A stretch of 64,000 nt of DNA. Source: Prochlorococcus sp. AG-402-I21 (lineage in GTDB: Bacteria > Cyanobacteriota > Cyanobacteriia > PCC-6307 > Cyanobiaceae). The position numbers and the translations under genes were made by a program. This document shows positions 1 through 64,000 of this stretch, in pieces; position 1 is the stretch's first letter, and every line of letters starts with the position of its first letter. The stretch is from the NCBI GenBank assembly GCA_003216955.1, contig QCHZ01000005.1, positions 1 through 64,000 of the forward strand. Direction: 5' to 3'. The notes beneath the pieces are model-generated. The model was given only the letters and a program-made list of their open reading frames with translations, made no database searches and had not been told where the DNA came from.

Positions 1-17
1 AGCACCTATAAGGTGCT
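1..17 (-). terminator. Ancestral tRNA-Phe terminator hairpin, now left of the element
   Basis: AGCACCT and AGGTGCT form a 7-bp stem around ATA. A near copy (AGCACC/GGTGCT) follows the intact tRNA-Phe at 6776-6793. The simplest reading is that this is the original chromosomal terminator of the tRNA, displaced by insertion. The U-run side lies beyond the window edge and cannot be checked. Confidence 0.55.
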
Positions 18-18
18 G

Positions 19-54
19 AATAATGGTGCCAGGACCCAGATTTGAACTGGGGAC
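19..54 (-). repeat. attL: 3' remnant of tRNA-Phe
   Basis: Positions 24-54 equal the 3' terminal 31 nt of tRNA-Phe including encoded CCA (minus strand), and 19-23 match its flank. Identity to 6796-6831 is complete over 36 bp and stops at 55 (G against A). The D-arm and anticodon arm are absent, so this is not a working tRNA. Confidence 0.92.
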
Positions 55-135
55 GTGGTAAAAAATAACGCAAAATAGGGCATATTTAGTATAGTAGTGA
101 TACAGAAAAACGCCAAATATAGAAGTTTTCTAAAA

Positions 136-158
136 ACTTACATACCACTTACATACCA
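136..158 (+). promoter_or_regulatory. Left arm-type site pair (two tandem ACTTACATACCA)
   Basis: Two copies of ACTTACATACCA, at 136-147 and 147-158, share one A. A 22-bp stretch (138-159) recurs exactly at 6626-6647 near the other end. Paired short repeats inside each end of an integrative element are typical arm sites bound by the N-terminal domain of a tyrosine integrase. That role is inferred. Confidence 0.65.
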
Positions 159-205
159 AGGTGCTATTCTGTGGACACCTGAGAGTTGGACTTTAATTAA
201 GTTCT

Positions 206-215
206 TGGTATGTAA
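206..215 (-). promoter_or_regulatory. Inverted arm-type site in front of the integrase start
   Basis: TGGTATGTAA is the reverse complement of the arm-site core TTACATACCA. It ends 5 bp before the integrase start codon and occupies the place of the ribosome-binding site; no Shine-Dalgarno sequence is visible there. Binding by the integrase could therefore limit its own expression. This is inference from position. Confidence 0.5.
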
Positions 216-220
216 TTCCT

Positions 221-1702
221 ATGCCAAAGAAGTTACCTGAGAAATGGATAAATGGCGAGAAAAAAACTTTGGATGTACTGGTTGATTTGGGTTTGAAATC
301 ACCCCGTCCAAGTTTGAAGGTTTATAAGAACGATAAAGCAAATACTAAAAACCTTTTTTGTAGGTGGTTGCCTGTTCTGGACGAGGAGATAAGAGATTTC
401 AAAGGAAAAAAACGCCTTCCTTATTACAAGTTGACTGGTTTTGATGATCCTTATGAGGCAGGTAAATTTGCTATTGGATGGTTAAAAGATCTACTTAAAC
501 AGATTGATAAGGAAAAAGAAGTACAAAAATATAATTCAAAAACCTCCTTAGAGCACTATTGGCATCAGTACTGGGAGAAGCAAGTTCGGATATTTAATAC
601 ACAAAGGAATGCACCACGAAGAATCAGAGATGAAAAGTTGAAGTGGCAAGGTGAGGTTTATGGGTTGGTTCACCAGAACTGGGCAAAGAAATCAGTTGAG
701 GACATTAATTTTGTAGATATGAGCAACTATTTTCTTTTATTAGACGAGAGAGGAAAGGAGAAAGATAAAGATATGGCAGGTACTAAGAAGCAGCAAAAAA
801 CCTTAATTAATAAACTTCTTAGTGAAGCAAGGGGAAGCGATTTCCCCAGTTTGCCTGATTTAGTTTTTCCAAAAATTACAACCAGAAAGAAAGATGCTGT
901 TGATTGGTTCTCTAAAACTGAATGGGATAAATTAATTGATTATGTGGTGCACCGATCTGGTGACTTCGCTAATAGAGATTTAACGAGAGATGAATATCTA
1001 AAGATTGATTGGACACACAGAAATAGATTTAACAATAAGAGAAATTGGATTGATTTATATGATGCTCTTTTGACCCAGTGGTTTTTCTATCTAAGACCAG
1101 AAGATATGCCCAGAATGAGAATGGAATGGTTCAGCATAGAAGAAGATTACAAATCTGAAAGTACAGGGAAAGTATCTCCCAGAGCAGTTCTTTATTTGGG
1201 TACAACTAAAGGTGATAGGGAAAAGGATGATAGTTACGCCTATAGACCAGAGCACTTAGAACACATACGGCGATTGATAAAAAGACGAGGAAAAAAAGGT
1301 TGGTGTTGGTTTGATTTTTACAACAGACCAAACAATGCCCCAAGTGAATCTCAAGTTTTAAACACCTTGAATGAAATGCTTAAAAAAGCAGTTAAAGAGT
1401 TGGGAATAGAGAAACGGAAAGTGAATTGGATGATGATTCGCCATACCGCTTTTGCTCTTACCGCTAATGAATTACCAATGCTGAGAGATAGGACGAAACT
1501 CCAAACCTTTGCTGAGAATGGTTTTACAGATATAAAAATGTTTGACGAAACCTATCTCAGAAAAACAGAAGCAAGCAAAGTGGCAGATCTAGCAAGTACC
1601 GCATTCGATGAAAAGAAAGAACCCAAATATGTTTTGAGAGATGTAACCAGTCCTTTAGATCGTTTTAATCAAATGATTAAAGATTCTCGTCCAGAACAAT
1701 GA
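221..1702 (+). CDS. Tyrosine recombinase (element integrase)
   Basis: A 493-residue protein whose C-terminal half fits the phage-integrase fold. Candidate catalytic residues are Arg292 in YLRPEDMP, Lys330 in GTTKGD, Arg407 in MIRHTAF and the nucleophile Tyr445 in FDETYLRK. The His usually found three residues before the second Arg is Met here, a departure from the textbook R-K-H-R-H-Y set. The N-terminal 200 residues are basic and could hold the arm-binding and core-binding domains. The gene lies directly inside attL and reads inward. It should integrate and excise the element at tRNA-Phe. ATG at 221 is the only good start; its stop overlaps the next small gene (ATGA). Family assignment is firm; activity is untested. 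Confidence 0.9.
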   Translation: MPKKLPEKWINGEKKTLDVLVDLGLKSPRPSLKVYKNDKANTKNLFCRWLPVLDEEIRDFKGKKRLPYYKLTGFDDPYEAGKFAIGWLKDLLKQIDKEKEVQKYNSKTSLEHYWHQYWEKQVRIFNTQRNAPRRIRDEKLKWQGEVYGLVHQNWAKKSVEDINFVDMSNYFLLLDERGKEKDKDMAGTKKQQKTLINKLLSEARGSDFPSLPDLVFPKITTRKKDAVDWFSKTEWDKLIDYVVHRSGDFANRDLTRDEYLKIDWTHRNRFNNKRNWIDLYDALLTQWFFYLRPEDMPRMRMEWFSIEEDYKSESTGKVSPRAVLYLGTTKGDREKDDSYAYRPEHLEHIRRLIKRRGKKGWCWFDFYNRPNNAPSESQVLNTLNEMLKKAVKELGIEKRKVNWMMIRHTAFALTANELPMLRDRTKLQTFAENGFTDIKMFDETYLRKTEASKVADLASTAFDEKKEPKYVLRDVTSPLDRFNQMIKDSRPEQ

Positions 1703-1872
1703 AAATCTATGTTGAGTGGTGTGATCAGTTCAATCGTTGGGTGAGATATGGTTACTATCACAATGATTTGACCGCTTATACAGTTGCCAATTCAAGGGCA
1801 AAATCTACAGGTAAACGCCACAGATTGATTACTGAAAATCGTTCTTTATTAGACATTATTGAACCTAATTAG
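1699..1872 (+). CDS. Small protein translationally coupled to the integrase (57 aa)
   Basis: The start codon overlaps the integrase stop in an ATGA arrangement, so the two are probably translated together. The predicted product begins MKIYVEWCDQFNRWVRYGYY and is rich in aromatic and basic residues. I do not recognise a family. Small basic partners of integrases can act as excisionases or directionality factors, but nothing beyond size and position supports that here. Confidence 0.5.
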   Translation: MKIYVEWCDQFNRWVRYGYYHNDLTAYTVANSRAKSTGKRHRLITENRSLLDIIEPN

Positions 1873-1954
1873 AATGCATTTCCTTATGTTGCGAAAGGGG
1901 ATGTAAATTTCCTGTTTAATGCCTAATTTGTTTATAAGAAAAGACCACTGATTG

Positions 1955-3454
1955 ATGACGATTGCTATTAATACTGAAACCAATGTTAGAGATATTCCAA
2001 TTGCTGATGTTCAAATTAGGTTCAGGTTAAGGACACCAAAAGAGGAAAAGGTAAGAGAACTTGCTGAAAGTATCAAAACACTTGGACTATTAAATCCAAT
2101 CACAATTGATAATCAAAATTTTTTAGTTTGTGGTTACCACCGTTTATCTGCTTATAAATTGCTTGGTTATGAAACCATTCCAGCAATAACCAAAGACTAT
2201 TCATTGGTCTATTCAGAGTTAGGAGAAATTGACGAGAATCTCAAGGTATCTTCTTTATCAAAGATTGAAATAGCAGAGCATATTGTTAGACGAGAAGAAT
2301 TGTATTCAGAATTAGGAATGAGATTGGAAAGAGGTATTAGTTCTAAAGAAGGTTTTATATCTACAGATCAATTGGCATCAGAATCTGGGATATCAAATAG
2401 AGCATATAGATTGAAACGGCAACCTGCACGCATAGTTGAAGATGTAAGAGATCAATTAAGAGATACAAAATTTGCTGAAGTACTTATGGATATGGTGAAA
2501 CTTTCTCAGCAAACACCAGAAATTCAAAGATCAATTTGTAAGTTGCTTATAAGTGGAAAACGCACAACTTTTAAAAAAGCATTGGTTGACGCTCAGATAT
2601 TAGATTATCGAAAAAATAAAGATTATAAGTTTGACTTCAACCTGAAAGAAAGATGGGGAAGAATACCAAATAGCATAATGAGGTTCTCAAAAGCGAATAG
2701 TAAAATACAAAAATTATGTGATGTTATTCACCACGACGAAGATATTCAATGGTTGAAAAGAGAAGGAATTAATTTTGGTGGAAGTAAGATTCCTGTTTAT
2801 CAAATGGCAGCAGAACACGCTGAATTCCTAATAACTTATTACACACCTGAAAACGGAATAGTTCTGGACTCATTTATGGGTAGAGCAACTATAGGTACTG
2901 CTGCTTTGGTGCATGGCAGAAAATTTGTTGGGTTTGATATTACAAAGAAATTTGTTGATAAAACTAGGAATGTATTTGATACTGAATTCAATAAAGATGA
3001 TTTTCAATTAATTAATAACGATAGTATTTTATTGGAAGAATTCAAAGACTATAAAGATCACTTTGATGCTGTTTGTTTTGATCCTCCATATGTAAAAGCA
3101 GAGAGGTATTCAGACAATGAAAAGGACCTTTCAAATATGACTAGTGAAGAGTATATGTTGAAAATGCGGGAACACTTTAAACAGTTATATCGTCTAATAA
3201 AAAAATCAGATTATAAACAAAAGAAATTCTTTCCTGTTATCTGTAAGGTGGGTACAGTTCGTGATGCTAGTAAGGGTATATTTGATATGGATAGTGAATT
3301 CCAATCAGCAGCAAAAGAGGCAGGGTTTGTCCTCTGGGATAAGGTATTTAATGAACTCTATAATATATGGGGTGGAGTGGGTTATGAGCGAAATTATGAA
3401 AACAAATATGTTCAGAAATCACACGAAACTAACTTGGTATTCTGTAAGTTTTAG
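1955..3454 (+). CDS. ParB-like nuclease domain fused to an adenine/cytosine-N4 DNA methyltransferase
   Basis: About 499 residues in two parts. The N-terminal 85 residues resemble the ParB/sulfiredoxin fold: IPIADVQIRFRLRTP, then LGLLNPITI and the box VCGYHRLSAYKLLGY. A middle region (about 100-270) includes a segment like a helix-turn-helix (STDQLASESGISNRAY). The C-terminal part is a class-I methyltransferase with a SAM-binding motif near 305-315 (DSFMGRATIG), an acidic residue in FVGFDI and the catalytic DPPY at about 376-379, typical of N6-adenine or N4-cytosine enzymes. Such fusions occur in phages and mobile elements, where they may modify element DNA or mark origins. No restriction enzyme is adjacent. 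ATG at 1955 is preferred; an in-frame TTG sits at 1952. Confidence 0.82.
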   Translation: MTIAINTETNVRDIPIADVQIRFRLRTPKEEKVRELAESIKTLGLLNPITIDNQNFLVCGYHRLSAYKLLGYETIPAITKDYSLVYSELGEIDENLKVSSLSKIEIAEHIVRREELYSELGMRLERGISSKEGFISTDQLASESGISNRAYRLKRQPARIVEDVRDQLRDTKFAEVLMDMVKLSQQTPEIQRSICKLLISGKRTTFKKALVDAQILDYRKNKDYKFDFNLKERWGRIPNSIMRFSKANSKIQKLCDVIHHDEDIQWLKREGINFGGSKIPVYQMAAEHAEFLITYYTPENGIVLDSFMGRATIGTAALVHGRKFVGFDITKKFVDKTRNVFDTEFNKDDFQLINNDSILLEEFKDYKDHFDAVCFDPPYVKAERYSDNEKDLSNMTSEEYMLKMREHFKQLYRLIKKSDYKQKKFFPVICKVGTVRDASKGIFDMDSEFQSAAKEAGFVLWDKVFNELYNIWGGVGYERNYENKYVQKSHETNLVFCKF

Positions 3455-3467
3455 TGGACTAATTGTG

Positions 3468-3496
3468 TTGACAAAATAATAATTAAGATGTATAAT
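3468..3496 (+). promoter_or_regulatory. Full-consensus sigma-70 promoter
   Basis: TTGACA (3468-3473) and TATAAT (3491-3496) are separated by exactly 17 bp, a perfect match to the housekeeping consensus. Such matches are rare among native promoters. It lies just after the methyltransferase gene and points at the five-gene operon beginning at 3851, leaving a leader of roughly 345 nt. Confidence 0.75.
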
Positions 3497-3850
3497 GCTT
3501 TTTGAGTTAATCTATCAGATTCAATATTAAATTACTCTTTTAACCCTTTAAATATATTGGATATAATATTAGGATTCAATATGATATTGGTTTTAAATTA
3601 ATTATAAATTAAATTTAAATATACATCCTTTTATCATATTGAGCGAGCGTTCTATAAGGAAAAGTTAAAAGACCACCAACCAAGATATTGAAATTGATAA
3701 ATAATTCATATTGCTAGCGATATGGGATTTATGCGTGTGGTGCCCCATATTACTTTCAATAGTTAGTATAGGATTAGTGTATCTATTTCTAAGAGATAAA
3801 TTACTAATTAACTATAAGTTCTTCAGTAAAGACCAATTGAGTAAAACAGG
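3497..3850 (+). other. Long AT-rich leader or possible replication/regulatory region
   Basis: About 350 nt with no convincing reading frame. It holds repeated AATATTA/ATATTGG-like words (3570-3600) and a hairpin in which ATATGGG (about 3719-3725) can pair with CCCATAT (about 3743-3750) across a loop containing GCGTGTGG. It could be an untranslated leader, a small RNA, or an origin with iteron-like repeats. The sequence alone does not decide. Confidence 0.35.
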
Positions 3851-4522
3851 ATGTTATCTAATTGTATTAAGTACGCTGAGAAAGTAGAAGAGAGTAAACA
3901 AGTAGGACGAGTTAAGAACCTCTTAGCAAATCAAGCAACTGAGTTTATTCCTACTTACTATGCTGTTCTTTATTATGGCAAATCTTATGAGGGTAAATTA
4001 TTAAAACCTAGTGAGTATAGAAAGAGGTGGAATAGACAAGAAGTTCTTAAGACCCACAACTTCATTAGTAATAAATTAAGAAAGTGTTTTGGTGATATTC
4101 ACTTCCAATGGTTTCTAAATCGCCATAGCGAATATAAGGACGAAGAAGGGAATTCTAAGCGTGGTTCTTTTCATTCAGATTTATACATTAGTGAAATATC
4201 TAATGATGCTATTCAGCAACCTTCTAATGCTCTATTAGATCTAATGCTTTATGCACGCCAAAGAGGTACCTCAATAAATATTGAAAAGATAGGAATTGAG
4301 AAAGCAAAAATTCTTCTATTGGAAATGTGTATTAGGCAAGCGAAATGGGTAGGTGTCCACAAGAACTCACTATTCATTGAAGAAGTTCCAATAGAAGAGT
4401 TTCACCAAACTTTCCATTATGGAATGAAAGATATATGCGAAATGGATGATTTCAATTCAATTGTTGATTGGAAAAACAGTTCATTTTATAGACCAACTTC
4501 AACTACAAACGGAGAAAATTAA
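3851..4522 (+). CDS. Unknown element protein, possibly replication-initiator-like (223 aa)
   Basis: First gene of an operon behind the strong promoter at 3468-3496. The protein is mixed in charge and lacks a signal peptide or membrane segment. The stretch NFISNKLRKCFGDIHFQWFLNRHSEY... with GSFHSDLYIS downstream recalls the layout of some plasmid Rep proteins (basic helix, then hydrophobic strand with His, then GxxHxxLxI), but a true HUH motif is not present. I cannot name the family. It ends directly before the next ATG (TAA then ATG, no gap), which indicates tight coupling. Confidence 0.6.
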   Translation: MLSNCIKYAEKVEESKQVGRVKNLLANQATEFIPTYYAVLYYGKSYEGKLLKPSEYRKRWNRQEVLKTHNFISNKLRKCFGDIHFQWFLNRHSEYKDEEGNSKRGSFHSDLYISEISNDAIQQPSNALLDLMLYARQRGTSINIEKIGIEKAKILLLEMCIRQAKWVGVHKNSLFIEEVPIEEFHQTFHYGMKDICEMDDFNSIVDWKNSSFYRPTSTTNGEN

Positions 4523-4729
4523 ATGAGTACTGCTAAAGGTATTTACATAAATGTATCAAGGAGAAATGAGGATATACCTGAGTTGATTGAGGAGTTTTCT
4601 GAAACTCTAAACAGATCTAAAGCAGATACTGTTTCTGAAATTCTTCGTCTATATCCCAAACTCATTACTTACAAAAAGAAGTGTGAGAAATATGAGCAGC
4701 ATTTTGAAAAAATGGGGGTTCTCTACTAA
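4523..4729 (+). CDS. Small protein, possibly ribbon-helix-helix-like (68 aa)
   Basis: Begins immediately after the stop of the upstream gene and overlaps the next start by one base (TAATG). The order is a short beta-like N-terminus (GIYINVSRR), a helix (DIPELIEEFSETL) and a second helix (KADTVSEILRLYPKL), which would suit a ribbon-helix-helix regulator. That is a guess from predicted pattern only. In this position a regulator of the operon or of element copy number would make sense. Confidence 0.5.
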   Translation: MSTAKGIYINVSRRNEDIPELIEEFSETLNRSKADTVSEILRLYPKLITYKKKCEKYEQHFEKMGVLY

Positions 4730-5037
4730 TGGACTACGAAAAGAATAAAACCTCCTATCAGGACGAGGAGTGGTTTGAGAGAGAGCAAAGAAATGTGCTT
4801 GATGTTCGTAATTGGAACCGTGACTTGATAGGACAAACCTTTTATCAAACCTGTAGGGATAACAAAAACAAATACAGAACTATTCAATTCAAATGGAACC
4901 CATTTGTTGAATCACTTAAACCAATGATTTCAAATCCGATTGATGGTTCTCCACCAGATGGAATGAAACCTGTACCTGCTGGTGCATTACAGCGAGCAGC
5001 ACAAATGACAAATATGACTATGTTCAACCAGCGTTAA
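4729..5037 (+). CDS. Unknown element protein (102 aa)
   Basis: Start codon overlaps the previous stop (TAATG). The product is hydrophilic, rich in Asn, Asp and Arg, with an aromatic N-terminal half (NWNRDLIGQTFYQTC) and a Pro/Gly-rich C-terminal half (PIDGSPPDGMKPVPAG). No membrane segment or known motif is visible. Placement in the coupled operon suggests a role shared with its neighbours. Confidence 0.5.
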   Translation: MDYEKNKTSYQDEEWFEREQRNVLDVRNWNRDLIGQTFYQTCRDNKNKYRTIQFKWNPFVESLKPMISNPIDGSPPDGMKPVPAGALQRAAQMTNMTMFNQR

Positions 5038-5046
5038 GAGGAAACT

Positions 5047-5169
5047 ATGACTATTAATCTGGACGCAGTAACTGCGGAAATGCTTAAAGCAATTATGAAA
5101 AAGGAAGGTAAATATGATGGTAAAAAATATCTACAAGACAAAATCAAACAAATTTATATGGCACTTTAA
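5047..5169 (+). CDS. Micro-protein in the element operon (40 aa)
   Basis: A 40-codon frame preceded by a clear ribosome-binding site (AGAGGA, about 5 nt before the ATG). It fills the gap between the genes ending at 5037 and starting at 5172. The product (MTINLDAVTAEMLKAIMKK then a Lys-rich helix) is mostly helical and basic. Function is unknown; the good ribosome-binding site and spacing argue that it is translated. Confidence 0.5.
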   Translation: MTINLDAVTAEMLKAIMKKEGKYDGKKYLQDKIKQIYMAL

Positions 5170-5171
5170 AT

Positions 5172-5531
5172 ATGAAAGAAGAAGCATACTCAAGGATAAT
5201 TGAGTTGATGGACGAGCAAGAGAAGGACGATGAAATCAATAACCCCTTAGATCATTTCACTGAAGAACAAATAGATAATCGGTTAGAAAAATTGAATGTA
5301 ATTCAGGCAGTACTTGAAAAGGATATTGCTGATTACTCAATAGATAAAACAATGGAACTTCTTCAACTTGAAGAAGAGAAGGATATCTACCGAGTAATGC
5401 TTTTCAGTAAAGGACTAGATCAATATCTGGTTGTGTTTACCTCTGATGCTCAGATATCTGCTTATGACCTGAATACGCCTAATGATTTGTTGGCAAGGTG
5501 CTTCAATGCCACTGCTTCACTTGTTAGTTAG
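5172..5531 (+). CDS. Unknown acidic element protein (119 aa)
   Basis: Last gene of the operon, starting 2 nt after the previous stop. The N-terminal two thirds are strongly acidic and helical (MDEQEKDDEINN, then TEEQIDNRLEKLNVIQAVLEKDI), compatible with a coiled coil. The C-terminus is more hydrophobic (QYLVVFTSDAQISAYDL). Acidic small proteins in phages and satellites often bind or mimic nucleic-acid-binding partners, but there is no specific evidence here. Confidence 0.5.
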   Translation: MKEEAYSRIIELMDEQEKDDEINNPLDHFTEEQIDNRLEKLNVIQAVLEKDIADYSIDKTMELLQLEEEKDIYRVMLFSKGLDQYLVVFTSDAQISAYDLNTPNDLLARCFNATASLVS

Positions 5532-5752
5532 TGATTAGGCAGTACCCCCGTATATAAAAAGGGTAGGTTCATTAATCTATAAAGTGTTACCCAAGCGAAT
5601 GAAAAAATACATCCAATTTGAATTTTTTTTTCGTCCAAAATAACCCCTAAAAAGGTTGAATAAATAAAGGTAGGATTAGTCCTATTTTTTGTTATCAATC
5701 TCAGTAATTAATTTGCTTACTGATTTCTTATCTTGTTGATCTACCAATGGAC

Positions 5753-5790
5753 AACCCCTCAGCACTTGGCGTACTGAGGGGTTTTCTTTG
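5753..5790 (+). terminator. Rho-independent terminator of the element operon
   Basis: AACCCCTCAG (5753-5762) pairs with CTGAGGGGTT (5774-5783), a 10-bp stem with an 11-nt loop, followed by a T-rich tract. It closes plus-strand transcription about 220 nt after the last operon gene and faces the minus-strand serine recombinase. The rest of 5532-5856 has a weaker hairpin near 5543-5563 and no gene that I can support. Confidence 0.8.
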
Positions 5791-5812
5791 TATCTAATTT
5801 TCAAACAGGAAA

Positions 5813-5836
5813 TTCCCTTCCTGTTTAACCTCATGC
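5813..5836. repeat. Inverted repeat just downstream of the serine recombinase gene
   Basis: AAACAGGAA (5813-5821) and TTCCTGTTT (5828-5836) form a 9-bp perfect inverted repeat with a 6-nt loop, without a clear U-tract. The right half plus two bases (TTCCTGTTTAA) also occurs at 1909-1919 before the methyltransferase gene, so it may be a protein-binding word rather than a terminator. Confidence 0.4.
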
Positions 5837-5856
5837 ATTCCTGTGATGCCCAAAAC

Positions 5857-6402
5857 TCATTTTTTATTTTTCAATAATCTATAAACACTTCCTCTATGGA
5901 TATTCATTTGTTTAGCAATAGCAGTTGCTCCTAGTCCTTCTTCCTTTAGTTTCTTTACTTGATCAATATCAATATCTGCTTTACGCCCTTTGTACTTGCC
6001 TTCATTTTTTGCTTTGGCAATGCCACTTAACTGCCTTTCTTTTCTTAGTGAATTCTCTAATTCAGCAAAGACACCCAACATATCCAAAAAGCATTTAGAA
6101 GTAGCATCCTTTGTTGATATCGGTTGATCAGTAGCAGTAAGAACAACTCCTTTATCTGTTAGTTCTTTGACTATGAGTTGAAGATCCAAAGTATTCCTAG
6201 CAATGCGATCAATTCGGGTAAAACAAAATTGATCTTTATCTCTTACGAACTCAAGGCAAGCACGAAGTTGATCTCGTCCTTCAGTTGATGTACCGCTTAC
6301 CTTTTCTTGGAAGATCTTTTCACAACCAATATTTTTTAGTGCTTCAAGTTGAACCTCTAATGATTGCCCTGAAGAACTAACTCTTGCGTAACCCACTTTC
6401 AT
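5857..6402 (-). CDS. Serine recombinase (resolvase/invertase family)
   Basis: The product starts MKVGYARVSSSGQS, with the nucleophilic Ser at about residue 9, followed by conserved blocks for the resolvase catalytic domain (FTRIDRIARNTLDL, ATDQPISTKDATSK, LGVFAELENSLRKERQ). A C-terminal helix-turn-helix ends it (GLGATAIAKQMNIHRGSVYRLL). The length of 181 residues fits small resolvases and invertases. I chose the start at 6402 because the family begins at this Met. An in-frame start at 6480 would add 26 unrelated residues over a zone of operator-like repeats. It may resolve multimers, invert a segment or be a second mobility enzyme. No invertible segment is evident. Confidence 0.88.
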   Translation of the reverse strand: MKVGYARVSSSGQSLEVQLEALKNIGCEKIFQEKVSGTSTEGRDQLRACLEFVRDKDQFCFTRIDRIARNTLDLQLIVKELTDKGVVLTATDQPISTKDATSKCFLDMLGVFAELENSLRKERQLSGIAKAKNEGKYKGRKADIDIDQVKKLKEEGLGATAIAKQMNIHRGSVYRLLKNKK

Positions 6403-6408
6403 TTTTTC

Positions 6409-6466
6409 TGGACACCTGTAAAGTGTTCTTTTTAAGTTATAGAGATCATAGCAACAAGTGTTCTTT
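6409..6466 (-). promoter_or_regulatory. Cluster of G(G/A)ACAC / GTGTTC half-sites before the serine recombinase
   Basis: GGACAC (from 6410) and GTGTTC (from 6424) form an imperfect 20-bp palindrome just upstream of the chosen start. AAGTGTTCTT recurs 35 bp away (6421-6430 and 6456-6465), and an inverted GAACAC lies at 6548-6553. TGGACACCTG is shared exactly with 172-181 in front of the integrase gene. This looks like a common operator or a resolvase site for both recombinase genes. Function is inferred. Confidence 0.45.
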
Positions 6467-6576
6467 AATTCAATACCCATTTAAAAAAGACATATTTTTA
6501 CTTGTTTTGGATGGGTGGTTTTTGTTCCTCATAGGTGTACTCAAATAGAACACTCTCTCTCTTTGACTGCTACTAC

Positions 6577-6646
6577 TGGTATGTAAGTTATGGGTGCTTA
6601 ATGGACGAGTAAATTGGATGTACTTTTACATACCACTTACATACCA
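6577..6646. promoter_or_regulatory. Right arm-type sites (one inverted, two direct)
   Basis: TGGTATGTAAGT (6577-6588) is an inverted copy and TTACATACCA (6626-6635) plus ACTTACATACCA (6635-6646) are direct copies of the word found at 136-158 and 206-215. Three copies at each end, within about 200 bp of the att cores, match the architecture of integrase arm sites. The interval 6403-6775 has no gene that I can support. Confidence 0.65.
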
Positions 6647-6769
6647 ATTTTACTCCTCTCAGAATCGCTTATAACGCCCCGAAATTACTGCCAATCCTAA
6701 CTCTTAAGAATCCTTCTAAGGCATTGCTATGACTGATGCTAGAGGGATCTTAGGTTTAATTTAGGGTAT

Positions 6770-6793
6770 TAAAAAAGCACCCTTTCAGGTGCT
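6770..6793 (-). terminator. Terminator of tRNA-Phe (element-supplied copy)
   Basis: AGCACC (6776-6781) pairs with GGTGCT (6788-6793); on the minus strand the stem is followed by a run of Ts (A-run at 6771-6776). It directly follows the tRNA 3' end. Because it lies inside attR it should have arrived with the element, replacing the displaced hairpin at 1-17. Confidence 0.75.
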
Positions 6794-6800
6794 TTAATAA

Positions 6801-6876
6801 TGGTGCCAGGACCCAGATTTGAACTGGGGACACGGCGATTTTCAGTCGCCTGCTCTACCAACTGAGCTATCCCGGC
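6801..6876 (-). tRNA. tRNA-Phe (anticodon GAA), integration target
   Basis: Complete cloverleaf on the minus strand: acceptor GCCGGGA with TCCTGGC, D-arm AGCTCAGTTGGTAGAGC, anticodon loop CTGAAAA, T-arm GTTCAAATC and an encoded CCA. Its 3' 31 nt form the right attachment site, so the mature RNA is a junction of chromosomal 5' and element-derived 3' sequence, with function preserved. Confidence 0.97.
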
Positions 6877-6970
6877 TTTAACCCTAGTAATCTACCAATT
6901 AGGAAGTACCTTATTGAAAAATAACTTGAAATCTCCTTAATTTCCTTTTTGTCCAATTGCAAAGCAAATT

Positions 6971-7240
6971 TCATGACTCAGGAATAGATTTAATCATCCT
7001 AACCAATGTTTTATGTGCATCTGAACAGTCTTGAAGAATATGATCAAATTTTATTTCTAATGTATGGTCATCAATTTTAAGCTGAATAGATTCTGGAGAT
7101 AAGCTGATCATTTTCGCTGATTTGAAAGTTTTAATTTTTCCATAAAATTTTGCATATGCATTTACAGCATCCTCATGGTCTTTGTTCATGTGATTACATA
7201 TTCTTGTACTTGATTCTTGGTTGATTGGCTCGGAAGTCAT
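6971..7240 (-). CDS. DUF2470 domain protein (89 aa)
   Basis: Contains the hallmark CNHMNKDHEDAVNAYAKFYG near residues 15-34, the core of DUF2470, which forms the C-terminal part of HugZ-like haem utilisation proteins and also occurs alone in cyanobacteria and plastids. At 89 residues this is the stand-alone form. The conserved His residues could contact haem or a related ligand; this is known for relatives only. It is the first gene on the chromosomal side of the element and shares its strand with the kinase gene at 7339, which lies about 100 bp downstream. No signal peptide is seen, so it should be cytosolic. Confidence 0.8.
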   Translation of the reverse strand: MTSEPINQESSTRICNHMNKDHEDAVNAYAKFYGKIKTFKSAKMISLSPESIQLKIDDHTLEIKFDHILQDCSDAHKTLVRMIKSIPES

Positions 7241-7338
7241 AAAATTTGTCTTAATAGTGAATTTAGAAATTATTTAATAATTTAGTTGGAATTTAAGAAA
7301 TTTAGATTAAAAATTTTTTAAAGAATTTAGTACTTTCT

Positions 7339-8574
7339 TTATAATAATCCCTGCAAAGCAATACTTGCTACTCCTGCAGCGGGGGGTCTATTGCATATTT
7401 TTATTGGTATACCGATTTCTCTTTCTCTAATCTTTTTCCAAGTTATATTTTTTGCACCTCCACCAACAGTAATTATTTGCTTAGGTAAATCAGCTCCTAA
7501 TTCATTAAGCTTTTGCCAGCCTCTTGCTTCTATTTTTGCCAAGCCTTCAAGTAATGCATGAAGATAAAGAGAATCGCTTACTGGTCTTGGCCCAAGTTTA
7601 GGTTGTAAATTGGGATCATCTATTGGAAATCTTTCTCCTTTACTTGAGAAGGGAAGAAGATTTAATCCCGTTGACTTGTTAGGATTTATTTGTTTGCTTA
7701 ATTCTTCAATATATTCAGGATTAAAGAATTCTAGTAGTATTGCAGCACCTGCATTAGATGCTCCTCCAGATAGCCAATTACCTAATAGTTTATGATTCGA
7801 GATACCTTCTCCTGAAAGGCTATTATTAACAAACTTCTTAATCACTATTGTACTGCCCAGGATTGTTATCCCATCATCTTTATTAGGGAAAGTTGCTAAA
7901 ACACCAGCATTAGAATCTGTCGTTCCTGCTATTACTTGAAGATTTTTTGGTAGACATAATTCATGGGCTTTTTTAGTACATATCTTTCCCATTATTTGAC
8001 CTGAAGGAATTATTTTAGGAAGGCATTTTAACCACTTCAAATTTTTAAAATTTTCTGGCCATGAACGATTTGATATTTCCCAACCCATCCTAATATTGTT
8101 ACCTTCTTCACCAAACTCCCAATTATTGATAAGCCATCCACTAATCCAATCTGCCTGGTGCCTTAAGATTATTTCATTACCATATAAGGTTAAAAGTCTT
8201 AGTGCTCTTCCTACACTTCCACTGATGGTTGATCCTGCACATCCTTTTTTAAATAGTTTTTTAATCTCATATGAATATTCAGGAAAGGATAAGAAATAAG
8301 GTAAAGCTTTTCCTATCGGTTCTCCATTTTTTTTGCATGCTAAAAGTGTTCCAGATGTCCCCGCGACAGAACAGGAAACCAATTTTTCTTTTAGATTTTT
8401 TGGAATTTCTTTTATTAGAGTTTTGAGACTATTTATCCAGTCTTCAGATATCTCAAGACCTTCAGAGTATGTTTTTGATGATGTGAATAATATTTTTTTT
8501 TTAGTATTAATGATTGCAATTCTTACACCGGATGTACCAAGATCAATACCAAGTACAAGAGAATTGTTTAACAT
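7339..8574 (-). CDS. FGGY-family carbohydrate kinase
   Basis: 411 residues with the ATPase fold of sugar kinases: phosphate-1 loop GIDLGTSGVRIAI (9-21), the acidic GTTDSNAGVL segment near 218 and the adenosine motif GGGAKN in the C-terminal domain. FGGY kinases phosphorylate sugars such as xylulose, ribulose or glycerol. It is shorter than bacterial xylulokinases (about 480-500), as are the cyanobacterial and plant XK-1 type proteins, some of which act on D-ribulose. The substrate cannot be read from the sequence. It ends about 100 bp before the DUF2470 gene and starts 18 bp after the metK stop, so it probably shares a transcript with metK. Confidence 0.83.
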   Translation of the reverse strand: MLNNSLVLGIDLGTSGVRIAIINTKKKILFTSSKTYSEGLEISEDWINSLKTLIKEIPKNLKEKLVSCSVAGTSGTLLACKKNGEPIGKALPYFLSFPEYSYEIKKLFKKGCAGSTISGSVGRALRLLTLYGNEIILRHQADWISGWLINNWEFGEEGNNIRMGWEISNRSWPENFKNLKWLKCLPKIIPSGQIMGKICTKKAHELCLPKNLQVIAGTTDSNAGVLATFPNKDDGITILGSTIVIKKFVNNSLSGEGISNHKLLGNWLSGGASNAGAAILLEFFNPEYIEELSKQINPNKSTGLNLLPFSSKGERFPIDDPNLQPKLGPRPVSDSLYLHALLEGLAKIEARGWQKLNELGADLPKQIITVGGGAKNITWKKIREREIGIPIKICNRPPAAGVASIALQGLL

Positions 8575-8592
8575 TTTTTGATTGAAATCTTT

Positions 8593-9822
8593 TTATATAA
8601 TCAAACTTAATTCTTTTGCTTTTTCAGATACATCTTCCCATGGAAGAGCAATATCAGTTCTTCCAAAGTGACCATAGGCTGCAATATCTCTATAAAAACG
8701 TCCTCCTCTTAACCTAGGAAGTTCTTGCAGGTTAAAAGATTTCATAATTGCGCCTGGCCTTAAATCAAAGTGTTCTTGAACAATTTGAGTTAGTGCATCA
8801 TCTGAAACTCTACCCGTTCCATAAGACTCAACAAGTATTGATACTGGTTTGGCTACACCAATTGCATAACTTAGTTGGACTTCAACTTTTTTTGCAAGAT
8901 TTGCTGCAACCAAAGCCTTCGCGACAAATCTTGCTGCATAAGCTGCTGAACGATCAACTTTCGTAGGATCCTTCCCCGAAAAAGCCCCACCCCCATGGCG
9001 AGCATATCCACCATATGTGTCTACAATTATTTTTCTACCTGTGAGACCAGCATCTCCTTGAGGCCCACCAATGACAAATTTCCCTGTTGGATTTACTAGA
9101 AAACGTGTAGTTTCTATTGAAGGTTTTAAAGCAAGATCCTCTGTGGCTGGCTGAACAACTAATTTCCATAGGTCTTTTGCAATTCTTTTTTGGATTTCAT
9201 CCTCAAGAGTTATTCCATCGACTTCTGATTTGTGCTGAGTAGAAATCAGGATTGTATCTATGGAGCACGGTATTCCGTTTTCGTATGAGACACTTACTTG
9301 GGTTTTTCCATCAGGTAAAAGATAATCAATTAATTTTTGATGCCTAACTAATGCCAACTGTCTTGCTAAACGGTGAGCGAGACTAATTGGCAATGGCATC
9401 AGTTCAGGAGTCTCGTCACAAGCAAAACCAAACATAATTCCTTGATCACCAGCACCAACTTGATCTAATGGATCTGTTGAATGATCATCAGCTTCATCTA
9501 CTCCTTGAGCAATATCTGCAGACTGTTGATCAAGTGCAACTAAGACTGCGCAACTGTTCGCATCAAATCCACCAGCACTTGCACTTTCATAGCCAATGCT
9601 TTTAATGACTTCTCTAACAAGCTTATTGAAATCAACCTCCGCTTCAGAAGTTATTTCTCCAGTTATTAGGCACAAGCCAGTATTGACTACTGCCTCACAT
9701 GCAACCCTACTTGTTGGATCTTCAGTTAAGAGAGCATCTAAAACAGCATCACTTATTTGATCGCAAATTTTATCAGGATGTCCTTCTGTTACCGATTCAG
9801 AGGTGAAAACGTATCTACTCAT
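8593..9822 (-). CDS. metK: S-adenosylmethionine synthetase
   Basis: 409 residues, the normal length. Makes S-adenosylmethionine from methionine and ATP, the methyl donor used by several enzymes in this window (PrmC, CobI, and the element methyltransferase). Signatures are [10 protein letters not shown] (13-22) with the ATP-binding His15, [10 protein letters not shown] (123-132) and [16 protein letters not shown], the P-loop-like signature. It is a cytosolic homotetramer in known cases. It lies between the HAD phosphatase gene (24 bp upstream) and the FGGY kinase gene on the same strand, forming a compact minus-strand cluster. Confidence 0.97.
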
Positions 9823-9846
9823 TGGAAATCTGAATTGAATACTACT

Positions 9847-10635
9847 TTAGGTGTTTGTCTGAATACTTAATTGATTTAATTTTTCAATAATGAATTGTTT
9901 TTCAGTAAGCCTGGGAGGATTTTTCCATCCACCAGTAAAGCCTATTGTTATTGGCACATCAGCTTTTTTGGCCATTTTTAAATCAGTATCTGCATCTGAA
10001 ATGAGTGCGCATTCTGAAGGGTTTATCTTCATTTTTTTGCAAAGTTCTATAACTGCTTTTGGGTTAGGTTTTGACGGTTTATTCTCAGCACTCCAAAGAT
10101 AATCAAATAGATCTTCTAATTTATTGCTATAAATAAATTCTTCTATTCCTCCTTGAGTATCATTTGTCATTAAGGCAATACTCACTCCATTTTTTTTAAG
10201 AGCAACTAATAGATCAAATGCCCCTGAAATTAAATTCCTTTTTTTTTGTATATTGTCTTGATTATTGGAAAGTAAAATATCTACTTCTTCGAAGATTGTT
10301 TGACTTAGTGAAAGTGATTTAGACCAATCAAAACCAAATAAAGTGAATATTGTTGCTGTAGATATTATATTTTGCTCTTTTGAACCTATGGCTAGACATG
10401 CATTAGCGGATAGATTTTGATTTGTTAATCCATAAATAGAATTAAGTAATTTTCTTAATAAAAAAATTTTAAAACTGTTTATTTTTAATTTTTTAAATTT
10501 AGTCACTGCAAACTCTACTCTTTTTTCTGCAAGTTCTAATAAGTATTCCTCACTATTGGATAATGTTCCATCCTTATCAAATATTATTGCCTTAACAAAA
10601 CCAACAGAACTATTTTTTATTAACAGCTCTGCCAT
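9847..10635 (-). CDS. HAD-superfamily hydrolase (phosphoglycolate-phosphatase-like)
   Basis: 262 residues. HAD motif I is IIFDKDGTLSNS with the nucleophile Asp20 and acid Asp22. Motif II is near LMTNDTQ, and motif IV is SDADTDLKMAKKA with the metal-binding aspartates. A helical cap domain lies between motifs I and II, as in the Gph/CbbY group. Such enzymes dephosphorylate small phospho-metabolites; phosphoglycolate would be physiologically sensible in a photoautotroph but is unproven. The start lies 18 bp after the rpsA stop, so it may be transcribed with that gene. Confidence 0.8.
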   Translation of the reverse strand: MAELLIKNSSVGFVKAIIFDKDGTLSNSEEYLLELAEKRVEFAVTKFKKLKINSFKIFLLRKLLNSIYGLTNQNLSANACLAIGSKEQNIISTATIFTLFGFDWSKSLSLSQTIFEEVDILLSNNQDNIQKKRNLISGAFDLLVALKKNGVSIALMTNDTQGGIEEFIYSNKLEDLFDYLWSAENKPSKPNPKAVIELCKKMKINPSECALISDADTDLKMAKKADVPITIGFTGGWKNPPRLTEKQFIIEKLNQLSIQTNT

Positions 10636-10653
10636 TTCTATAAAAGTAAATAA

Positions 10654-11763
10654 TCAAATAGTCATTACTGCAATAGGATCTTCTCCTTCTTCGGCTTGCT
10701 CAAGAAGCATTTGTTTATACCTTGCTGCCATCTCTTCAGCCTTATCAAAAACTTTTTGAGGGTCAGTCAACATATCTCCAGGTTCTGGTTCAAGTGCTTT
10801 TGTAGAAAGAGAAATTCGTCCTCTTTCAGCATCTAGGTCAATTATCATGACCTTCATCTGATCATTGACGTTTAAAACAGAGTGAGGCGTTTCAATATGC
10901 TCATGACTTATTTCGGAAATGTGAAGTAGTCCACTTACACCTCCAATATCAATAAACGCTCCATAAGGTTTAATTCCTCTGACCGCTCCTACTACCACTT
11001 CCCCAACTTCAAGTCGATTCATTTTTCTTTCAACCAAAGCCCTGCGATGACTGAGAACCAGCCTGTTCCTTTCTTCGTCAACTTCTAAGAATTTCAAAGG
11101 TAGGAAGTCAGCAACTAATTCTTCTTTAGCCTTTCTAGTGCTTATATGAGATCCAGGGATAAAGCCTCTAAGACCTTCAACACGAACAAGTGCACCTCCT
11201 CTATTAGTTGCAAAAACCTCTGAATATATTGTGGCATCTTCTTTTTGTAATTGTCTAACTCTTTCCCAAGCTCGTTGGTATTCAATTCTTCTGATTGATA
11301 AGGATAATTGACCATCCTCATTCTCTTCAGTCATTATAAAAAACTCTCTAATTTCTGAAGGCTGTAAAACATCACTCAGGCCTTCGACCCTATTTATTGA
11401 TACTTCTTGCATTGGCATAAAAGCAGCTGTTTTGGCTCCAATGTCAATCATTGCTCCTTTGGATTCAAGAGCAAAAACAGTTCCGTTGACTATATCGCCA
11501 GGTTTAAAGTTGTAGTCATATTTGCTCAGTAAAGATGCAAATTCATCAAGAGTGAAACCTGCACTCTCAAGATCGCTCTTATTAATTCTGCTGGAAGAGT
11601 TATCAGCAGCAGGAATGTTTTTGGGAATATCTTCTTCTTTTACTTCGTCAATTGAATTCTCTTCAAATTCTGCACTTCCTGAATTTGATATGGTTTCTTC
11701 AGGTATTGATGTTTCTTTGTCAGGATTCTTTTCTTGAACTTTGCTTGCAGGATTTTCAGACAT
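10654..11763 (-). CDS. rpsA: 30S ribosomal protein S1
   Basis: 369 residues with three S1 (OB-fold) repeats, beginning around FKPGDIVNGTVFALESKGAMIDIG (about 90), then EVFATNRGGALVRVEG and VGEVVVGAVRGIKPYGAFIDIGGVSGLLHISEIS. Three repeats is the cyanobacterial and plastid form, against six in E. coli. The first 80 residues are acidic and low in complexity, which is common in this group. It helps mRNA binding at the 30S subunit. NrdR is encoded just upstream on the same strand, about 100 bp away. Confidence 0.95.
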   Translation of the reverse strand: MSENPASKVQEKNPDKETSIPEETISNSGSAEFEENSIDEVKEEDIPKNIPAADNSSSRINKSDLESAGFTLDEFASLLSKYDYNFKPGDIVNGTVFALESKGAMIDIGAKTAAFMPMQEVSINRVEGLSDVLQPSEIREFFIMTEENEDGQLSLSIRRIEYQRAWERVRQLQKEDATIYSEVFATNRGGALVRVEGLRGFIPGSHISTRKAKEELVADFLPLKFLEVDEERNRLVLSHRRALVERKMNRLEVGEVVVGAVRGIKPYGAFIDIGGVSGLLHISEISHEHIETPHSVLNVNDQMKVMIIDLDAERGRISLSTKALEPEPGDMLTDPQKVFDKAEEMAARYKQMLLEQAEEGEDPIAVMTI

Positions 11764-11866
11764 GCTTGAATGGCGGTCTGCCTTTTGAGGACAGTGCGAT
11801 AGAAATACAATATAGCCCGCCGACCATATTGATTTTGAATTCTACTTTATTGATAGGTCTTTCTAG

Positions 11867-12346
11867 TTAAACAACTGATGCAAATTGTTCTTTTTTTGTT
11901 GGTTGAAGGGATTCAAGGGTTTTCATAAAATCATTGATTCCATCAAATTGTCTATAAACAGAGGCAAATCTAATATATGCAACTTCATTAACATCTTTTA
12001 AATGTGTAAGAACCATTTCTCCAATTTCATTTGTTTTTATTTCTTTGCGAATTCCTTGATGGAGTTCTAATTCTATTTCATCAACAATAAATTCAATTTT
12101 TGATCCATTTATAAGTGTTTTTTCACATGCTCTGCTTAAACCATTAATTATTTTACTCCGATTAAATAATTCTTTTGCTCCGCTTCTTTTTAAAACAATA
12201 ATTGGTGTTGTTTCAACTCTTTCATAAGTAGTAAATCGGAAGTCGCAATTTAAGCACTCCCTTCTTCTTCTTACGCTTCTTCCAGAATCTGCGGAACGAG
12301 ATTCAAGAACTCGACTGTCTGTATTTTGGCAAGATGGGCACTGCAT
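11867..12346 (-). CDS. nrdR: Transcriptional repressor NrdR
   Basis: 159 residues, normal length. The N-terminal zinc ribbon has Cys3/Cys6 (MQCPSC) and Cys31/Cys34 (ECLNCDF), and the following ATP-cone starts with [19 protein letters not shown]. NrdR senses ATP/dATP and represses ribonucleotide reductase genes through NrdR boxes. No reductase gene is in the window, so its targets lie elsewhere. The gene is between psbT and rpsA on the same strand, with a strong terminator at 12495-12528 separating it from psbT. Confidence 0.95.
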
Positions 12347-12494
12347 GCAGCCCTTTTCAATGATTTAACTAACTTTAAACATTTATTTGGCTTCTGAGAA
12401 GGGGTAGATTAAATAAAAATACTTTTTACTAAAAAAAAATATATTTTACTGAACATAAAATTAATAAACTTTTTTAAAATTAAGGTTTAGAAAT

Positions 12495-12528
12495 AAAAAA
12501 AGCCCTGAAATTTCAGGGCTTTTTTTAT
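12495..12528 (-). terminator. Terminator of psbB-psbT
   Basis: AGCCCTGAAA (12501-12510) and TTTCAGGGCT (12511-12520) make a perfect 10-bp inverted repeat flanked by A-runs on the left and T-runs on the right, so it can act in both directions. It ends 5-10 bp after the psbT stop on the minus strand. Confidence 0.85.
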
Positions 12529-12532
12529 TTTT

Positions 12533-12628
12533 TTACTTATCGTATTTCGGAGGATCACGAAATGCGACAGCAAAGAAGAGCGTTACAAGTGCCAAAGTAA
12601 GGATTAGCACGTAGGAGAAAGCTTCCAT
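12533..12628 (-). CDS. psbT: Photosystem II protein T
   Basis: A 31-residue protein ([20 protein letters not shown], then [11 protein letters not shown]), one transmembrane helix followed by the conserved RDPP tail. PsbT sits at the PSII dimer interface and helps stabilise and repair the complex. It follows psbB by about 37 bp on the same strand, the usual psbB-psbT pairing, and is followed by a strong terminator. Length and sequence match the family. Confidence 0.95.
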
Positions 12629-12665
12629 CTAAGTTCTCTGAATAAGGGGGGTAAAGAATCCTGAT

Positions 12666-14189
12666 TTAGGCTCGACCAGGAACTCGTCGAGTTGATTCGT
12701 CTCCAAGTTTTTTGAAGAGACCAAACTCAACCTGATCCCCAAGCTCTGGATCGATACCTGAGAATCTGTCTCCAAAGAGAGTTCTTGCAGCGTGCCACCA
12801 GTGCCCGAACAGGAATAACAAGCCAAAGCACAAGTGTGCATAGGTGAACCATGCTCTTGGAGAGCTTCTGAATACACCATCTGACTTGTAGCGATCTCTG
12901 TCAAACTTGAAGGCTTCTCCAAGTTGAGACTTTCTAGCTAAACGTTTGACTATTACTGGATCAGTAAATGTTTGTCCATTTAATTCTCCACCATAAACAG
13001 TAGCTGTGACTCCAGTTTGTTCTATGGAGTACTTAGCTTCGGCGCGACGGAAAGGAATGTCAGCTTTAACGTTTCCATCCTTGTCTTCAAGAATGACAGG
13101 GAAGTTTTCAAAGAAATTTGGAATTCTTCTTACTTCTAAGTCATTACCATCGCTATCTGTAAATGAAATGTGACCTTGCCATCCACTTGGAACTCCATCG
13201 CCATTAACCATTGCTCCTACTCTGAATAGACCTCCTTTCGCAGGACTATTTCCAACATAGTCATAGAAAGCAAGTTGTTCAGGGATGGCTCCATATGCTT
13301 CAGCTTTTGAGGCACCGTCATTCATAGACTCCTGAACTCTACGGTTGATTTCAGTTTTGAAATACCCAGAATCCCATTGATATCTAGTAGGACCAAATAA
13401 CTCAACTGGTGTTGTTGCTGATCCATACCACATGGTTCCAGCGACTACGAAAGATACAAAAAGAACAGCAGCTAGAGCACTGGCAAGAACACCTTCCAGA
13501 CTCCCTAGTTTTAAAGCTCTATAAAGCCTTTCTCCAGGTCTATTGGTGATATGGAAGATTCCACCAATTATTCCTAAAAGTCCTGCCCCAATGTGATTAG
13601 CGACAATTCCTCCAGCATTGAATGGATTAAACCCTTCAGCACCCCAAACTGGAGCAACTTTTTCTACATGACCAGTTAAGCCATATGGATCAGAAACCCA
13701 TATGCCAACGGTAGAGCAATGAAATGCGCCAAACCCAAAGCATGTCAAACCAGCTAAGAAAAGATGTATTCCAAAGATTCTTGGAAGATCTAAAGCTGGT
13801 TCTCCAGTGCGGGAATCTTCCCACAATTCAAGGTCCCAGTATGTCCAGTGCCATACAGCAGCGAGCATCAATAGACCACTGAAAACTATATGAGCTGCAG
13901 CGACACCTTCGAAGCTCCAGAAACCGGGGTCAACTCCGGTTGCACCGGTTATATCCCATCCGTTCCAGCTACCTGTGATTCCAAGGCGGGCCATGAAGGG
14001 CATGACATACATGCCTTGGCGCCACATTGGATTAAGTACTGGATCCGAAGGATCAAAAATGGCCAATTCATATAAGGCCATAGAGCCGGCCCAGCCGGCT
14101 AACAAAGCAGTATGCATGAGGTGCACGGCCAAGAGGCGGCCAGGGTCGTTAATGACGACTGTGTGCACCCGATACCAGGGCAATCCCAT
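12666..14189 (-). CDS. psbB: Photosystem II CP47 reaction-centre protein
   Basis: 507 residues, standard length. It starts [20 protein letters not shown] and has six membrane helices carrying chlorophyll-binding His residues (for example [54 protein letters not shown]), with the large lumenal loop before helix VI. It is the core antenna that passes energy to the D1/D2 centre. It is co-transcribed with psbT. The 470-bp interval upstream separates it from the divergent psbM and must hold both promoters. Confidence 0.98.
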
Positions 14190-14658
14190 GGGTCAGGTTC
14201 GTATAACGAAGCTGCTTAATGCAGCAAGACTCGCATGATCGTAAATGGTATTGCTTGAGTTAATGCACAGGATGTAGAGACCTGAAATGACTTTTGACAC
14301 TATTGGATAAAATTTAGCTTGTTTTGGGCGGCTTGAATTCGAAAATAAGTAGTGGTGGACAGGAAATAATCAAAAAAAAAAGAAAAAAAAGAATTTTTCA
14401 AATTTCAATCGATTTTGTAATTTTTAAGTTGTTTTTTTCTAAAACAGTTTGAAAAAACCAAAATCCAAGGCTGAAATTCACTTTAGATCGATCGTTTTAA
14501 GAAATTTTTCAAAACTAGTAAATTCGAAAGACGAATTCAAATGATTATTTTTCGGCAAATTACAAAATCTCAGACTCTTTGATTCAAATCCCGGTTTTTC
14601 TGCTGAAGGGATATATAGTTTGTTTCAGTAAAATTTGTTCTGAGTAAAAACCTCGGTT
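14190..14658. promoter_or_regulatory. Divergent psbB/psbM control region
   Basis: About 470 bp without a supportable gene. It holds purine-rich A/G tracts (14370-14395), a small inverted repeat AATTCG/CGAATT (14521-14537) and several AT-rich candidate -10 boxes, such as TATATA near 14612 for psbM. Individual promoters cannot be fixed by eye. Confidence 0.5.
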
Positions 14659-14817
14659 ATGGAAACCACTAGTTTTGGCTTTGCCGCAAGTCTTTTATTT
14701 GTTGGAGTACCAACGATCTTTCTTATCGGTTTATTTGTTTCTACCAATGAGGGTGAGAAATCAAGCTTTTATTCAGATTCCAGCAAGGGTAGATTGAGTC
14801 CTGAGCCTAAAAAGTAA
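14659..14817 (+). CDS. psbM: Photosystem II protein M, with extended C-terminus
   Basis: 52 residues. The N-terminal METTSFGFAASLLFVGVP and the hydrophobic helix TIFLIGLFVSTN match PsbM, a one-helix subunit at the PSII dimer interface. Typical PsbM is 33-36 residues; here a polar tail (EGEKSSFYSDSSKGRLSP onward) adds about 15 residues. Picocyanobacterial PsbM proteins can be longer, so the tail is probably real. It is divergent from psbB. A weak inverted repeat follows at 14839-14863. Confidence 0.85.
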   Translation: METTSFGFAASLLFVGVPTIFLIGLFVSTNEGEKSSFYSDSSKGRLSPEPKK

Positions 14818-14952
14818 TTTAGGGCTTTTTCTAATCAAAGATCTCATGAAATACTTGAGATCTACATAACAAATGAGGTTTTATCTTAGAAGGGTATTAC
14901 TTAAAACTTTGTTTATTTAATTAATGAATTAAGATATCGGTCTTTCTTTCTG

Positions 14953-15393
14953 ATGAGCTTAATAAATAATCATTGGAAATTAATAAAAATTGTTCTTCCT
15001 CAGCACACTGACCATGCTGGTGTTATGTGGCATGGCTCTTATTTAAAATTTTTAGAAGAGGGGAGGATTGATGCTTTGGATAAAGTCGGACTTTCATATT
15101 CCAAATTATCAAAAAATGGTTTTGAAATCCCAGTAATTTCGATTCAACTTAAATATAAAAAATCTTTTATTCATGGCGAAAAAGTCCTTTTAATGAGTCA
15201 ATTTAAGCTGGAAAATAAAATACGCCTTAATTGCCAAACCTTATTTTTAAAATCAAATGGTGATGTTGGTGCAGAAGCCAAAATTGAACTTGTTGTTGTA
15301 AAAAAGATAAATGACTCAATAAAGTTAGTAAGAGAATTACCAGTACAAATTAAAAATGTATTGTTAATGCTAGAGGAAGGCCCAAAAGGTTAA
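14953..15393 (+). CDS. Hotdog-fold acyl-CoA thioesterase (4HBT/YbgC family)
   Basis: 146 residues with the signature HTDHAGVMWHGSYLKFLEEGRIDAL (about 20-44), containing the catalytic Asp of 4-hydroxybenzoyl-CoA-type thioesterases. These enzymes hydrolyse acyl- or aryl-CoA thioesters. In cyanobacteria a member of this family releases 1,4-dihydroxy-2-naphthoate from its CoA ester in phylloquinone synthesis; whether this protein does so is uncertain. The gene lies 16 bp before prmC on the same strand and may share its transcript. Confidence 0.78.
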   Translation: MSLINNHWKLIKIVLPQHTDHAGVMWHGSYLKFLEEGRIDALDKVGLSYSKLSKNGFEIPVISIQLKYKKSFIHGEKVLLMSQFKLENKIRLNCQTLFLKSNGDVGAEAKIELVVVKKINDSIKLVRELPVQIKNVLLMLEEGPKG

Positions 15394-15408
15394 AGAATTG
15401 AATAATTT

Positions 15409-16281
15409 ATGATTTTTAAATCTATTACTGGTGCGGCTTTCCTTCAATGGCGAAAAAAAATGATATTGAAAGGCGGTAGGAAAGTTGATTTTGACTGGCT
15501 CTTAGATATGGCGGCTGGAGTCTCTTGGGTTCAATTGCAAAGCATTATTTTGAATCCTAAGAATCTTATTTCCTTAGAAATCTCAACTGAAGAATTAGAA
15601 GTTATTTGGGAATCTCATTTAAAAGATCAAACCCCACTTCAATATTTGATTTCTAAGTGCCCCTGGAGAGATATTGAGTTAGAGGTTTCAGTAGATGCTC
15701 TGATTCCTAGGCAAGAAACAGAATTTTTGATTGATTTTGCTTTAAAAAAAGTTGCTAATATTGATGTTGGAAGATGGGCTGATCTAGGGACGGGTTCTGG
15801 ACCTATTGCAATATCTTTAGCTAAATCGCTTCCTAATTGGAAGGGGCATGCATCTGATATTAGTAATGATGCATTAGAACTAGCACAAAAAAATTTAAAA
15901 TCTATTGTGCCAAATGCGAATGTGATATTTTCTTTAGGTGATTGGTGGAGACCTTTGAAAAGATGGATGGGAAGCTTTGATTTGGTTTTAAGTAATCCTC
16001 CATACATACCCTCAGATTTAATTGAAGAGTTAGAACCAGTTGTTAAAAATCATGAGCCACTTATAGCTTTGGATGGTGGGGAGGATGGAATGAATGCCTC
16101 TCGAGAAATCATCCTTGGGGCGTTAAATGGACTTGCTAAAGGAGGTTGGTTAATTCTTGAACATCATTATGATCAAAGTGAAAAGATAACTAGTTTTATG
16201 CAGAATATTGGAATGGGAGAAGTTTCTTTTGAAAAAGATTTAAGTGGAATCAAGCGTTATGCAATTTGTCGTAGAAAATGA
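15409..16281 (+). CDS. prmC: Peptide-chain-release-factor glutamine methyltransferase
   Basis: 290 residues. It has an N-terminal helical domain, then a SAM-binding motif DLGTGSG (125-131) and the catalytic NPPY (196-199), the hallmark of PrmC/HemK. It methylates the Gln of the GGQ motif in release factors RF1 and RF2, raising termination efficiency. The following gene starts 1 bp after its TGA if the ATG at 16283 is used, so the pair is translationally close. This prmC next to a TsaC/Sua5 gene is a common bacterial arrangement. Confidence 0.95.
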   Translation: MIFKSITGAAFLQWRKKMILKGGRKVDFDWLLDMAAGVSWVQLQSIILNPKNLISLEISTEELEVIWESHLKDQTPLQYLISKCPWRDIELEVSVDALIPRQETEFLIDFALKKVANIDVGRWADLGTGSGPIAISLAKSLPNWKGHASDISNDALELAQKNLKSIVPNANVIFSLGDWWRPLKRWMGSFDLVLSNPPYIPSDLIEELEPVVKNHEPLIALDGGEDGMNASREIILGALNGLAKGGWLILEHHYDQSEKITSFMQNIGMGEVSFEKDLSGIKRYAICRRK

Positions 16282-16282
16282 A

Positions 16283-16858
16283 ATGATCACTGAGCAATTT
16301 GGAATTTCTGACGTGGCTTTAAAGTTGAAGAAAGGATCTTTAGCTTTATTCCCTACTGATACTTTGCCCGCAATTTGTTCATACCCGAAATACTCAAAAA
16401 AAATATGGACTATTAAGAAAAGGCCTTCAACCAAGCCACTAATATTAATGGGAGCTTGCTTGGATGATTTGTTTGGATTTGTTCATCCTTGTGCTATGGA
16501 AGATTGTTTGAAATTGGCAAAAATCTATTGGCCTGGAGCATTAACAATGGTTTTGCCAACTATAGGAAATTTTTCAGAGCATTTGAATTCCAATTCAAAT
16601 TCTGTGGGTTTCAGAGTCCCTGCCCTAAGACATGCAAGAGATTTGCTAATGAAAACCGGTCCTTTAGCAACTACAAGTGCAAATATTTCTGGAGAAGAAC
16701 CTGTTAAAGATGCCATAGAAGCTTCGATGAAATTCCCAGGGATTCCGATACTTGCACCTGTTCCTTGGCCAAAGGCCTCTGGTCTCGCAAGCACAGTTGT
16801 TGAATGGAATGAAGGGGAATGGAATCTGTTAAGAGCTGGTTCAGTTGTGTTGAATTAA
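16283..16858 (+). CDS. Threonylcarbamoyl-AMP synthase (Sua5/YciO/YrdC family)
   Basis: About 191 residues. Conserved blocks are GSLALFPTDTLPAICSYP, IKKRPSTKPLILM, WPGALTMVLP, VGFRVPA and PLATTSANISGE, which build the YrdC fold that binds threonine, bicarbonate and ATP for the t6A37 tRNA modification. It belongs to the short type without the C-terminal Sua5 domain. ATG at 16283 gives the usual spacing to the first motif. In-frame upstream starts (16259, 16244) would overlap prmC. It could alternatively be a YciO paralogue, so no symbol is given. Confidence 0.85.
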   Translation: MITEQFGISDVALKLKKGSLALFPTDTLPAICSYPKYSKKIWTIKKRPSTKPLILMGACLDDLFGFVHPCAMEDCLKLAKIYWPGALTMVLPTIGNFSEHLNSNSNSVGFRVPALRHARDLLMKTGPLATTSANISGEEPVKDAIEASMKFPGIPILAPVPWPKASGLASTVVEWNEGEWNLLRAGSVVLN

Positions 16859-16867
16859 AATAAACGA

Positions 16868-17026
16868 ATGATTTATCTTTTTGGAGTCGTTTTATTTTTG
16901 CAGTCTCTTTTTTGGTTGGTTTTTCGATTTCCCATCATGGAATTTGATTGGATTTATCAATTAAAATTTTTCAACTTCTTTCTTATTGCTTTTTTAATTT
17001 GGGTGATCTCTGGTAATTCTAGATAG
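16868..17026 (+). CDS. Small membrane protein (52 aa)
   Basis: Begins 9 bp after the previous stop. The product has two hydrophobic stretches (MIYLFGVVLFLQSLFWLVF and FFNFFLIAFLIWVISG) joined by a short loop with FPIMEFDW. It is probably an inner- or thylakoid-membrane hairpin. I do not recognise a family. Spacing and the sustained hydrophobic pattern support it as a gene in the prmC operon. Confidence 0.6.
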   Translation: MIYLFGVVLFLQSLFWLVFRFPIMEFDWIYQLKFFNFFLIAFLIWVISGNSR

Positions 17027-17051
17027 ATTTTTTTAGTTCTTGTTTTTAAAA

Positions 17052-17123
17052 TGCCGGCTAACAGATTTGAACTGATGACCTTCGCTTTACAAAAGCGCTG
17101 CTCTACCGCTGAGCTAAGCCGGC
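17052..17123 (-). tRNA. tRNA-Thr (anticodon UGU)
   Basis: 72-nt cloverleaf on the minus strand: acceptor GCCGGCT, D-arm AGCTCAGCGGTAGAGC, anticodon loop TTTGTAA, T-loop GTTCAAATC. CCA is not encoded. A second tRNA-Thr (GGU) lies at 37368-37439. Confidence 0.95.
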
Positions 17124-17251
17124 TATTCTTTTATCTTACCTAAGAAAGTAAACTAAAAGTTACTCTATATCTAAAATTTGTTGAAAAGACTTTTTAAATA
17201 TCTTTTTTCTTTTTAATCAAATCCAACAAATTAATGCCATCTTTTAATTGA

Positions 17252-17599
17252 TTAAGAGTTTTGGTCTGTACCTGCAGTTTGTTGAGAATTTTCTTCTGAC
17301 TCATTCTTAGGCTCTTTAAGTTTGATTTGACCAGTCATAGTTCTTTTTATTGGTAGGTTTGCAACTAATGCAGTCATGCGATCTTCTGTCTCAAGACTTA
17401 CTGCACCTTCATCGACATCTATTTCTACATACTTTGCTACCACTTCAAGTATTTCTTTTCTCATTTGATCTAAAAGCTCTGTACTGAGATCTGATCGGTC
17501 ATGAGCTAACACAAGTTGTAATCTCTCTCTCGCAGTGCTAGCACTAGCAGGCTGTCTACGAAGTAACTTGTTGATAATGTCTCTAAGTGTCATTGCCAT
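17252..17599 (-). CDS. minE: Cell-division topological specificity factor MinE
   Basis: 115 residues. The core runs from [40 protein letters not shown] (anti-MinCD helix and start of the topological domain) to VANLPIKR. MinE displaces MinD from the membrane and drives the oscillation or gradient that places the division site. The C-terminal 25 residues after PIKRT are polar and go beyond the minimal E. coli form. It starts 4 bp after the minD stop; the order minC-minD-minE on one strand is canonical. Confidence 0.95.
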
Positions 17600-17603
17600 T
17601 GTT

Positions 17604-18440
17604 TTAGAAAATTTTTGTTTGCATTAGCCTTCTAAATTTCGCACCCAAGCCCGAACTCTCCTCTGCGGGATCAATAAGCGGAATATCCTCTCCTTGTAAC
17701 CTCTTGGCAATATTTAGATAACATTTAGCTGCTGGGGAATTAAGGCTATTTAAAGTTAGTGGCTCTCCTCTGTTTGTACTGACAATTACCTGCTCATCCT
17801 CTAGCACAAGGCCAAGTAAAGGTAAGGCTAAAATATCAGTCACATCATCGATAGAAAGCATTTCTTGGTTTGCCATCATCTTTGGCCTAACTCTATTGAG
17901 AACTAACTGGACTGGTTTAATAGAATTTGTATTAAGCAATCCAATTACTCTGTCTGCATCTCTTACTGCTGATACCTCAGGATTGGTAACTACTATTGCT
18001 TCTTGAGAGGCTGCCATAGCATTCTTAAATCCATCTTCAACTCCAGCAGGACAGTCAATTAAAACATAATTGAACTGTTCTTTTAACATCTCAACTATGC
18101 GCTTCATATCATCCGGCTTTAACCAATCAAGCATTCTTGGATTTCCAGCAGGAAGTAAAGATAGATTGGATTCTTGCTTGTGCTTCACTAAGGCCTGATC
18201 AAGTCTGCATTCCTCCTCAAGAACTTCTTGTGCCGTATAAACAATTCGATTTTCAAGACCTAATAATAAATCCAAATTTCTAAGACCGAAGTCTGCGTCT
18301 AAAACAGCAGTGGTTAAACCCTGTCTCGCAAGTGAAATGCCAAGATTTGCTGTGAGGGTTGTCTTGCCGACACCACCCTTCCCTGAGCAAATAAGAATGA
18401 CACGGGTATCTGTCGCCACGGACCTCCTTGGATTCGACAA
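17604..18440 (-). CDS. minD: Septum-site-determining protein MinD
   Basis: 278 residues. A deviant Walker A motif, [10 protein letters not shown] (19-28), followed by [15 protein letters not shown] and the switch region [16 protein letters not shown], marks the ParA/MinD ATPases. The C-terminal [13 protein letters not shown] can form the membrane-targeting amphipathic helix. ATP-bound MinD dimerises on the membrane and recruits MinC to block FtsZ assembly away from midcell. It lies between minC and minE. Confidence 0.97.
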
Positions 18441-18566
18441 ACTTTAGTTCGATTTTGATTAAGAAAAAAGCTTTATTGTAAGATCGGTTTCATTGGGTTT
18501 GCTTTTGAAGACATCTCTTAGGTATTAAGTAGTAACTTTTTCGTGCTTTTGATTTGGAAATCCTAT

Positions 18567-19232
18567 TTAGTTTGACTTCTCGAAATATGTTGTCTCCAGT
18601 GGGGAAATTACAATCTCTTCAGAATCTATTCTTGCCTGCTCCGCCATACCAAGTTGAGGTTTCTCCTCAGGCCCTCTAGCAACTTTTTTAGCGATTCTTA
18701 GTTGAACAGGTCTCAGTTGAAGAGCAGATATTGTTGCTTGGTAGTTCCCTTTGCTACCTGCATGCGCAATCCCAAGTAGCCTTCCCCAAATCATAATATT
18801 TCCTTCTGCACTAACTTTTGCACCTGGATTAACATCCCCAAGGATTAATAAATCCCCAGGACTATCAAGATATTCTCCTGACCTTACAGTCCCTTGATGA
18901 AAATTAGTTTTTGAAAAAATTTGATTATTATCATCTATTTGTGAGGTATTTTTTGAAGAACTTTCAATACTAAAATGAGATTTATAACCTAGCGAATGAA
19001 TACTAACTATTGTCTTTTCAGATGTTGAAGAAAAACCAATTATTTTACAATTATATTGATTAGCAATTTCAATTATTTCTGATATATCAGTACATGAAAG
19101 TTTCAGATTTTTAGAATCTATTTCTATATTGCATGAATTCAGCATTTTAAATTTACTTTTTAAATATATTTTCCAATTTAGATATTCACTATCCTCGATA
19201 TTGATTATTATTTTTTGATTGTTTAAATTCAT
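18567..19232 (-). CDS. minC: Septum-site-determining protein MinC
   Basis: 221 residues. The C-terminal half has the beta-helix domain that binds MinD and FtsZ: GTVRSGEYLDSPGDLLILGDVNPGAKVSAEGNIMIWGRLLG and AGSKGNYQATISALQLRPVQLRIA. The N-terminal domain is divergent and AT-rich, as often in this group. MinC inhibits FtsZ polymerisation under control of MinD. It is first in the min cluster on the minus strand, 126 bp before minD, and its start is 2 bp from the stop of the HD-domain gene. Confidence 0.93.
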   Translation of the reverse strand: MNLNNQKIIINIEDSEYLNWKIYLKSKFKMLNSCNIEIDSKNLKLSCTDISEIIEIANQYNCKIIGFSSTSEKTIVSIHSLGYKSHFSIESSSKNTSQIDDNNQIFSKTNFHQGTVRSGEYLDSPGDLLILGDVNPGAKVSAEGNIMIWGRLLGIAHAGSKGNYQATISALQLRPVQLRIAKKVARGPEEKPQLGMAEQARIDSEEIVISPLETTYFEKSN

Positions 19233-19234
19233 TT

Positions 19235-20494
19235 TTAGTTATGCTTCATCTTTAGTTTTTTAATTTCTTTTTTTAGTTCACTTTCTATTTCTTTTGGATA
19301 AATTAACCATGAAGATTGGTTAGGCTCTATTAATCTATCAACTAATGGTGAAACTTTCTCTAAAGCTTGTAACTTATCTCCGTCCCAAAGACGGAGTCCA
19401 TATTTATAAGGATGATAACTTTTAACTATTTGTTCTCTTAATCCGCAGGAAATATCTGGCTCTAAGCAATATTTCTCTGAAAGTATCCTTGCTTTAGCTA
19501 GCGCTTCAAGTCTTACTTCTAAAGAGAAGGAGGATATGTTTAATGCTTTTAATAAATTTCTATGTACAAATTGCCTACAAAGTTTAGATAGATTATCAGA
19601 AATAGAGTCTTGCCATTGATGAATATGGTATCCAGTTACTATGTCATCATTAGATAGAAAACTTTCTAGACTCATTTCTTCATGATTCCATAACCATTCT
19701 GACATATTTTTATCTGCCCATATCTTTTTAGGACCAAGCTTTCTTGCTGTTTTTATAATTTGCTCTAATAACCAATTGCAAACTTCATTTAATCGATGAT
19801 TATATACACTTCTATACATTAGATTTCTTATAACTAAGTAATGCTCAACTGCCATTATTCCCTTTGGATGTATTGCCAAGTCACCATCTGGTGCAATAGT
19901 CATTGCTGATATTATTCTATCAATATCTAATTGCCCATATCTTGCTCCTGTTGTATAACTATCTCTCATTAGATAGTCAAGTCGATCACAATCGAGTTGA
20001 CTACTAATTAAAGAAGTTATTAATTTTTTTGGTGCTTCCCTTAATTCAATTAAGTCTGAAATCGCTTTTGCATTTCCCTTGCCATATTTATTAAGTATTT
20101 TAGTAATTTCTCGATTATAATTTATTAATTTTGCCGTCCACTTTTCGTGATCTATTTTAAATATTTCCTCACTTGTATGACTTAGTGGGCCGTGACCTAA
20201 ATCATGTAAAAGAGCAGCTCCATAAAGAATGAATTTGTGCTTTTTTAATCCAGAATTAAAATCAGATAAATGACTTATTGCTCTTCTTGCTAAATGAAAT
20301 ACACCAAGAGAATGAGTGAATCTGCTTGATTCTGCACCATGAAATGTTAAATATGCTGGACCTAGTTGTTTAATTCTTCGCAATCTTTGGAATGGTGAGG
20401 AATCTATTAGTTCCATCACCATTCTCTCCTCGGGGATTGAGCTGTTTAATGTAATGGATTTGTGCAAAGGGTCATAATAAGTTCTTGTTGGCAT
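19235..20494 (-). CDS. HD-domain phosphohydrolase (dGTPase-like)
   Basis: 419 residues. The HD metal site is visible as RFTHSLGVFHLARRAI followed by LYGAALLHDLGHGPLSHTSEE, and a later Asp in SSQLDCDRLDYLMRD. This matches the SamHD1/dGTPase-like branch that removes triphosphate from dNTPs or acts on related nucleotides. The exact substrate is not predictable. It lies between ctpA (3 bp) and minC (2 bp) on the same strand, so all are probably one transcript. This places a nucleotide-pool enzyme next to division genes. Confidence 0.85.
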   Translation of the reverse strand: MPTRTYYDPLHKSITLNSSIPEERMVMELIDSSPFQRLRRIKQLGPAYLTFHGAESSRFTHSLGVFHLARRAISHLSDFNSGLKKHKFILYGAALLHDLGHGPLSHTSEEIFKIDHEKWTAKLINYNREITKILNKYGKGNAKAISDLIELREAPKKLITSLISSQLDCDRLDYLMRDSYTTGARYGQLDIDRIISAMTIAPDGDLAIHPKGIMAVEHYLVIRNLMYRSVYNHRLNEVCNWLLEQIIKTARKLGPKKIWADKNMSEWLWNHEEMSLESFLSNDDIVTGYHIHQWQDSISDNLSKLCRQFVHRNLLKALNISSFSLEVRLEALAKARILSEKYCLEPDISCGLREQIVKSYHPYKYGLRLWDGDKLQALEKVSPLVDRLIEPNQSSWLIYPKEIESELKKEIKKLKMKHN

Positions 20495-20497
20495 GAG

Positions 20498-21808
20498 TTA
20501 CTCAATCGCTTTGATAATTAATTTCTCTTCTTTTTCTTGACTTTCTTTTGATAACTTCTCTGAAACTTCTTCTTTGTCCAAAGTGGCTTGCATGATCAGC
20601 TCTGCATCTAAAAGCCATCTATCTTCATCAGAGCCAGGATTAAGTGGCTCCGGCATTTCTAATATACGATCAGGATCTATCCCAAGATTCTGTATATCTC
20701 TCCCACTTGGTGTTAAATAGCTAGCCACTGTTACTGCTAAACCGCTGCCATCACTTAGATTTGTTAAAGATTGTATTAGACCTTTCCCAAATGTTTTAGC
20801 ACCTATAAGTTCGGATCTTTGATTATCTTGTAAAGCCCCTGCAAGAATTTCACTAGCACTTGCTGTCCCCTCATTAACAAGTGTCACCATAGGTCCGTCA
20901 TAAAGAGTTTCTATCCCCGAACTAATAGGGTCATTTATGGAATCTCTTTTTTTTGTCTCGACAATTGGCATGTTGCTTAGGAAATCATCTGCAACAGCAA
21001 GACCTGAACTTACTAAACCTCCAGAGTTATTTCTTAGGTCCAAAATTAGTCCATCTATTTCTTTCTCTGATAATTCTTCTAATGCCTCTTTGACTTGAAC
21101 AGGAACTCCCTCACTAAATTGAGTGATTCTTAAGTAGCCAAATGTATGAGATTCGTTTCTTATCCTTTTAGTCCTAACTGGCCTTAAATCAACACTTCTT
21201 CTTTCTAAAGAAATTTCTTTGATTTCGTTGTCAAGTTGTTCTATTTCAACAATTACTTGTGTTCCAGTTTGTCCCCTCAATTTTGCTGCTGTTGCTTCCA
21301 ATCCTAATAGTTTTGGAGATTGCCCATTGACTTTTTTTAAAATTGTCCCACTTGTAATACCAGCATCTGAGGACGGAGAGCCTTCAAGAGGAGATATTAC
21401 AACTATTTCTCCATCTTCTTTTCTTGCACCTAACTGAAGGCCAACACCATTGATTTCACTACCTATATTGCTTTTTTTCATCGCTTCGTAATCATCTGGT
21501 CTTAATAAACGTGTATAGGGATCTCCAAGAGGAAGAAGCATTGCTTCTATGGCTGAGTAGGCCTGCTGAGAATTATTGATTGGTTTCTCAAGCGCTTTTT
21601 GACGAAGTTTTTTCCATTGAATTTCATCGAATTTCTTAGGTTCTAGATAACCTTCATTTACTAGATTCCATGCTTCAATAACCAGTAATTGTCCGTCATT
21701 GAGAGCAAAAGCAGGTTGAGTTAAGACTTGAAATAAAAGTCCAAAACTAATTAAAACTGCAAAAAACCTTTGCAGTAGCTTAGTTAAAGATTTAACAGAT
21801 GAAAGCAT
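20498..21808 (-). CDS. Carboxyl-terminal processing protease (S41 family, CtpA-like)
   Basis: About 436 residues from the chosen Met at 21808. The N-terminus ([26 protein letters not shown]) is a good signal peptide. A PDZ domain follows ([31 protein letters not shown]). The catalytic Ser lies in [18 protein letters not shown] and the Lys in [13 protein letters not shown]. CtpA of cyanobacteria trims the C-terminus of the D1 precursor in the lumen; paralogues exist, so which Ctp this is remains open. A longer frame from 21871 would run into the petB leader and lacks a reason to be used. Confidence 0.9.
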
Positions 21809-21877
21809 TGGATTGATCTTTTGCGGCGACCAAGGGGCACATCGAGTAAGATATTTGAAAATACAGTGCATAAGTGG

Positions 21878-22534
21878 ATGGCGAACTCTTCACCGGTTTA
21901 TGACTGGTTCCAGGAACGTCTTGAGATACAGGACATAGCGGATGATGTCACTTCAAAATACGTTCCTCCACATGTCAACATTTTTTATTGTCTCGGTGGA
22001 ATAACACTGGTTTGTTTTTTGATTCAATTCGCGACTGGATTCGCGATGACCTTTTATTACAAACCTACAGTAACTGAAGCTTATAGCTCAGTTAGCTATC
22101 TGATGACAGACGTTAGCTTTGGTTGGTTGATTAGATCAGTACATAGATGGAGTGCTTCAATGATGGTACTCATGCTTATTTTGCATGTTTTTAGAGTTTA
22201 TTTAACTGGTGGGTTCAAAAGGCCTAGAGAATTGACATGGATAACTGGCGTAGTTATGGCAGTTATAACAGTTGCTTTTGGAGTCACAGGCTATTCATTG
22301 CCTTGGGATCAAGTTGGTTATTGGGCTGTAAAAATTGTTTCTGGAGTACCTGCTGCTATTCCTGTCATTGGTGACTTTATGGTTGAGCTTCTTAGAGGCG
22401 GTGAGAGCGTTGGTCAGTCAACTTTAACAAGGTTTTATAGTCTCCATACTTTTGTAATGCCTTGGTTACTAGCAGTATTTATGTTGATGCACTTTCTAAT
22501 GATTAGAAAACAAGGTATCTCTGGTCCATTATAA
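21878..22534 (+). CDS. petB: Cytochrome b6
   Basis: 218 residues from ATG 21878 ([20 protein letters not shown]), the standard length; longer in-frame starts would add unrelated residues. Four helices carry the haem-ligand His pairs in [23 protein letters not shown] and [21 protein letters not shown]. Cys in NIFYCLGGI is the site that holds haem c-n. It is the quinol-oxidising core of the cytochrome b6f complex linking the photosystems. petD follows after 58 bp. It is divergent from ctpA with only about 70 bp between the starts. Confidence 0.98.
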
Positions 22535-22592
22535 TTAAAGTTATTTATTTACTCCAATAAACCTTAATTATCACAAAAAATTTCTTTAAACC

Positions 22593-23075
22593 ATGTCTAC
22601 TCTTAAGAAACCTGACTTAACTGATACCAAATTAAGAGCCAAACTTGCCAAAGGAATGGGGCATAACTATTACGGAGAACCAGCATGGCCTAATGATCTT
22701 TTATATATTTTCCCAGTGGTTATTCTTGGGACTATTGCATGTGTAGTTGGTTTAGCAGTTTTAGATCCTGCATTCCTTGGAGATAAAGCTAATCCGTTTG
22801 CAACTCCATTAGAGATTCTACCTGAATGGTATTTATATCCTGTTTTTCAAATTTTACGTGTTGTACCTAATAAATTACTTGGTATCGCTCTGCAGACATT
22901 GATACCTCTTGGATTGATGATTCTTCCTTTTATTGAAAATATCAATAAATTTGCTAATCCTTTCAGAAGGCCAGTTGCAATGTCATTATTTTTATTTGGA
23001 ACAGTTTTGACAATGTATCTGGGCATAGGAGCTTGCTTGCCTATTGATAAATCTCTAACTTTAGGTTTGTTCTAG
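22593..23075 (+). CDS. petD: Cytochrome b6f complex subunit IV
   Basis: 160 residues, standard length. It starts [21 protein letters not shown], has three membrane helices and contains the PEWY motif ([16 protein letters not shown]) that shapes the quinol oxidation site. It pairs with cytochrome b6 from the upstream petB, forming the usual petBD operon. Its last four bases overlap the end of the convergent invertase gene, so the two transcripts must overlap at their 3' ends. Confidence 0.98.
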
Positions 23076-24523
23076 AAGTTATCATCTAAATCCAACATCA
23101 ATACATCTTCGGGCTGAGCTCTCAATAAATGGTGTAATAATAAAAATCCAACAATTGTCCAAGTTTGATAGGTCCTAGATTGTTGACCTACCCATGTACC
23201 AGTTGGGCCGTCAAAATATTCTGCCCATTTTTGTCTTGGGAGTTGATTCAACTGACTCCAATAACATTCTTCAATAAGAGCCCGCATTTGTCCCATCAGT
23301 AAAACGTCAGCTTTGGGATATCGTTTTTCATGAAGCAATATAGAGGCACCAAAAAACCATAAAAGACTAGGCCAATGGCCACCATTGTGATAACTCCATG
23401 GCCAGTTTTTTGGATCTGAGCCTGTTTTGTTTTGCCATTCTTCTATATCCATTGGGGGATGACATATTCTCATTGGCATTTGTGCCATAAGATGTTCACG
23501 GTTATGAAGAACCAGTCGAAATAATGCTCTCTGCTGGGGTGCTGTCAATACTCCAAACATGCATGCTAATGAATTCCCCAAGCTATAAAAACGAAAATCT
23601 GGTCTACCAGTTCTTATATTGCCAATAAGATAACCACCTCTATTCTCGAGCCAATCTTGAAGCCATGATGGGACTACTTGGGGCTGGACATTGAATTCAT
23701 TTTGATGTTGATCTTCACCGTATTGCTCAGTAGGCCTTCTCCTTAGAACTTGCATCGTTTTGCTTGTTACCCAATAGTGCTTCAAAAGAAATTGTCTAAG
23801 ATCGTGCACCCATTGACGAGTTAAAACAAGTCTCTGATCAAGTAAGCGACTTTTTTGATGTTTTCTGCTTAATTCCATCAGTTGAATGCAGCTTTTTAGA
23901 CATGCATGCAATAAAACCTCTACTTCAAGAGGAGCACCCCAAACATCCATAGGTCGATCGATCATAAATGAACAATCTGGTACAAATAAAACTGGATTCC
24001 CCTCAAAAGTTGGATGTAAAACTAAATCAAGAAGAAGTTGAACACCCCTTTGAACCTGTTGACTTGTCCCGAAACTTTCATCACCACTTTTTCTTACATA
24101 TAGCCAACAAAGTACTGGCCACCAAAGACTTGCATCAGCAGAAGTTATTCTTCCAATAGATCTCTGACCATAATCTGCTATTAATTTTCCTTTTTCTTCG
24201 ACAAAGCTTGTTGGAAAAACCCCTCTTGTTTGATAGGTGGTACTCTGCAAATCCAGACTTACTGTTAAGAATTTTTTGACTATGTCAAATCTTTTTTGAG
24301 TCAAGAGATAGATCATTACGGGGACATTGTCCCTTAGAAATATTTCTCCGTAATTAAGAGCATCATTTTTTGTTGGATGCTCCAAGGCCGCCACACTACC
24401 TGCAATATCTCCAGAAATTTCAATCAGAGTTTTTTCAAAATGTTCTTTAGCTCTTGCAACAACTTTGTCTTCATTTGAGTTGGGGCGAACCCTTTGGTGT
24501 TGTTGGCTAAAACGTGCGGGCAT
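23072..24523 (-). CDS. Neutral/alkaline invertase-like protein (GH100 family)
   Basis: 483 residues. Typical blocks of the GH100 family are visible: [110 protein letters not shown]. These enzymes split sucrose into glucose and fructose in the cytosol and are found in cyanobacteria and plants. In Prochlorococcus sucrose serves as a compatible solute and carbon store, so a role in sucrose turnover is likely. Enzymatic specificity is inferred from the family. Confidence 0.87.
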
Positions 24524-25162
24524 AAAGATAATCTCTTGCCATCGCTAAAAGCTAGTTATGGCTTACTCCTTTGATATTGATAGTAAGAGGTAAAACATTT
24601 CATTTGCAACTTTGTTGCAAGTAAGTACTTCTAGGGTCTAGAATATTCTTCTGCGCAAAAGTCAATCTGGAGCGTACTCAGTTAGCGAAAATTACGAAAG
24701 TTTTTTAGTTAAGTGGGAGTTCTACAACATTTGAAGACTAAACCCTCTTGTGTTGTAAGCTGAAAAACGGTCGAAAGATCGAAAAATGTTTTGGTTTTCT
24801 AGGCCAAGACAGAACCTAGACAACTTAAAAGTTTAGGAACTGACGCTTTTATCGCGTCCGGTTCATTTTATGAAACGGATGTATTGCGATAAAGGTGTGA
24901 GGTCCCGTCAAAAAGAAATTAGTTGCAAGATCTTGTAGCTAGATTGAATTTGAGTTTCACGGCTCTGTTCGATTTTTTCTATGAATCAAAGCAACGACGG
25001 ATCTGAGATCCGGGAAAGTCACGAAGATAAAACTAAGTGCACTCTTTAGAACCCTTATTAAAACAAGGTGGCAACAATCACAATCAGTACGCCAGTGCTG
25101 TTATTAGTGGGAGAAGCAAATCAGACTGAGTAGAAATTATTTTTTACAAAAGGGCCTGACTA
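24524..25162 (+). other. rRNA operon promoter and long leader
   Basis: No gene is visible. A candidate promoter lies at 24615-24644: TTGCAA, 18 bp, TAGAAT. From there the leader to the 16S start would be about 510 nt. It contains several self-complementary stretches, for example around GACGCTTTTATCGC and GCGATAAA (24842-24894), as expected for leader structures used in rRNA processing. Promoter choice is a judgement by eye. Confidence 0.4.
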
Positions 25163-26646
<1,484 letters not shown>

Positions 26647-26811
26647 CAGGGAGACATTTAATCGATTGTGATGTCTAAGTTATTATCTTAGGCCGCAATC
26701 CTGTCACCTTAAGGTCGATCGGTACCTCAGATTTTTGTATTAATTTCATAATTAATTCTTTAATTTCAGTTCCTAAACTTGTCTAGGTCACACTCAACAA
26801 GGGTTTCTCCT

Positions 26812-26885
<74 letters not shown>

Positions 26886-26894
26886 TTCGTTGTT

Positions 26895-26967
26895 GGGGGT
26901 ATAGCTCAGTTGGTAGAGCGCCTGCTTTGCAAGCAGGATGTCAGCGGTTCGAGTCCGCTTACCTCCA
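26895..26967 (+). tRNA. tRNA-Ala (anticodon UGC) in the rRNA spacer
   Basis: GGGGGTATAGCTCAGTTGG start, anticodon loop TTTGCAA, T-arm GGTTCGAGTCC, acceptor TACCTCC. It follows tRNA-Ile by 9 bp. The 306 bp from here to the 23S start hold no gene, only AT-rich processing spacer. Confidence 0.97.
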
Positions 26968-27273
26968 CTGAAACCTACCCTGGTAACTAAATTTCCGGAG
27001 AAAATTTGTAGTTGTGACTTAGAATTGTCTATTTTGAAATGAACCTAGCTTCTTATCATCTTTTATACAGTTGATAATATGCTGGGCTCGCATGGACTTG
27101 TTCCATGAGAATTCAGTAGAACCTTGAAAACTGCATAGATTAGAAAGAATAAAGCATCTCATGGATGCATAATTCTCTATTAATAACTTAGATAAAACTA
27201 ATTTTTAATAGAAAGAATTCATGTTTAATTCTTGAGTAATAGCCGAGCACAATTGATTTTGTGATTGTATTAA

Positions 27274-30149
<2,876 letters not shown>

Positions 30150-30239
30150 CTTTTGCTTTTACTTAAATTATTGCTTTATTTTTTCTGATTATTTTTTAAT
30201 AATTTCTATGCAGTCTTCAGGGTTCATACAAAACACTAT

Positions 30240-30355
30240 CCTGGTGTTCATGGCGATGTGGAACCACTCCGATCCATCTCGAACTCGGTTGTGAAACGCA
30301 TCAGCGGCGAAGATATTTGGGGGGTAGCCCCCTGAGAAAATAGCTCAATGCCAGG
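30240..30355 (+). rRNA. rrf: 5S ribosomal RNA
   Basis: CCTGGTGTTCATGGCG at the 5' end pairs with GCTCAATGCCAGG at the 3' end. The central ACCACTCCGATCCATCTCGAACTCGG block is diagnostic (30262-30287). It lies about 90 bp after 23S. Confidence 0.96.
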
Positions 30356-30364
30356 TAAAACATT

Positions 30365-30390
30365 AAAAAAGGTCCTAAGGGACCTTTTTT
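30365..30390 (+). terminator. rRNA operon terminator
   Basis: AAAAAAGGTCC and GGACCTTTTTT form an 11-bp stem around TAAG (30365-30390) ending in a T-run. It lies 10 bp after 5S. The A/T symmetry lets it also serve the convergent mutM transcript. Confidence 0.85.
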
Positions 30391-30399
30391 AATGTTTAA

Positions 30400-31248
30400 T
30401 TATTTTTGGCAATTAGGACACCAGTGGGTGCTCCTGCCACATATCTTTTCTCTCAATATTTTTTCTCCGCATTTTTTACAACTTTTACCACCTCTTCTAT
30501 ATACCCAGGCTTGTCCGCCATAATTTCCATTAATTCCCTCTAAATCTCTAAAATCACTAAAAGTAGTCCCCCCTTCTCCGATACTTATATTTAAAATTTT
30601 GATAAGGCTATTGCAAAGCCTTTTTAATTCAGCGCTTTTCAAACTCCGACTTTCAGTTTTTGGATTAATACCTGCATCAAATAATGTTTCATCAGCATAT
30701 ATATTTCCAACACCAGCTACAGTTCGTTGATCTAATAAAGCAGATTTAATTGAGCGAGTCTTTTTCTTCAAATATTTTTCTAAATAAATACTATTAAAAT
30801 CAGCACTGAATGGCTCTGGGCCTAATGTCTTAATTCCAGATACTATTTCAGATACTTGTTTAGATGAAGGTACGTACCAAATTTGTCCAAAGTTTCTAAT
30901 ATCTATAAATCGAAGTTCTTTACCTCTCTTGTCAAAAAATCTTACTCTTGTATGAGGGCATGATGGTATTTGTTTCTCAATTAATTTGAATTGGCCTGTC
31001 ATTCTGAGATGTACAACTATTAAACCTTTGTTATTTTTGTCTCTTGTAAGTAAGGTTCCTATTAAATATTTACCTCTTCTTTCCCATGCACCTAAATAAC
31101 TATTTTTAATATTATTTATAAAATCACTAGACCCACCTGGACTTGCAATTGAGCGTTCTTTTAATACTTCAATTCTTTCAATATAGAAATCATTTAGAAG
31201 CTTCTCAAGTCCCTTTCTAACTGTTTCAACTTCTGGTAATTCTGGCAA
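30400..31248 (-). CDS. mutM: Formamidopyrimidine-DNA glycosylase
   Basis: 282 residues. Starts MPELPEVETVRKGL, in which Pro2 (Pro1 after Met removal) is the catalytic nucleophile and Glu3 the acid. A helix-two-turn-helix segment is near QRTVAGVGNIYADETLF, and the C-terminal zinc finger has Cys residues in CKKCGEKILREKICGRSTHWCPNC. The enzyme excises oxidised purines such as 8-oxoguanine, which is useful under photo-oxidative stress. It follows psaE by 11 bp on the same strand, so the two are probably co-transcribed. Confidence 0.97.
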   Translation of the reverse strand: MPELPEVETVRKGLEKLLNDFYIERIEVLKERSIASPGGSSDFINNIKNSYLGAWERRGKYLIGTLLTRDKNNKGLIVVHLRMTGQFKLIEKQIPSCPHTRVRFFDKRGKELRFIDIRNFGQIWYVPSSKQVSEIVSGIKTLGPEPFSADFNSIYLEKYLKKKTRSIKSALLDQRTVAGVGNIYADETLFDAGINPKTESRSLKSAELKRLCNSLIKILNISIGEGGTTFSDFRDLEGINGNYGGQAWVYRRGGKSCKKCGEKILREKICGRSTHWCPNCQK

Positions 31249-31259
31249 CAGTAATACTG

Positions 31260-31478
31260 CTAGCTTGCAGCAGCCTCTAATTCCTTCACTGAAAATTGAC
31301 TGGTATTGGCACCACCATCAACACCGCTAAAAGCTTTGAAATCACATTTTTCGAATTTTACAGTTACTGGGTATCTCATCGATGGAGATTTATCTATAGA
31401 TACTATTTCTCCTATTTGATTGAACCAGTAAGATTCTTGACGCAAGATGCGAACCTTATCTTTTCTAGTAAAGCTCAT
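31260..31478 (-). CDS. psaE: Photosystem I subunit IV
   Basis: 72 residues. The core KVRILRQESYWFNQIGEIVSID, then MRYPVTVKFEKCDF and TSQFSVKEL match the SH3-like PsaE fold. PsaE sits on the stromal side of PSI and assists ferredoxin docking and cyclic electron flow. It is immediately upstream of mutM on the minus strand. The 204 bp to the divergent gene at 31683 would hold its promoter. Confidence 0.93.
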   Translation of the reverse strand: MSFTRKDKVRILRQESYWFNQIGEIVSIDKSPSMRYPVTVKFEKCDFKAFSGVDGGANTSQFSVKELEAAAS

Positions 31479-31682
31479 CTGTCTTCCCTAAATAATTTTA
31501 ATAATATTATTATCTATCAAAACAGGAGATATTTGTATATGTGTCACAGACTGTCGCTGGTATTTTGAAAGTAAATTCCTACTTAAAAGATTTTTTCTAT
31601 CTGATATAAATGGTTCATATTGATTTTCGGGCGAATTTTCAATTAGCTTTGAAGCGTTGAACCTCTAAAGATCTTATTTTTT

Positions 31683-32732
31683 GTGATATCAAAGCCATCT
31701 TTTGACCCTTCCTTTCTTAGTTTTGATTTGCCTGATCCCCAGCAAGATGACTTAAGTAATATTGATTTCATTGAGAGATTAGAAAATGCATGGTCTATAT
31801 GCGAGAAGTTTGATTTGCAAACTGAAATTTGGCGTGGAAGAATTTTACGAGTAGTGAGAGATAGAGAAAAGAGAGGTGGTGATGGAATAGGTACAGGTTT
31901 TTTGCAGTGGCTAAGGGAGATGGAAATAAGTAAAAGCAAAGCATATTCACTCATTCAATTAGCTGACTCTTCCGATGATCTTGTGGTTGATGGAATTCTT
32001 GAAGAATCAAGTGTAAATAATTTTTCCAAAAGAGCTTTTATCGAAACGGCACAAGCGGAGCCTGAGATTCAACATATGATTTCTGAGGCTGCTAATGAAG
32101 GGAAGGACATAACGAGAAGACAAGTAAAAACCTTAACTGACGAATTCATGGCGGCAACTAGCTCTCTTTTACCTGATGAAATTAGAGAAAAAACGCAAAA
32201 AAATTTATTGCCAGCCAAGTATGTTGCACCACTGGTAAGAGAATTATCAAAGTTATCACCTATTCAGCAAGAAGAAATCTGCGAAAATTTAAGAGAAAAT
32301 ACTGAAATTGATTCAGTAAAAGATATGACTAATATTGCAAAATGGATGGGAAAGTCTTTAGATGCTTGTTTAGCTTTAAGAGCTTTTCAAAATAAGAATT
32401 TAAATTTAGATAAAGCTACTAAAGAGGCTCTCAGGTTGGATTCTTTAGGATTACTTTCAGATGCTTTTGGACATGCAAAAACTATAGAGAGTTCAATCTT
32501 AAAGTTTCATTCAGCTTGGAAAAGATTAGACAGCTTGCAAGAGAGACTATGGGTTGAGTCTGGAAGTAGTACCCCTTATTTAAGAGAGCTTCTAGACACC
32601 CTTCAAACTCTAACTGGTTCAACAATAAGAGTTTCTCTTGGAGAACTCTCAGGAGGGAAAAGGTTGAGATTGCAACTTGTTGAGGAAGACTCTGAGAGAT
32701 TAGAACCTCCGTCTATTGAGATGAATAGATAA
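31683..32732 (+). CDS. Conserved protein with a possible helix-turn-helix (349 aa)
   Basis: Starts at GTG 31683. It is soluble and mostly helical. Residues about 45-95 (TEIWRGRILRVVRDREKRGG then FLQWLREMEISKSKAYSLIQLA) resemble DNA-binding or DUF3102-like segments found in phage and ParB-type proteins. The rest is helical with a low-homology C-terminus (LRLQLVEEDSERLEPPS). I do not know its function. Its position between photosynthesis, repair and cell-envelope genes gives no strong clue. A core-genome picocyanobacterial protein is my best guess. Confidence 0.7.
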   Translation: MISKPSFDPSFLSFDLPDPQQDDLSNIDFIERLENAWSICEKFDLQTEIWRGRILRVVRDREKRGGDGIGTGFLQWLREMEISKSKAYSLIQLADSSDDLVVDGILEESSVNNFSKRAFIETAQAEPEIQHMISEAANEGKDITRRQVKTLTDEFMAATSSLLPDEIREKTQKNLLPAKYVAPLVRELSKLSPIQQEEICENLRENTEIDSVKDMTNIAKWMGKSLDACLALRAFQNKNLNLDKATKEALRLDSLGLLSDAFGHAKTIESSILKFHSAWKRLDSLQERLWVESGSSTPYLRELLDTLQTLTGSTIRVSLGELSGGKRLRLQLVEEDSERLEPPSIEMNR

Positions 32733-32733
32733 T

Positions 32734-33585
32734 TTAATTTTTTAATTCCTGATCACAAAAATCATTAATTAAGTTAAATTCAAAATCAGTTTTAGGAAAA
32801 TACCAGTTTGTCCAGCCAACCTTGTCTAATGTATTATTTAATACTCTCTTTTTGCAGCTAAGAGCTATATAGAAAGATGTATTTTTTTTTGTTTTTGCTT
32901 GAGTAATATAATTGCCATCTAGATATGTCCAGTCTGACCAGTTGATAATTAATGGTCCATACTTTAGCCATTTAGAAGCTTTGTTTTCTCTTAGTTTTAA
33001 TTTGACATTAGGATTGATAGCTATAGGATTATTTAATCTGTTAAAAGTATTAATTTCTCCTATTGGGACTTGGTGAATTTCTGCGATAGTTGAAAGTTCC
33101 TCTGTTTTAGATGTTTGATGATAAAAAACTTTTTTCCTTGCTAATTTAATATCCTGATTGTTAATTAATTTCTTGTAGACTGCACCCTTTGGTAATATAA
33201 TAATCTGATTAAGTTTAAGGTAAGAATGATTTTCTAGATTGTTTATAGAAATAATATCTTTTAGACTTACATTGTGTTCTCTGGCAATCTTATATAAAGT
33301 ATCTCCTTCATTAACTTTATAAGTAAGATTTTTATTATCATTATTTTTTAGAGGTATTAAGATGACTTTACCTTCTAATGTTTTGGTTGCATTATTGAAA
33401 TTATTTTTATACATTAGTTCTTTTAATGGTACCCCATATTGCTGGGATATTTTTATAAGTGTATCACCATTTTTGGCGATTATCTTTGTTTCTGATTTGA
33501 CTTGTGAGGTGAAAATTGATAAGAATAAAAGAATATTTATATAGAATAAATTTATAGGATTAGCTATTTTTTTCATCATCAACAA
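32734..33585 (-). CDS. Secreted LysM-domain protein (283 aa)
   Basis: An N-terminal hydrophobic signal (LFYINILLFLSIFTSQVKS) is followed by two clear LysM repeats: IIAKNGDTLIKISQQYGVPLKELMYKNNF and YKVNEGDTLYKIAREHNVSLKDIISINNL, and a degenerate third one (TEELSTIAEIHQVPIGEINTFNRL). LysM binds peptidoglycan. The C-terminal 80 residues (WLKYGPLIINWSDWTYLDGNYI onward) are specific and may be a non-catalytic domain. No peptidase motif is seen. It converges on the gene ending at 32732 with 1 bp between. Confidence 0.83.
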   Translation of the reverse strand: MLMMKKIANPINLFYINILLFLSIFTSQVKSETKIIAKNGDTLIKISQQYGVPLKELMYKNNFNNATKTLEGKVILIPLKNNDNKNLTYKVNEGDTLYKIAREHNVSLKDIISINNLENHSYLKLNQIIILPKGAVYKKLINNQDIKLARKKVFYHQTSKTEELSTIAEIHQVPIGEINTFNRLNNPIAINPNVKLKLRENKASKWLKYGPLIINWSDWTYLDGNYITQAKTKKNTSFYIALSCKKRVLNNTLDKVGWTNWYFPKTDFEFNLINDFCDQELKN

Positions 33586-33624
33586 TCTAAATCAGTGGAC
33601 TTTCTTGAATATAATGAATTTATT

Positions 33625-35004
33625 TTAACTTATTAATTTATTAAGTAAAGATATATCTAATTTGTAAGGAGGGTATCTGAAATTTAGATCTAACCAAAAA
33701 GGTCTTTTTAGGACTGATTTATAATGAGTAAAGTTATCAAAACCTGCTTTACCGTGGTATTTGCCCATGCCACTTGTTCCTACACCTCCAAATGGAAGTT
33801 CTGGTATACCTGCCTGTAAAACAACATCATTAAAACAAACCCCTCCAGAAGAGGTTAGTGAAAGTACTTTCCCTTGTTCTTTCTTACCCCCTCCAAAAAG
33901 ATAGAGAGCGAGTGGTTTCGGCAACGACTTTAAGTCTGAAATGGCTTGGCCAAGATTTTTAATACACAAAATTGGCAGCAATGGGCCAAAAAGTTCTTCC
34001 TTCATAAGTGGATCATTTCGATCCTCAATTTTTATCAGAGTAGGGCTTATTCTTTTTTCTTTTTCATTGAAATCTCCTCCGTAAATTATTTGATTATTTT
34101 GTTTAGCTTGTTTTAGTAAATTATTAAGTCTATCAAATTGCTTTTGATTGATAATTCTCCCAAGATGTTTTGAATCTAAAGGCGTATTCCCATAAAAATC
34201 ATTAATTGAACTTTTTAAATTAGAAATTAAAGAATCACAAAGTTTATCCTCAATCAGTAAATGATCCGGAGCGATACATGTTTGACCAGCATTTAGACTT
34301 TTACCCCATATAATTCTTTTTGCAGTTACTTCTAAGTTAGCTCCACTGATAACAATAGCTGGACTTTTGCCTCCAAGTTCTAAAGTTATTGGAGTAAGGT
34401 TTTTTGAGGCAGCTTCCATTACTTTTTTCCCTATATTTTCGCCACCTGTAAAAAAGACGTGATCAAATTGTTGACTAATAAGATCAGCCGCAATATTTCC
34501 ATCCCCTTCGAAAACTTGTATTATTTCTGGCGGGAAATATTCTTCTATTAGTTTTTTTATAAGAGATGATACATTGGGTGCATGCTCTGATGGCTTTAAA
34601 ACAGCAGTGTTCCCAGCCGCTAAAGCTCCTACCAGTGGTTGAAGAGTAAGTGAAAAAGGATAATTCCATGGACCAATTATCAGAATGCAGCCCAAAGGAT
34701 CTGGCTGAACCAATGCTTGAGCAGGTCTAAGAGAGACAGGAACATTGATTTGTTTTGCCTTTATCCAATTGGATAAATTTTTCTGAGCAAGTTTTATTTC
34801 TTGTTTGACAGCAATAATCTCGAAGAAGGCTTCTGTAGAAGGCTTTCCTAAATCTTGATTTAAAGCATGTAATATATCCTGTTGATGATTGTCTAATAAA
34901 TTTGATAAAGAGTTAAGCTGTTTCCTTCTCCATTCCTCATGTCTTGTTTTGCCAGATAAGACTAGTTCTTGTAATTGATTAAGTGCGAAATTTTCTAATG
35001 ACAT
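33625..35004 (-). CDS. Aldehyde dehydrogenase (class 3-like)
   Basis: 459 residues from Met at 35004 (MSLENFALNQLQEL). NAD(P)-dependent oxidation of aldehydes: general base Glu in TLELGGKSPAIV, catalytic Cys in NAGQTCIAPDHLL, and conserved GPLLPI and PFGGVGTSGMGKYHG. The short length and lack of the N-terminal extension place it with class 3/fatty-aldehyde dehydrogenases, known in cyanobacteria to oxidise long-chain or apocarotenoid aldehydes. The substrate is uncertain. A frame extension upstream to 35043 is not favoured. Confidence 0.88.
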   Translation of the reverse strand: MSLENFALNQLQELVLSGKTRHEEWRRKQLNSLSNLLDNHQQDILHALNQDLGKPSTEAFFEIIAVKQEIKLAQKNLSNWIKAKQINVPVSLRPAQALVQPDPLGCILIIGPWNYPFSLTLQPLVGALAAGNTAVLKPSEHAPNVSSLIKKLIEEYFPPEIIQVFEGDGNIAADLISQQFDHVFFTGGENIGKKVMEAASKNLTPITLELGGKSPAIVISGANLEVTAKRIIWGKSLNAGQTCIAPDHLLIEDKLCDSLISNLKSSINDFYGNTPLDSKHLGRIINQKQFDRLNNLLKQAKQNNQIIYGGDFNEKEKRISPTLIKIEDRNDPLMKEELFGPLLPILCIKNLGQAISDLKSLPKPLALYLFGGGKKEQGKVLSLTSSGGVCFNDVVLQAGIPELPFGGVGTSGMGKYHGKAGFDNFTHYKSVLKRPFWLDLNFRYPPYKLDISLLNKLIS

Positions 35005-35256
35005 TGCAATACATTTTTTATCTCTTCTAACAAAATAAATCACAAATTGAGATTAAGGTCTAATGAGATAGCCCATAGGTGTTTTGACTTAGTTTTTGTT
35101 TTTATTATCTCTACATCAGCATTGCTTTTGTTCTGATGATTAATAAGACTAGTAATACAAATTGTCTAAGGGAATAATTGCTGTTTTTAGTAAACAATCA
35201 GTAGAGAGGCTTTGAGTATTATTTACAAGTTACTTTTTTTTGATATTCGGCCTAAG

Positions 35257-35535
35257 ATGTTAAACCCTAGAAGTGAAAGATTGATTAATTATTTGTTTGT
35301 TGTTCTCGCATTCGCTCTGGCTTTTATAGGTGTTGCCGAGGTAATGTACTGGTCATATAAAAAAGAGTATCTAAGAGCGAAAGCTAAATATCTAAGAGAA
35401 TTAATAGATCAAAAAAATGATTCAGATAGTTTAAATGAATCTTTTTATACATGTGTATATGAAAAATGGAACTCTGGAGAAATGCCATTAAATGAGGCTA
35501 ATACGATGTGCAGCTTAAAGTTTGAACAGAATTAG
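35257..35535 (+). CDS. Small one-helix membrane protein (about 92 aa)
   Basis: From ATG 35257: MLNPRSERLINYLFVVLAFALAFIG gives one N-terminal membrane helix, followed by a charged helical region (SYKKEYLRAKAKYLRELIDQ) and two Cys in the tail. A TTG at 35212 would add 15 residues and has GAGAGG only 2 nt away, so the start is uncertain. Family not recognised. It precedes the VTT protein on the same strand. Confidence 0.6.
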   Translation: MLNPRSERLINYLFVVLAFALAFIGVAEVMYWSYKKEYLRAKAKYLRELIDQKNDSDSLNESFYTCVYEKWNSGEMPLNEANTMCSLKFEQN

Positions 35536-35598
35536 TGATCTTCATAGAAATATTTAAGAAATTTGATTACCATAATTTAAATTAGACTGAGATTTAGA

Positions 35599-36363
35599 TT
35601 GAAAAAATATTTCATTACTAATAAGTTTATAAGTAATAAATATTTTAGGTATTTAACAATAGTTACCTTTGTTGCTATTTTCTGCATTACTTTTATTATT
35701 TTTGATGTTGATACTATTAGTGGATTCTTTTATGATATTGTTACTAATATAAATTCAAATAATTTTTTTAGCATAATATTAATCTTCTTCTTATTTATAT
35801 TAAGATCCATTAGTATAATAATACCAGTTTTACCTGGGACAATATTTTCTGCTGCTGCTGGCTTTCAGTTTGGCTTTATGCAGGGATTGCTTATTATATT
35901 TTTTGCAGATTTTTTCTCTTGTTCAATATCATTTTTACTGGCTAGAAAGTTAGGAAGAAATTATATTAGTAGATTACTAGGTTCAAGACAGATGAGCAGA
36001 GTTGAAAGCATTAGTCAAGATTATCTAGAAAATAATTATTTCCTTATGACAGCTCTATTGATGTCAGGGTTCTTTGATTTTGTTTGCTATGCCATAGGAC
36101 TAACAAAAATAGCATGGAAAAAGTTTATGCCTGCTTTGATTTTTAGCATAATAATATCAGATTCACCTTTCGTAGCAAGTGGCTTTGCCGCAAGGAAAAT
36201 TAAGGATATTGGATTAAAAAACTTTTTACAAAAAATATTAAACGGTCAATTAGATATTCTTTCTGGCAGGTATCTTTTTCTATTCATAATATCTTTTTTA
36301 ATAATTTTTACCTTGGCAATGATCAATATATATTTAAATAAAAGATCGAATATTATTAAGTAA
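35599..36363 (+). CDS. VTT/TVP38-family membrane protein
   Basis: 254 residues, start TTG at 35599. Five or six membrane helices. The family core is SIIIPVLPGTIFSAAAGFQFGFMQGLLIIFFADFFSCSISFLLARKLGR (about 74-123), with the typical Pro-Gly and Gly-rich re-entrant motif of SNARE-associated/DedA-like proteins. Relatives act as lipid scramblases or transport polyprenyl carriers; the role here is unknown. AT-rich codons match the neighbourhood. The hairpin at 36386-36405 follows but terminates the opposite strand better. Confidence 0.82.
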   Translation: MKKYFITNKFISNKYFRYLTIVTFVAIFCITFIIFDVDTISGFFYDIVTNINSNNFFSIILIFFLFILRSISIIIPVLPGTIFSAAAGFQFGFMQGLLIIFFADFFSCSISFLLARKLGRNYISRLLGSRQMSRVESISQDYLENNYFLMTALLMSGFFDFVCYAIGLTKIAWKKFMPALIFSIIISDSPFVASGFAARKIKDIGLKNFLQKILNGQLDILSGRYLFLFIISFLIIFTLAMINIYLNKRSNIIK

Positions 36364-36380
36364 TATATTATTTTGTAATA

Positions 36381-36405
36381 AAAAAGCCCTTAATAAATTA
36401 AGGGC
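36381..36405 (-). terminator. Terminator of the DUF4278 micro-gene
   Basis: GCCCTTAA (36386-36393) pairs with TTAAGGGC (36398-36405) around TAAA; the minus strand then reads a T-run (A-run 36381-36385). It lies about 20 bp after the small minus-strand gene. Confidence 0.75.
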
Positions 36406-36426
36406 AAATAAAGATTGTAGTTGTTT

Positions 36427-36528
36427 TTAGTTTTGGTAAGACTTACCTCGATAAGTAAGTAGCACATGTTGCTTTTCTACAACTGCTTTTTGCTGGTTGT
36501 ATTTGAGGCCTCTATAGGTTAAGGACAT
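36427..36528 (-). CDS. DUF4278-like micro-protein (33 aa)
   Basis: The product MSLTYRGLKYNQQKAVVEKQ... ends in LLTYRGKSYQN. The paired YRG(L/K) repeats are the signature of small DUF4278 proteins common in cyanobacteria. A good ribosome-binding site (GGAGA, about 6 nt before ATG) and a terminator just after support expression. Function is unknown. Confidence 0.75.
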   Translation of the reverse strand: MSLTYRGLKYNQQKAVVEKQHVLLTYRGKSYQN

Positions 36529-36787
36529 CTTTTTCTCCGAAATATGCCCAAGTCCCCGTTCCTTGGCTTGGGTCAAACTGCGGCTCATCATTTGATGAGT
36601 TGAACGTTTTTTGTAGTTTTTACTACAAATTTATTTTAAACATAATATTTTTTTTCTGGAGTACAGCTTGTTACATTAGGGTTACTGTCTTTGTTGTATC
36701 AGACTTTTTAACTTCTTATTATCTGTGATAGTGAAGAAACTTTACTGGTGAATGACCATGTTTTTATCAATCACCCTATTTTAAACG

Positions 36788-36880
36788 TGTGAGGAGTTGA
36801 GATCCTTCGCAGTGGAATCAAGGAAACACTTGCGCCAGATCTTGCGAAAAACCGCCTTGTTTATAACTGGCGGTTTTTTT
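36788..36880 (+). ncRNA. Probable Yfr2-family small RNA
   Basis: A TATTTT box at 36777-36782 could start transcription near 36788. The transcript would carry the unpaired motif GGAAACA (36822-36828), the hallmark of the cyanobacterial Yfr2-type RNAs. It ends in a strong terminator, AACCGCC (36850-36856) with GGCGGTT (36869-36875), followed by seven Ts. The length near 93 nt fits the family. No reading frame explains the region. The assignment rests on motif, size and terminator. Confidence 0.55.
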
Positions 36881-37043
36881 ATGCCTATTAATACTCGTAT
36901 CCAATATTTTTTCTGGATTAGTAATAAAGATAATTAGTCTCCTTTGAGTTTCCTATTTCACTCCAAAAAAGAACTTTGACGCTCTTATTACTCTTCTTTC
37001 AATCTTCAAGAAAGGAGTATTCATTCACCAAAGAGATTTACTG

Positions 37044-37145
37044 ATGAAAAAAACAAATAAGGAACTAAAGGCAATGCTTTCTGGAGTGAAAAGAATCTCC
37101 AATCTGAATAAAAAACAATTAGTAAATCTAATTTTGGTTAGTTAA
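37044..37145 (+). CDS. Possible basic micro-protein (33 aa)
   Basis: Reading frame MKKTNKELKAMLSGVKRISN followed by LNKKQLVNLILVS. Weak ribosome-binding site (AGAG about 8 nt before ATG). Highly basic and helical. No family recognised; it might also be chance. Confidence 0.35.
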   Translation: MKKTNKELKAMLSGVKRISNLNKKQLVNLILVS

Positions 37146-37306
37146 CAAGAAGGGGGGTACGCTCGAATTTTCCTTATAGAGAAGGTCAGAAATCTGGAAC
37201 ATTCCCATAAAAATCGGGAACATTTGATTTTCATTTTTTGACTTATGCTGAATGCACCCGATTGTTTATTTTTACTTTTTTCAGTTATTGCAGTGGGTAA
37301 ACATTA

Positions 37307-37332
37307 AAAGAGACCCCTTCTGGGGTCTCTTA
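37307..37332 (-). terminator. Terminator after the tRNA-Tyr/tRNA-Thr pair
   Basis: AAGAGACCCC (about 37308-37317) pairs with GGGGTCTCTT (37322-37331) around TTCT. The minus-strand product ends in T-rich sequence. It lies about 35 bp beyond the 3' end of tRNA-Thr. Confidence 0.7.
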
Positions 37333-37367
37333 AATGCGGTTGAGTGTCTCTCTCGTCCCTCCGACGA

Positions 37368-37439
<72 letters not shown>

Positions 37440-37450
37440 TTGTGGAAAGA

Positions 37451-37532
37451 TGGGCCGGGTTGGATTTGAACCAACGTAGGCGTAGCCAGCGGATTTACAG
37501 TCCGCCCCCATTAACCACTCGGGCACCGACCC
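37451..37532 (-). tRNA. tRNA-Tyr (anticodon GUA)
   Basis: 82 nt with the long variable arm of class II tRNAs, anticodon loop CTGTAAA, acceptor GGGTCGG with CCGGCCC. Minus strand, upstream of tRNA-Thr. Confidence 0.95.
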
Positions 37533-37640
37533 GATCCACTTAATGAGATTAACAGTAAATGGTGCCACTTTTCTCGAATTTGTTGGTCCTTTGAGGTAGG
37601 AATCGATACGATCATGAAAGATGTTTAATTTGTAAGAAAT

Positions 37641-38078
37641 ATGGATCTTTTACTTGTTAATGGTCCGAATTTAAATCTTGTTGGTAGAAGGGAACCATCT
37701 ATATATGGATCGCAAACTTTAGAAGACATTCAAGATGAGTTGTCAACTTTAGCTAGTGAACTTGATGCAAAGCTCAATTTCTTTCAGAGTAATTCAGAGG
37801 GAGAGATGATTGATTGTATTCAAAACAGTGTTGGATCTATTGATGGAATTTTAATTAATGCTGGGGCTTATACACATACCTCTATTGCGCTTAGAGATGC
37901 TTTATTAGGCGTTGCTATTCCTTATGTTGAAGTACATTTAAGCAATATTTATTCTAGGGAAGAATTTCGACATAAATCATTCCTTTCAGATAAAGCTTTG
38001 GGTTTAGTTTGTGGTTTTGGATCAAATAGTTATCATCTTGCTTTGCAGGGGATAGTTGCTTATTTAAAACGAGCCTGA
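37641..38078 (+). CDS. aroQ: 3-dehydroquinate dehydratase, type II
   Basis: 145 residues, standard length. Starts [20 protein letters not shown] with the catalytic Tyr22 in [10 protein letters not shown] and active-site blocks [28 protein letters not shown] and [18 protein letters not shown]. It converts 3-dehydroquinate to 3-dehydroshikimate in the shikimate pathway. It heads a run of plus-strand genes: miaE starts 7 bp after its stop. Confidence 0.97.
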
Positions 38079-38085
38079 GGAACTT

Positions 38086-38700
38086 ATGGATAATTTAAGA
38101 TCTCAAGTCGTCGGGCAATTAAAGATTCGCTGGTTAATAAATAAAACTACTGAAGAGTGGATACATCTTGCAATTTCTAATCCAATGGAAATACTTTTGG
38201 ACCATGCTCATTGTGAGAGAAAGGCTGCTGGTGTCGCTCTGCAGCTTATGTTTCGTTATGTAAGTGAACCTGGGCTTTCAGAGGTCTTAAGCCCTTTAGC
38301 AAGAGAGGAGCTTGAACATTTTGAGAGGGTTTTGTCTATTTTAAATGCGCGTGGAAAAAAACTTCAAAAATTAGCTTCACCTCCTTATGGAGCAATTCTG
38401 GCAAAAAATATTTGCAAAGTTGAACCATTTCGAATGTTGGATAGCTTTCTAGTTGCGGGACTTATTGAGGCAAGGAGCCATGAAAGAATGAAATTATTGT
38501 CTATACATTCACCTGATATTGAACTTCGTAACTTATACGCCGATTTACTAAAAAGCGAGGCTAGACATTTTGGGATTTATTGGAAGTTGGCAGATGAACG
38601 TTTTGATCGACATATTCTTACTACTAGGTTAGAAGAATTAGCTAAGGTTGAATCTGATGCTTTATTGGAAATGCATCCTGAGCCAAGAATGCATAGTTAA
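38086..38700 (+). CDS. miaE: tRNA-(ms2io6A)-hydroxylase
   Basis: 204 residues. Ferritin-like diiron fold with the ligand motifs DHAHCERKAAG, REELEHFERV, EARSHERMKLL and KSEARHFGIYW. MiaE hydroxylates the isopentenyl group of 2-methylthio-N6-isopentenyladenosine at tRNA position 37, using O2. It lies between aroQ and cobI on the same strand. Bacterial MiaE length is about 200-270, so this is a compact member. Confidence 0.9.
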   Translation: MDNLRSQVVGQLKIRWLINKTTEEWIHLAISNPMEILLDHAHCERKAAGVALQLMFRYVSEPGLSEVLSPLAREELEHFERVLSILNARGKKLQKLASPPYGAILAKNICKVEPFRMLDSFLVAGLIEARSHERMKLLSIHSPDIELRNLYADLLKSEARHFGIYWKLADERFDRHILTTRLEELAKVESDALLEMHPEPRMHS

Positions 38701-38736
38701 TTATCTCTTTTAAATAGACAGACGTTACCTAATTCA

Positions 38737-39465
38737 ATGAAAGTTTTGACTATTGCTGGCGTAGGCCCAGGCGACCCCTCTTTATTAACTTTGGCAGCAG
38801 TTGATGCTATTCAAGAATCAACTGTTGTTTCCTATCCTGTCTCGTTTAGGGGAGGAGAGAGTCTTGCTGAAAAAATTGCTTCAAAATGGATAACCAAAGA
38901 TAAAAAAAAATTGCCCTTGCATTTTCCCATGGTTGACGATCAGAACACTTTAAAACGTGCATGGAGGATTGCTGGAAATGAATTAATGAAGATGGTTGAG
39001 AAAGGTGAAAGAGTCGTTTTCCTTTCTCAAGGAGATATATCTGTTTTTTCGACAGGCTCTTATCTTTTAAAAGAGTTAGAAAAATATCATCCAGAGTGCC
39101 CTGTTAAATTAATTCCAGGCGTTACATCTTTTTGTGCGGCCGCCGCAAAAAGTAAATTACCACTTGCTTTTCAAGAGGAACAATTGCTTATTTTGCCTGT
39201 TACAGACTCATATGAAGAGCTAAAGGTTATGTTGTCTGATTCAATGTCAAAAAAAAGGGTAGTTGTTTTGCTCAAGCTTGGTAAAAAATGGGAGTGGGTC
39301 AAACCTTTGCTTGAAGAACTTGATCTAATAAAAAGGTCTATATTCGCAGAAAGAATAGGATTTTCAGATCAACAAATACTTAGGGCCTCTGATATCTCCT
39401 CAGGCACTAGGCCATATTTTTCTTTACTTTTGATTCGACAAAGTTGGCCTTTGACAATGCCATGA
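38737..39465 (+). CDS. cobI: Precorrin-2 C20-methyltransferase
   Basis: 242 residues. Tetrapyrrole methylase fold: GVGPGDPSLLTLAAVDAI near the N-terminus, FLSQGDISVFSTGSYLL (the glycine-rich SAM site) and IPGVTSFCAAAAKSKLPLA. It adds the C20 methyl group in cobalamin corrin-ring synthesis; picocyanobacteria make pseudocobalamin. CbiL is the anaerobic-route equivalent and the two cannot be fully separated by eye. It ends 6 bp before the stop of the convergent dus gene. Confidence 0.9.
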   Translation: MKVLTIAGVGPGDPSLLTLAAVDAIQESTVVSYPVSFRGGESLAEKIASKWITKDKKKLPLHFPMVDDQNTLKRAWRIAGNELMKMVEKGERVVFLSQGDISVFSTGSYLLKELEKYHPECPVKLIPGVTSFCAAAAKSKLPLAFQEEQLLILPVTDSYEELKVMLSDSMSKKRVVVLLKLGKKWEWVKPLLEELDLIKRSIFAERIGFSDQQILRASDISSGTRPYFSLLLIRQSWPLTMP

Positions 39466-39471
39466 AATTTT

Positions 39472-40464
39472 TTAGTTGAATTTAATAAGCTCGTCTTCGA
39501 GTAATTTTATGGCATCTTTTGGAGTGCTTGCTCTAACTAATTTGTGGCGAAGAGTAGAGGCGCCTTTAAATCCTCTGCAAGTCCAATTCATATGTTTCCT
39601 AGCGACCAAAAGCCCATGATTACCTTTCTTTGAAACTAGTAATTTTAGATGTTCTATACATAAATTGACTTTCATCTTTGCGTCAGGTGTTTTAAAAGCT
39701 TTTTTATTTTTAATTTCTTCATCAATTTGACCAATCAGCCATGGAGCACCCATACTTGCCCTCCCGATCATCACCCCATCAGCATTAGTAATCTCTAGGC
39801 ATTCAATAGCATCTCGAGAGTTTTTTATATCACCATTTGCAATAACAGGTATATCTAATGACTTTTTAATTTCTGATATAGCTTCCCAGTTTGCGTACCC
39901 AGAAAATCCTTGCCTTCTCGTACGCCCATGAACAGTTATGAGTTGCGCCCCTGCCTCCTGTAGCCCCAAAGCAAAAGATACTGGATCACTAGTGTTTTCA
40001 CACCACCCCAACCTTATCTTTACTGTTAATGGAATTGATATCGCTTTTGAAACTTTTTTGACGATTAATTGTGCAAGTTCTGGCTCTTTTAATAAAGCAC
40101 TTCCGCCACCTTTTCTAGCAATTTTTTTTACTGGGCAACCCATATTGATATCTATAAGAAATGCACCAGATGATTCGGCTTTGATGGCAGCATCTATCAT
40201 TGCATTTGGCCTATGGTCAAAGAGTTGAACACCAATTGGTCCTCTCTCTTCTGAAAGCTCAATTACCTTCTCTTCCCCATAGCCTAATTCAAGACTTTTA
40301 GCATTTACCATTTCCGTAAAAAGTAAGGCTTTTGGAGACCACCTACGAACAAATTTCCTAAATATTTGATCGCTTACCCCTGCAAGTGGGGACTGAATAA
40401 CTGGGCACTCTAAAGATCTAGAAGTCCCATTACCTGATAGAAAAATCGGAGATAATTCTTTCAT
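39472..40464 (-). CDS. tRNA-dihydrouridine synthase
   Basis: 330 residues. FMN-binding TIM barrel with the motif IDINMGCPVKKIARKGGGSALL, whose Cys is the catalytic acid, and IPVIANGDIKN and GVMIGRASMGAPWL for phosphate binding. It reduces uridines in tRNA D-loops. The branch (DusA, B or C) is not decided; cyanobacterial ones are mostly DusB-like. It is preceded on the minus strand by a small possible gene at 40489. Confidence 0.93.
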   Translation of the reverse strand: MKELSPIFLSGNGTSRSLECPVIQSPLAGVSDQIFRKFVRRWSPKALLFTEMVNAKSLELGYGEEKVIELSEERGPIGVQLFDHRPNAMIDAAIKAESSGAFLIDINMGCPVKKIARKGGGSALLKEPELAQLIVKKVSKAISIPLTVKIRLGWCENTSDPVSFALGLQEAGAQLITVHGRTRRQGFSGYANWEAISEIKKSLDIPVIANGDIKNSRDAIECLEITNADGVMIGRASMGAPWLIGQIDEEIKNKKAFKTPDAKMKVNLCIEHLKLLVSKKGNHGLLVARKHMNWTCRGFKGASTLRHKLVRASTPKDAIKLLEDELIKFN

Positions 40465-40488
40465 CTTTAAAGCAGAATTGGATTTATC

Positions 40489-40695
40489 TCAGTCATTACA
40501 AAAAGACAAAGTTTTAGTTGTTTCGTTGGTTTTAGAAAATAAGCAAAAAATACTTAATGATGAATCTAAGAAAATTGGTACTTGCATGAAAGCTATCAAA
40601 ACCAGAAGGATTGCTATTAAAGATGGTTTGGTAGTTAATGAATTCCTCTTCTTTTGGGTCAATCTTTTTGGGGAAGTTTGATTTCTAAATTTCAT
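40489..40695 (-). CDS. Possible small membrane protein upstream of dus (68 aa)
   Basis: From Met at 40695: basic N-terminus (SPKRLTQKKRNSLTTK) followed by one hydrophobic helix (PSLIAILLVLIAFMQVPIFL). Basic stretch plus one helix suits a small inner-membrane protein. The opposite strand also has an open frame here, so the call is tentative. It ends 24 bp before the dus start. Confidence 0.4.
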   Translation of the reverse strand: MKFRNQTSPKRLTQKKRNSLTTKPSLIAILLVLIAFMQVPIFLDSSLSIFCLFSKTNETTKTLSFCND

Positions 40696-40713
40696 TTTGG
40701 AATCGAACTCTTT

Positions 40714-40734
40714 CCTCATACTTGTAGTATGAGG
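40714..40734. promoter_or_regulatory. Perfect 9-bp palindrome between dus and der
   Basis: CCTCATACT and AGTATGAGG flank TGT. There is no U-run on either side, so a terminator is unlikely. It could be an operator for the divergent genes or an mRNA hairpin upstream of der. Confidence 0.45.
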
Positions 40735-40791
40735 AATTAATCTTAATTTTGACCTATAAAGGGTAAATAATCTTATGAAAGGTAGAGAAAT

Positions 40792-42162
40792 TTGGCGCTA
40801 CCAATAGTCGCAATAATTGGACGACCAAATGTTGGGAAATCTACATTGGTTAATCGCTTATGTCAGAGCAAAGAAGCTATTGTTCATGACGAGCCAGGGG
40901 TAACTAGAGATCGAACATATCAAGATGGATTTTGGAGGGATAGAGATTTTAAAGTTGTAGATACTGGAGGCTTGGTTTTTGATGACGATAGCGAGTTCCT
41001 TCCTGAAATTAGAGAACAAGCTAATCTTGCGCTTGAAGAAGCAGTAGTTGCTTTGGTAATTGTTGATGGTCAGGCAGGTGTTACCACTGCTGATGAATCG
41101 ATTGCTGAATTTTTAAGGTCTCATTCTTGTAAAACACTCGTTGTGGTTAATAAATGTGAATCTCCCGAACAAGGGTTGGCTATGGCAGCTGAATTTTGGA
41201 AGCTTGGTCTTGGTGAGCCATATCCGATTTCTGCAATACATGGAGTAGGAACAGGCGATCTACTTGACCATGTAGTTACTTTGTTGCCCTCTAAAGATTT
41301 AGATGAAATTAGCGATTCTCCTGTTCAATTGGCTATTATTGGAAGACCAAATGTAGGAAAGTCAAGTCTTCTTAATTCTATTTGTGGAGAAACAAGAGCA
41401 ATTGTTAGTTCGATTAGGGGTACGACTCGAGATACAATTGATACTCGAATTACTCATCAGGGCAAGCAATGGAAGTTAGTTGATACGGCGGGAATACGTA
41501 GACGTAGAAGTGTTAATTATGGCCCAGAATTTTTTGGCATTAATCGAAGTTTTAAGGCCATAGAAAGAAGTGATGTTTGTGTATTGGTTATAGATGCGTT
41601 GGATGGCGTCACAGAACAAGATCAAAGACTAGCAGGTAGAATTGAGCAGGAGGGAAGAGCTTGTTTGATTGCCATTAATAAATGGGATGCTGTCGAAAAA
41701 GATAGTCATACAATGTCTGCAATGGAAAAAAATATTCGTGCAAAGCTATATTTTCTTGATTGGGCCGAGATGATTTTTACATCTGCACTCACGGGACAAA
41801 GAGTGGAAGGAATTTTTGCATTAGCTACGTTGGCAGTTGATCAGAATAGAAGAAGGGTTAGTACATCAGTTGTTAATGAGGTACTGACTGAGGCATTAAA
41901 ATGGAGAAGTCCTCCTACCACCAGAGGTGGGAAGCAAGGACGTCTTTATTACGGTACTCAAGTCGCTATTAATCCTCCGAGCTTTACTCTGTTTGTGAAT
42001 GAACCAAAATTGTTTGGGGAAACCTATCGAAGATATATTGAGAGACAGATTCGAGAGAGTCTTGGTTTTGAAGGGACTCCTGTAAAATTATTTTGGAGAG
42101 GGAAGCAGCAACGCGATGTCGAAAAAGATTTGGCACGCCAACAGAAAGGCGGCCAAAATTAG
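40792..42162 (+). CDS. der: Ribosome-assembly GTPase Der (EngA)
   Basis: 456 residues, start TTG at 40792 giving [18 protein letters not shown]. Two GTPase domains in tandem, each with GRPNVGKS (10-17 and about 183-190), DTGG or DTAG switches and NKCE or NKWD base-recognition motifs, then a C-terminal KH-like domain. Der acts in late 50S assembly. The start of the following EcfT-like gene is 9 bp beyond its stop, so both are likely in one operon. Confidence 0.96.
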
Positions 42163-42171
42163 TAATTATTT

Positions 42172-43086
42172 ATGGATTGGCTAAAAAAGATTCCGATTGG
42201 ACAATATGTCTCTGGCAAAACCAGTTGGCTTCGTGGTATCGATCCTCGAATCAAACTCTCTTGGACCTTGTTGTTTTTGCTGACTCCAATTTTAGCTAAT
42301 TCCATTTGGAGAATTTCAACAGCTTTTGTTCTTTTATTAATTACATTTCTTAGCTTTCTCCCTCCACGTATTTGGTGGCGATCTCTAGCGTTTTTATTAG
42401 CTTTCTCTTTGATTATTGGATCCTTATCGATCGTTTTACCTGCTAGTGAATCATCATTTGAATTGAGTTTACGAGCACCTGATGAAATACCGGGAGCAAT
42501 TGTTTTGACTCGATCATGGGAGGTTTTCAGACTAGGGCCATTTAACTTAGGAGGTATTTCATTAGGACCTTTAATTGTAGATCGTCGCTCTGCAGAGTTA
42601 GGTATTAAAACTTCGACTTTGATTTTTACTGTTATCCACAGTGTGAATTTGATGCTAATTACAACACCTCCTGAAGACCTTGTGTGGGCAATAAGGTGGT
42701 TTTTTGCGCCTTTAGCTTTATTGGGATTCCCTTTAGAAAAACTATCATTTCAACTGCTTTTGGCGTTAAGGTTTTTACCTTTAGTTCAAGAGGAGCTCCA
42801 AAACCTATTTCGTTCAATTGGTGTAAGGGCAATTGATTTTAAAAAATTGGGACTAAAAAGTTCATTGGGTTTATTTGTATCCTTAGGTGAAAGACTTTTG
42901 TCAAATATCTTGCTTAGGGCAGAACAGGGTGCTGATTCTTTAATGTCAAGGGAGAGGCTTTGGCTTTCGTCAGAACAACTACGACCTAGTATTGTTTTTA
43001 ATTCTAAATATTTGTGGATTAATTTAAGTTCGATTTTTCTGCTTTTGATAGCTATTATCTTACGTTGTCTGTATGGTACATCTTAA
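42172..43086 (+). CDS. Energy-coupling-factor transporter T-component-like protein (CbiQ family)
   Basis: 304 residues with about six membrane helices. It carries GIDPRIKLSWTLLFLLTPILANS near residue 22, typical of CbiQ/EcfT, and the coupling-helix segment LRFLPLVQEELQNLFRSIGVRA, in which an Ala-Arg-Gly-like motif is expected. T components join a substrate-binding S unit to ABC ATPases; neither partner is adjacent. The substrate is unknown. It lies between der and pipX on the plus strand. Confidence 0.83.
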   Translation: MDWLKKIPIGQYVSGKTSWLRGIDPRIKLSWTLLFLLTPILANSIWRISTAFVLLLITFLSFLPPRIWWRSLAFLLAFSLIIGSLSIVLPASESSFELSLRAPDEIPGAIVLTRSWEVFRLGPFNLGGISLGPLIVDRRSAELGIKTSTLIFTVIHSVNLMLITTPPEDLVWAIRWFFAPLALLGFPLEKLSFQLLLALRFLPLVQEELQNLFRSIGVRAIDFKKLGLKSSLGLFVSLGERLLSNILLRAEQGADSLMSRERLWLSSEQLRPSIVFNSKYLWINLSSIFLLLIAIILRCLYGTS

Positions 43087-43103
43087 TAAAAAAAAATTCA
43101 GAT

Positions 43104-43370
43104 TTGAACGCTGAACGCTATCTAAATCATCCAACTTTTGGAATGCTATATCTAGTTTCACCTGCAAGTAAAGGTAGAGACGTATATGCGACTTTATATG
43201 CACAAAAAATATTTTTTTTAGTTACCCTACAACCACGGGGAGCAACTTTTGAAGTTATTCCATATATGGATGCTAGACATTATTCGGATATGCATTTGTC
43301 TAAATGTAAGAGAGAAAAATCCTCCGATATGGGGGTTTGGCAAGAATTATTTAATCAAACTTTTATGTAG
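43104..43370 (+). CDS. pipX: PII-interacting protein X
   Basis: 88 residues from TTG at 43104, giving MNAERYLNHPTFGMLYLVSPA; the family starts the same way (xxENYLNHPTFG). The Tudor-like N-terminal fold continues to TLYAQKIFFLVT, followed by two C-terminal helices. PipX swaps between PII, under nitrogen excess, and the activator NtcA, under nitrogen limitation, linking 2-oxoglutarate and energy state to gene expression. An earlier TTG (43065) would overlap the upstream gene and add residues foreign to the family. The adjacency to pipY is diagnostic. Confidence 0.9.
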   Translation: MNAERYLNHPTFGMLYLVSPASKGRDVYATLYAQKIFFLVTLQPRGATFEVIPYMDARHYSDMHLSKCKREKSSDMGVWQELFNQTFM

Positions 43371-43381
43371 TTCAATTTGAC

Positions 43382-44029
43382 TTGATTTTGACAGGCTCTA
43401 ATGACTTTAAGCTTATTAATGACTCTTTACCCGCTGGAGTGAATTTACTTGCTGTAAGCAAGGGCCATAATCATGAATCGATACGTAAAATTTTTAGTTA
43501 TGGGCAGTTGGATTTTGCTGAAAGTCGTTTGCAAGAGGCTATTCCAAAAAAAAATAATCTGAATGATCTTAAGCAACTTCGATGGCATTTTGTTGGGACA
43601 TTACAGAAAAATAAAGTTAGAGGAGTGATCAAAGAATTTGAATTTATTCATTCTGTTGATTCTTTGCCTTTGCTTGAACGAATTTCTAGAATTTCACAAG
43701 AAGAAGAAAAAACTCCAAGTATATTTTTACAAGTAAAATTTAGAGAAGACCCAAACAAGGGTGGATTTTTAAAGCAAGATGTTTTGAAAAGTTGGTCCAA
43801 GATTATTTCTTTGAAAAATATTAATTTGATTGGACTAATGACGATTCCACCTTTGGCTCTTAACTCTTCTCAAAGAAAAGATTTATTTTGTGAATGTAGA
43901 AAATTTGCAAATCATTTGGAATTAAAGGATTGTTCAATGGGAATGAGCAACGATTGGCAAGAGGCTGTAGAAGGTGGTTCTACTTGGATTCGCTTGGGAT
44001 CTCTCTTGTTTGGCAAACGTCAGATTTAG
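43382..44029 (+). CDS. pipY: PLP homeostasis protein PipY (YggS family)
   Basis: 215 residues, start TTG at 43382. PLP-binding Lys in LLAVSKGHNHESIRKIF, then FAESRLQEAI, WHFVGTLQKNK, and SMGMSNDWQEAVEGGSTWIRLGSLLFG, the conserved phosphate-binding end. The family (YggS/PROSC/PLPBP) has no catalytic activity but keeps vitamin B6 and amino-acid pools in balance. The gene is 11 bp from pipX and is the normal operon partner in cyanobacteria. Confidence 0.93.
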   Translation: MILTGSNDFKLINDSLPAGVNLLAVSKGHNHESIRKIFSYGQLDFAESRLQEAIPKKNNLNDLKQLRWHFVGTLQKNKVRGVIKEFEFIHSVDSLPLLERISRISQEEEKTPSIFLQVKFREDPNKGGFLKQDVLKSWSKIISLKNINLIGLMTIPPLALNSSQRKDLFCECRKFANHLELKDCSMGMSNDWQEAVEGGSTWIRLGSLLFGKRQI

Positions 44030-44185
44030 ATAAATTGTATAAGATATGAAAAAACTAATAAAAAAGCTTGCCCCTTAAGATAAGGAACGTTATTTAAGTA
44101 TATGGTTCATACTTCATGTTGTTGAAGATGTATCGATTGTTGGCTTATCCAACTTTTTAACAAATCATCCCAAGAGGAGTAACTG

Positions 44186-44761
44186 GTGTCGCTTATTTCC
44201 CGTCTTCGTGCTGTCGTCGCTGGCGATGACTTTTTAGATAGTGATTTTGATGAGCTCGATTACGAAACAAGTGATGACTTTGAGAATTTCAATAGAGGCA
44301 ACAAAGAAGGAAGTGGACAAATGGCAACAATCTCTCAGACCAATCCTTTTGATGGAAGGAGTGGTTTTACTTCTTCAAATGTCATTGGGATGCCAGGGAT
44401 ATCAACAAATGATTCTGAAGTTAGTTTAATGGAGCCGCGTAGCTTTGATGAAATGCCAAGAGTGATCCAAGCTTTAAGGGAGCGTAAAACAGTTATTTTA
44501 AATCTCACAATGATGGAGCCTGACCAGGCTCAAAGAGCAGTTGATTTCGTCGCAGGTGGAACGTTTGCTATAGATGGACATCAAGAAAGAGTCGGTGAAA
44601 GTATTTTCCTTTTTGCCCCTTCTTGCGTAACAGTAACTAATTCATTTCAAGAGGAAGCCTCCCCTTCAAGCATGAGTGATAAAGGTACTGATTTGATTTC
44701 CAAGGAGACCTCGCCTGCTCCAGAGCCTGCATGGGGGGAGACAGTAGCTACAGCTCTTTGA
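44186..44761 (+). CDS. sepF: Cell-division protein SepF (Cdv2)
   Basis: 191 residues, GTG start at 44186 with a strong ribosome-binding site (AGAGGAG, 7 nt away). The N-terminal amphipathic [13 protein letters not shown] can bind membrane. The C-terminal SepF domain is [48 protein letters not shown]. SepF bundles FtsZ filaments and anchors the ring in place of FtsA, absent in cyanobacteria. The pipY-sepF-proC neighbourhood is frequent in cyanobacteria and Gram-positives. Confidence 0.94.
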
Positions 44762-44773
44762 ATAATAAATAGA

Positions 44774-45616
44774 TTGAAAATTTCTATTGGGATAATTGGT
44801 TTTGGCAGTATGGCTAAAGCTATTGTTTCACCTCTTTTGGAAAGAGGTGAATACCATCCTCAACATGTTTTAGGAATTGTTGGTAGTAGTTCAAGTATTT
44901 CATCTGCATTGAATGATCTTCCAAAGGAAGTAAAAGTCGTATCTAGTGAAGATTCTTTGTCTAGAGAAGTATGGAATGCTCCTTTGAAAATATTGGCTGT
45001 AAAACCTCAACAATTCAACAAAATCAAAGAATCTGTCTCGTCATTTCAATCGAACGATCAGTTCCCTAAACCATTATTAATTTCAGTGTTAGCTGGAATA
45101 ACATTGGAAAGGCTTACGAAAGCTTTCCCTGGACACACATGTGTGAGAGCGGTGACAAATACCCCTTCTCTTGTCGGCCAGGGCCTCACTGGTTTAGCTT
45201 GGGAAGATGACATAACTTTGGATCAAAAGAAAGTTGTTAGAAAGATTTTTGAACCTATTAGTGAAATTTACGAGTTAGATGAGCAAAAGCTTGATTCATT
45301 TTTGGCTTTAACTTCTTCGGGACCAGCATATATAGCTTTAGTAGTTGAAGCAATGGCTGATGGTGCTGTTGCCGCAGGATTACCACGACACTTGTCTAAT
45401 CAATTAGCTCATAAAACTCTTTCAGGCACTGCATCGCTACTAAGTGAAAAGAGATTGCATCCTGCGGAACTTAAAGATATGGTTGCCTCGCCTGCCGGTA
45501 CTACAATTAGCGCTCTTCGACACCTTGAACTTGCGGGCTTGAGATCCGCCTTGATTGAAGCAGTTGTTTTAGCAGCTCAGAGGAGTCGTCAATTGGCTGA
45601 TGAGGTTTCGAGTTAG
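44774..45616 (+). CDS. proC: Pyrroline-5-carboxylate reductase
   Basis: 280 residues, start TTG at 44774. NAD(P)H-binding GIIGFGSMAKAIV at the N-terminus, ILAVKPQQF, and the C-terminal signature ELKDMVASPAGTTISALRHLELAGLRSALIEAV. It performs the last step of proline synthesis. The final 110 bp overlap the end of the convergent glycosyltransferase gene; both frames stay open and both C-termini look authentic. Confidence 0.95.
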   Translation: MKISIGIIGFGSMAKAIVSPLLERGEYHPQHVLGIVGSSSSISSALNDLPKEVKVVSSEDSLSREVWNAPLKILAVKPQQFNKIKESVSSFQSNDQFPKPLLISVLAGITLERLTKAFPGHTCVRAVTNTPSLVGQGLTGLAWEDDITLDQKKVVRKIFEPISEIYELDEQKLDSFLALTSSGPAYIALVVEAMADGAVAAGLPRHLSNQLAHKTLSGTASLLSEKRLHPAELKDMVASPAGTTISALRHLELAGLRSALIEAVVLAAQRSRQLADEVSS

Positions 45617-46781
45617 ATGACCTAAGCACGTTTGAATATAGAGTTTCAAGTGAGTCAATATTTTGTTGAAGTGTATATTTTTCTTCTACTCTCAAACGTG
45701 CACGTCTACCTAATTCGTGGGTAAGTACCGGCTGATCGCGTAAAACAGGTAAAAGGGTCCTTAATTGAGAAGTAACTCCCTCAGTGTTCAGTATTATTCC
45801 TGCTCCATTTTCAAGGACTTCCCCATCTGCTCCCGCATCTGTTGCGACGCATGCTGTCCCAGTTGCCATAGCTTCGAGCAAGGCGATAGATAATCCCTCT
45901 ACAAGACTTGGAAGTAAAAAGACCTCCGCGATTTGAAGAAGAGCGACTCTTTTACTTTGATCGGCTTCGTATCCCCACCAAAAAACATTATCCTCTTTAT
46001 TGAAGATTGAATGATTTTCGAGTGTTGGCCTTAGTGGGCCATCTCCTACTATTACTAGTCGACATCCTTTTGGCTGAACAAATCTCCATGCACGTAGCAA
46101 TGCTTCAACATTTTTTTCAGAAGCGATTCTGCCCATATAGATAAATATTCTCTCAGGACCAAGCTTTTCCCTTATTTTAAGTTGAAGCTCATTTTGATAA
46201 TCACTTTGTTTAAGAGGGTTCCATTTCTTTATGTCAATTCCATTAGGGATTACTTCGAGTCGGCTCTCTTTTACTCCAAGCTTTGCGAGAACTTCTGCTT
46301 GCAAATCTGAAAAAACAATTACTTTGTCATACTTAGCTAATGATGGTGCATAAAGTTGGTAGGTAAGTTGCTGTGTATTAGCAGTAAGATTTCTGAGCTT
46401 TGAATCGAAAGCTGGGTGAAAAGTTGCGATCAAAGGTAAATTAAGTTGATGACAAAGCTCAGGTAGTCGAAAATCTAATGGAGAAAGTGTCAGACTTGCA
46501 TGTACTAAATCAGGTTTAAGTCTTGAGAGAGATTCTCTAAGCTCTCTTTGGGCATTTAAAGAAGGGATTGTGTAAACCTGAGATTTAATTAAGTAAGGAA
46601 GACTTACATCAGGATCATTTGCAAGTAGAGAAGTTTTATTATTTCCATCTCTCATTGGGTTATCAAAGTGAATAAAACTTGTTTGATAACCTCTTTCTTT
46701 AAGCTCTTCAGTCGTGCTAAGCCCGTAACAAACGTTCCCGCAAAAAGGTGTTTTTTTGCCTAGCCAGGCGATATGAGTCAA
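45507..46781 (-). CDS. GT4-family glycosyltransferase
   Basis: 424 residues. N-terminal GNVCYGLSTTEELKERGY and HASLTLSPLDFRLPELCHQLNLP build the acceptor domain. The donor domain has IPNGIDIKKWNP, IYMGRIASEKNVEALLRAW, VIVGDGPLRPTLE and the acidic EX7E signature in PSLVEGLSIALLEAMATGTACVATDAGADGEVL. It transfers a nucleotide-activated sugar, probably to a lipid or polysaccharide; substrate unknown. The last 110 bp overlap proC antisense. Confidence 0.87.
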   Translation of the reverse strand: MTHIAWLGKKTPFCGNVCYGLSTTEELKERGYQTSFIHFDNPMRDGNNKTSLLANDPDVSLPYLIKSQVYTIPSLNAQRELRESLSRLKPDLVHASLTLSPLDFRLPELCHQLNLPLIATFHPAFDSKLRNLTANTQQLTYQLYAPSLAKYDKVIVFSDLQAEVLAKLGVKESRLEVIPNGIDIKKWNPLKQSDYQNELQLKIREKLGPERIFIYMGRIASEKNVEALLRAWRFVQPKGCRLVIVGDGPLRPTLENHSIFNKEDNVFWWGYEADQSKRVALLQIAEVFLLPSLVEGLSIALLEAMATGTACVATDAGADGEVLENGAGIILNTEGVTSQLRTLLPVLRDQPVLTHELGRRARLRVEEKYTLQQNIDSLETLYSNVLRSSNSKPHQPIDDSSELLKQLLQSRRISSPQVQGVEER

Positions 46782-46900
46782 ACTCTATAAAAACCGGTAT
46801 TTTAAATTAGCAGCAATCGTACTTTCTTCTCCAACTATTGTTAATAGTTAAATAATTTATAAATAAGATTTTTTAAAAATTTTTTGTTAAATACAAAGTA

Positions 46901-47701
46901 CTACATGGTACTTAGATCATTACTAACTATTACTTCTCTCATCATTTGAAGAGATGTAATTTTTTTTTGTAAATGAGTTTCAATCCAGGTTTCAACAATT
47001 CTTAGTAGTTTTAACCAGACATTCTTAGGACCTAATAATTTCCCATTACTGTGAAAAGGTATTTTCTCAAGTAATAGTCTCTGAAGTAAAGCAAGTTCAG
47101 ATGGATTCAGTTCTGCACTTGCATTGGGTATTGTTCCAATAGCAAAACCTTCTTCAGGGATAAAGCTGCACTTCCAGTTCCATTCTCCAATAGGGGGTAT
47201 CAGTCTGGCACCAGAATGACAACAGTTTTGAAGTGGCAAGCAATATCCACCTAGAGCCAATAAATGAACACACGATTGAACGCCTATTGCTAAAGCTTCT
47301 AATGAATTAAATTCTGTTTTATGTAAGTTATTTAGTCTATTTAAATGGATTAAAACCAATTTAAGTAAATCTTTTTGAGGATCTTCATTCCCAACCATAA
47401 TCAAAATTAGCTCTGAAATTGCTTGTGCTGCTGAAAGTGTTTCGATGTTTTTCCCAAGATTCCCATAACTTTTAAGAATCTTTATTTGTGTAACTCGCCT
47501 AAGATTTCTTTTCCCGACTATGTGTAAGTCTAAAAAATTAAAAGGTGATGTTGCTCCAAGTCTACTTTTGGGTTTTCTTGCTCCTGGTATAGCAAGACGA
47601 GATATTCCATTTTCTTCACTAAGTATGGTTAATAGCCTGTCATTCTCTCCTAGAGGTCCAACTTTTAAAGACAGTCCTTTCATCCTTTGATTTAAACTCA
47701 T
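46901..47701 (-). CDS. recO: DNA repair protein RecO
   Basis: 266 residues. N-terminal OB fold with MKGLSLKVGPLGENDRLLTILSEENGISRLAIPGARKPKS, then a helical domain and a Cys-containing segment (QNCCHSG). RecO loads RecA with RecF/RecR and anneals single strands. Its ATG touches the deoC stop at 47701, so the pair is coupled. This deoC-recO order is common in cyanobacteria. Confidence 0.9.
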   Translation of the reverse strand: MSLNQRMKGLSLKVGPLGENDRLLTILSEENGISRLAIPGARKPKSRLGATSPFNFLDLHIVGKRNLRRVTQIKILKSYGNLGKNIETLSAAQAISELILIMVGNEDPQKDLLKLVLIHLNRLNNLHKTEFNSLEALAIGVQSCVHLLALGGYCLPLQNCCHSGARLIPPIGEWNWKCSFIPEEGFAIGTIPNASAELNPSELALLQRLLLEKIPFHSNGKLLGPKNVWLKLLRIVETWIETHLQKKITSLQMMREVIVSNDLSTM

Positions 47702-48384
47702 TATTCCTCTTTCTTTTGTTCTTGGGTAATTTCAAATCCAAAACTTGTCCCAATATATGTTGATCCCGCTTCAATCATTTCTATTGCTTGATCAAAAGTT
47801 TTAATACCTCCAACAGTTTTAATTGAGCAGCGATTTTTAACAATTTTAGAGACATGATTGGTTTGATCTTTTGACGCAGATGGCCCAAAACCATTACCTA
47901 TTTGAATTCCAATTGCGCCCGCATCAATTAAGGCATCAATTGCCAAGGAAAGTTTTGATAAGTGTAAGAGTGTATTTGCATCAATTATTACTCTTACGGG
48001 AATACCAAGTTCACTTATTTGATTTATTTCCTCAGCAAATAGTTCTATATTTCCTTCTTTTAATGCATAATAATTTGGAACAAGATCTAACTCTTCTGCT
48101 CCTTTTTCTATTGCATACTCGGCTTCTTTTAGTTTGTTAGAAGTTGGGATAAACCCAAAAGGAAAGGCTATTACTGAGATTAATTTTGTAGTACTTTTGC
48201 TGCCTAACCTTTCACGCGCAATTGATAGATTGGAAAGACTAGTACACAAACCTGCAAAGCCAGTTTGCTTAGATGCATCACAAACTTGAACAATCGTTTC
48301 TTTATCAAAATGAGGATTTAGGACTGCTTGATAAATCACATTAGCAATATTGGCATGAGCTTCTTCCACGCTATTTTTAATCAT
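47701..48384 (-). CDS. deoC: Deoxyribose-phosphate aldolase
   Basis: 227 residues. TIM barrel with VIAFPFGF, AEELDLVPNYYALKEG, VRVIIDANTLL and the Schiff-base Lys in IKTVGGIKTFDQAIEMIEAGSTYIGTSFG. It cleaves 2-deoxyribose-5-phosphate to glyceraldehyde-3-phosphate and acetaldehyde, salvaging nucleosides. It lies between hpf and recO on the minus strand. Confidence 0.95.
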   Translation of the reverse strand: MIKNSVEEAHANIANVIYQAVLNPHFDKETIVQVCDASKQTGFAGLCTSLSNLSIARERLGSKSTTKLISVIAFPFGFIPTSNKLKEAEYAIEKGAEELDLVPNYYALKEGNIELFAEEINQISELGIPVRVIIDANTLLHLSKLSLAIDALIDAGAIGIQIGNGFGPSASKDQTNHVSKIVKNRCSIKTVGGIKTFDQAIEMIEAGSTYIGTSFGFEITQEQKKEE

Positions 48385-48397
48385 TTGAAAGAAGTAT

Positions 48398-48982
48398 CTA
48401 AATTTTTTCTTGGATTACGCCATATCCTCCATGATTTCTCTTGTAAATAACTCGCAAAGCTGATCCTTTTTCCTCTCTAAATAAATAGAAGTCATGATCA
48501 ATCAAGTCTAATTGGACTCTTGCTTGATCAATAGTCATAGGAGTCATCTCAAAATATTTGCGTCTTACTCCTGGACTAGGCAAATGCGGTTCTTTTCCTT
48601 TAATTAGCAAATGATCCGAGGAAGAAAAATTTTCAGTTTCTTCGTTTTGGACTGATTTCGTTGACTGATTATTATGAACATTATGACTGTTATGTCGCTC
48701 TTTGTACTTACGTAATTGCCGTGCAAGTTTATTTGCTACTAAGTCGATGCTTGCATAAAGATTTTCACTTCTTTCTTGGGCTCTTATTACTGTTCCGTTT
48801 GCAAAGACAGTCACCTCAGCTGTCTGTTGTGGCACGCGAGGATTTCGAGCGACTGAGAGGTGGACATCAGCTTCTTGCACCATTTCTTGGAAATTGTGAG
48901 TTGCTTTATCAATTTTTGTTTTGGTGTAATCACGAAGTGATGGAGTTAATTCAAGATTGCGTCCATGGATAAGAAGCTTCAT
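48398..48982 (-). CDS. hpf: Ribosome hibernation-promoting factor, long form (LrtA)
   Basis: 194 residues. The N-terminal S30AE domain (MKLLIHGRNLELTPSLRDYTKTKIDKATHNF...ADVHLSVARNP) binds the 30S decoding site. After a linker comes the dimerisation domain (KYFEMTPMTIDQARVQLDLIDHDFYLFREE), which pairs ribosomes into 100S particles. In cyanobacteria this is the light-repressed lrtA product. Its start overlaps the divergent lipB start by 18 bp, so the promoters must sit inside the coding regions or share the junction. Confidence 0.95.
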   Translation of the reverse strand: MKLLIHGRNLELTPSLRDYTKTKIDKATHNFQEMVQEADVHLSVARNPRVPQQTAEVTVFANGTVIRAQERSENLYASIDLVANKLARQLRKYKERHNSHNVHNNQSTKSVQNEETENFSSSDHLLIKGKEPHLPSPGVRRKYFEMTPMTIDQARVQLDLIDHDFYLFREEKGSALRVIYKRNHGGYGVIQEKI

Positions 48983-49684
48983 TCTGTTTCGCCTGAGTCA
49001 GGGCCTAATAGCAACTTAGATCTAACCCCTCAACTTGCACAATCTTCTTCCGCTTTTCTTTTTGAACCTAAAAATATTGTGCCATTTGAGACGGCCTTAG
49101 GTTGGCAGAAGAATTTTCAAAAAAACCTTATTGAGGAACCGTTCTCACCCCAAGCAGTATGGCTTCTTGAACATTTTTCTTGTTTCACAATGGGTAGAGG
49201 TAGCGATAAAAAAAATTTGTTGTTCGAGGAAAATAATTCTCCTTTGCCAGTTTTTAGTATTGAGAGAGGAGGTGAAGTTACGCATCACATGCCTGGGCAG
49301 ATCGTTGGATATCTGGTTCTAAATTTAAGTCTTCACAAAAAAGACTTATCTTGGTATTTGAGAGAATTGGAGCAAGTGCTGATTGATGTTCTTGACTTGT
49401 TGGGAATAGAGGGGAAGAGGGTAGATGGCTTAACAGGAGTTTGGTGTGAAGATAAAAAGGTTGGTTCAATAGGAATTGGTTGCAAGAGATGGGTGACTCA
49501 GCATGGATTTTCACTAAATGTAGATTGTGATCTAATTGGTTTTGAAAAGATAATTCCTTGTGGACTAGATAAAGTGAAAGTAGGGAAATTGAGTGATTGG
49601 ATACCTGGCATCAAAGTCTGTGACGTTAAGCCTCTTTTAAGGGAATCTGTTAAAAGACGTTTTAAATTGAACTGGGAAAAATAA
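48965..49684 (+). CDS. lipB: Octanoyltransferase
   Basis: 239 residues. The LipB core includes HFSCFTMGRGSDKKNLLF, ERGGEVTHHMPGQIVGYLVLNL, GLTGVWCEDKKVGSIGIGCKRW with the reactive Lys, and TQHGFSLNVDCDLIGF. It moves octanoyl groups from ACP to lipoyl domains, for example of the PdhC encoded nearby. The first 40 residues are poorly conserved, so the real start may lie inside, which would remove the 18-bp overlap with divergent hpf. Confidence 0.9.
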   Translation: MDKKLHSVSPESGPNSNLDLTPQLAQSSSAFLFEPKNIVPFETALGWQKNFQKNLIEEPFSPQAVWLLEHFSCFTMGRGSDKKNLLFEENNSPLPVFSIERGGEVTHHMPGQIVGYLVLNLSLHKKDLSWYLRELEQVLIDVLDLLGIEGKRVDGLTGVWCEDKKVGSIGIGCKRWVTQHGFSLNVDCDLIGFEKIIPCGLDKVKVGKLSDWIPGIKVCDVKPLLRESVKRRFKLNWEK

Positions 49685-49733
49685 ATCAACCTCTTTAAAT
49701 ATCACTAAAAAAATAACAAATTATTTTTTGGCT

Positions 49734-51707
49734 ATGACAAAAACTAACTCACAAAAAAATATATTTTCTTCTGAGGATGCTTTGGCTTTTTGGATCCCTA
49801 ATAGGAAAGAGGAACAAGCAATTAATAGAAGATCTCATCTTAATAAGATCACTCAAGTTGATGAGATTTGGGAACTATTAAAACTTCAGTTAGGGGAGGT
49901 ATTGGCGGTTGATTCACCACATACTTTCCACCCAGAAAGCTTTACATATGAAGAACTTGCAGAAAATATTTCTATGGCAGCATCTGCTTTTTCTCAGGTC
50001 GGAGTAGAACCTGATGAGGTGGTCGCTCTTTTTGCCGAAAATAGTCCTAGATGGCTCATCGCCGATCAAGGTCTTATGCGAATAGGGGCAACAGACTCTG
50101 TTAGAGGTGCGACTGCCCCGCCAAGTGAACTTAGATATATTCTTGAAGACTCAAATGCGGTTGGATTGATTGTTCAAAATTCCGATGTATGGGAAAGACT
50201 TTCGCTTAATGATGATCAAATCAATAGTTTGAAATTTGTTCTTCAACTTGAGGGTAAAGCTTGTGAAGGCGTTTTTGAATGGGAGACTTTTTTGAAGAAA
50301 GGATTGAATATAGAAAATGTAAGTAAACAGGAGAAAATAATTGATAGGCAAACAAAAAGAATAGCAACCATTTTATATACTTCTGGAACGACTGGTAAAC
50401 CTAAAGGAGTTCCACTAACACATTCTAATTTATTACATCAAATTAGGTCTCTTGCTTGCGTAGCGAACCCTTCTCCAGGTGCGCCTGTATTAAGTGTCTT
50501 ACCAATTTGGCATTCATATGAACGTAGTGCAGAATATTATTTTTTTTCTTGTGGTTGTACTCAAACATATACATCAATTAGGTATCTTAAGGAAGATTTG
50601 CCAAAGGTTAAGCCAATAGTAATGGCAACAGTTCCAAGGCTTTGGGAGTCAATAAAGTTAGGGTTTGAGGATGCTGTAGATAAAATGCCGAGACTGAGAA
50701 AGACCTTGATAAAAAGTGCGATTTCTAATAGTAAGGCATATAAATTGGCACGAAGAAAACTTTATTTTTTAACTATTGAGAGTGTTTCTAGTTTTGAACA
50801 AATTATCTCTTGTATAGAGATAATTTTACGGTACCCCATTCATAGAATTTCCTCTATTTATTTATGGCCAAAAATCCTTACCAAGATTTGTGGAGGAAAA
50901 TTGAGATTCCCAATTAGTGGTGGAGGTGCAATTGCTCCGCATATTGATTCTTTCTTTGAAGCTTTAGGTGTTGAATTGTTAGTTGGTTATGGTTTAACAG
51001 AAACTAGTCCAGTCCTCACATGTAGAAGGCCTTGGAGAAATATACGTGGGGGTGCAGGTCAACCATTGCCAGAGACTGAGATAAAAATAGTAGATCCTGA
51101 AACATTCCAAATAAAAAAACTGCGTCAAAAAGGTTTGGTTCTTGCGCGTGGTCCTCAAATAATGTCTGGTTATTTAGGGAAACTATCTGAATCGAAGAAG
51201 GTTTTAGATGCTACCGGCTGGTTTAATACTGGAGATTTAGGGATGTTGCTTTCTGATGGATCCTTAATCCTGACTGGAAGAGCAAAAGATACGATTGTGC
51301 TAAGTAGTGGAGAAAATATTGAGCCTGGACCTTTGGAGGAATGTTTGATTGCTAGTCCATTGATTGAGCAGGCTTTGCTATTGGGCCAAGATCAAAAATA
51401 TCTTGCTGCTTTGATTGTTCCAAGAATTGATCACGTAAAAGAATGGCTGGCAGAAAGGAGTGTGAATTCAAAAGTTGATCTTGGAATATCTTCTGAAAAT
51501 TATGAATTAAGACAATCTCTAAAATTGGAAATGAATCAAGCACTGGCAAATCGTCTTGGATCTAGAAGAGAAGAGAGATTATTTTCAATTGCTTTGGTAG
51601 AGCCATTTACAATAGAAAATGGCTTGTTAACGCAAACTCTTAAGCAAAAACGTGAAAAAATTATCCAACGTGATTTGAAACTTATAAATGAAATATATGG
51701 TTTGTAA
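49734..51707 (+). CDS. AMP-forming long-chain acyl-CoA/acyl-ACP synthetase
   Basis: 657 residues from ATG 49734. The AMP-binding signature is ILYTSGTTGKPKGVPLTHSN (about 216-235), followed by VLPIWHSYERSAEYYFF, GYGLTETSPVLTCRR, FNTGDLGMLLSDGSLILTGRAKDTIVLSSGENIEP and a C-terminal Lys-containing lid. In cyanobacteria the single member of this group (Aas) reactivates free fatty acids as acyl-ACP. It follows lipB by 50 bp on the same strand. Carrier (CoA or ACP) cannot be told from the sequence. Confidence 0.9.
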   Translation: MTKTNSQKNIFSSEDALAFWIPNRKEEQAINRRSHLNKITQVDEIWELLKLQLGEVLAVDSPHTFHPESFTYEELAENISMAASAFSQVGVEPDEVVALFAENSPRWLIADQGLMRIGATDSVRGATAPPSELRYILEDSNAVGLIVQNSDVWERLSLNDDQINSLKFVLQLEGKACEGVFEWETFLKKGLNIENVSKQEKIIDRQTKRIATILYTSGTTGKPKGVPLTHSNLLHQIRSLACVANPSPGAPVLSVLPIWHSYERSAEYYFFSCGCTQTYTSIRYLKEDLPKVKPIVMATVPRLWESIKLGFEDAVDKMPRLRKTLIKSAISNSKAYKLARRKLYFLTIESVSSFEQIISCIEIILRYPIHRISSIYLWPKILTKICGGKLRFPISGGGAIAPHIDSFFEALGVELLVGYGLTETSPVLTCRRPWRNIRGGAGQPLPETEIKIVDPETFQIKKLRQKGLVLARGPQIMSGYLGKLSESKKVLDATGWFNTGDLGMLLSDGSLILTGRAKDTIVLSSGENIEPGPLEECLIASPLIEQALLLGQDQKYLAALIVPRIDHVKEWLAERSVNSKVDLGISSENYELRQSLKLEMNQALANRLGSRREERLFSIALVEPFTIENGLLTQTLKQKREKIIQRDLKLINEIYGL

Positions 51708-51787
51708 TTTGTTTGTTTGGCCAATTAAATTGACCAATACTATGTTTTACTGAGACTCTATGGGTCGAATCATGATTTATTGATCAG

Positions 51788-52222
51788 GTGGACTCAATTT
51801 CTATAAAACGTTCAATAACTGTCAGAGCAGTTGTAACTCCTTCATGGAAAGAGGAGGCTGAACGTGAATTAAGTAATGCAATATCAGCAATAGATCAGCA
51901 ACTTGGTGAATTAGAAAAAGAAGGACAACAAATTGTTGATGGTATTAGACGTCAGAGCTCTAATCCCCTTGACCCAAGAGTTCAAGAGCAAGTCGCTCAA
52001 GTTCAGAACCAAGTTGCTTCGAAGAGATCAGAATTTGAAGAACAAAAAAGAAATCTTCTGGCACAGCAATCTCAAGTTCGTGAGTTGGAGATGGAACAAA
52101 TCGTCGAGCAAGGACAAATTGACAGCTTTTGTGATTTAAAAGTTGGTGATAACTTAGTCAGTAAAATGGGTGTGAGTATTTTGGTCAGAGATGGCGTAGT
52201 AGAGGCAATTGATCAAGATTGA
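51788..52222 (+). CDS. YlqD-like coiled-coil protein (144 aa)
   Basis: GTG start at 51788. Begins DSISIKRSITVRAVVTPSWKEE as in YlqD proteins, then a long coiled coil rich in Glu and Gln (about 35-110) and a C-terminal beta element (VGDNLVSKMGVSILVRDGVVEAID). Known only as a conserved family; function unknown. No signal peptide is seen, so cytosolic. It sits between the acyl synthetase and pdhC. Confidence 0.78.
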   Translation: MDSISIKRSITVRAVVTPSWKEEAERELSNAISAIDQQLGELEKEGQQIVDGIRRQSSNPLDPRVQEQVAQVQNQVASKRSEFEEQKRNLLAQQSQVRELEMEQIVEQGQIDSFCDLKVGDNLVSKMGVSILVRDGVVEAIDQD

Positions 52223-52412
52223 AATTTGGTCGAACTATAATTAATCCAAAAATAATTTTTGATATTAAGAAGAAATCCACATAAAAAAAACTATCGTTGT
52301 AAGGACACTCATGTAGAACTAACATTGGTATGTATTGATACTTGCAAAGCTTCTAGATAGAAAATTTTGAAGCCTTGCCACAAACTCTCCATAAAGGAAA
52401 TAGGAACAAATT

Positions 52413-53783
52413 ATGGCCACTCATGACATCTTTATGCCTGCTTTAAGTTCAACTATGACTGAGGGCAAAATAGTTGAGTGGCTAAAAAAACCTGGAGATA
52501 AAGTTGAAAGAGGTGAGTCAGTTTTAGTTGTTGAGTCAGATAAAGCTGATATGGATGTTGAGTCTTTCCAAGATGGCTTTCTTGCTTCGATCGTGATGCC
52601 TGCAGGCAGCTCTGCACCTGTTGGAGAGACAATCGGATTGATCGTTGAGACAGCAGATGAGATCGCTGCAGCTCAAGCAAATGCACCTTCTCCTTCCCCT
52701 CAATCAGGTAGTCAAGAAAAAGAGAGTTCATCGCCTCAAGTTCAAGAAAAACAAGCCTCTGTTGACTCTCCTAAAGCGACAGTAGTTACAAAGGCATCTC
52801 CTGCACCTCTTGTTTCAGAATCCTCTGTAAATCAGGATCAGTTTTTAAATGATGGTCGAATAGTCGCTTCCCCAAGAGCTAAAAAACTTGCTTCTCAAAT
52901 GGGAGTGAATTTGGCAACTGTTAGGGGCTCAGGACCTCATGGACGAATACAAGCTGAGGATGTTCAAAGTGCAAAAGGGCAACCCATAAGCGTTCCTTGG
53001 ATTGCAGAAAGTAATGCTCCAGCGAAAATCGTTTCTGACGTGCCTCGCATAGAAAAAAAATCTGTTGACTCTGGTAAGCCACCTGCTCCAGGGAAAAGTT
53101 TTGGATCTAGAGGGGAAACAATTGCATTCAATACTCTTCAACAAGCTGTAAATCGGAACATGGAGGAAAGTTTAAATACTCCTTGTTTCAGAGTTGGATA
53201 TTCAATTCTTACTGATGAATTGGATGATCTTTATAAACAAGTTAAACCGAATGGAGTAACTATGACTGCTTTACTTGCTAAAGCAGTTGGCTTAACCCTG
53301 GCTAGACACCCCCAGGTGAATGCAGCTTTTAGTTCTGAGGGGATTGCCTATCCTTCACAAATAAATGTAGCCGTTGCAGTTGCGATGGAGGACGGAGGGT
53401 TGATCACTCCAGTGCTCCAAAATGCTGATAAGACGAGCCTTGCTGATTTATCTCTACAATGGGCTGATCTTGTTAAGCGTGCGAGGAATAAGCAATTAGA
53501 ACCGCAAGAATATAGTAGTGGAACGTTTACACTTTCGAATCTAGGTATGTTTGGTGTGGATCGTTTTGATGCAATTCTGCCCCCAGGGACTGGAGCAATT
53601 TTAGCGGTAGGAGCTTCATTGTCTAAAGTTGTTGCTTCTAAAGATGGTTCAATTTCAATCAAAAAGCAGATGCAAGTAAATCTTACCGCTGATCACAGAG
53701 TGATATATGGGGCTGATGGAGCACTATTCCTGAAGGATTTGGCATACTTAATCGAAAAGAACCCTTATAGCCTCTCGTCTTGA
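52413..53783 (+). CDS. pdhC: Pyruvate dehydrogenase E2 (dihydrolipoamide acetyltransferase)
   Basis: 456 residues. N-terminal lipoyl domain with the lipoylated Lys44 in ESDKADMDVESF, a Pro/Ser/Ala linker (about 85-145), the E1/E3-binding domain (IVASPRAKKLASQMGVNLATVRGSGPHGRI) and the C-terminal catalytic domain ending TADHRVIYGADGALFL with His and Asp of the active site. It forms the core of the pyruvate dehydrogenase complex that makes acetyl-CoA. The upstream 190 bp hold no gene; a good ribosome-binding site (AGGAA) precedes the ATG. Confidence 0.95.
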   Translation: MATHDIFMPALSSTMTEGKIVEWLKKPGDKVERGESVLVVESDKADMDVESFQDGFLASIVMPAGSSAPVGETIGLIVETADEIAAAQANAPSPSPQSGSQEKESSSPQVQEKQASVDSPKATVVTKASPAPLVSESSVNQDQFLNDGRIVASPRAKKLASQMGVNLATVRGSGPHGRIQAEDVQSAKGQPISVPWIAESNAPAKIVSDVPRIEKKSVDSGKPPAPGKSFGSRGETIAFNTLQQAVNRNMEESLNTPCFRVGYSILTDELDDLYKQVKPNGVTMTALLAKAVGLTLARHPQVNAAFSSEGIAYPSQINVAVAVAMEDGGLITPVLQNADKTSLADLSLQWADLVKRARNKQLEPQEYSSGTFTLSNLGMFGVDRFDAILPPGTGAILAVGASLSKVVASKDGSISIKKQMQVNLTADHRVIYGADGALFLKDLAYLIEKNPYSLSS

Positions 53784-53836
53784 GATTTAATTAGTTGAGC
53801 CACAAGTTATTTTTTCTTAATTTAATCTGATTTGAT

Positions 53837-54934
53837 GTGTTAGATCAAAAAGATAATCTTTTAAGCTCATATGACTATGATTTACCAAATGACTTAATTG
53901 CTCAATCACCTACTAAGAGTAGGCATGATGCAAAATTGATGATTGTTAAAGATGGTCTCGATGATTCTTTAAACCTTGTGCATGCAAAGGTATGGGACAT
54001 AAAGGATATCTTGAAGCCTGGCGATCTTTTAGTTGTTAATAATACGCGAGTTGTTAAAGCAAGATTGAAAATTCGAATGTCAGGAGGAGGGGCAGGTGAA
54101 TTATTGCTAATGGAACCGAGGGGTGATGGACGATGGCTTTGTCTTGGTCGTCCTGCTAGGCGTATGAGAGGAGGTGATCAATTGTGGTTGGATACGTCAC
54201 CAGATAATTCTTTAATCTTGAAAGTTATTGATAAGGATGAGAGAACAGGCGGAAGAATTATTCAATTTCCAAATGAGTTGACTAGTTGGACGGAAATGGA
54301 AAATCTACTTGATTTATATGGAGAAGTCCCATTGCCTCCATATATAGATAAAGACAAATCTAGTGGTCATGAGGAAAGCTATCAGACTAGATTTGCTTCG
54401 AAACCAGGAGCCATAGCTGCTCCCACAGCGGGCTTACATCTAAGTGATGAACTTATAGAAAATTTAAAAACGAGAGGTATTAAAATTACTCAAATTACTT
54501 TGCATGTCGGCTTAGGAACTTTTAGACCATTAGAGAAAGAAGATCTATCTCAGTTGCATTTACATAGTGAGTGGATAGAGGTTACTGAAGAGACCATCAA
54601 AGCGATAATTAATTGTCAGGAGGATGGGGGAAAAGTCTTTGCTGTTGGCACTACAAGTGTGAGAGCCCTTGAGGCTGCTTATCTTTCAGGAAGAGGAACT
54701 TTGAAGCCGTATGAAGGTAAAGTGGACTTGGTAATTAAACCAGGATTTAAATTTTCCGTCATTGATGGATTGCTCACTAATTTCCACCTACCTAAAAGTT
54801 CTCTATTACTTTTAGTTAGCGCTCTAATTGGTCGAAAACGTATGTTGAAACTTTATAAGCATGCTATTTATAACAATTATCGATTTTTCTCTTATGGAGA
54901 CGCGATGTTGATAACACCGGAGTCAGTTATATAA
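53837..54934 (+). CDS. queA: S-adenosylmethionine:tRNA ribosyltransferase-isomerase
   Basis: 365 residues, GTG start at 53837. The family blocks are [83 protein letters not shown] and [21 protein letters not shown]. QueA transfers the ribosyl part of SAM to 7-aminomethyl-7-deazaguanine in tRNA to make epoxyqueuosine. It converges on cysK with 9 bp between the stops. Confidence 0.97.
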
Positions 54935-54943
54935 ACTCAAAAG

Positions 54944-55930
54944 TCAAGCTAATGATGGTTCTTTGATAACGCCTGTAGGAACAGTCTCAAACATTACGGA
55001 TGAGATATATCTTTCGGCAAGATCAGGTAGAACTACAACGATTGTCTTTCCTGAGAACTCTTCTCTTTCGGCTAGTCTTACAGCCACAGCGGCAGCAGCA
55101 CCACATGATATACCAACTAGTAGACCTTCTTCTTGTGCTAAACGTAATGCCATTGCAATAGACTCATCATTAGAGACTTGCTCAACTTGATCGACTACGG
55201 ATAAGTCAAGATTTTTAGGAATAAAACCAGCCCCAATCCCTTGAATTTTGTGAGGTCCTGGTTTTACTTCTTCTCCATTGAGAGTTTGTGTTATTACTGG
55301 GCTATGAGTGGGCTCTACGGCAACAGATAATAATGAATGATTTTTTTCTTGTTTTATGAAACGAGAAACACCTGTTATTGTGCCACCGGTCCCGACGCCA
55401 GCGACTAAAACATCAATTTGACCATCGGTATCATCCCAAATTTCAGGACCTGTTGTTTTGAAATGTATTTCTGGATTAGCTGGATTATCAAATTGTCCTG
55501 GCATGAAGTATTTTTGAGGGTCGCCATCTGCTATTTCCTTCGCTTTCGCAATGGCGCCAGGCATTCCTTTTGCTGCTTCAGTAAGTATTAATTCAGCACC
55601 AAGAACAGCCATCATCCTACGACGTTCAATTGACATGGACTCAGGCATCGTGAGGATTAACTTGTAGCCTCGAGCAGCGGCTGTGTAAGCAAGGGCTATT
55701 CCAGTATTCCCTGATGTAGGTTCAATAATGACTTTATCTTTATTGAGTAAACCTTTCTTTTCAGCATCCCAGATCATATTTGCTCCTATTCTGCATTTGA
55801 CACTGTAGGCAGGGTTACGGCCTTCTATCTTTGCAAGTACCGTTGCTTTTGCGTTTTTTGTGATCTTATTAAGTTTGACCAAAGGTGTATGACCAATAGC
55901 AAAACTATTGTCTTCATAGATTCTTGACAT
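54944..55930 (-). CDS. cysK: Cysteine synthase (O-acetylserine sulfhydrylase)
   Basis: 328 residues. PLP Lys45 lies in [15 protein letters not shown], the substrate loop is [13 protein letters not shown], the phosphate-binding loop is [14 protein letters not shown] and the C-terminal IGAGFIP and [11 protein letters not shown] blocks are typical. It makes cysteine from O-acetylserine and sulfide. Downstream of two transsulfuration-type genes on the same strand, forming a sulfur amino-acid cluster. CysM is a possible alternative, but the sequence favours CysK. Confidence 0.96.
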
Positions 55931-56018
55931 TTTTTAAATGACTTAATTAACTAATACTCTAAATCTATATAAAAAATTCACTAATTGGTTATTTAGACAA
56001 TTTTTGTTAGTGATTTTT

Positions 56019-57485
56019 TTATATTACTGAATTAAATCTTGACCATAATTCATCTTCATTTTCTAGCCCTACTGACACTCTTAATAAGTGTTCCGAGACC
56101 CCATGACTTTCAGCCCATTTCAATTCTTTATAGTGAGCTAACTGAACATAGGGACAAACCAATGTAAAATTTGTACCTAAACTTGGTCCTTTGTTTACTC
56201 TTAATGAATCATAAACTCTTTTTGATTCTTCAATTCCCCCTTTAAGTTCAAATGATAATAGACATCCATAACCACCTCCTTTCTTTAATAGCGAATTGAA
56301 ATTTTTGCAATATTGAGGATGTAAGACCTTTGAAATTTCTTTTTTTGTTTCTAATTTTTCTTTGAGCTTTAAGCAAGATATATTTAATCTTTGTATGCGA
56401 TCTTTTACGTCTCGACTGGTTTTTTCTAACTCGATAGCATCTGAATCAGATAGAGTAGATAACGCAACTTTGGGAATCATCTCAGCTAATTCTTTTTTCC
56501 ATTTTGAATAAGGACTTACGACAGTACTGCCAGCAAGAATATCTCCTCTTCCAGCGAAACTTTTTGTAAGTGAACTAAAAACAATATCTGCATAAGGAGT
56601 TAGATGAACATTTAGAGATGAACCGATCGTATCGTCAACGATGACTGGTATGTTTTTATCTTGAGCTAACTTAGAAATAGATATCAGATCAACGCATTGT
56701 AATAATGGGTTGCTAGGGATCTCTATGATTAATGCAGCTGGATTTTTTTTATCCAGCTCTTCTTTTATATGGCTTAATTTTGTTTTTACGATGAGATCAC
56801 TTCCTTGGAAAATGATCTGAGGCAGTTTAAGTACATCAACATATGGAAAGCCTATTTGAAGCGTCGAAGAAGTTCCTTTAATACAATTTATTGCTGAAAG
56901 AATAGTCGTTAAGGCAGCCATGCCTGAACGATGTAGTCGTATTAGACTACTATCACAATTATATATATTTGCTAATCGCTTAAGAATCTCTTCTCGTGCG
57001 TAATGACCATCAGAAATGGAGGGTTTTTTTTCTTTCCCAAGGGCAATTGCCGCTTCACGTGACGACAGCCCAAGACCAGTGTGTTGCCAGAAGGCTTTTG
57101 CGGCAAGAGCATTTCTTTGATCAACAATTAGACAGGAAATACCAAGAAAATCTTTTATTTTTGAAAAACAATCAGAATCTTTCAGAAGACAATATTTTTG
57201 TGCACTTAAAGCAGAGGCGCTATTGGGATAAGGCCAGCTACTCTGATGTGATTCACTATGAAATAAAAGTGATTTCCTGGCTATCTCAGCAACAAAAGGA
57301 TTAAATCCGAATCTAGGGTAGATTGCTTTTAATGAATTTATGCAGGCTGGAACCTTTTCTTCGTAGGCGATGACATCTTCCCATCTTGGTAAGGCAACAG
57401 ATACGGCATGTGGCCGACTAGGAAGAGGCTCCCCTAAGTCTTTGGCACTCCAGCAAGGGTCATTAAGTAAATTTCGTTCAGTCAA
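56019..57485 (-). CDS. Cys/Met metabolism PLP-dependent enzyme, long form (488 aa)
   Basis: The PLP-binding Lys lies in DIVFSSLTKSFAGRGDILAG; other family blocks are IVDDTIGSSLNVHLTPYAD and SFELKGGIEES. The fold is that of cystathionine gamma-synthase/beta-lyase. About 100 extra N-terminal residues (PSRPHAVSVALPRWEDVIAYEEK...) are not found in MetB or MetC. Such proteins are annotated in picocyanobacteria as a second cystathionine synthase-like enzyme; its exact reaction is unclear. Its start overlaps the stop of the following upstream gene by 4 bp (ATGA type), so the two are coupled. Confidence 0.82.
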   Translation of the reverse strand: MTERNLLNDPCWSAKDLGEPLPSRPHAVSVALPRWEDVIAYEEKVPACINSLKAIYPRFGFNPFVAEIARKSLLFHSESHQSSWPYPNSASALSAQKYCLLKDSDCFSKIKDFLGISCLIVDQRNALAAKAFWQHTGLGLSSREAAIALGKEKKPSISDGHYAREEILKRLANIYNCDSSLIRLHRSGMAALTTILSAINCIKGTSSTLQIGFPYVDVLKLPQIIFQGSDLIVKTKLSHIKEELDKKNPAALIIEIPSNPLLQCVDLISISKLAQDKNIPVIVDDTIGSSLNVHLTPYADIVFSSLTKSFAGRGDILAGSTVVSPYSKWKKELAEMIPKVALSTLSDSDAIELEKTSRDVKDRIQRLNISCLKLKEKLETKKEISKVLHPQYCKNFNSLLKKGGGYGCLLSFELKGGIEESKRVYDSLRVNKGPSLGTNFTLVCPYVQLAHYKELKWAESHGVSEHLLRVSVGLENEDELWSRFNSVI

Positions 57486-58654
57486 GAGATGTTTCCTAAT
57501 GCTTGATTTAAATCAGCACTTAAGTCCTCAATATCTTCACATCCGACGGAAAATCGAATAAGTGAATCAGTAATTCCAATCTTTAATTTTGTTTCTTGGG
57601 AAACTGAAGCGTGCGTCATTGTCGCAGGGTGGCAAACAAGGCTTTCAATTCCTCCGAGACTCTCTGCCATTTTGAAATAATGAAGACTTTTGCAAAATGA
57701 ATAAGTTTGGGCTTGAGTTGCTTTCAAAGTGGCAGTAACAATTGCTCCTCCCATAGCCATTTGCCTTTGTGCTAATTCACATTGTGGATGATCACTTCTG
57801 AAGGGATATCTAACTAATTTTACTGCTGGATTATCGGCTAATTGATTAGCTATTTTAGATGCATTATTAATTTGTTTTTCTAAGCGGAGTGGAAGAGTTT
57901 TGATCCCTCTAGTAATAAGCCAGCAATCAAAAGGAGAAGGATTTAAGCCAAGAGCTTTTTGGGCGAAATTTAGCTTGTCTCTCCATACGTTACTCTCGGT
58001 GCATACCGCACCTCCAAGTGCATCTGAGTGACCATTGATATACTTGGTCGTGCTAGTCAGAGACAAGGTTGCTCCAAGCTTAAGAGGCCTTTGTAATAGA
58101 GGAGTTGCAAAAGTGTTGTCTACAACAACAGGAATTTGCAGTTTATTTGAGAACTGACAAATTTCCTCAATATTAATGATTTTAAGGAGTGGGTTAGTCG
58201 GACTTTCGATCCAAATCATCGCGGGTTTGTGATTTGAAATGACTTCTTGAAAATTGGGTTTAGTGAAGTCTATCCATTGAGTTTTTAATCCAAAGCGATT
58301 AAAAACTTGTTCAAATAATCTCACCGTACACCCATAAAGGTTCTCCTCACAAAGGATTAAGTCTCCAGCCTTAAGAGAGGAAACTATTGCTGTAATTGCA
58401 GCGACTCCAGAACTAAATACACTCGCGAACTGACATTCTTCCAGGTCAGACAAAACTGATTCAAGAATTCGAAAATTTGGATTTCCTGAACGGGTGTAGT
58501 CAAAGCCACCTTGATTGCCATGAACGAACGTTGAGGTTGGGAAGATCGGAGGCATTATTGATCCTGTCTCTCCAGAAAAATTTTCTTTGTGATGAATGAC
58601 TCTTGTGTTTACCCCAGTGCTGAACTCCTTGCCTCTTTTTTTTACTGATCCCAT
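57482..58654 (-). CDS. Cystathionine gamma-synthase-like enzyme (MetB/MetC family)
   Basis: 390 residues, usual length. N-terminal TRVIHHKENFSGETGSIMPPIFPTSTFVH, Tyr-containing FDYTRSGNPNFRILE, cofactor loop SSGVAAITAIVSSLKAGD and PLP Lys in LTSTTKYINGHSDALGGAV. It condenses O-succinyl- or O-acetylhomoserine with cysteine, or cleaves cystathionine; gamma-synthase is favoured but not proven. It heads the sulfur cluster on the minus strand together with the coupled long-form enzyme and cysK. Confidence 0.88.
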   Translation of the reverse strand: MGSVKKRGKEFSTGVNTRVIHHKENFSGETGSIMPPIFPTSTFVHGNQGGFDYTRSGNPNFRILESVLSDLEECQFASVFSSGVAAITAIVSSLKAGDLILCEENLYGCTVRLFEQVFNRFGLKTQWIDFTKPNFQEVISNHKPAMIWIESPTNPLLKIINIEEICQFSNKLQIPVVVDNTFATPLLQRPLKLGATLSLTSTTKYINGHSDALGGAVCTESNVWRDKLNFAQKALGLNPSPFDCWLITRGIKTLPLRLEKQINNASKIANQLADNPAVKLVRYPFRSDHPQCELAQRQMAMGGAIVTATLKATQAQTYSFCKSLHYFKMAESLGGIESLVCHPATMTHASVSQETKLKIGITDSLIRFSVGCEDIEDLSADLNQALGNIS

Positions 58655-58695
58655 ATCCTTTGAGTTGTTTTTTCTATAGGCTATAGAAAAACATG

Positions 58696-58720
58696 AAAAA
58701 GCCCCTAAAAAAAGGGGCTC
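58696..58720 (-). terminator. Terminator-like hairpin upstream of the sulfur cluster
   Basis: AGCCCCT (58700-58706) and AGGGGCT (58713-58719) pair around an A-run; on the minus strand a T-run follows the stem. It lies upstream of the minus-strand gene starting at 58654, so it ends a transcript entering from the right. No minus-strand gene is evident at 58720-58965, so a small RNA is possible. Confidence 0.65.
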
Positions 58721-58965
58721 TATAATTAAATTTAATGAGAAAGAAGCTATGTATAGCCCTATACCTTTCTTGTGTAATACATAAATTCAGCTATGGCAGT
58801 TAATTCAAAAGAAAATTATGTTGGACTTTAGTTTGACTGAATATTCCACAGATCGCACAATACACGCGAAATTAATCTGATTGGCTATCCGTACAAATTC
58901 ATTATCACGATTATCTTGTTTAGGAGCGAGCATTAAAAAAACTAAGAAAATCAAATTAGTTTGCG

Positions 58966-59136
58966 ATGTATTTAATCGAAAGTATTTTTCATAATCAAAT
59001 CTTGATGACTTTCCTGATTGCATCAATATGGATCGTTCCAGGCTTTGTATTTACCATAATGACAAATCAAAAATTCAAACGAAGAGAACTTGCAAGACAA
59101 GCTAGGAGAGTCTCAAAACTTTATCCTTCTTCTTAG
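58966..59136 (+). CDS. Small membrane protein (56 aa)
   Basis: MYLIESIFHNQILMTFLIAS then a hydrophobic helix (FLIASIWIVPGFVFTIM) and a basic tail (KFKRRELARQARRVSKL). One helix with a positive cytosolic tail. The pattern of Pro-Gly inside the helix and basic end is typical of a conserved picocyanobacterial small protein. Function unknown. It begins the micro-gene zone. The next 260 bp (59137-59397) hold no supported gene. Confidence 0.6.
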   Translation: MYLIESIFHNQILMTFLIASIWIVPGFVFTIMTNQKFKRRELARQARRVSKLYPSS

Positions 59137-59397
59137 TTTGGAAAGATCAAAAGTAATAGTTCATCGTCTTGAAAAAAATCTGCGAGTTTAATCATTGATT
59201 AAAGAGCTTAGGATATTTAGCAAAAGCTCCTTACGAGATTTGTATAACTCAAGTATCTCTCTCACTGACTTATAAAATAAACTAATAGGTAAAAATAACC
59301 CGAACTGGTTAGCCCTACATCGACCGACCTATGAGAAAAAAGAACTAACTTCTAAAATAATTATAATCTCAAATAAGGAACTAGAAAACGATTAGCT

Positions 59398-59508
59398 ATG
59401 CACGCAATAACTAAAATTACTGCTACTAAGCTGTTGCTTCTTTTTAATCTGCCAGCAATCCTTTTATTGGCCGGGGCTTTCGAAATTGGTTCTTCAGTAC
59501 TTGCATAA
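59398..59508 (+). CDS. Hydrophobic micro-protein (36 aa)
   Basis: MHAITKITATKLLLLFNLPA and then ILLLAGAFEIGSSVLA. One membrane helix. It is followed 2 bp after its stop by another micro-gene, suggesting an operon. Family not recognised; the size resembles small photosystem subunits, but no match is clear. Confidence 0.5.
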   Translation: MHAITKITATKLLLLFNLPAILLLAGAFEIGSSVLA

Positions 59509-59510
59509 TT

Positions 59511-59627
59511 ATGACTTCATTTCAAGAAAGATTTATCGAATCAAAAGTTAAAAAGTATATTCCTCTTTTTGTTGTTGGTAAGCTAGCTATATTTACAGAG
59601 TTTCTTCTTTACATGATGCAGAGGTAA
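59511..59627 (+). CDS. Micro-protein with one membrane helix (38 aa)
   Basis: MTSFQERFIESKVKKYIPLF followed by VVGKLAIFTEFLLYMMQR. Starts 2 bp after the upstream stop and ends 3 bp before the next start. Amphipathic N-terminus plus hydrophobic helix. Function unknown. Confidence 0.5.
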   Translation: MTSFQERFIESKVKKYIPLFVVGKLAIFTEFLLYMMQR

Positions 59628-59630
59628 GAA

Positions 59631-59717
59631 ATGACAACACAAGAAAGAATTAAAGCTGCTGAACTACGAATTAAAGAACTACAAACTCTTATTCGATACT
59701 TGAAGAACGAGAAGTGA
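59631..59717 (+). CDS. Charged helical micro-protein (28 aa)
   Basis: MTTQERIKAAELRIKELQTL then IRYLKNEK, predicted as a single charged helix with heptad spacing. Third of three closely packed frames (59398-59717). An AAGAA-type ribosome-binding stretch precedes it. No family is recognised. Confidence 0.45.
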   Translation: MTTQERIKAAELRIKELQTLIRYLKNEK

Positions 59718-59779
59718 AATCTATTAAGAAGTTTTTCCAAGCACTGAAAATTTTTTGATAGGCTTTTTAAGAATTTAAG

Positions 59780-59887
59780 TTACTTGTACCACTCAGAGTC
59801 TTCTAGAAGATTTGAATACTCGTTGTAATCAAAAAACAGGTCTTCCTCTAATACTTCTTCCAGAGTGATTCTATGGAAATAAGTCAT
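59780..59887 (-). CDS. Acidic micro-protein (35 aa)
   Basis: MTYFHRITLEEVLEEDLFFD then YNEYSNLLEDSEWYK, strongly acidic. A good ribosome-binding site (GAGGTGA about 3-4 nt from ATG) lies inside the end of the upstream frame, with an ATGA overlap. Function unknown. Confidence 0.5.
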   Translation of the reverse strand: MTYFHRITLEEVLEEDLFFDYNEYSNLLEDSEWYK

Positions 59888-60024
59888 GCTTCACCTCGAA
59901 AAGGTGAGTTGTAATAAGCTTTGTTGACTGTATAAAGTGTGTAAAGAGATACAGCGATCCCTAAAAAACCTACAACTAGGATTGGAGAGAATGATGGAAA
60001 ATCATAAGTAGGAATTGAAGTCAA
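59884..60024 (-). CDS. Possible small membrane protein (46 aa)
   Basis: From TTG at 60024: TSIPTYDFPSFSPILVVGFLGIAVSLYTLY and a polar tail ending PFRGEA. One membrane helix. The stop overlaps the start of the next micro-gene (ATGA). The upstream start is uncertain because no ATG is available. It resembles small thylakoid proteins only in general layout. Confidence 0.4.
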   Translation of the reverse strand: MTSIPTYDFPSFSPILVVGFLGIAVSLYTLYTVNKAYYNSPFRGEA

Positions 60025-60118
60025 AATGATATAAATGATGACTAATATGTTCTAGAGCATCTGCATGCTTTTTGATTGAGGCTTGTACGACAAAATTTTA
60101 CGCTTAACACGACAAAGG

Positions 60119-60649
60119 CTAAGGATTAAAAAACTCAGTAAGTGATAAATCATTTCTTTTTAACAACGCAAAAGTTGTACCCTTGTAATCTTTGCATATA
60201 CGTAAGTCGGGAGATAATACAGTTGTATCTAGCCAACCTTTTTGAGTCTTTTTTATTTCTGATAGGAAACTAATCTTTTTACCTAGTAACTTTGGACCTA
60301 TTATTCCTGCTTTTTTAAAGCTAACGTTTATACGTTTTTGATCAATGATTTCTAAGCTAACAAGAATGTTAGTAGAAAATAGCTTTCCGGCAAAACCTTT
60401 TGGTCTTAATAAATTTAGTCCTCTACTTCTCTTTGGCTCAAGTATCTGTAAGTTATCTAATAGCGGTGAATGATTTAAAAGAGGTGAGTTAGAAGTACTC
60501 CATCTAAGTTCCCATACACCTGTGAGCAGATCAATTTGTTTTGTTATGTCTACAGAGGATTCGCTTTCAGCTAATTTTATGAGCTCTACGATCTGATTTG
60601 ATTTAGGGGTATGTTCAAGAACTTCTATCAATTTTGATACTGCATTCAT
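60119..60649 (-). CDS. PAP/fibrillin-family protein (176 aa)
   Basis: The block LLTGVWELRWSTSNSP (about 41-56) is characteristic of plastid-lipid-associated proteins (fibrillins), followed by a lipocalin-like beta pattern and a C-terminal DLRICKDYKGTTFALLKR. Cyanobacterial members are thylakoid or plastoglobule-type lipid-binding proteins linked to photoprotection. No signal peptide is visible. It follows two coupled micro-genes on the minus strand, 20 bp after the nearest. Confidence 0.8.
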   Translation of the reverse strand: MNAVSKLIEVLEHTPKSNQIVELIKLAESESSVDITKQIDLLTGVWELRWSTSNSPLLNHSPLLDNLQILEPKRSRGLNLLRPKGFAGKLFSTNILVSLEIIDQKRINVSFKKAGIIGPKLLGKKISFLSEIKKTQKGWLDTTVLSPDLRICKDYKGTTFALLKRNDLSLTEFFNP

Positions 60650-60669
60650 GATTATTGTTTGTTTAAAAC

Positions 60670-60867
60670 CTACAGTTGTTCGATATTTATCTGGTTGACA
60701 TAAAGAACGTGTGGCTGGTCTTTACTCCCCTCACTTGCTTGAATCCATTCTTTGTACTCTTCTGTTAGAGCTTTTTTATCAAGCCCATCAAGTTCCATTA
60801 GTCTCTTTGAAGCATCATTCATTGTTACTTCAAGAGTTCTTTTCAAGCTGATAGTTGGAATTTTCAT
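60670..60867 (-). CDS. Conserved-looking small protein (65 aa)
   Basis: MKIPTISLKRTLEVTMNDAS then a helix (RLMELDGLDKKALTEEYKEWIQASEGS) and a short beta end. Its ATG overlaps the upstream stop (ATGA), supporting the start at 60867. It lies directly upstream of the fibrillin gene and may share its transcript. Family not recognised. Confidence 0.55.
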   Translation of the reverse strand: MKIPTISLKRTLEVTMNDASKRLMELDGLDKKALTEEYKEWIQASEGSKDQPHVLYVNQINIEQL

Positions 60868-60965
60868 ACAAAGTTACCAATTAGAGAGTCAGCTAAAAAA
60901 GTGCAAACAACAAAAGCGAAAGTCATCGCTAGTGGTTTTTGAAACAAATCATTAGAAGAGTTCAT
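60864..60965 (-). CDS. Hydrophobic micro-protein (33 aa)
   Basis: MNSSNDLFQKPLAMTFAFVV then CTFLADSLIGNFV. One membrane helix. The stop overlaps the next start by ATGA, making a coupled pair with the 65-residue frame and the fibrillin gene behind it. Confidence 0.5.
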   Translation of the reverse strand: MNSSNDLFQKPLAMTFAFVVCTFLADSLIGNFV

Positions 60966-60974
60966 TGGATTTTT

Positions 60975-61091
60975 TTAGTAGTGACCAATTGAGCTAACGA
61001 AGCATGCTAAAGCTCCGCAATAAATAAAAAACAAACTCATTTCTAATGGTCTGCGACTAAAAAATGAGAGGTAGAAAGTAGTTGATTTCAT
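60975..61091 (-). CDS. Micro-protein with one membrane helix (38 aa)
   Basis: MKSTTFYLSFFSRRPLEMSL then FFIYCGALACFVSSIGHY. It ends about 10 bp before the next frame, in the same minus-strand series. Function unknown. Confidence 0.5.
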   Translation of the reverse strand: MKSTTFYLSFFSRRPLEMSLFFIYCGALACFVSSIGHY

Positions 61092-61099
61092 GTGGGTAG

Positions 61100-61207
61100 C
61101 TAAAACAATTTAAAAAGATTGTTTGCTTTTTTCTTTGCTGCTTTTTGTATACGGCAAAGCTCAGTCATCTCTGGTTTAGGGATGCTGAAAGGGGTAAACA
61201 ATTTCAT
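61100..61207 (-). CDS. Basic micro-protein (35 aa)
   Basis: MKLFTPFSIPKPEMTELCRI then a Lys-rich tail (QKAAKKKANNLFKLF). A strong ribosome-binding site (AGGGAG, about 6 nt before ATG) supports expression. First of the minus-strand micro-gene series 61207 to 60119. Confidence 0.5.
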   Translation of the reverse strand: MKLFTPFSIPKPEMTELCRIQKAAKKKANNLFKLF

Positions 61208-61347
61208 AAAATCTCCCTGATACTTATATGTTTTAGGGCATTTAGAGGTTCTCTAGATGTGTAGAACCCCCTAATAAAAAGTCGTACTTTTACTACAACG
61301 CACTACCTTTATAGCTTCTTATTATTGGAAGAATTTTTTGATCAACT

Positions 61348-61440
61348 ATGTTTACGCCATATCACGCAATAATGTTTGGGATACTGTTAATAGTTAGCTC
61401 TGCCTCAATTTTTCAAATGTCTGCAGCAGAACCTAGTTAG
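61348..61440 (+). CDS. Hydrophobic micro-protein (30 aa)
   Basis: MFTPYHAIMFGILLIVSSAS then IFQMSAAEPS, a signal-like helix and a short polar end. No ribosome-binding site of note. Tentative. Confidence 0.4.
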   Translation: MFTPYHAIMFGILLIVSSASIFQMSAAEPS

Positions 61441-61699
61441 TCATAACAAGTCTAACTAATATTATTTAGAATCATTTTCACTTGTCCTTACTTATCCATA
61501 CATGAGTATGAAAAGGAACTAAATACATTTAATCATTTTGCAGTTCCAATCCTGGGAAATGCGAAACAGCTTTTATATCCAGAAAGGAATCAATGGGTAA
61601 AAGAATTATTTAATCATCTTATGTTTATAGTTAACCGAACGAATAAATCTCATGAAACACGTTTTATTCTCTGATCATATTTATATTCGAATTAAATCA

Positions 61700-61873
61700 A
61701 TGAAAAAATTAATTCCATTATTATTTCTCTCATCTGCAACTCTTTACTCCACGATTGGTACATTACCTGTTAGTGCTATGGGCTGCAATTCATCTGCCAA
61801 CAAAGCCGAGGTGGTTTGTGCTGAAAGTGATTTTGATTGTGAAAAGAAACTAATAGAAGATCGAATCAATTAA
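61700..61873 (+). CDS. Small secreted Cys-containing protein (57 aa)
   Basis: From ATG 61700: MKKLIPLLFLSSATLYSTIG and a cleavage-like LPVSAMG give a signal peptide. The mature part has four Cys (GCNSS, VVCAE, FDCEKK and one more in the first) that could form disulfides in the periplasm. An upstream in-frame ATG (61652) would mask the signal. Function unknown. Confidence 0.6.
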   Translation: MKKLIPLLFLSSATLYSTIGTLPVSAMGCNSSANKAEVVCAESDFDCEKKLIEDRIN

Positions 61874-61877
61874 AAAA

Positions 61878-62009
61878 ATGTTAATTTACATCCCTGATTT
61901 TTACGAATCAATTGTCGAAGCCTGTGAGCGTGGTGAACTCTGGGAGGTTGAACCACCTTCTATTATTCCTACTCAATTAGAAATTGATTTTAACCTTGAT
62001 CATGCTTAG
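61878..62009 (+). CDS. Acidic micro-protein (43 aa)
   Basis: MLIYIPDFYESIVEACERGE then LWEVEPPSIIPTQLEIDFNL. Starts 4 bp after the previous stop and overlaps the next start, so it is part of an operon of three. Function unknown. Confidence 0.5.
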   Translation: MLIYIPDFYESIVEACERGELWEVEPPSIIPTQLEIDFNLDHA

Positions 62010-62142
62010 CCAATTAATCGTTATTTGTTCAGCAGGTTTGCTTGCCCTGGGTGGCATATGGGTATTGATCTCAGGTTTTGATGATGACGATAATGATGGA
62101 GATGGCATGACTTTCCCAGAGTTACAAGGATTGGGGACTTAG
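62002..62142 (+). CDS. Micro-protein with one membrane helix and Asp-rich tail (46 aa)
   Basis: MLSQLIVICSAGLLALGGIW forms a helix, followed by GFDDDDNDGDGMTFPELQG, an Asp-rich stretch that could bind Ca2+ or Mg2+ (DxDxDG-like spacing is visible in DNDGDGMTF). Overlaps the upstream stop by 8 bp in another frame. Confidence 0.5.
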   Translation: MLSQLIVICSAGLLALGGIWVLISGFDDDDNDGDGMTFPELQGLGT

Positions 62143-62219
62143 TCACCGAAATAATCTTTTTAAAGGTCTACTTAATGTTGCTTTTTCTAATAAAGTGAAA
62201 GCGAAAAGAAAAGTCTCCT

Positions 62220-62351
62220 ATGGCTAATATTAAATTAAATTCTGGTTCAGATGATGTAGGAACCAAATTCAAGATCATTGGAATTTCAGTTACCTTAGGC
62301 TTAAATGCAATCGTTTTTATTTGGTATTTTTTCTTTGCAGGTCTTACCTAA
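62220..62351 (+). CDS. Small membrane protein (43 aa)
   Basis: MANIKLNSGSDDVGTKFKII then a hydrophobic helix (GISVTLGLNAIVFIWYFFFAGLT). The soluble N-terminus plus C-terminal helix resembles small thylakoid proteins. The region before the ATG lacks a clear Shine-Dalgarno sequence, common in this organism. Confidence 0.5.
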   Translation: MANIKLNSGSDDVGTKFKIIGISVTLGLNAIVFIWYFFFAGLT

Positions 62352-62404
62352 GTCTTGTTTTAATCGATTATTTGTCTATTGATATAGAAGGGTGATTTAA
62401 AAAT

Positions 62405-62578
62405 GTGGTCAAAGAAATTACTATCTACGAAACTTTTGATGGGTCAAGGTTTGACTCTCTTCACGAAGCCAATAATTACGAAGATCGTTTAAAGAATCAG
62501 GCCATAAGATCGTTATGCAATCACGACTATGACGAATGGGAAGACTATATGTTCACTCTGTCTAAGGAAAACAGCTAA
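62405..62578 (+). CDS. Small acidic protein (57 aa)
   Basis: GTG start at 62405 with GGTGAT about 7 nt upstream: MVKEITIYETFDGSRFDSLH then EANNYEDRLKNQAIRSLCNH and an acidic end (DYDEWEDYMFTL). A competing ATG frame at 62404 gives only 29 residues and is less protein-like. The pattern DGSRFDSLHEA resembles small conserved cyanobacterial/phage proteins. Function unknown. Confidence 0.55.
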   Translation: MVKEITIYETFDGSRFDSLHEANNYEDRLKNQAIRSLCNHDYDEWEDYMFTLSKENS

Positions 62579-62672
62579 AAAAGGATTTCATTTCTCCATC
62601 GCTAAACAGGATTAGGAGTTATGCCGTAAATATCAACAATCTTTTCCCAACTTCATAAAAACCCTTATGGCT

Positions 62673-62954
62673 TTAATTCTTGAAATCTACAAATTGATTG
62701 ATAACTGCTTTAAAACTAGAAATCCATCTACCTATTCTTGATGAAGAAGTAAGAGATTTAGTTAAAAGTTCTATTTGTTCTTGTCTCTCTTTGTATTTAA
62801 CTTCCAGTTCGTTTTTTGCAATAGTAAGGTTTTCTTGTTGAATAGAGCAATCATTCTTTCCTTCCCAGTCGTTGATACTTGCTTCTAATTCTTCAATACT
62901 CATAGTCCTGTACTTGCTGATAAGTATTTTTAAATCATCAGGTTCGGGACGCAT
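62673..62954 (-). CDS. Possible coiled-coil protein (93 aa)
   Basis: Helical with Glu/Lys-rich heptads (EELEASINDWEGKN, then NLTIAKNELEVKYKERQEQIELLTKSL). No membrane segment. It is convergent with the plus-strand micro-genes. Family unknown; could be a local accessory gene. Confidence 0.45.
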   Translation of the reverse strand: MRPEPDDLKILISKYRTMSIEELEASINDWEGKNDCSIQQENLTIAKNELEVKYKERQEQIELLTKSLTSSSRIGRWISSFKAVINQFVDFKN

Positions 62955-63213
62955 GAAAAGTGATTTATTAACTAACGAAATCTAACTTGTAAAAAAAATT
63001 TCAAGGATGGGTAAACACACTCGTGTTTGGGCTATTTATACTTATCAGGATCATCAGTGGATCTAATCATTTGGATAGAGATCTCTCTAATTATTAGCTG
63101 TCATTGGTGTTTGAGGTTTATATCTATCAAGGATTAGAAGAAGCCGTACCGGACCGAATCTTTACCTTAGAAAGCTGATGCTTTACATTTCTTTACATAA
63201 ATTATTTTCAGTA

Positions 63214-63429
63214 ATGACTTCTTCTTCTTCTTCTTCTTCTTCTCAGGTAATCACTGAGTACGGCAAGCAAAACATCTTTGGCCGTGAAACACAGCCACAG
63301 CTTGTCGAGGATTACACAAGTTATCCAGAAGAAGCAGAAAAGACAAATGGTCGTTGGGCAATGGTTGGCTTTTTTAGTCTTCTCGTTTCTTACTTCACAA
63401 CTGGTCAAATCATTCCTGGAATCTTTTGA
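63214..63429 (+). CDS. hli: High-light-inducible protein 1 (71 aa)
   Basis: From ATG 63214. The Hlip helix EKTNGRWAMVGFFSLLVSYFTTGQIIPGIF carries the chlorophyll-binding ExxNGRxAM motif. Hlips bind chlorophyll and carotenoid and protect assembling or stressed photosystems in the thylakoid. The start region is a run of eight TCT codons (Ser), a trinucleotide tract. An upstream in-frame ATG (63178) is less likely. First of five tandem hli genes. Confidence 0.93.
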   Translation: MTSSSSSSSSQVITEYGKQNIFGRETQPQLVEDYTSYPEEAEKTNGRWAMVGFFSLLVSYFTTGQIIPGIF

Positions 63430-63590
63430 CTTCTGAATCGCCTTCTGCATCTGGCAACTACGTCAACGTAGTTGAGAAGTTCAAACCAGAAGACGCCGAG
63501 AAAACGAATGGACGCTGGGCAATGCTCGGCATGATGGCTCTACTCGGTGCCTACTCAATAACCCACCAAATCATTCCTGGAATCTTCTAA
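63426..63590 (+). CDS. hli: High-light-inducible protein 2 (54 aa)
   Basis: The frame opens at TTG 63426, overlapping the previous TGA (TTGA). Motif EKTNGRWAMLGMMALLGAYSITHQIIPGIF. No ATG precedes the motif in this frame, so a TTG or other rare start must be used. Translational coupling to hli 1 would compensate. Confidence 0.88.
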   Translation: MTSESPSASGNYVNVVEKFKPEDAEKTNGRWAMLGMMALLGAYSITHQIIPGIF

Positions 63591-63601
63591 AACAATTAAT
63601 T

Positions 63602-63721
63602 ATGCAACCATCTAACAAAACAATCCTAGAAAGAAGCATCGGCAGACCAGCCATGATGGCCTTCGTTCTACTAACAGGTATCTACTTAACAACCGGTCAA
63701 CTTATCCCAGGTGTCGTTTAA
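63602..63721 (+). CDS. hli: High-light-inducible-like protein 3, divergent (39 aa)
   Basis: MQPSNKTILERSIGRPAMMA with the tail YLTTGQLIPGVV. The motif reads ERSIGRPAM, so Glu, Gly-Arg and Ala-Met are kept while Asn is Ile. Shortest of the set. Its stop overlaps the next start (TAATG). Confidence 0.85.
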   Translation: MQPSNKTILERSIGRPAMMAFVLLTGIYLTTGQLIPGVV

Positions 63722-63867
63722 TGATTACTCAAAACAACAACAACAGAAACATTGATCCTGAAAAGGTAACTGCAGAAAGACTTAACGGTTATGCAGCATT
63801 ATTTGGATGCATCGCTCTAGTCGGTGCCTATGCCACAACAGGTCAAATCATCCCAGGTTTCGTGTAA
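63721..63867 (+). CDS. hli: High-light-inducible protein 4 (48 aa)
   Basis: Motif ERLNGYAALFGCIALVGAYATTGQIIPGFV, with Tyr at the usual Arg place. Starts inside the TAATG junction with gene 3 and ends in the same kind of junction with gene 5. Confidence 0.88.
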   Translation: MITQNNNNRNIDPEKVTAERLNGYAALFGCIALVGAYATTGQIIPGFV

Positions 63868-64000
63868 TGAAAAATCAAACCACTGAAACGTCAAGAGTAG
63901 AAGAAGGCAAAGTGATTGCTGAAAGACTCAATGGCTACGCAGCATTTGTTGGCTGCTGGGCACTCATTGGTGCATATCTAACAACCGGTCAGATCATTCC
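63867..64000 (+). CDS. hli: High-light-inducible protein 5, cut by the window edge
   Basis: Motif ERLNGYAAFVGCWALIGAYLTTGQIIP; the last residues lie beyond 64000. It closely resembles gene 4 (same ERLNGYAA core), pointing to a recent duplication. Overlaps the previous stop by one base. Confidence 0.9.
   Translation, partial: MKNQTTETSRVEEGKVIAERLNGYAAFVGCWALIGAYLTTGQII

Follow-up and report, generated by a model that had tools for sequence, protein, structure and literature searches.

We propose that the element inserted at the tRNA-Phe gene of Prochlorococcus sp. AG-402-I21 is an integrative plasmid-like member of the picocyanobacterial tRNA-Phe/tRNA-Cys family of Flamholz, Biller and Kelly 2023 (PMC10187409)—a reading to which we assign a probability of roughly two in three, and under which the element would be excised by its integrase, replicate by a rolling-circle mechanism and have its multimers resolved by a serine recombinase. 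The ends, both recombinases, the layout of the arm sites, empty sites and relatives with the same layout are present in the DNA compared here, and from them we infer the activity. The window, i.e., the whole 64,000-nucleotide stretch of DNA analysed, contains the following features:

1..18, no strand: terminator-like hairpin (AGCACC..GGTGCT); many tRNA-Phe loci that bear an insertion have a hairpin of this type beside them
19..54, no strand: left att repeat, 36 bp (direct-repeat family D1; T-arm repeats in relatives)
138..157, plus strand: pair of arm-type sites, TTACATACC, starting at 138 and 149 with a period of 11 (repeat search)
207..215, minus strand: inverted arm-type site, left end (repeat search)
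221..1702, plus strand: tyrosine integrase, 493 aa (conserved catalytic residues and fold match)
1699..1872, plus strand: conserved small protein, 57 aa; its start overlaps the integrase stop, and it recurs in the integrase-element family
1955..3454, plus strand: ParB_N/N6-N4 DNA methyltransferase fusion (Pfam), with homologues in two other Rep-bearing loci
3851..4522, plus strand: putative HUH rolling-circle Rep, 223 aa, with H108-S-D110 and Y190-G-M-K193 (motif conservation, profile comparison)
4523..4729, plus strand: 68-aa protein directly after rep, ribbon-helix-helix-like by pattern
4729..5037, plus strand: conserved 102-aa protein of the rep operon
5047..5169, plus strand: 40-aa protein, ribbon-helix-helix-like by pattern
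5172..5531, plus strand: conserved 119-aa protein, last gene of the operon
5857..6402, minus strand: small serine recombinase, Resolvase plus HTH_7 (Pfam, PHROGs)
6403..6554, no strand: res-like region, in which AGAACACT half sites lie at -27 and -62, with an inverted one at -152, counted from the recombinase ATG; suggestive only
6578..6586, minus strand: inverted arm-type site, right end (repeat search)
6626..6645, plus strand: pair of arm-type sites, right end, starting at 6626 and 6637 (repeat search)
6796..6831, no strand: right att repeat, inside the 3' end of the tRNA (repeat D1 and ARAGORN tRNA call)
6801..6876, minus strand: intact tRNA-Phe (gaa) (ARAGORN)

The two copies of D1 are identical at 36 of 36 positions with a spacing of 6777, and the sole tRNA-Phe found by ARAGORN has its 3' end within the right copy. 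Positions 1-9000 hold 31 families of direct repeats; among the 20 shown, the other 19 are shorter than D1, and all of these are imperfect except D4 (22 bp), which represents the arm sites. The att pair is not a product of chance, because a T-arm copy lies upstream of the integrase gene in 19 of the 22 integrase places with a tRNA-Phe or tRNA-Cys in range, the window counted—in all 15 of one set (two at 89-90% identity) and in four of seven further places. The three misses (L146, L148 and L149) all have partial integrases only; the repeats of L138, L140 and L142 and the repeat ahead of the integrase in L141 were found by a tolerant search and not by exact matching. In the proposed mechanism, the integrase would recombine tRNA-Phe, at its T-arm/3' end, with the circular element, which would restore the 3' end of the tRNA and perhaps bring its own terminator hairpin. 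Since the contig (G000:C5) begins at window base 1, the left chromosomal flank is unassembled and integration is directly visible on the tRNA side only; the flank was also sought in the same genome with sister DNA and a linker-like flank protein, which gave no match, so that it is unassembled, absent or too divergent. The hairpin at 1-18 suggests another element end or a scar to the left. At the tRNA, a hairpin of this type accompanies eight of the 11 connected loci with insertions (it is absent in G006, G020 and G027) and also two of the ten empty loci (G019 and G022), and we rejected it as a mark of the element because the separation is not clean.

The comparison with sister genomes on which the original prediction made itself depend bears it out. 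Among 21 sister loci reaching the conserved left neighbour, ten are empty: only 0.8-1.3 kb separates that neighbour from tRNA-Phe, and a second copy of the repeat was not found. The other 11 hold 2.0-11.9 kb of varied genes. For comparative purposes, 14 delimited elements with both ends in view were used, the window's own included; L112, L113, L117, L122, L125, L126, L073 and L074, whose ends are not both visible, lie outside this set, as does L128, a remnant of 1.65 kb whose integrase is truncated. The perfect 36-bp repeats, intact tRNA-Phe, tyrosine and serine recombinases and ParB/methyltransferase fusion reported at the outset are all present (repeat, ARAGORN and Pfam searches), with nine supported ORFs in place of the eleven genes then counted.

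We further identified six putative integrase arm-type sites, which to judge by the repeat searches follow one layout at both ends in 13 of the 14 delimited elements. The sequence TTACATACC occurs six times in the 64-kb window, always at the element ends, with 0.29 occurrences expected; in each of the 13 elements, none of 200 shuffles gave an equally good layout. The distances between inverted site and pair are narrow partly by imposition, because the search was limited to 55-80 bp on the left and 38-60 bp on the right; the left inverted site of L116 sits at that limit (80), and the fit of L120 is weak (9 mismatches). L127, with a truncated integrase, gave no arm-site solution and is nonetheless counted among the 14. 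The integrase would be expected to bind arm sites of 9 bp, three to either side of the core.

The integrase itself has no match in Pfam and a single unnamed one in PHROGs (E 0.09). R292, K330, R407, H408 and Y445 are invariant in all 16 aligned integrases. The AlphaFold model, built from 13 sequences (pLDDT 84.5), matches tyrosine recombinases, namely XerH in Foldseek (E 5.1e-5) and, by VIA, an S. aureus integrase (Z 15.8) and the Tn1549 integrase (Z 15.4). Two features count against the preferred reading: the His of HxxR is missing in 16 of 16 integrases, and the second-His position, occupied by His in most members, is Phe in the window. This Phe would suit a decaying remnant that is locked between its repeats and can no longer move, as would the scars common at the locus (second partial tRNA copies in 8 of 33 loci) and the rep fragments widespread in the genus. 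We consider such a remnant quite unlikely, given nine uninterrupted ORFs, perfect 36-bp repeats and six identical arm sites, and given that L114 and L115 (Met) and L123 (Asn) equally lack the second His in full-length integrases. Of 300 family genomes sampled, 34 contain relatives of the integrase, its own genome counted, and all 20 loci found in a collection of 84,980 species carry picocyanobacterial titles (pattern-based scan); none appeared in the IMG/VR scans or in 50,697 phage records.

Across ~6.8 kb we recognised no cargo or nutrient genes, which upholds the earlier description of a small tRNA-targeting tyrosine-recombinase element without recognisable cargo. Five of the nine ORFs carry no annotation in Pfam or PHROGs. 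The 57-aa protein might, as a guess, be a directionality factor. The fusion protein matches ParB_N (E 1.6e-7) and N6_N4_Mtase (E 9e-15) in Pfam; among 50,697 phage records, 24 contain distant relatives of it, and IMG/VR yielded a distant match (L129). Its methyltransferase is the only protein of the element recognised by PADLOC, and the fusion may mark the DNA of the element or aid its maintenance. These phage relatives, the small size, the tRNA site, the unannotated operon genes and the first sighting of the integrase family in an ocean-virome protein cluster (according to passages of PMC10187409) would all accord with a phage satellite, PICI-like or packaged in virions, whose operon hijacks or interferes with a cyanophage. 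We regard this as very unlikely and dropped the satellite assignment of the original prediction, because no terminase, capsid or packaging family was recognised in any ORF (Pfam, PHROGs) and because no viral relatives turned up, whether for integrase and Rep in the IMG/VR scans or, among the phage records, for the integrase and a relative of Rep; the anti-phage families found by PADLOC likewise stop at the methyltransferase. With five ORFs unannotated, the missing packaging genes amount to an absence of recognisable genes, and the phage-record relatives of the fusion, together with the virome sighting, leave some room for packaging. Of the roles once offered for the operon, replication remains the best reading, whereas packaging and interference found no support in these searches.

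The serine recombinase (Resolvase, E 2.1e-36; HTH_7, E 3.9e-6) probably starts at ATG 6402 and not at 6480, judging from the likeness of its N-terminus to relatives. It would resolve multimers at the res-like region ahead of its own gene. Both recombinases occur together in 12 of the 14 delimited elements, the window counted, and the pairing is already in print (PMC10187409, in the passages concerned); for these reasons we no longer call two such enzymes in 6.8 kb unusual. An invertase or second integrase would agree with the best PHROG, 'DNA invertase' (phrog_125, E 3.5e-58), except that PHROG names cannot tell invertases from resolvases. No crossover-site-like pair bounding a segment was seen by eye among the 25 longest of 56 inverted repeats, and half sites are repeated just upstream of the gene in the style of a resolvase site, which makes a role other than resolvase unlikely.

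Motif conservation and profile comparison single out the 223-aa protein as a candidate HUH rolling-circle Rep. YxxK—the putative catalytic Tyr, with a Lys at the third position after it, on the C-terminal side of motif 2—is present in 11 of 11 members, which are not 11 independent cases, because L180 entered at E 0.0058 and L144 and L177 are near-identical; motif 2 reads HxH in four of the 11, HxN in four, GxH in two and HxD in the window copy. The alignment omits fragments and a copy interrupted by an in-frame stop (L176, L179, L181-L183), and set A5 excludes L140, L141 and L144, L141 having a stop codon. A second Rep family (F4) has HxH, with the motifs HTH[FL]HL and YNLKD, and hhalign relates it to the window type with a probability of 82 and a score of 43.3, the best of 30 column-shuffled controls scoring 23.9. 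Against the preferred reading, the window copy shows HxD in place of HxH, a four-sequence profile left the two families unlinked (probability 4.7), and searches of Pfam, PHROG and PDB gave no credible match to a known Rep; for both families the PDB profile matches were weak and to unrelated proteins. A single-sequence structure model was uninformative (pLDDT 40). The intergenic stretch 3440-3850 likewise speaks against it, with no significant fold (z -0.99), and the 411 bp upstream of rep contain no hairpin with arms of at least 8 bp. By eye, a GTGTGGTG-like stretch recurs upstream of some reps. Separately, a primase was considered in place of an HUH Rep for elements lacking the latter and was rejected, their zinc-finger ORFs giving a weak CHC2 match only (L119, E 0.021, below the cut-off).

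After excision, this candidate Rep would nick the circle and start rolling-circle replication, with the small proteins downstream as possible copy control; Pfam gave no confirmation of the ribbon-helix-helix patterns in the 68-aa and 40-aa proteins. The HUH signature is common to Reps and relaxases, and the route of transfer between cells is otherwise unexplained, so that an integrative and mobilizable element riding on a conjugative plasmid, with the HUH protein as relaxase, was also weighed. In Reps the HUH motif lies ahead of the Tyr, unlike in relaxases, and H108 here precedes Y190; moreover, Pfam recognised no mobilisation family, and two Rep-family members tested against 72,556 plasmids had no relatives there, leaving the relaxase reading highly improbable. 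Returning to rolling-circle replication, a Rep of either type was found in only six of the 14 delimited elements, so the Rep is not universal in the element family. We found the window-type Rep elsewhere alongside phage-type integrases, and similar small genes follow rep in other elements too. A TPR gene follows rep in 23 of 23 other places examined in the genus (places, not loci, with G035:C60, G033:C46:188, G012:C10 and G038:C31 outside the count) and is absent behind the window rep.

We hold as an evenly poised proposal that rolling-circle plasmids able to integrate, with an HUH Rep not recognised before, form a family in picocyanobacteria. A single replication cassette (Rep, small regulators and sometimes ParB/methyltransferase) would be swapped between integrases of several classes and between several sites (tRNA-Phe/Cys, tRNA-Ser and a spot between two similar genes), and cargo, e.g., expanded TPR genes, would enter a fixed slot behind rep. 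The candidate Rep ties the tRNA-Phe/Cys elements to elements of the same hosts with different integrases, a matter of relevance to gene gain and swapping in streamlined ocean cyanobacteria.

Among known systems, the pSAM2-type elements of actinomycetes are integrating rolling-circle plasmids, with a tyrosine integrase acting on a tRNA and an HUH Rep acting on the circle. The window element appears analogous in its tRNA integration by a tyrosine integrase and its putative HUH Rep; it differs in having no recognised transfer gene, an extra serine recombinase and a Rep outside the family libraries searched. VEIMEs and PICIs are integrative elements of small size that carry a tyrosine recombinase. 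The window element resembles them in these respects, but no packaging or interference genes were recognised in it, and passages of PMC10187409 set its integrase family apart from VEIME integrases. Tycheposons (via passages of PMC10187409 and PMC10872708) are likewise bordered by tRNAs, seven of which are described, carry a tyrosine recombinase and occur in picocyanobacteria; unlike them, the window copy has no recognised cargo, and we withdrew the tycheposon membership proposed originally because the published text treats the integrase family as distinct. By contrast, the window integrase has the traits of the family in PMC10187409, as far as its passages describe them: no usual domain matches, a tyrosine-recombinase fold, restriction to picocyanobacteria, a tRNA-Phe or tRNA-Cys 3' of the integrase, variable gene content and, often nearby, a small serine recombinase. 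Those passages give the mobilisation mechanism as not yet known and are silent on att ends, arm sites, a replication gene and the position of cargo. To a family hitherto known from its integrase, our analysis adds a candidate Rep, exact ends, an arm-site layout and a putative cargo slot.

We place the probability that the tRNA-Phe insertion belongs to an integrating type of rolling-circle element at about two in three. The original prediction of perfect att repeats, an intact tRNA and, between the repeats, a tyrosine recombinase, a serine recombinase and a ParB/methyltransferase fusion was borne out on each of these points, and its count of eleven genes came down to nine supported ORFs:

19-54, left repeat, 36 bp, perfect match to the copy at 6796-6831
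221-1702, tyrosine integrase, supported ORF
1699-1872, 57-aa protein, supported ORF
1955-3454, ParB/methyltransferase, Pfam match
3851-5531, rightward, operon encoding five proteins of 223, 68, 102, 40 and 119 aa
ending at 5857, leftward, small serine recombinase, Pfam match
6796-6831, right repeat, 36 bp, perfect match to the copy at 19-54
6801-6876, minus strand, intact tRNA-Phe(gaa)

The ParB/methyltransferase and the serine recombinase are the only two of the nine ORFs with Pfam matches, and PADLOC recognised the methyltransferase and no other anti-phage family on the element. The contig (G000:C5) begins at window base 1, and the DNA left of the element lies outside it.

The right-flank DNA found matches in 35 of 41 genus genomes, 34 of which (the window's own included) span the tRNA side—the remaining one, in G032, being 36 bases located elsewhere. 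Of the 33 sister tRNA-Phe loci compared, 21 have a conserved 76-aa neighbour within the contig. Ten of these 21 are empty, with a neighbour-to-tRNA gap of 0.8-1.3 kb and no second repeat found (G007, G030, G037, G014, G003, G015, G001, G011, G022 and G019), and the other 11 are occupied, with gaps of 2.0-11.9 kb and varied gene content. The insertion is not fixed in all relatives, and fixation was the outcome that the original prediction had named as speaking against it; the site is a hotspot rather than a fixed feature. Scars, in the form of a partial second tRNA copy adjoining the tRNA, occur at 8 of the 33 loci (G023, G002, G008, G013, G004, G031, G021 and G035). The sisters' left flank, which presumably encodes phycoerythrin-cluster proteins, was not found in the window's genome when searched with sister DNA and a linker-like flank protein.

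Across the 33 sister genomes, a hairpin-type 3' flank tends to accompany insertions and may persist as a scar. The hairpin (AGCACC..GGTGCT) follows tRNA-Phe at 14 of the 33 loci, with a similar one at 2 more and another flank sequence at 17. It is absent from 8 of the 10 empty loci and present at 2, and loci with insertions carry it in 8 of 11 cases and lack it in 3. In G021 (locus L062), the tRNA carries the hairpin flank and the left scar copy the second kind, as expected if the hairpin is element-borne. Window bases 1-18 form a hairpin of the same type, so the left repeat may abut the end of an older element; such tandem build-up would rest on these 18 bases and on the imperfect correlation between hairpins and insertions, which, not being clean, slightly lowers our confidence in the overall model.

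The 9-bp arm-type site TTACATACC occurs six times in the 64 kb, always at the two element ends (0.29 copies expected; six copies in 0 of 100 shuffles). One end reads core, a direct site pair 11 bp apart and, 67-69 bp away from this pair, an inverted site; the other reads inverted site, 46-50 bp, a direct pair 11 bp apart and core. The same layout recurs in 13 of the 14 integrase-family elements with both ends in view (window included; 6.1-10.7 kb), each with its own 9-mer (TTACCTACC, TCACCTTCC, TTTCCTACC and others), and mismatch totals were 0-9 versus a best of 12-17 among 200 shuffles per element. The inverted-site distances are partly imposed by the search ranges of 55-80 bp (left) and 38-60 bp (right). 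L120 has the weakest layout, and the left inverted site of L116 (80) is off-register.

Relatives of the integrase were found in 6 of the 41 genomes of the genus and in 34 of 300 sampled from the family (own genome in both), and none in phage records or IMG/VR. A pattern-based scan of 84,980 genomes, one per species, returned 20 loci, all with picocyanobacterial titles (Prochlorococcus, Synechococcus, Vulcanococcus). A T-arm copy of the tRNA lies upstream of int at 19 of the 22 integrase places that have a tRNA-Phe or tRNA-Cys within range—all 15 scored from a first set of 23 loci, 8 of which had neither tRNA in range, and 4 of 7 further ones; the three exceptions hold partial integrases. All 16 aligned sequences share R292, K330, R407, H408 and Y445, and none of the 16 has the usual His of HxxR; the second His position is Phe in the window, Met in L114 and L115, Asn in L123 and His in the others. 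An AlphaFold model from 13 sequences (pLDDT 84.5, pTM 0.52) retrieved tyrosine recombinases with Foldseek (best XerH, E 5.1e-5, TM-scores 0.33/0.43), and VIA aligned 196 of its residues with the S. aureus integrase 3nkh (Z 15.8, rmsd 4.1) and 283 with the Tn1549 integrase (Z 15.4, rmsd 7.0). In a 20-row tree, the window's integrase pairs with Prochlorococcus W8 (97/97). A serine recombinase is present in 12 of the 14 delimited elements and absent from L109 and L127. As for cargo in relatives, related integrases in L074 (G036, 2477-8470), L118, L120 and L121 adjoin genes that by eye resemble a type I restriction system, and genes for GSCFA, sulfotransferase and TPR proteins; in L122, two different serine recombinase matches (7261-7815 and 17549-18130) flank the integrase.

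The 223-aa protein is a candidate HUH rolling-circle Rep, judging from its motifs. In rolling-circle Reps, the HUH motif precedes the catalytic Tyr. All 11 full-length members, window included, carry YxxK (Y190, K193), and motif 2 reads HxH in 4, HxN in 4, HxD in 1 (the window) and GxH in 2; some members are mutually close, and L180 matches weakly (E 0.0058). Matches occur in 16 of 300 family genomes, or 25 of 400 with a profile (own included). Other elements have, in the corresponding position, a second family with HTH[FL]HL and YNLKD motifs, and profile comparison aligned both families with motifs in register (probability 82, score 43.3, against 23.9 for the best of 30 column-shuffled controls); an earlier four-sequence profile had given a probability of 4.7. 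The libraries searched held no credible match to Rep, a single-sequence structure model failed and was uninformative, and either Rep type occurs in only 6 of the 14 delimited elements. By eye, a GTGTGGTG-like stretch, a possible nick site, lies at about 3715-3760 and also precedes rep in L200, L204, L205 and L207. In L124, L112, L115, L119 and L073, no HUH protein was found and small zinc-finger-like ORFs occur instead, one of which weakly matches the primase-type CHC2 family (E 0.021); these are perhaps a second replication module.

Rep also occurs with other integrases. L144 (Prochlorococcus AG-670-O13), with an integrase of the same family as the window's, keeps the window's order of int, Rep, two small genes and a leftward serine recombinase, its tRNA end falling beyond the contig. 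The window-type integrase had no match in eight other Rep loci (L200-L207), all of which contain a Phage_integrase-like gene (PF00589, E 2.3e-14 to 0.002; 4 of 8 above the Pfam cut-off). L202 sits at tRNA-Ser with an 18-bp repeat, and L205 lies near tRNA-Ser, with no repeat found; L200, L201 and L203 are each flanked by a pair of similar large genes that we take to be flavodiiron genes, the left one in L201 being cut by the contig start. Serine recombinases recur in L202, L204 and L206, and ParB/methyltransferase homologues in L200 and L206 (33% over 504 aa and 35% over 449 aa).

Behind rep, all 23 other copies or 3' fragments examined in the genus (20 + 3; four more listed places fall outside this count) have a same-strand TPR match 42-255 bp downstream; for a random point, with about 45 genes in 1.9 Mb, we estimate the chance of one within 250 bp at well under 1%. 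This one expanded TPR family gave 3-46 leader matches per genome in seven genomes (26 in the window's own), with a partly composite query and counts that mean "at least" in two of the seven. L208, whose rep contains an in-frame stop, and L209, with the 3' part of rep, both have the TPR gene placed after rep and before the 68-aa gene; the window has no TPR gene there, its 68-aa gene (from 4523) directly following rep (to 4522). The window order looks ancestral, since other lineages (L144, L200, L203, L205) likewise lack a TPR gene there. The rep fragments preceding TPR genes are mostly C-terminal (L208-L211, L044, L058, L162-L169, L179-L199). Our guess is that the rep/TPR cassette multiplied by capture or one-ended rolling-circle events.

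From the observed ends, layout, homologies and empty sites, we infer a cycle in which the element would be excised from the tRNA-Phe site and then replicate. Resolution would fall to the serine recombinase at a res-like region, with half sites AGAACACT at -27 and -62 and inverted at -152, noted with no control; comparable repeats precede the serine recombinase genes of two relatives. As for transfer, the element might conceivably be packaged in particles, a route kept in play by 24 phage records with distant relatives of the methyltransferase fusion and by the first sighting of the integrase family in a virome cluster, according to the passages of PMC10187409 (Flamholz, Biller and Kelly) at hand.

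Those passages describe new integrases that differ from the ones of tycheposons and VEIMEs, state that the mobilisation mechanism is not yet known, and contain no description of the arm-site layout. The window element is a further member of this published kind, matched by described traits rather than by sequence: both share an association with tRNA-Phe or tRNA-Cys and a frequent small serine recombinase.
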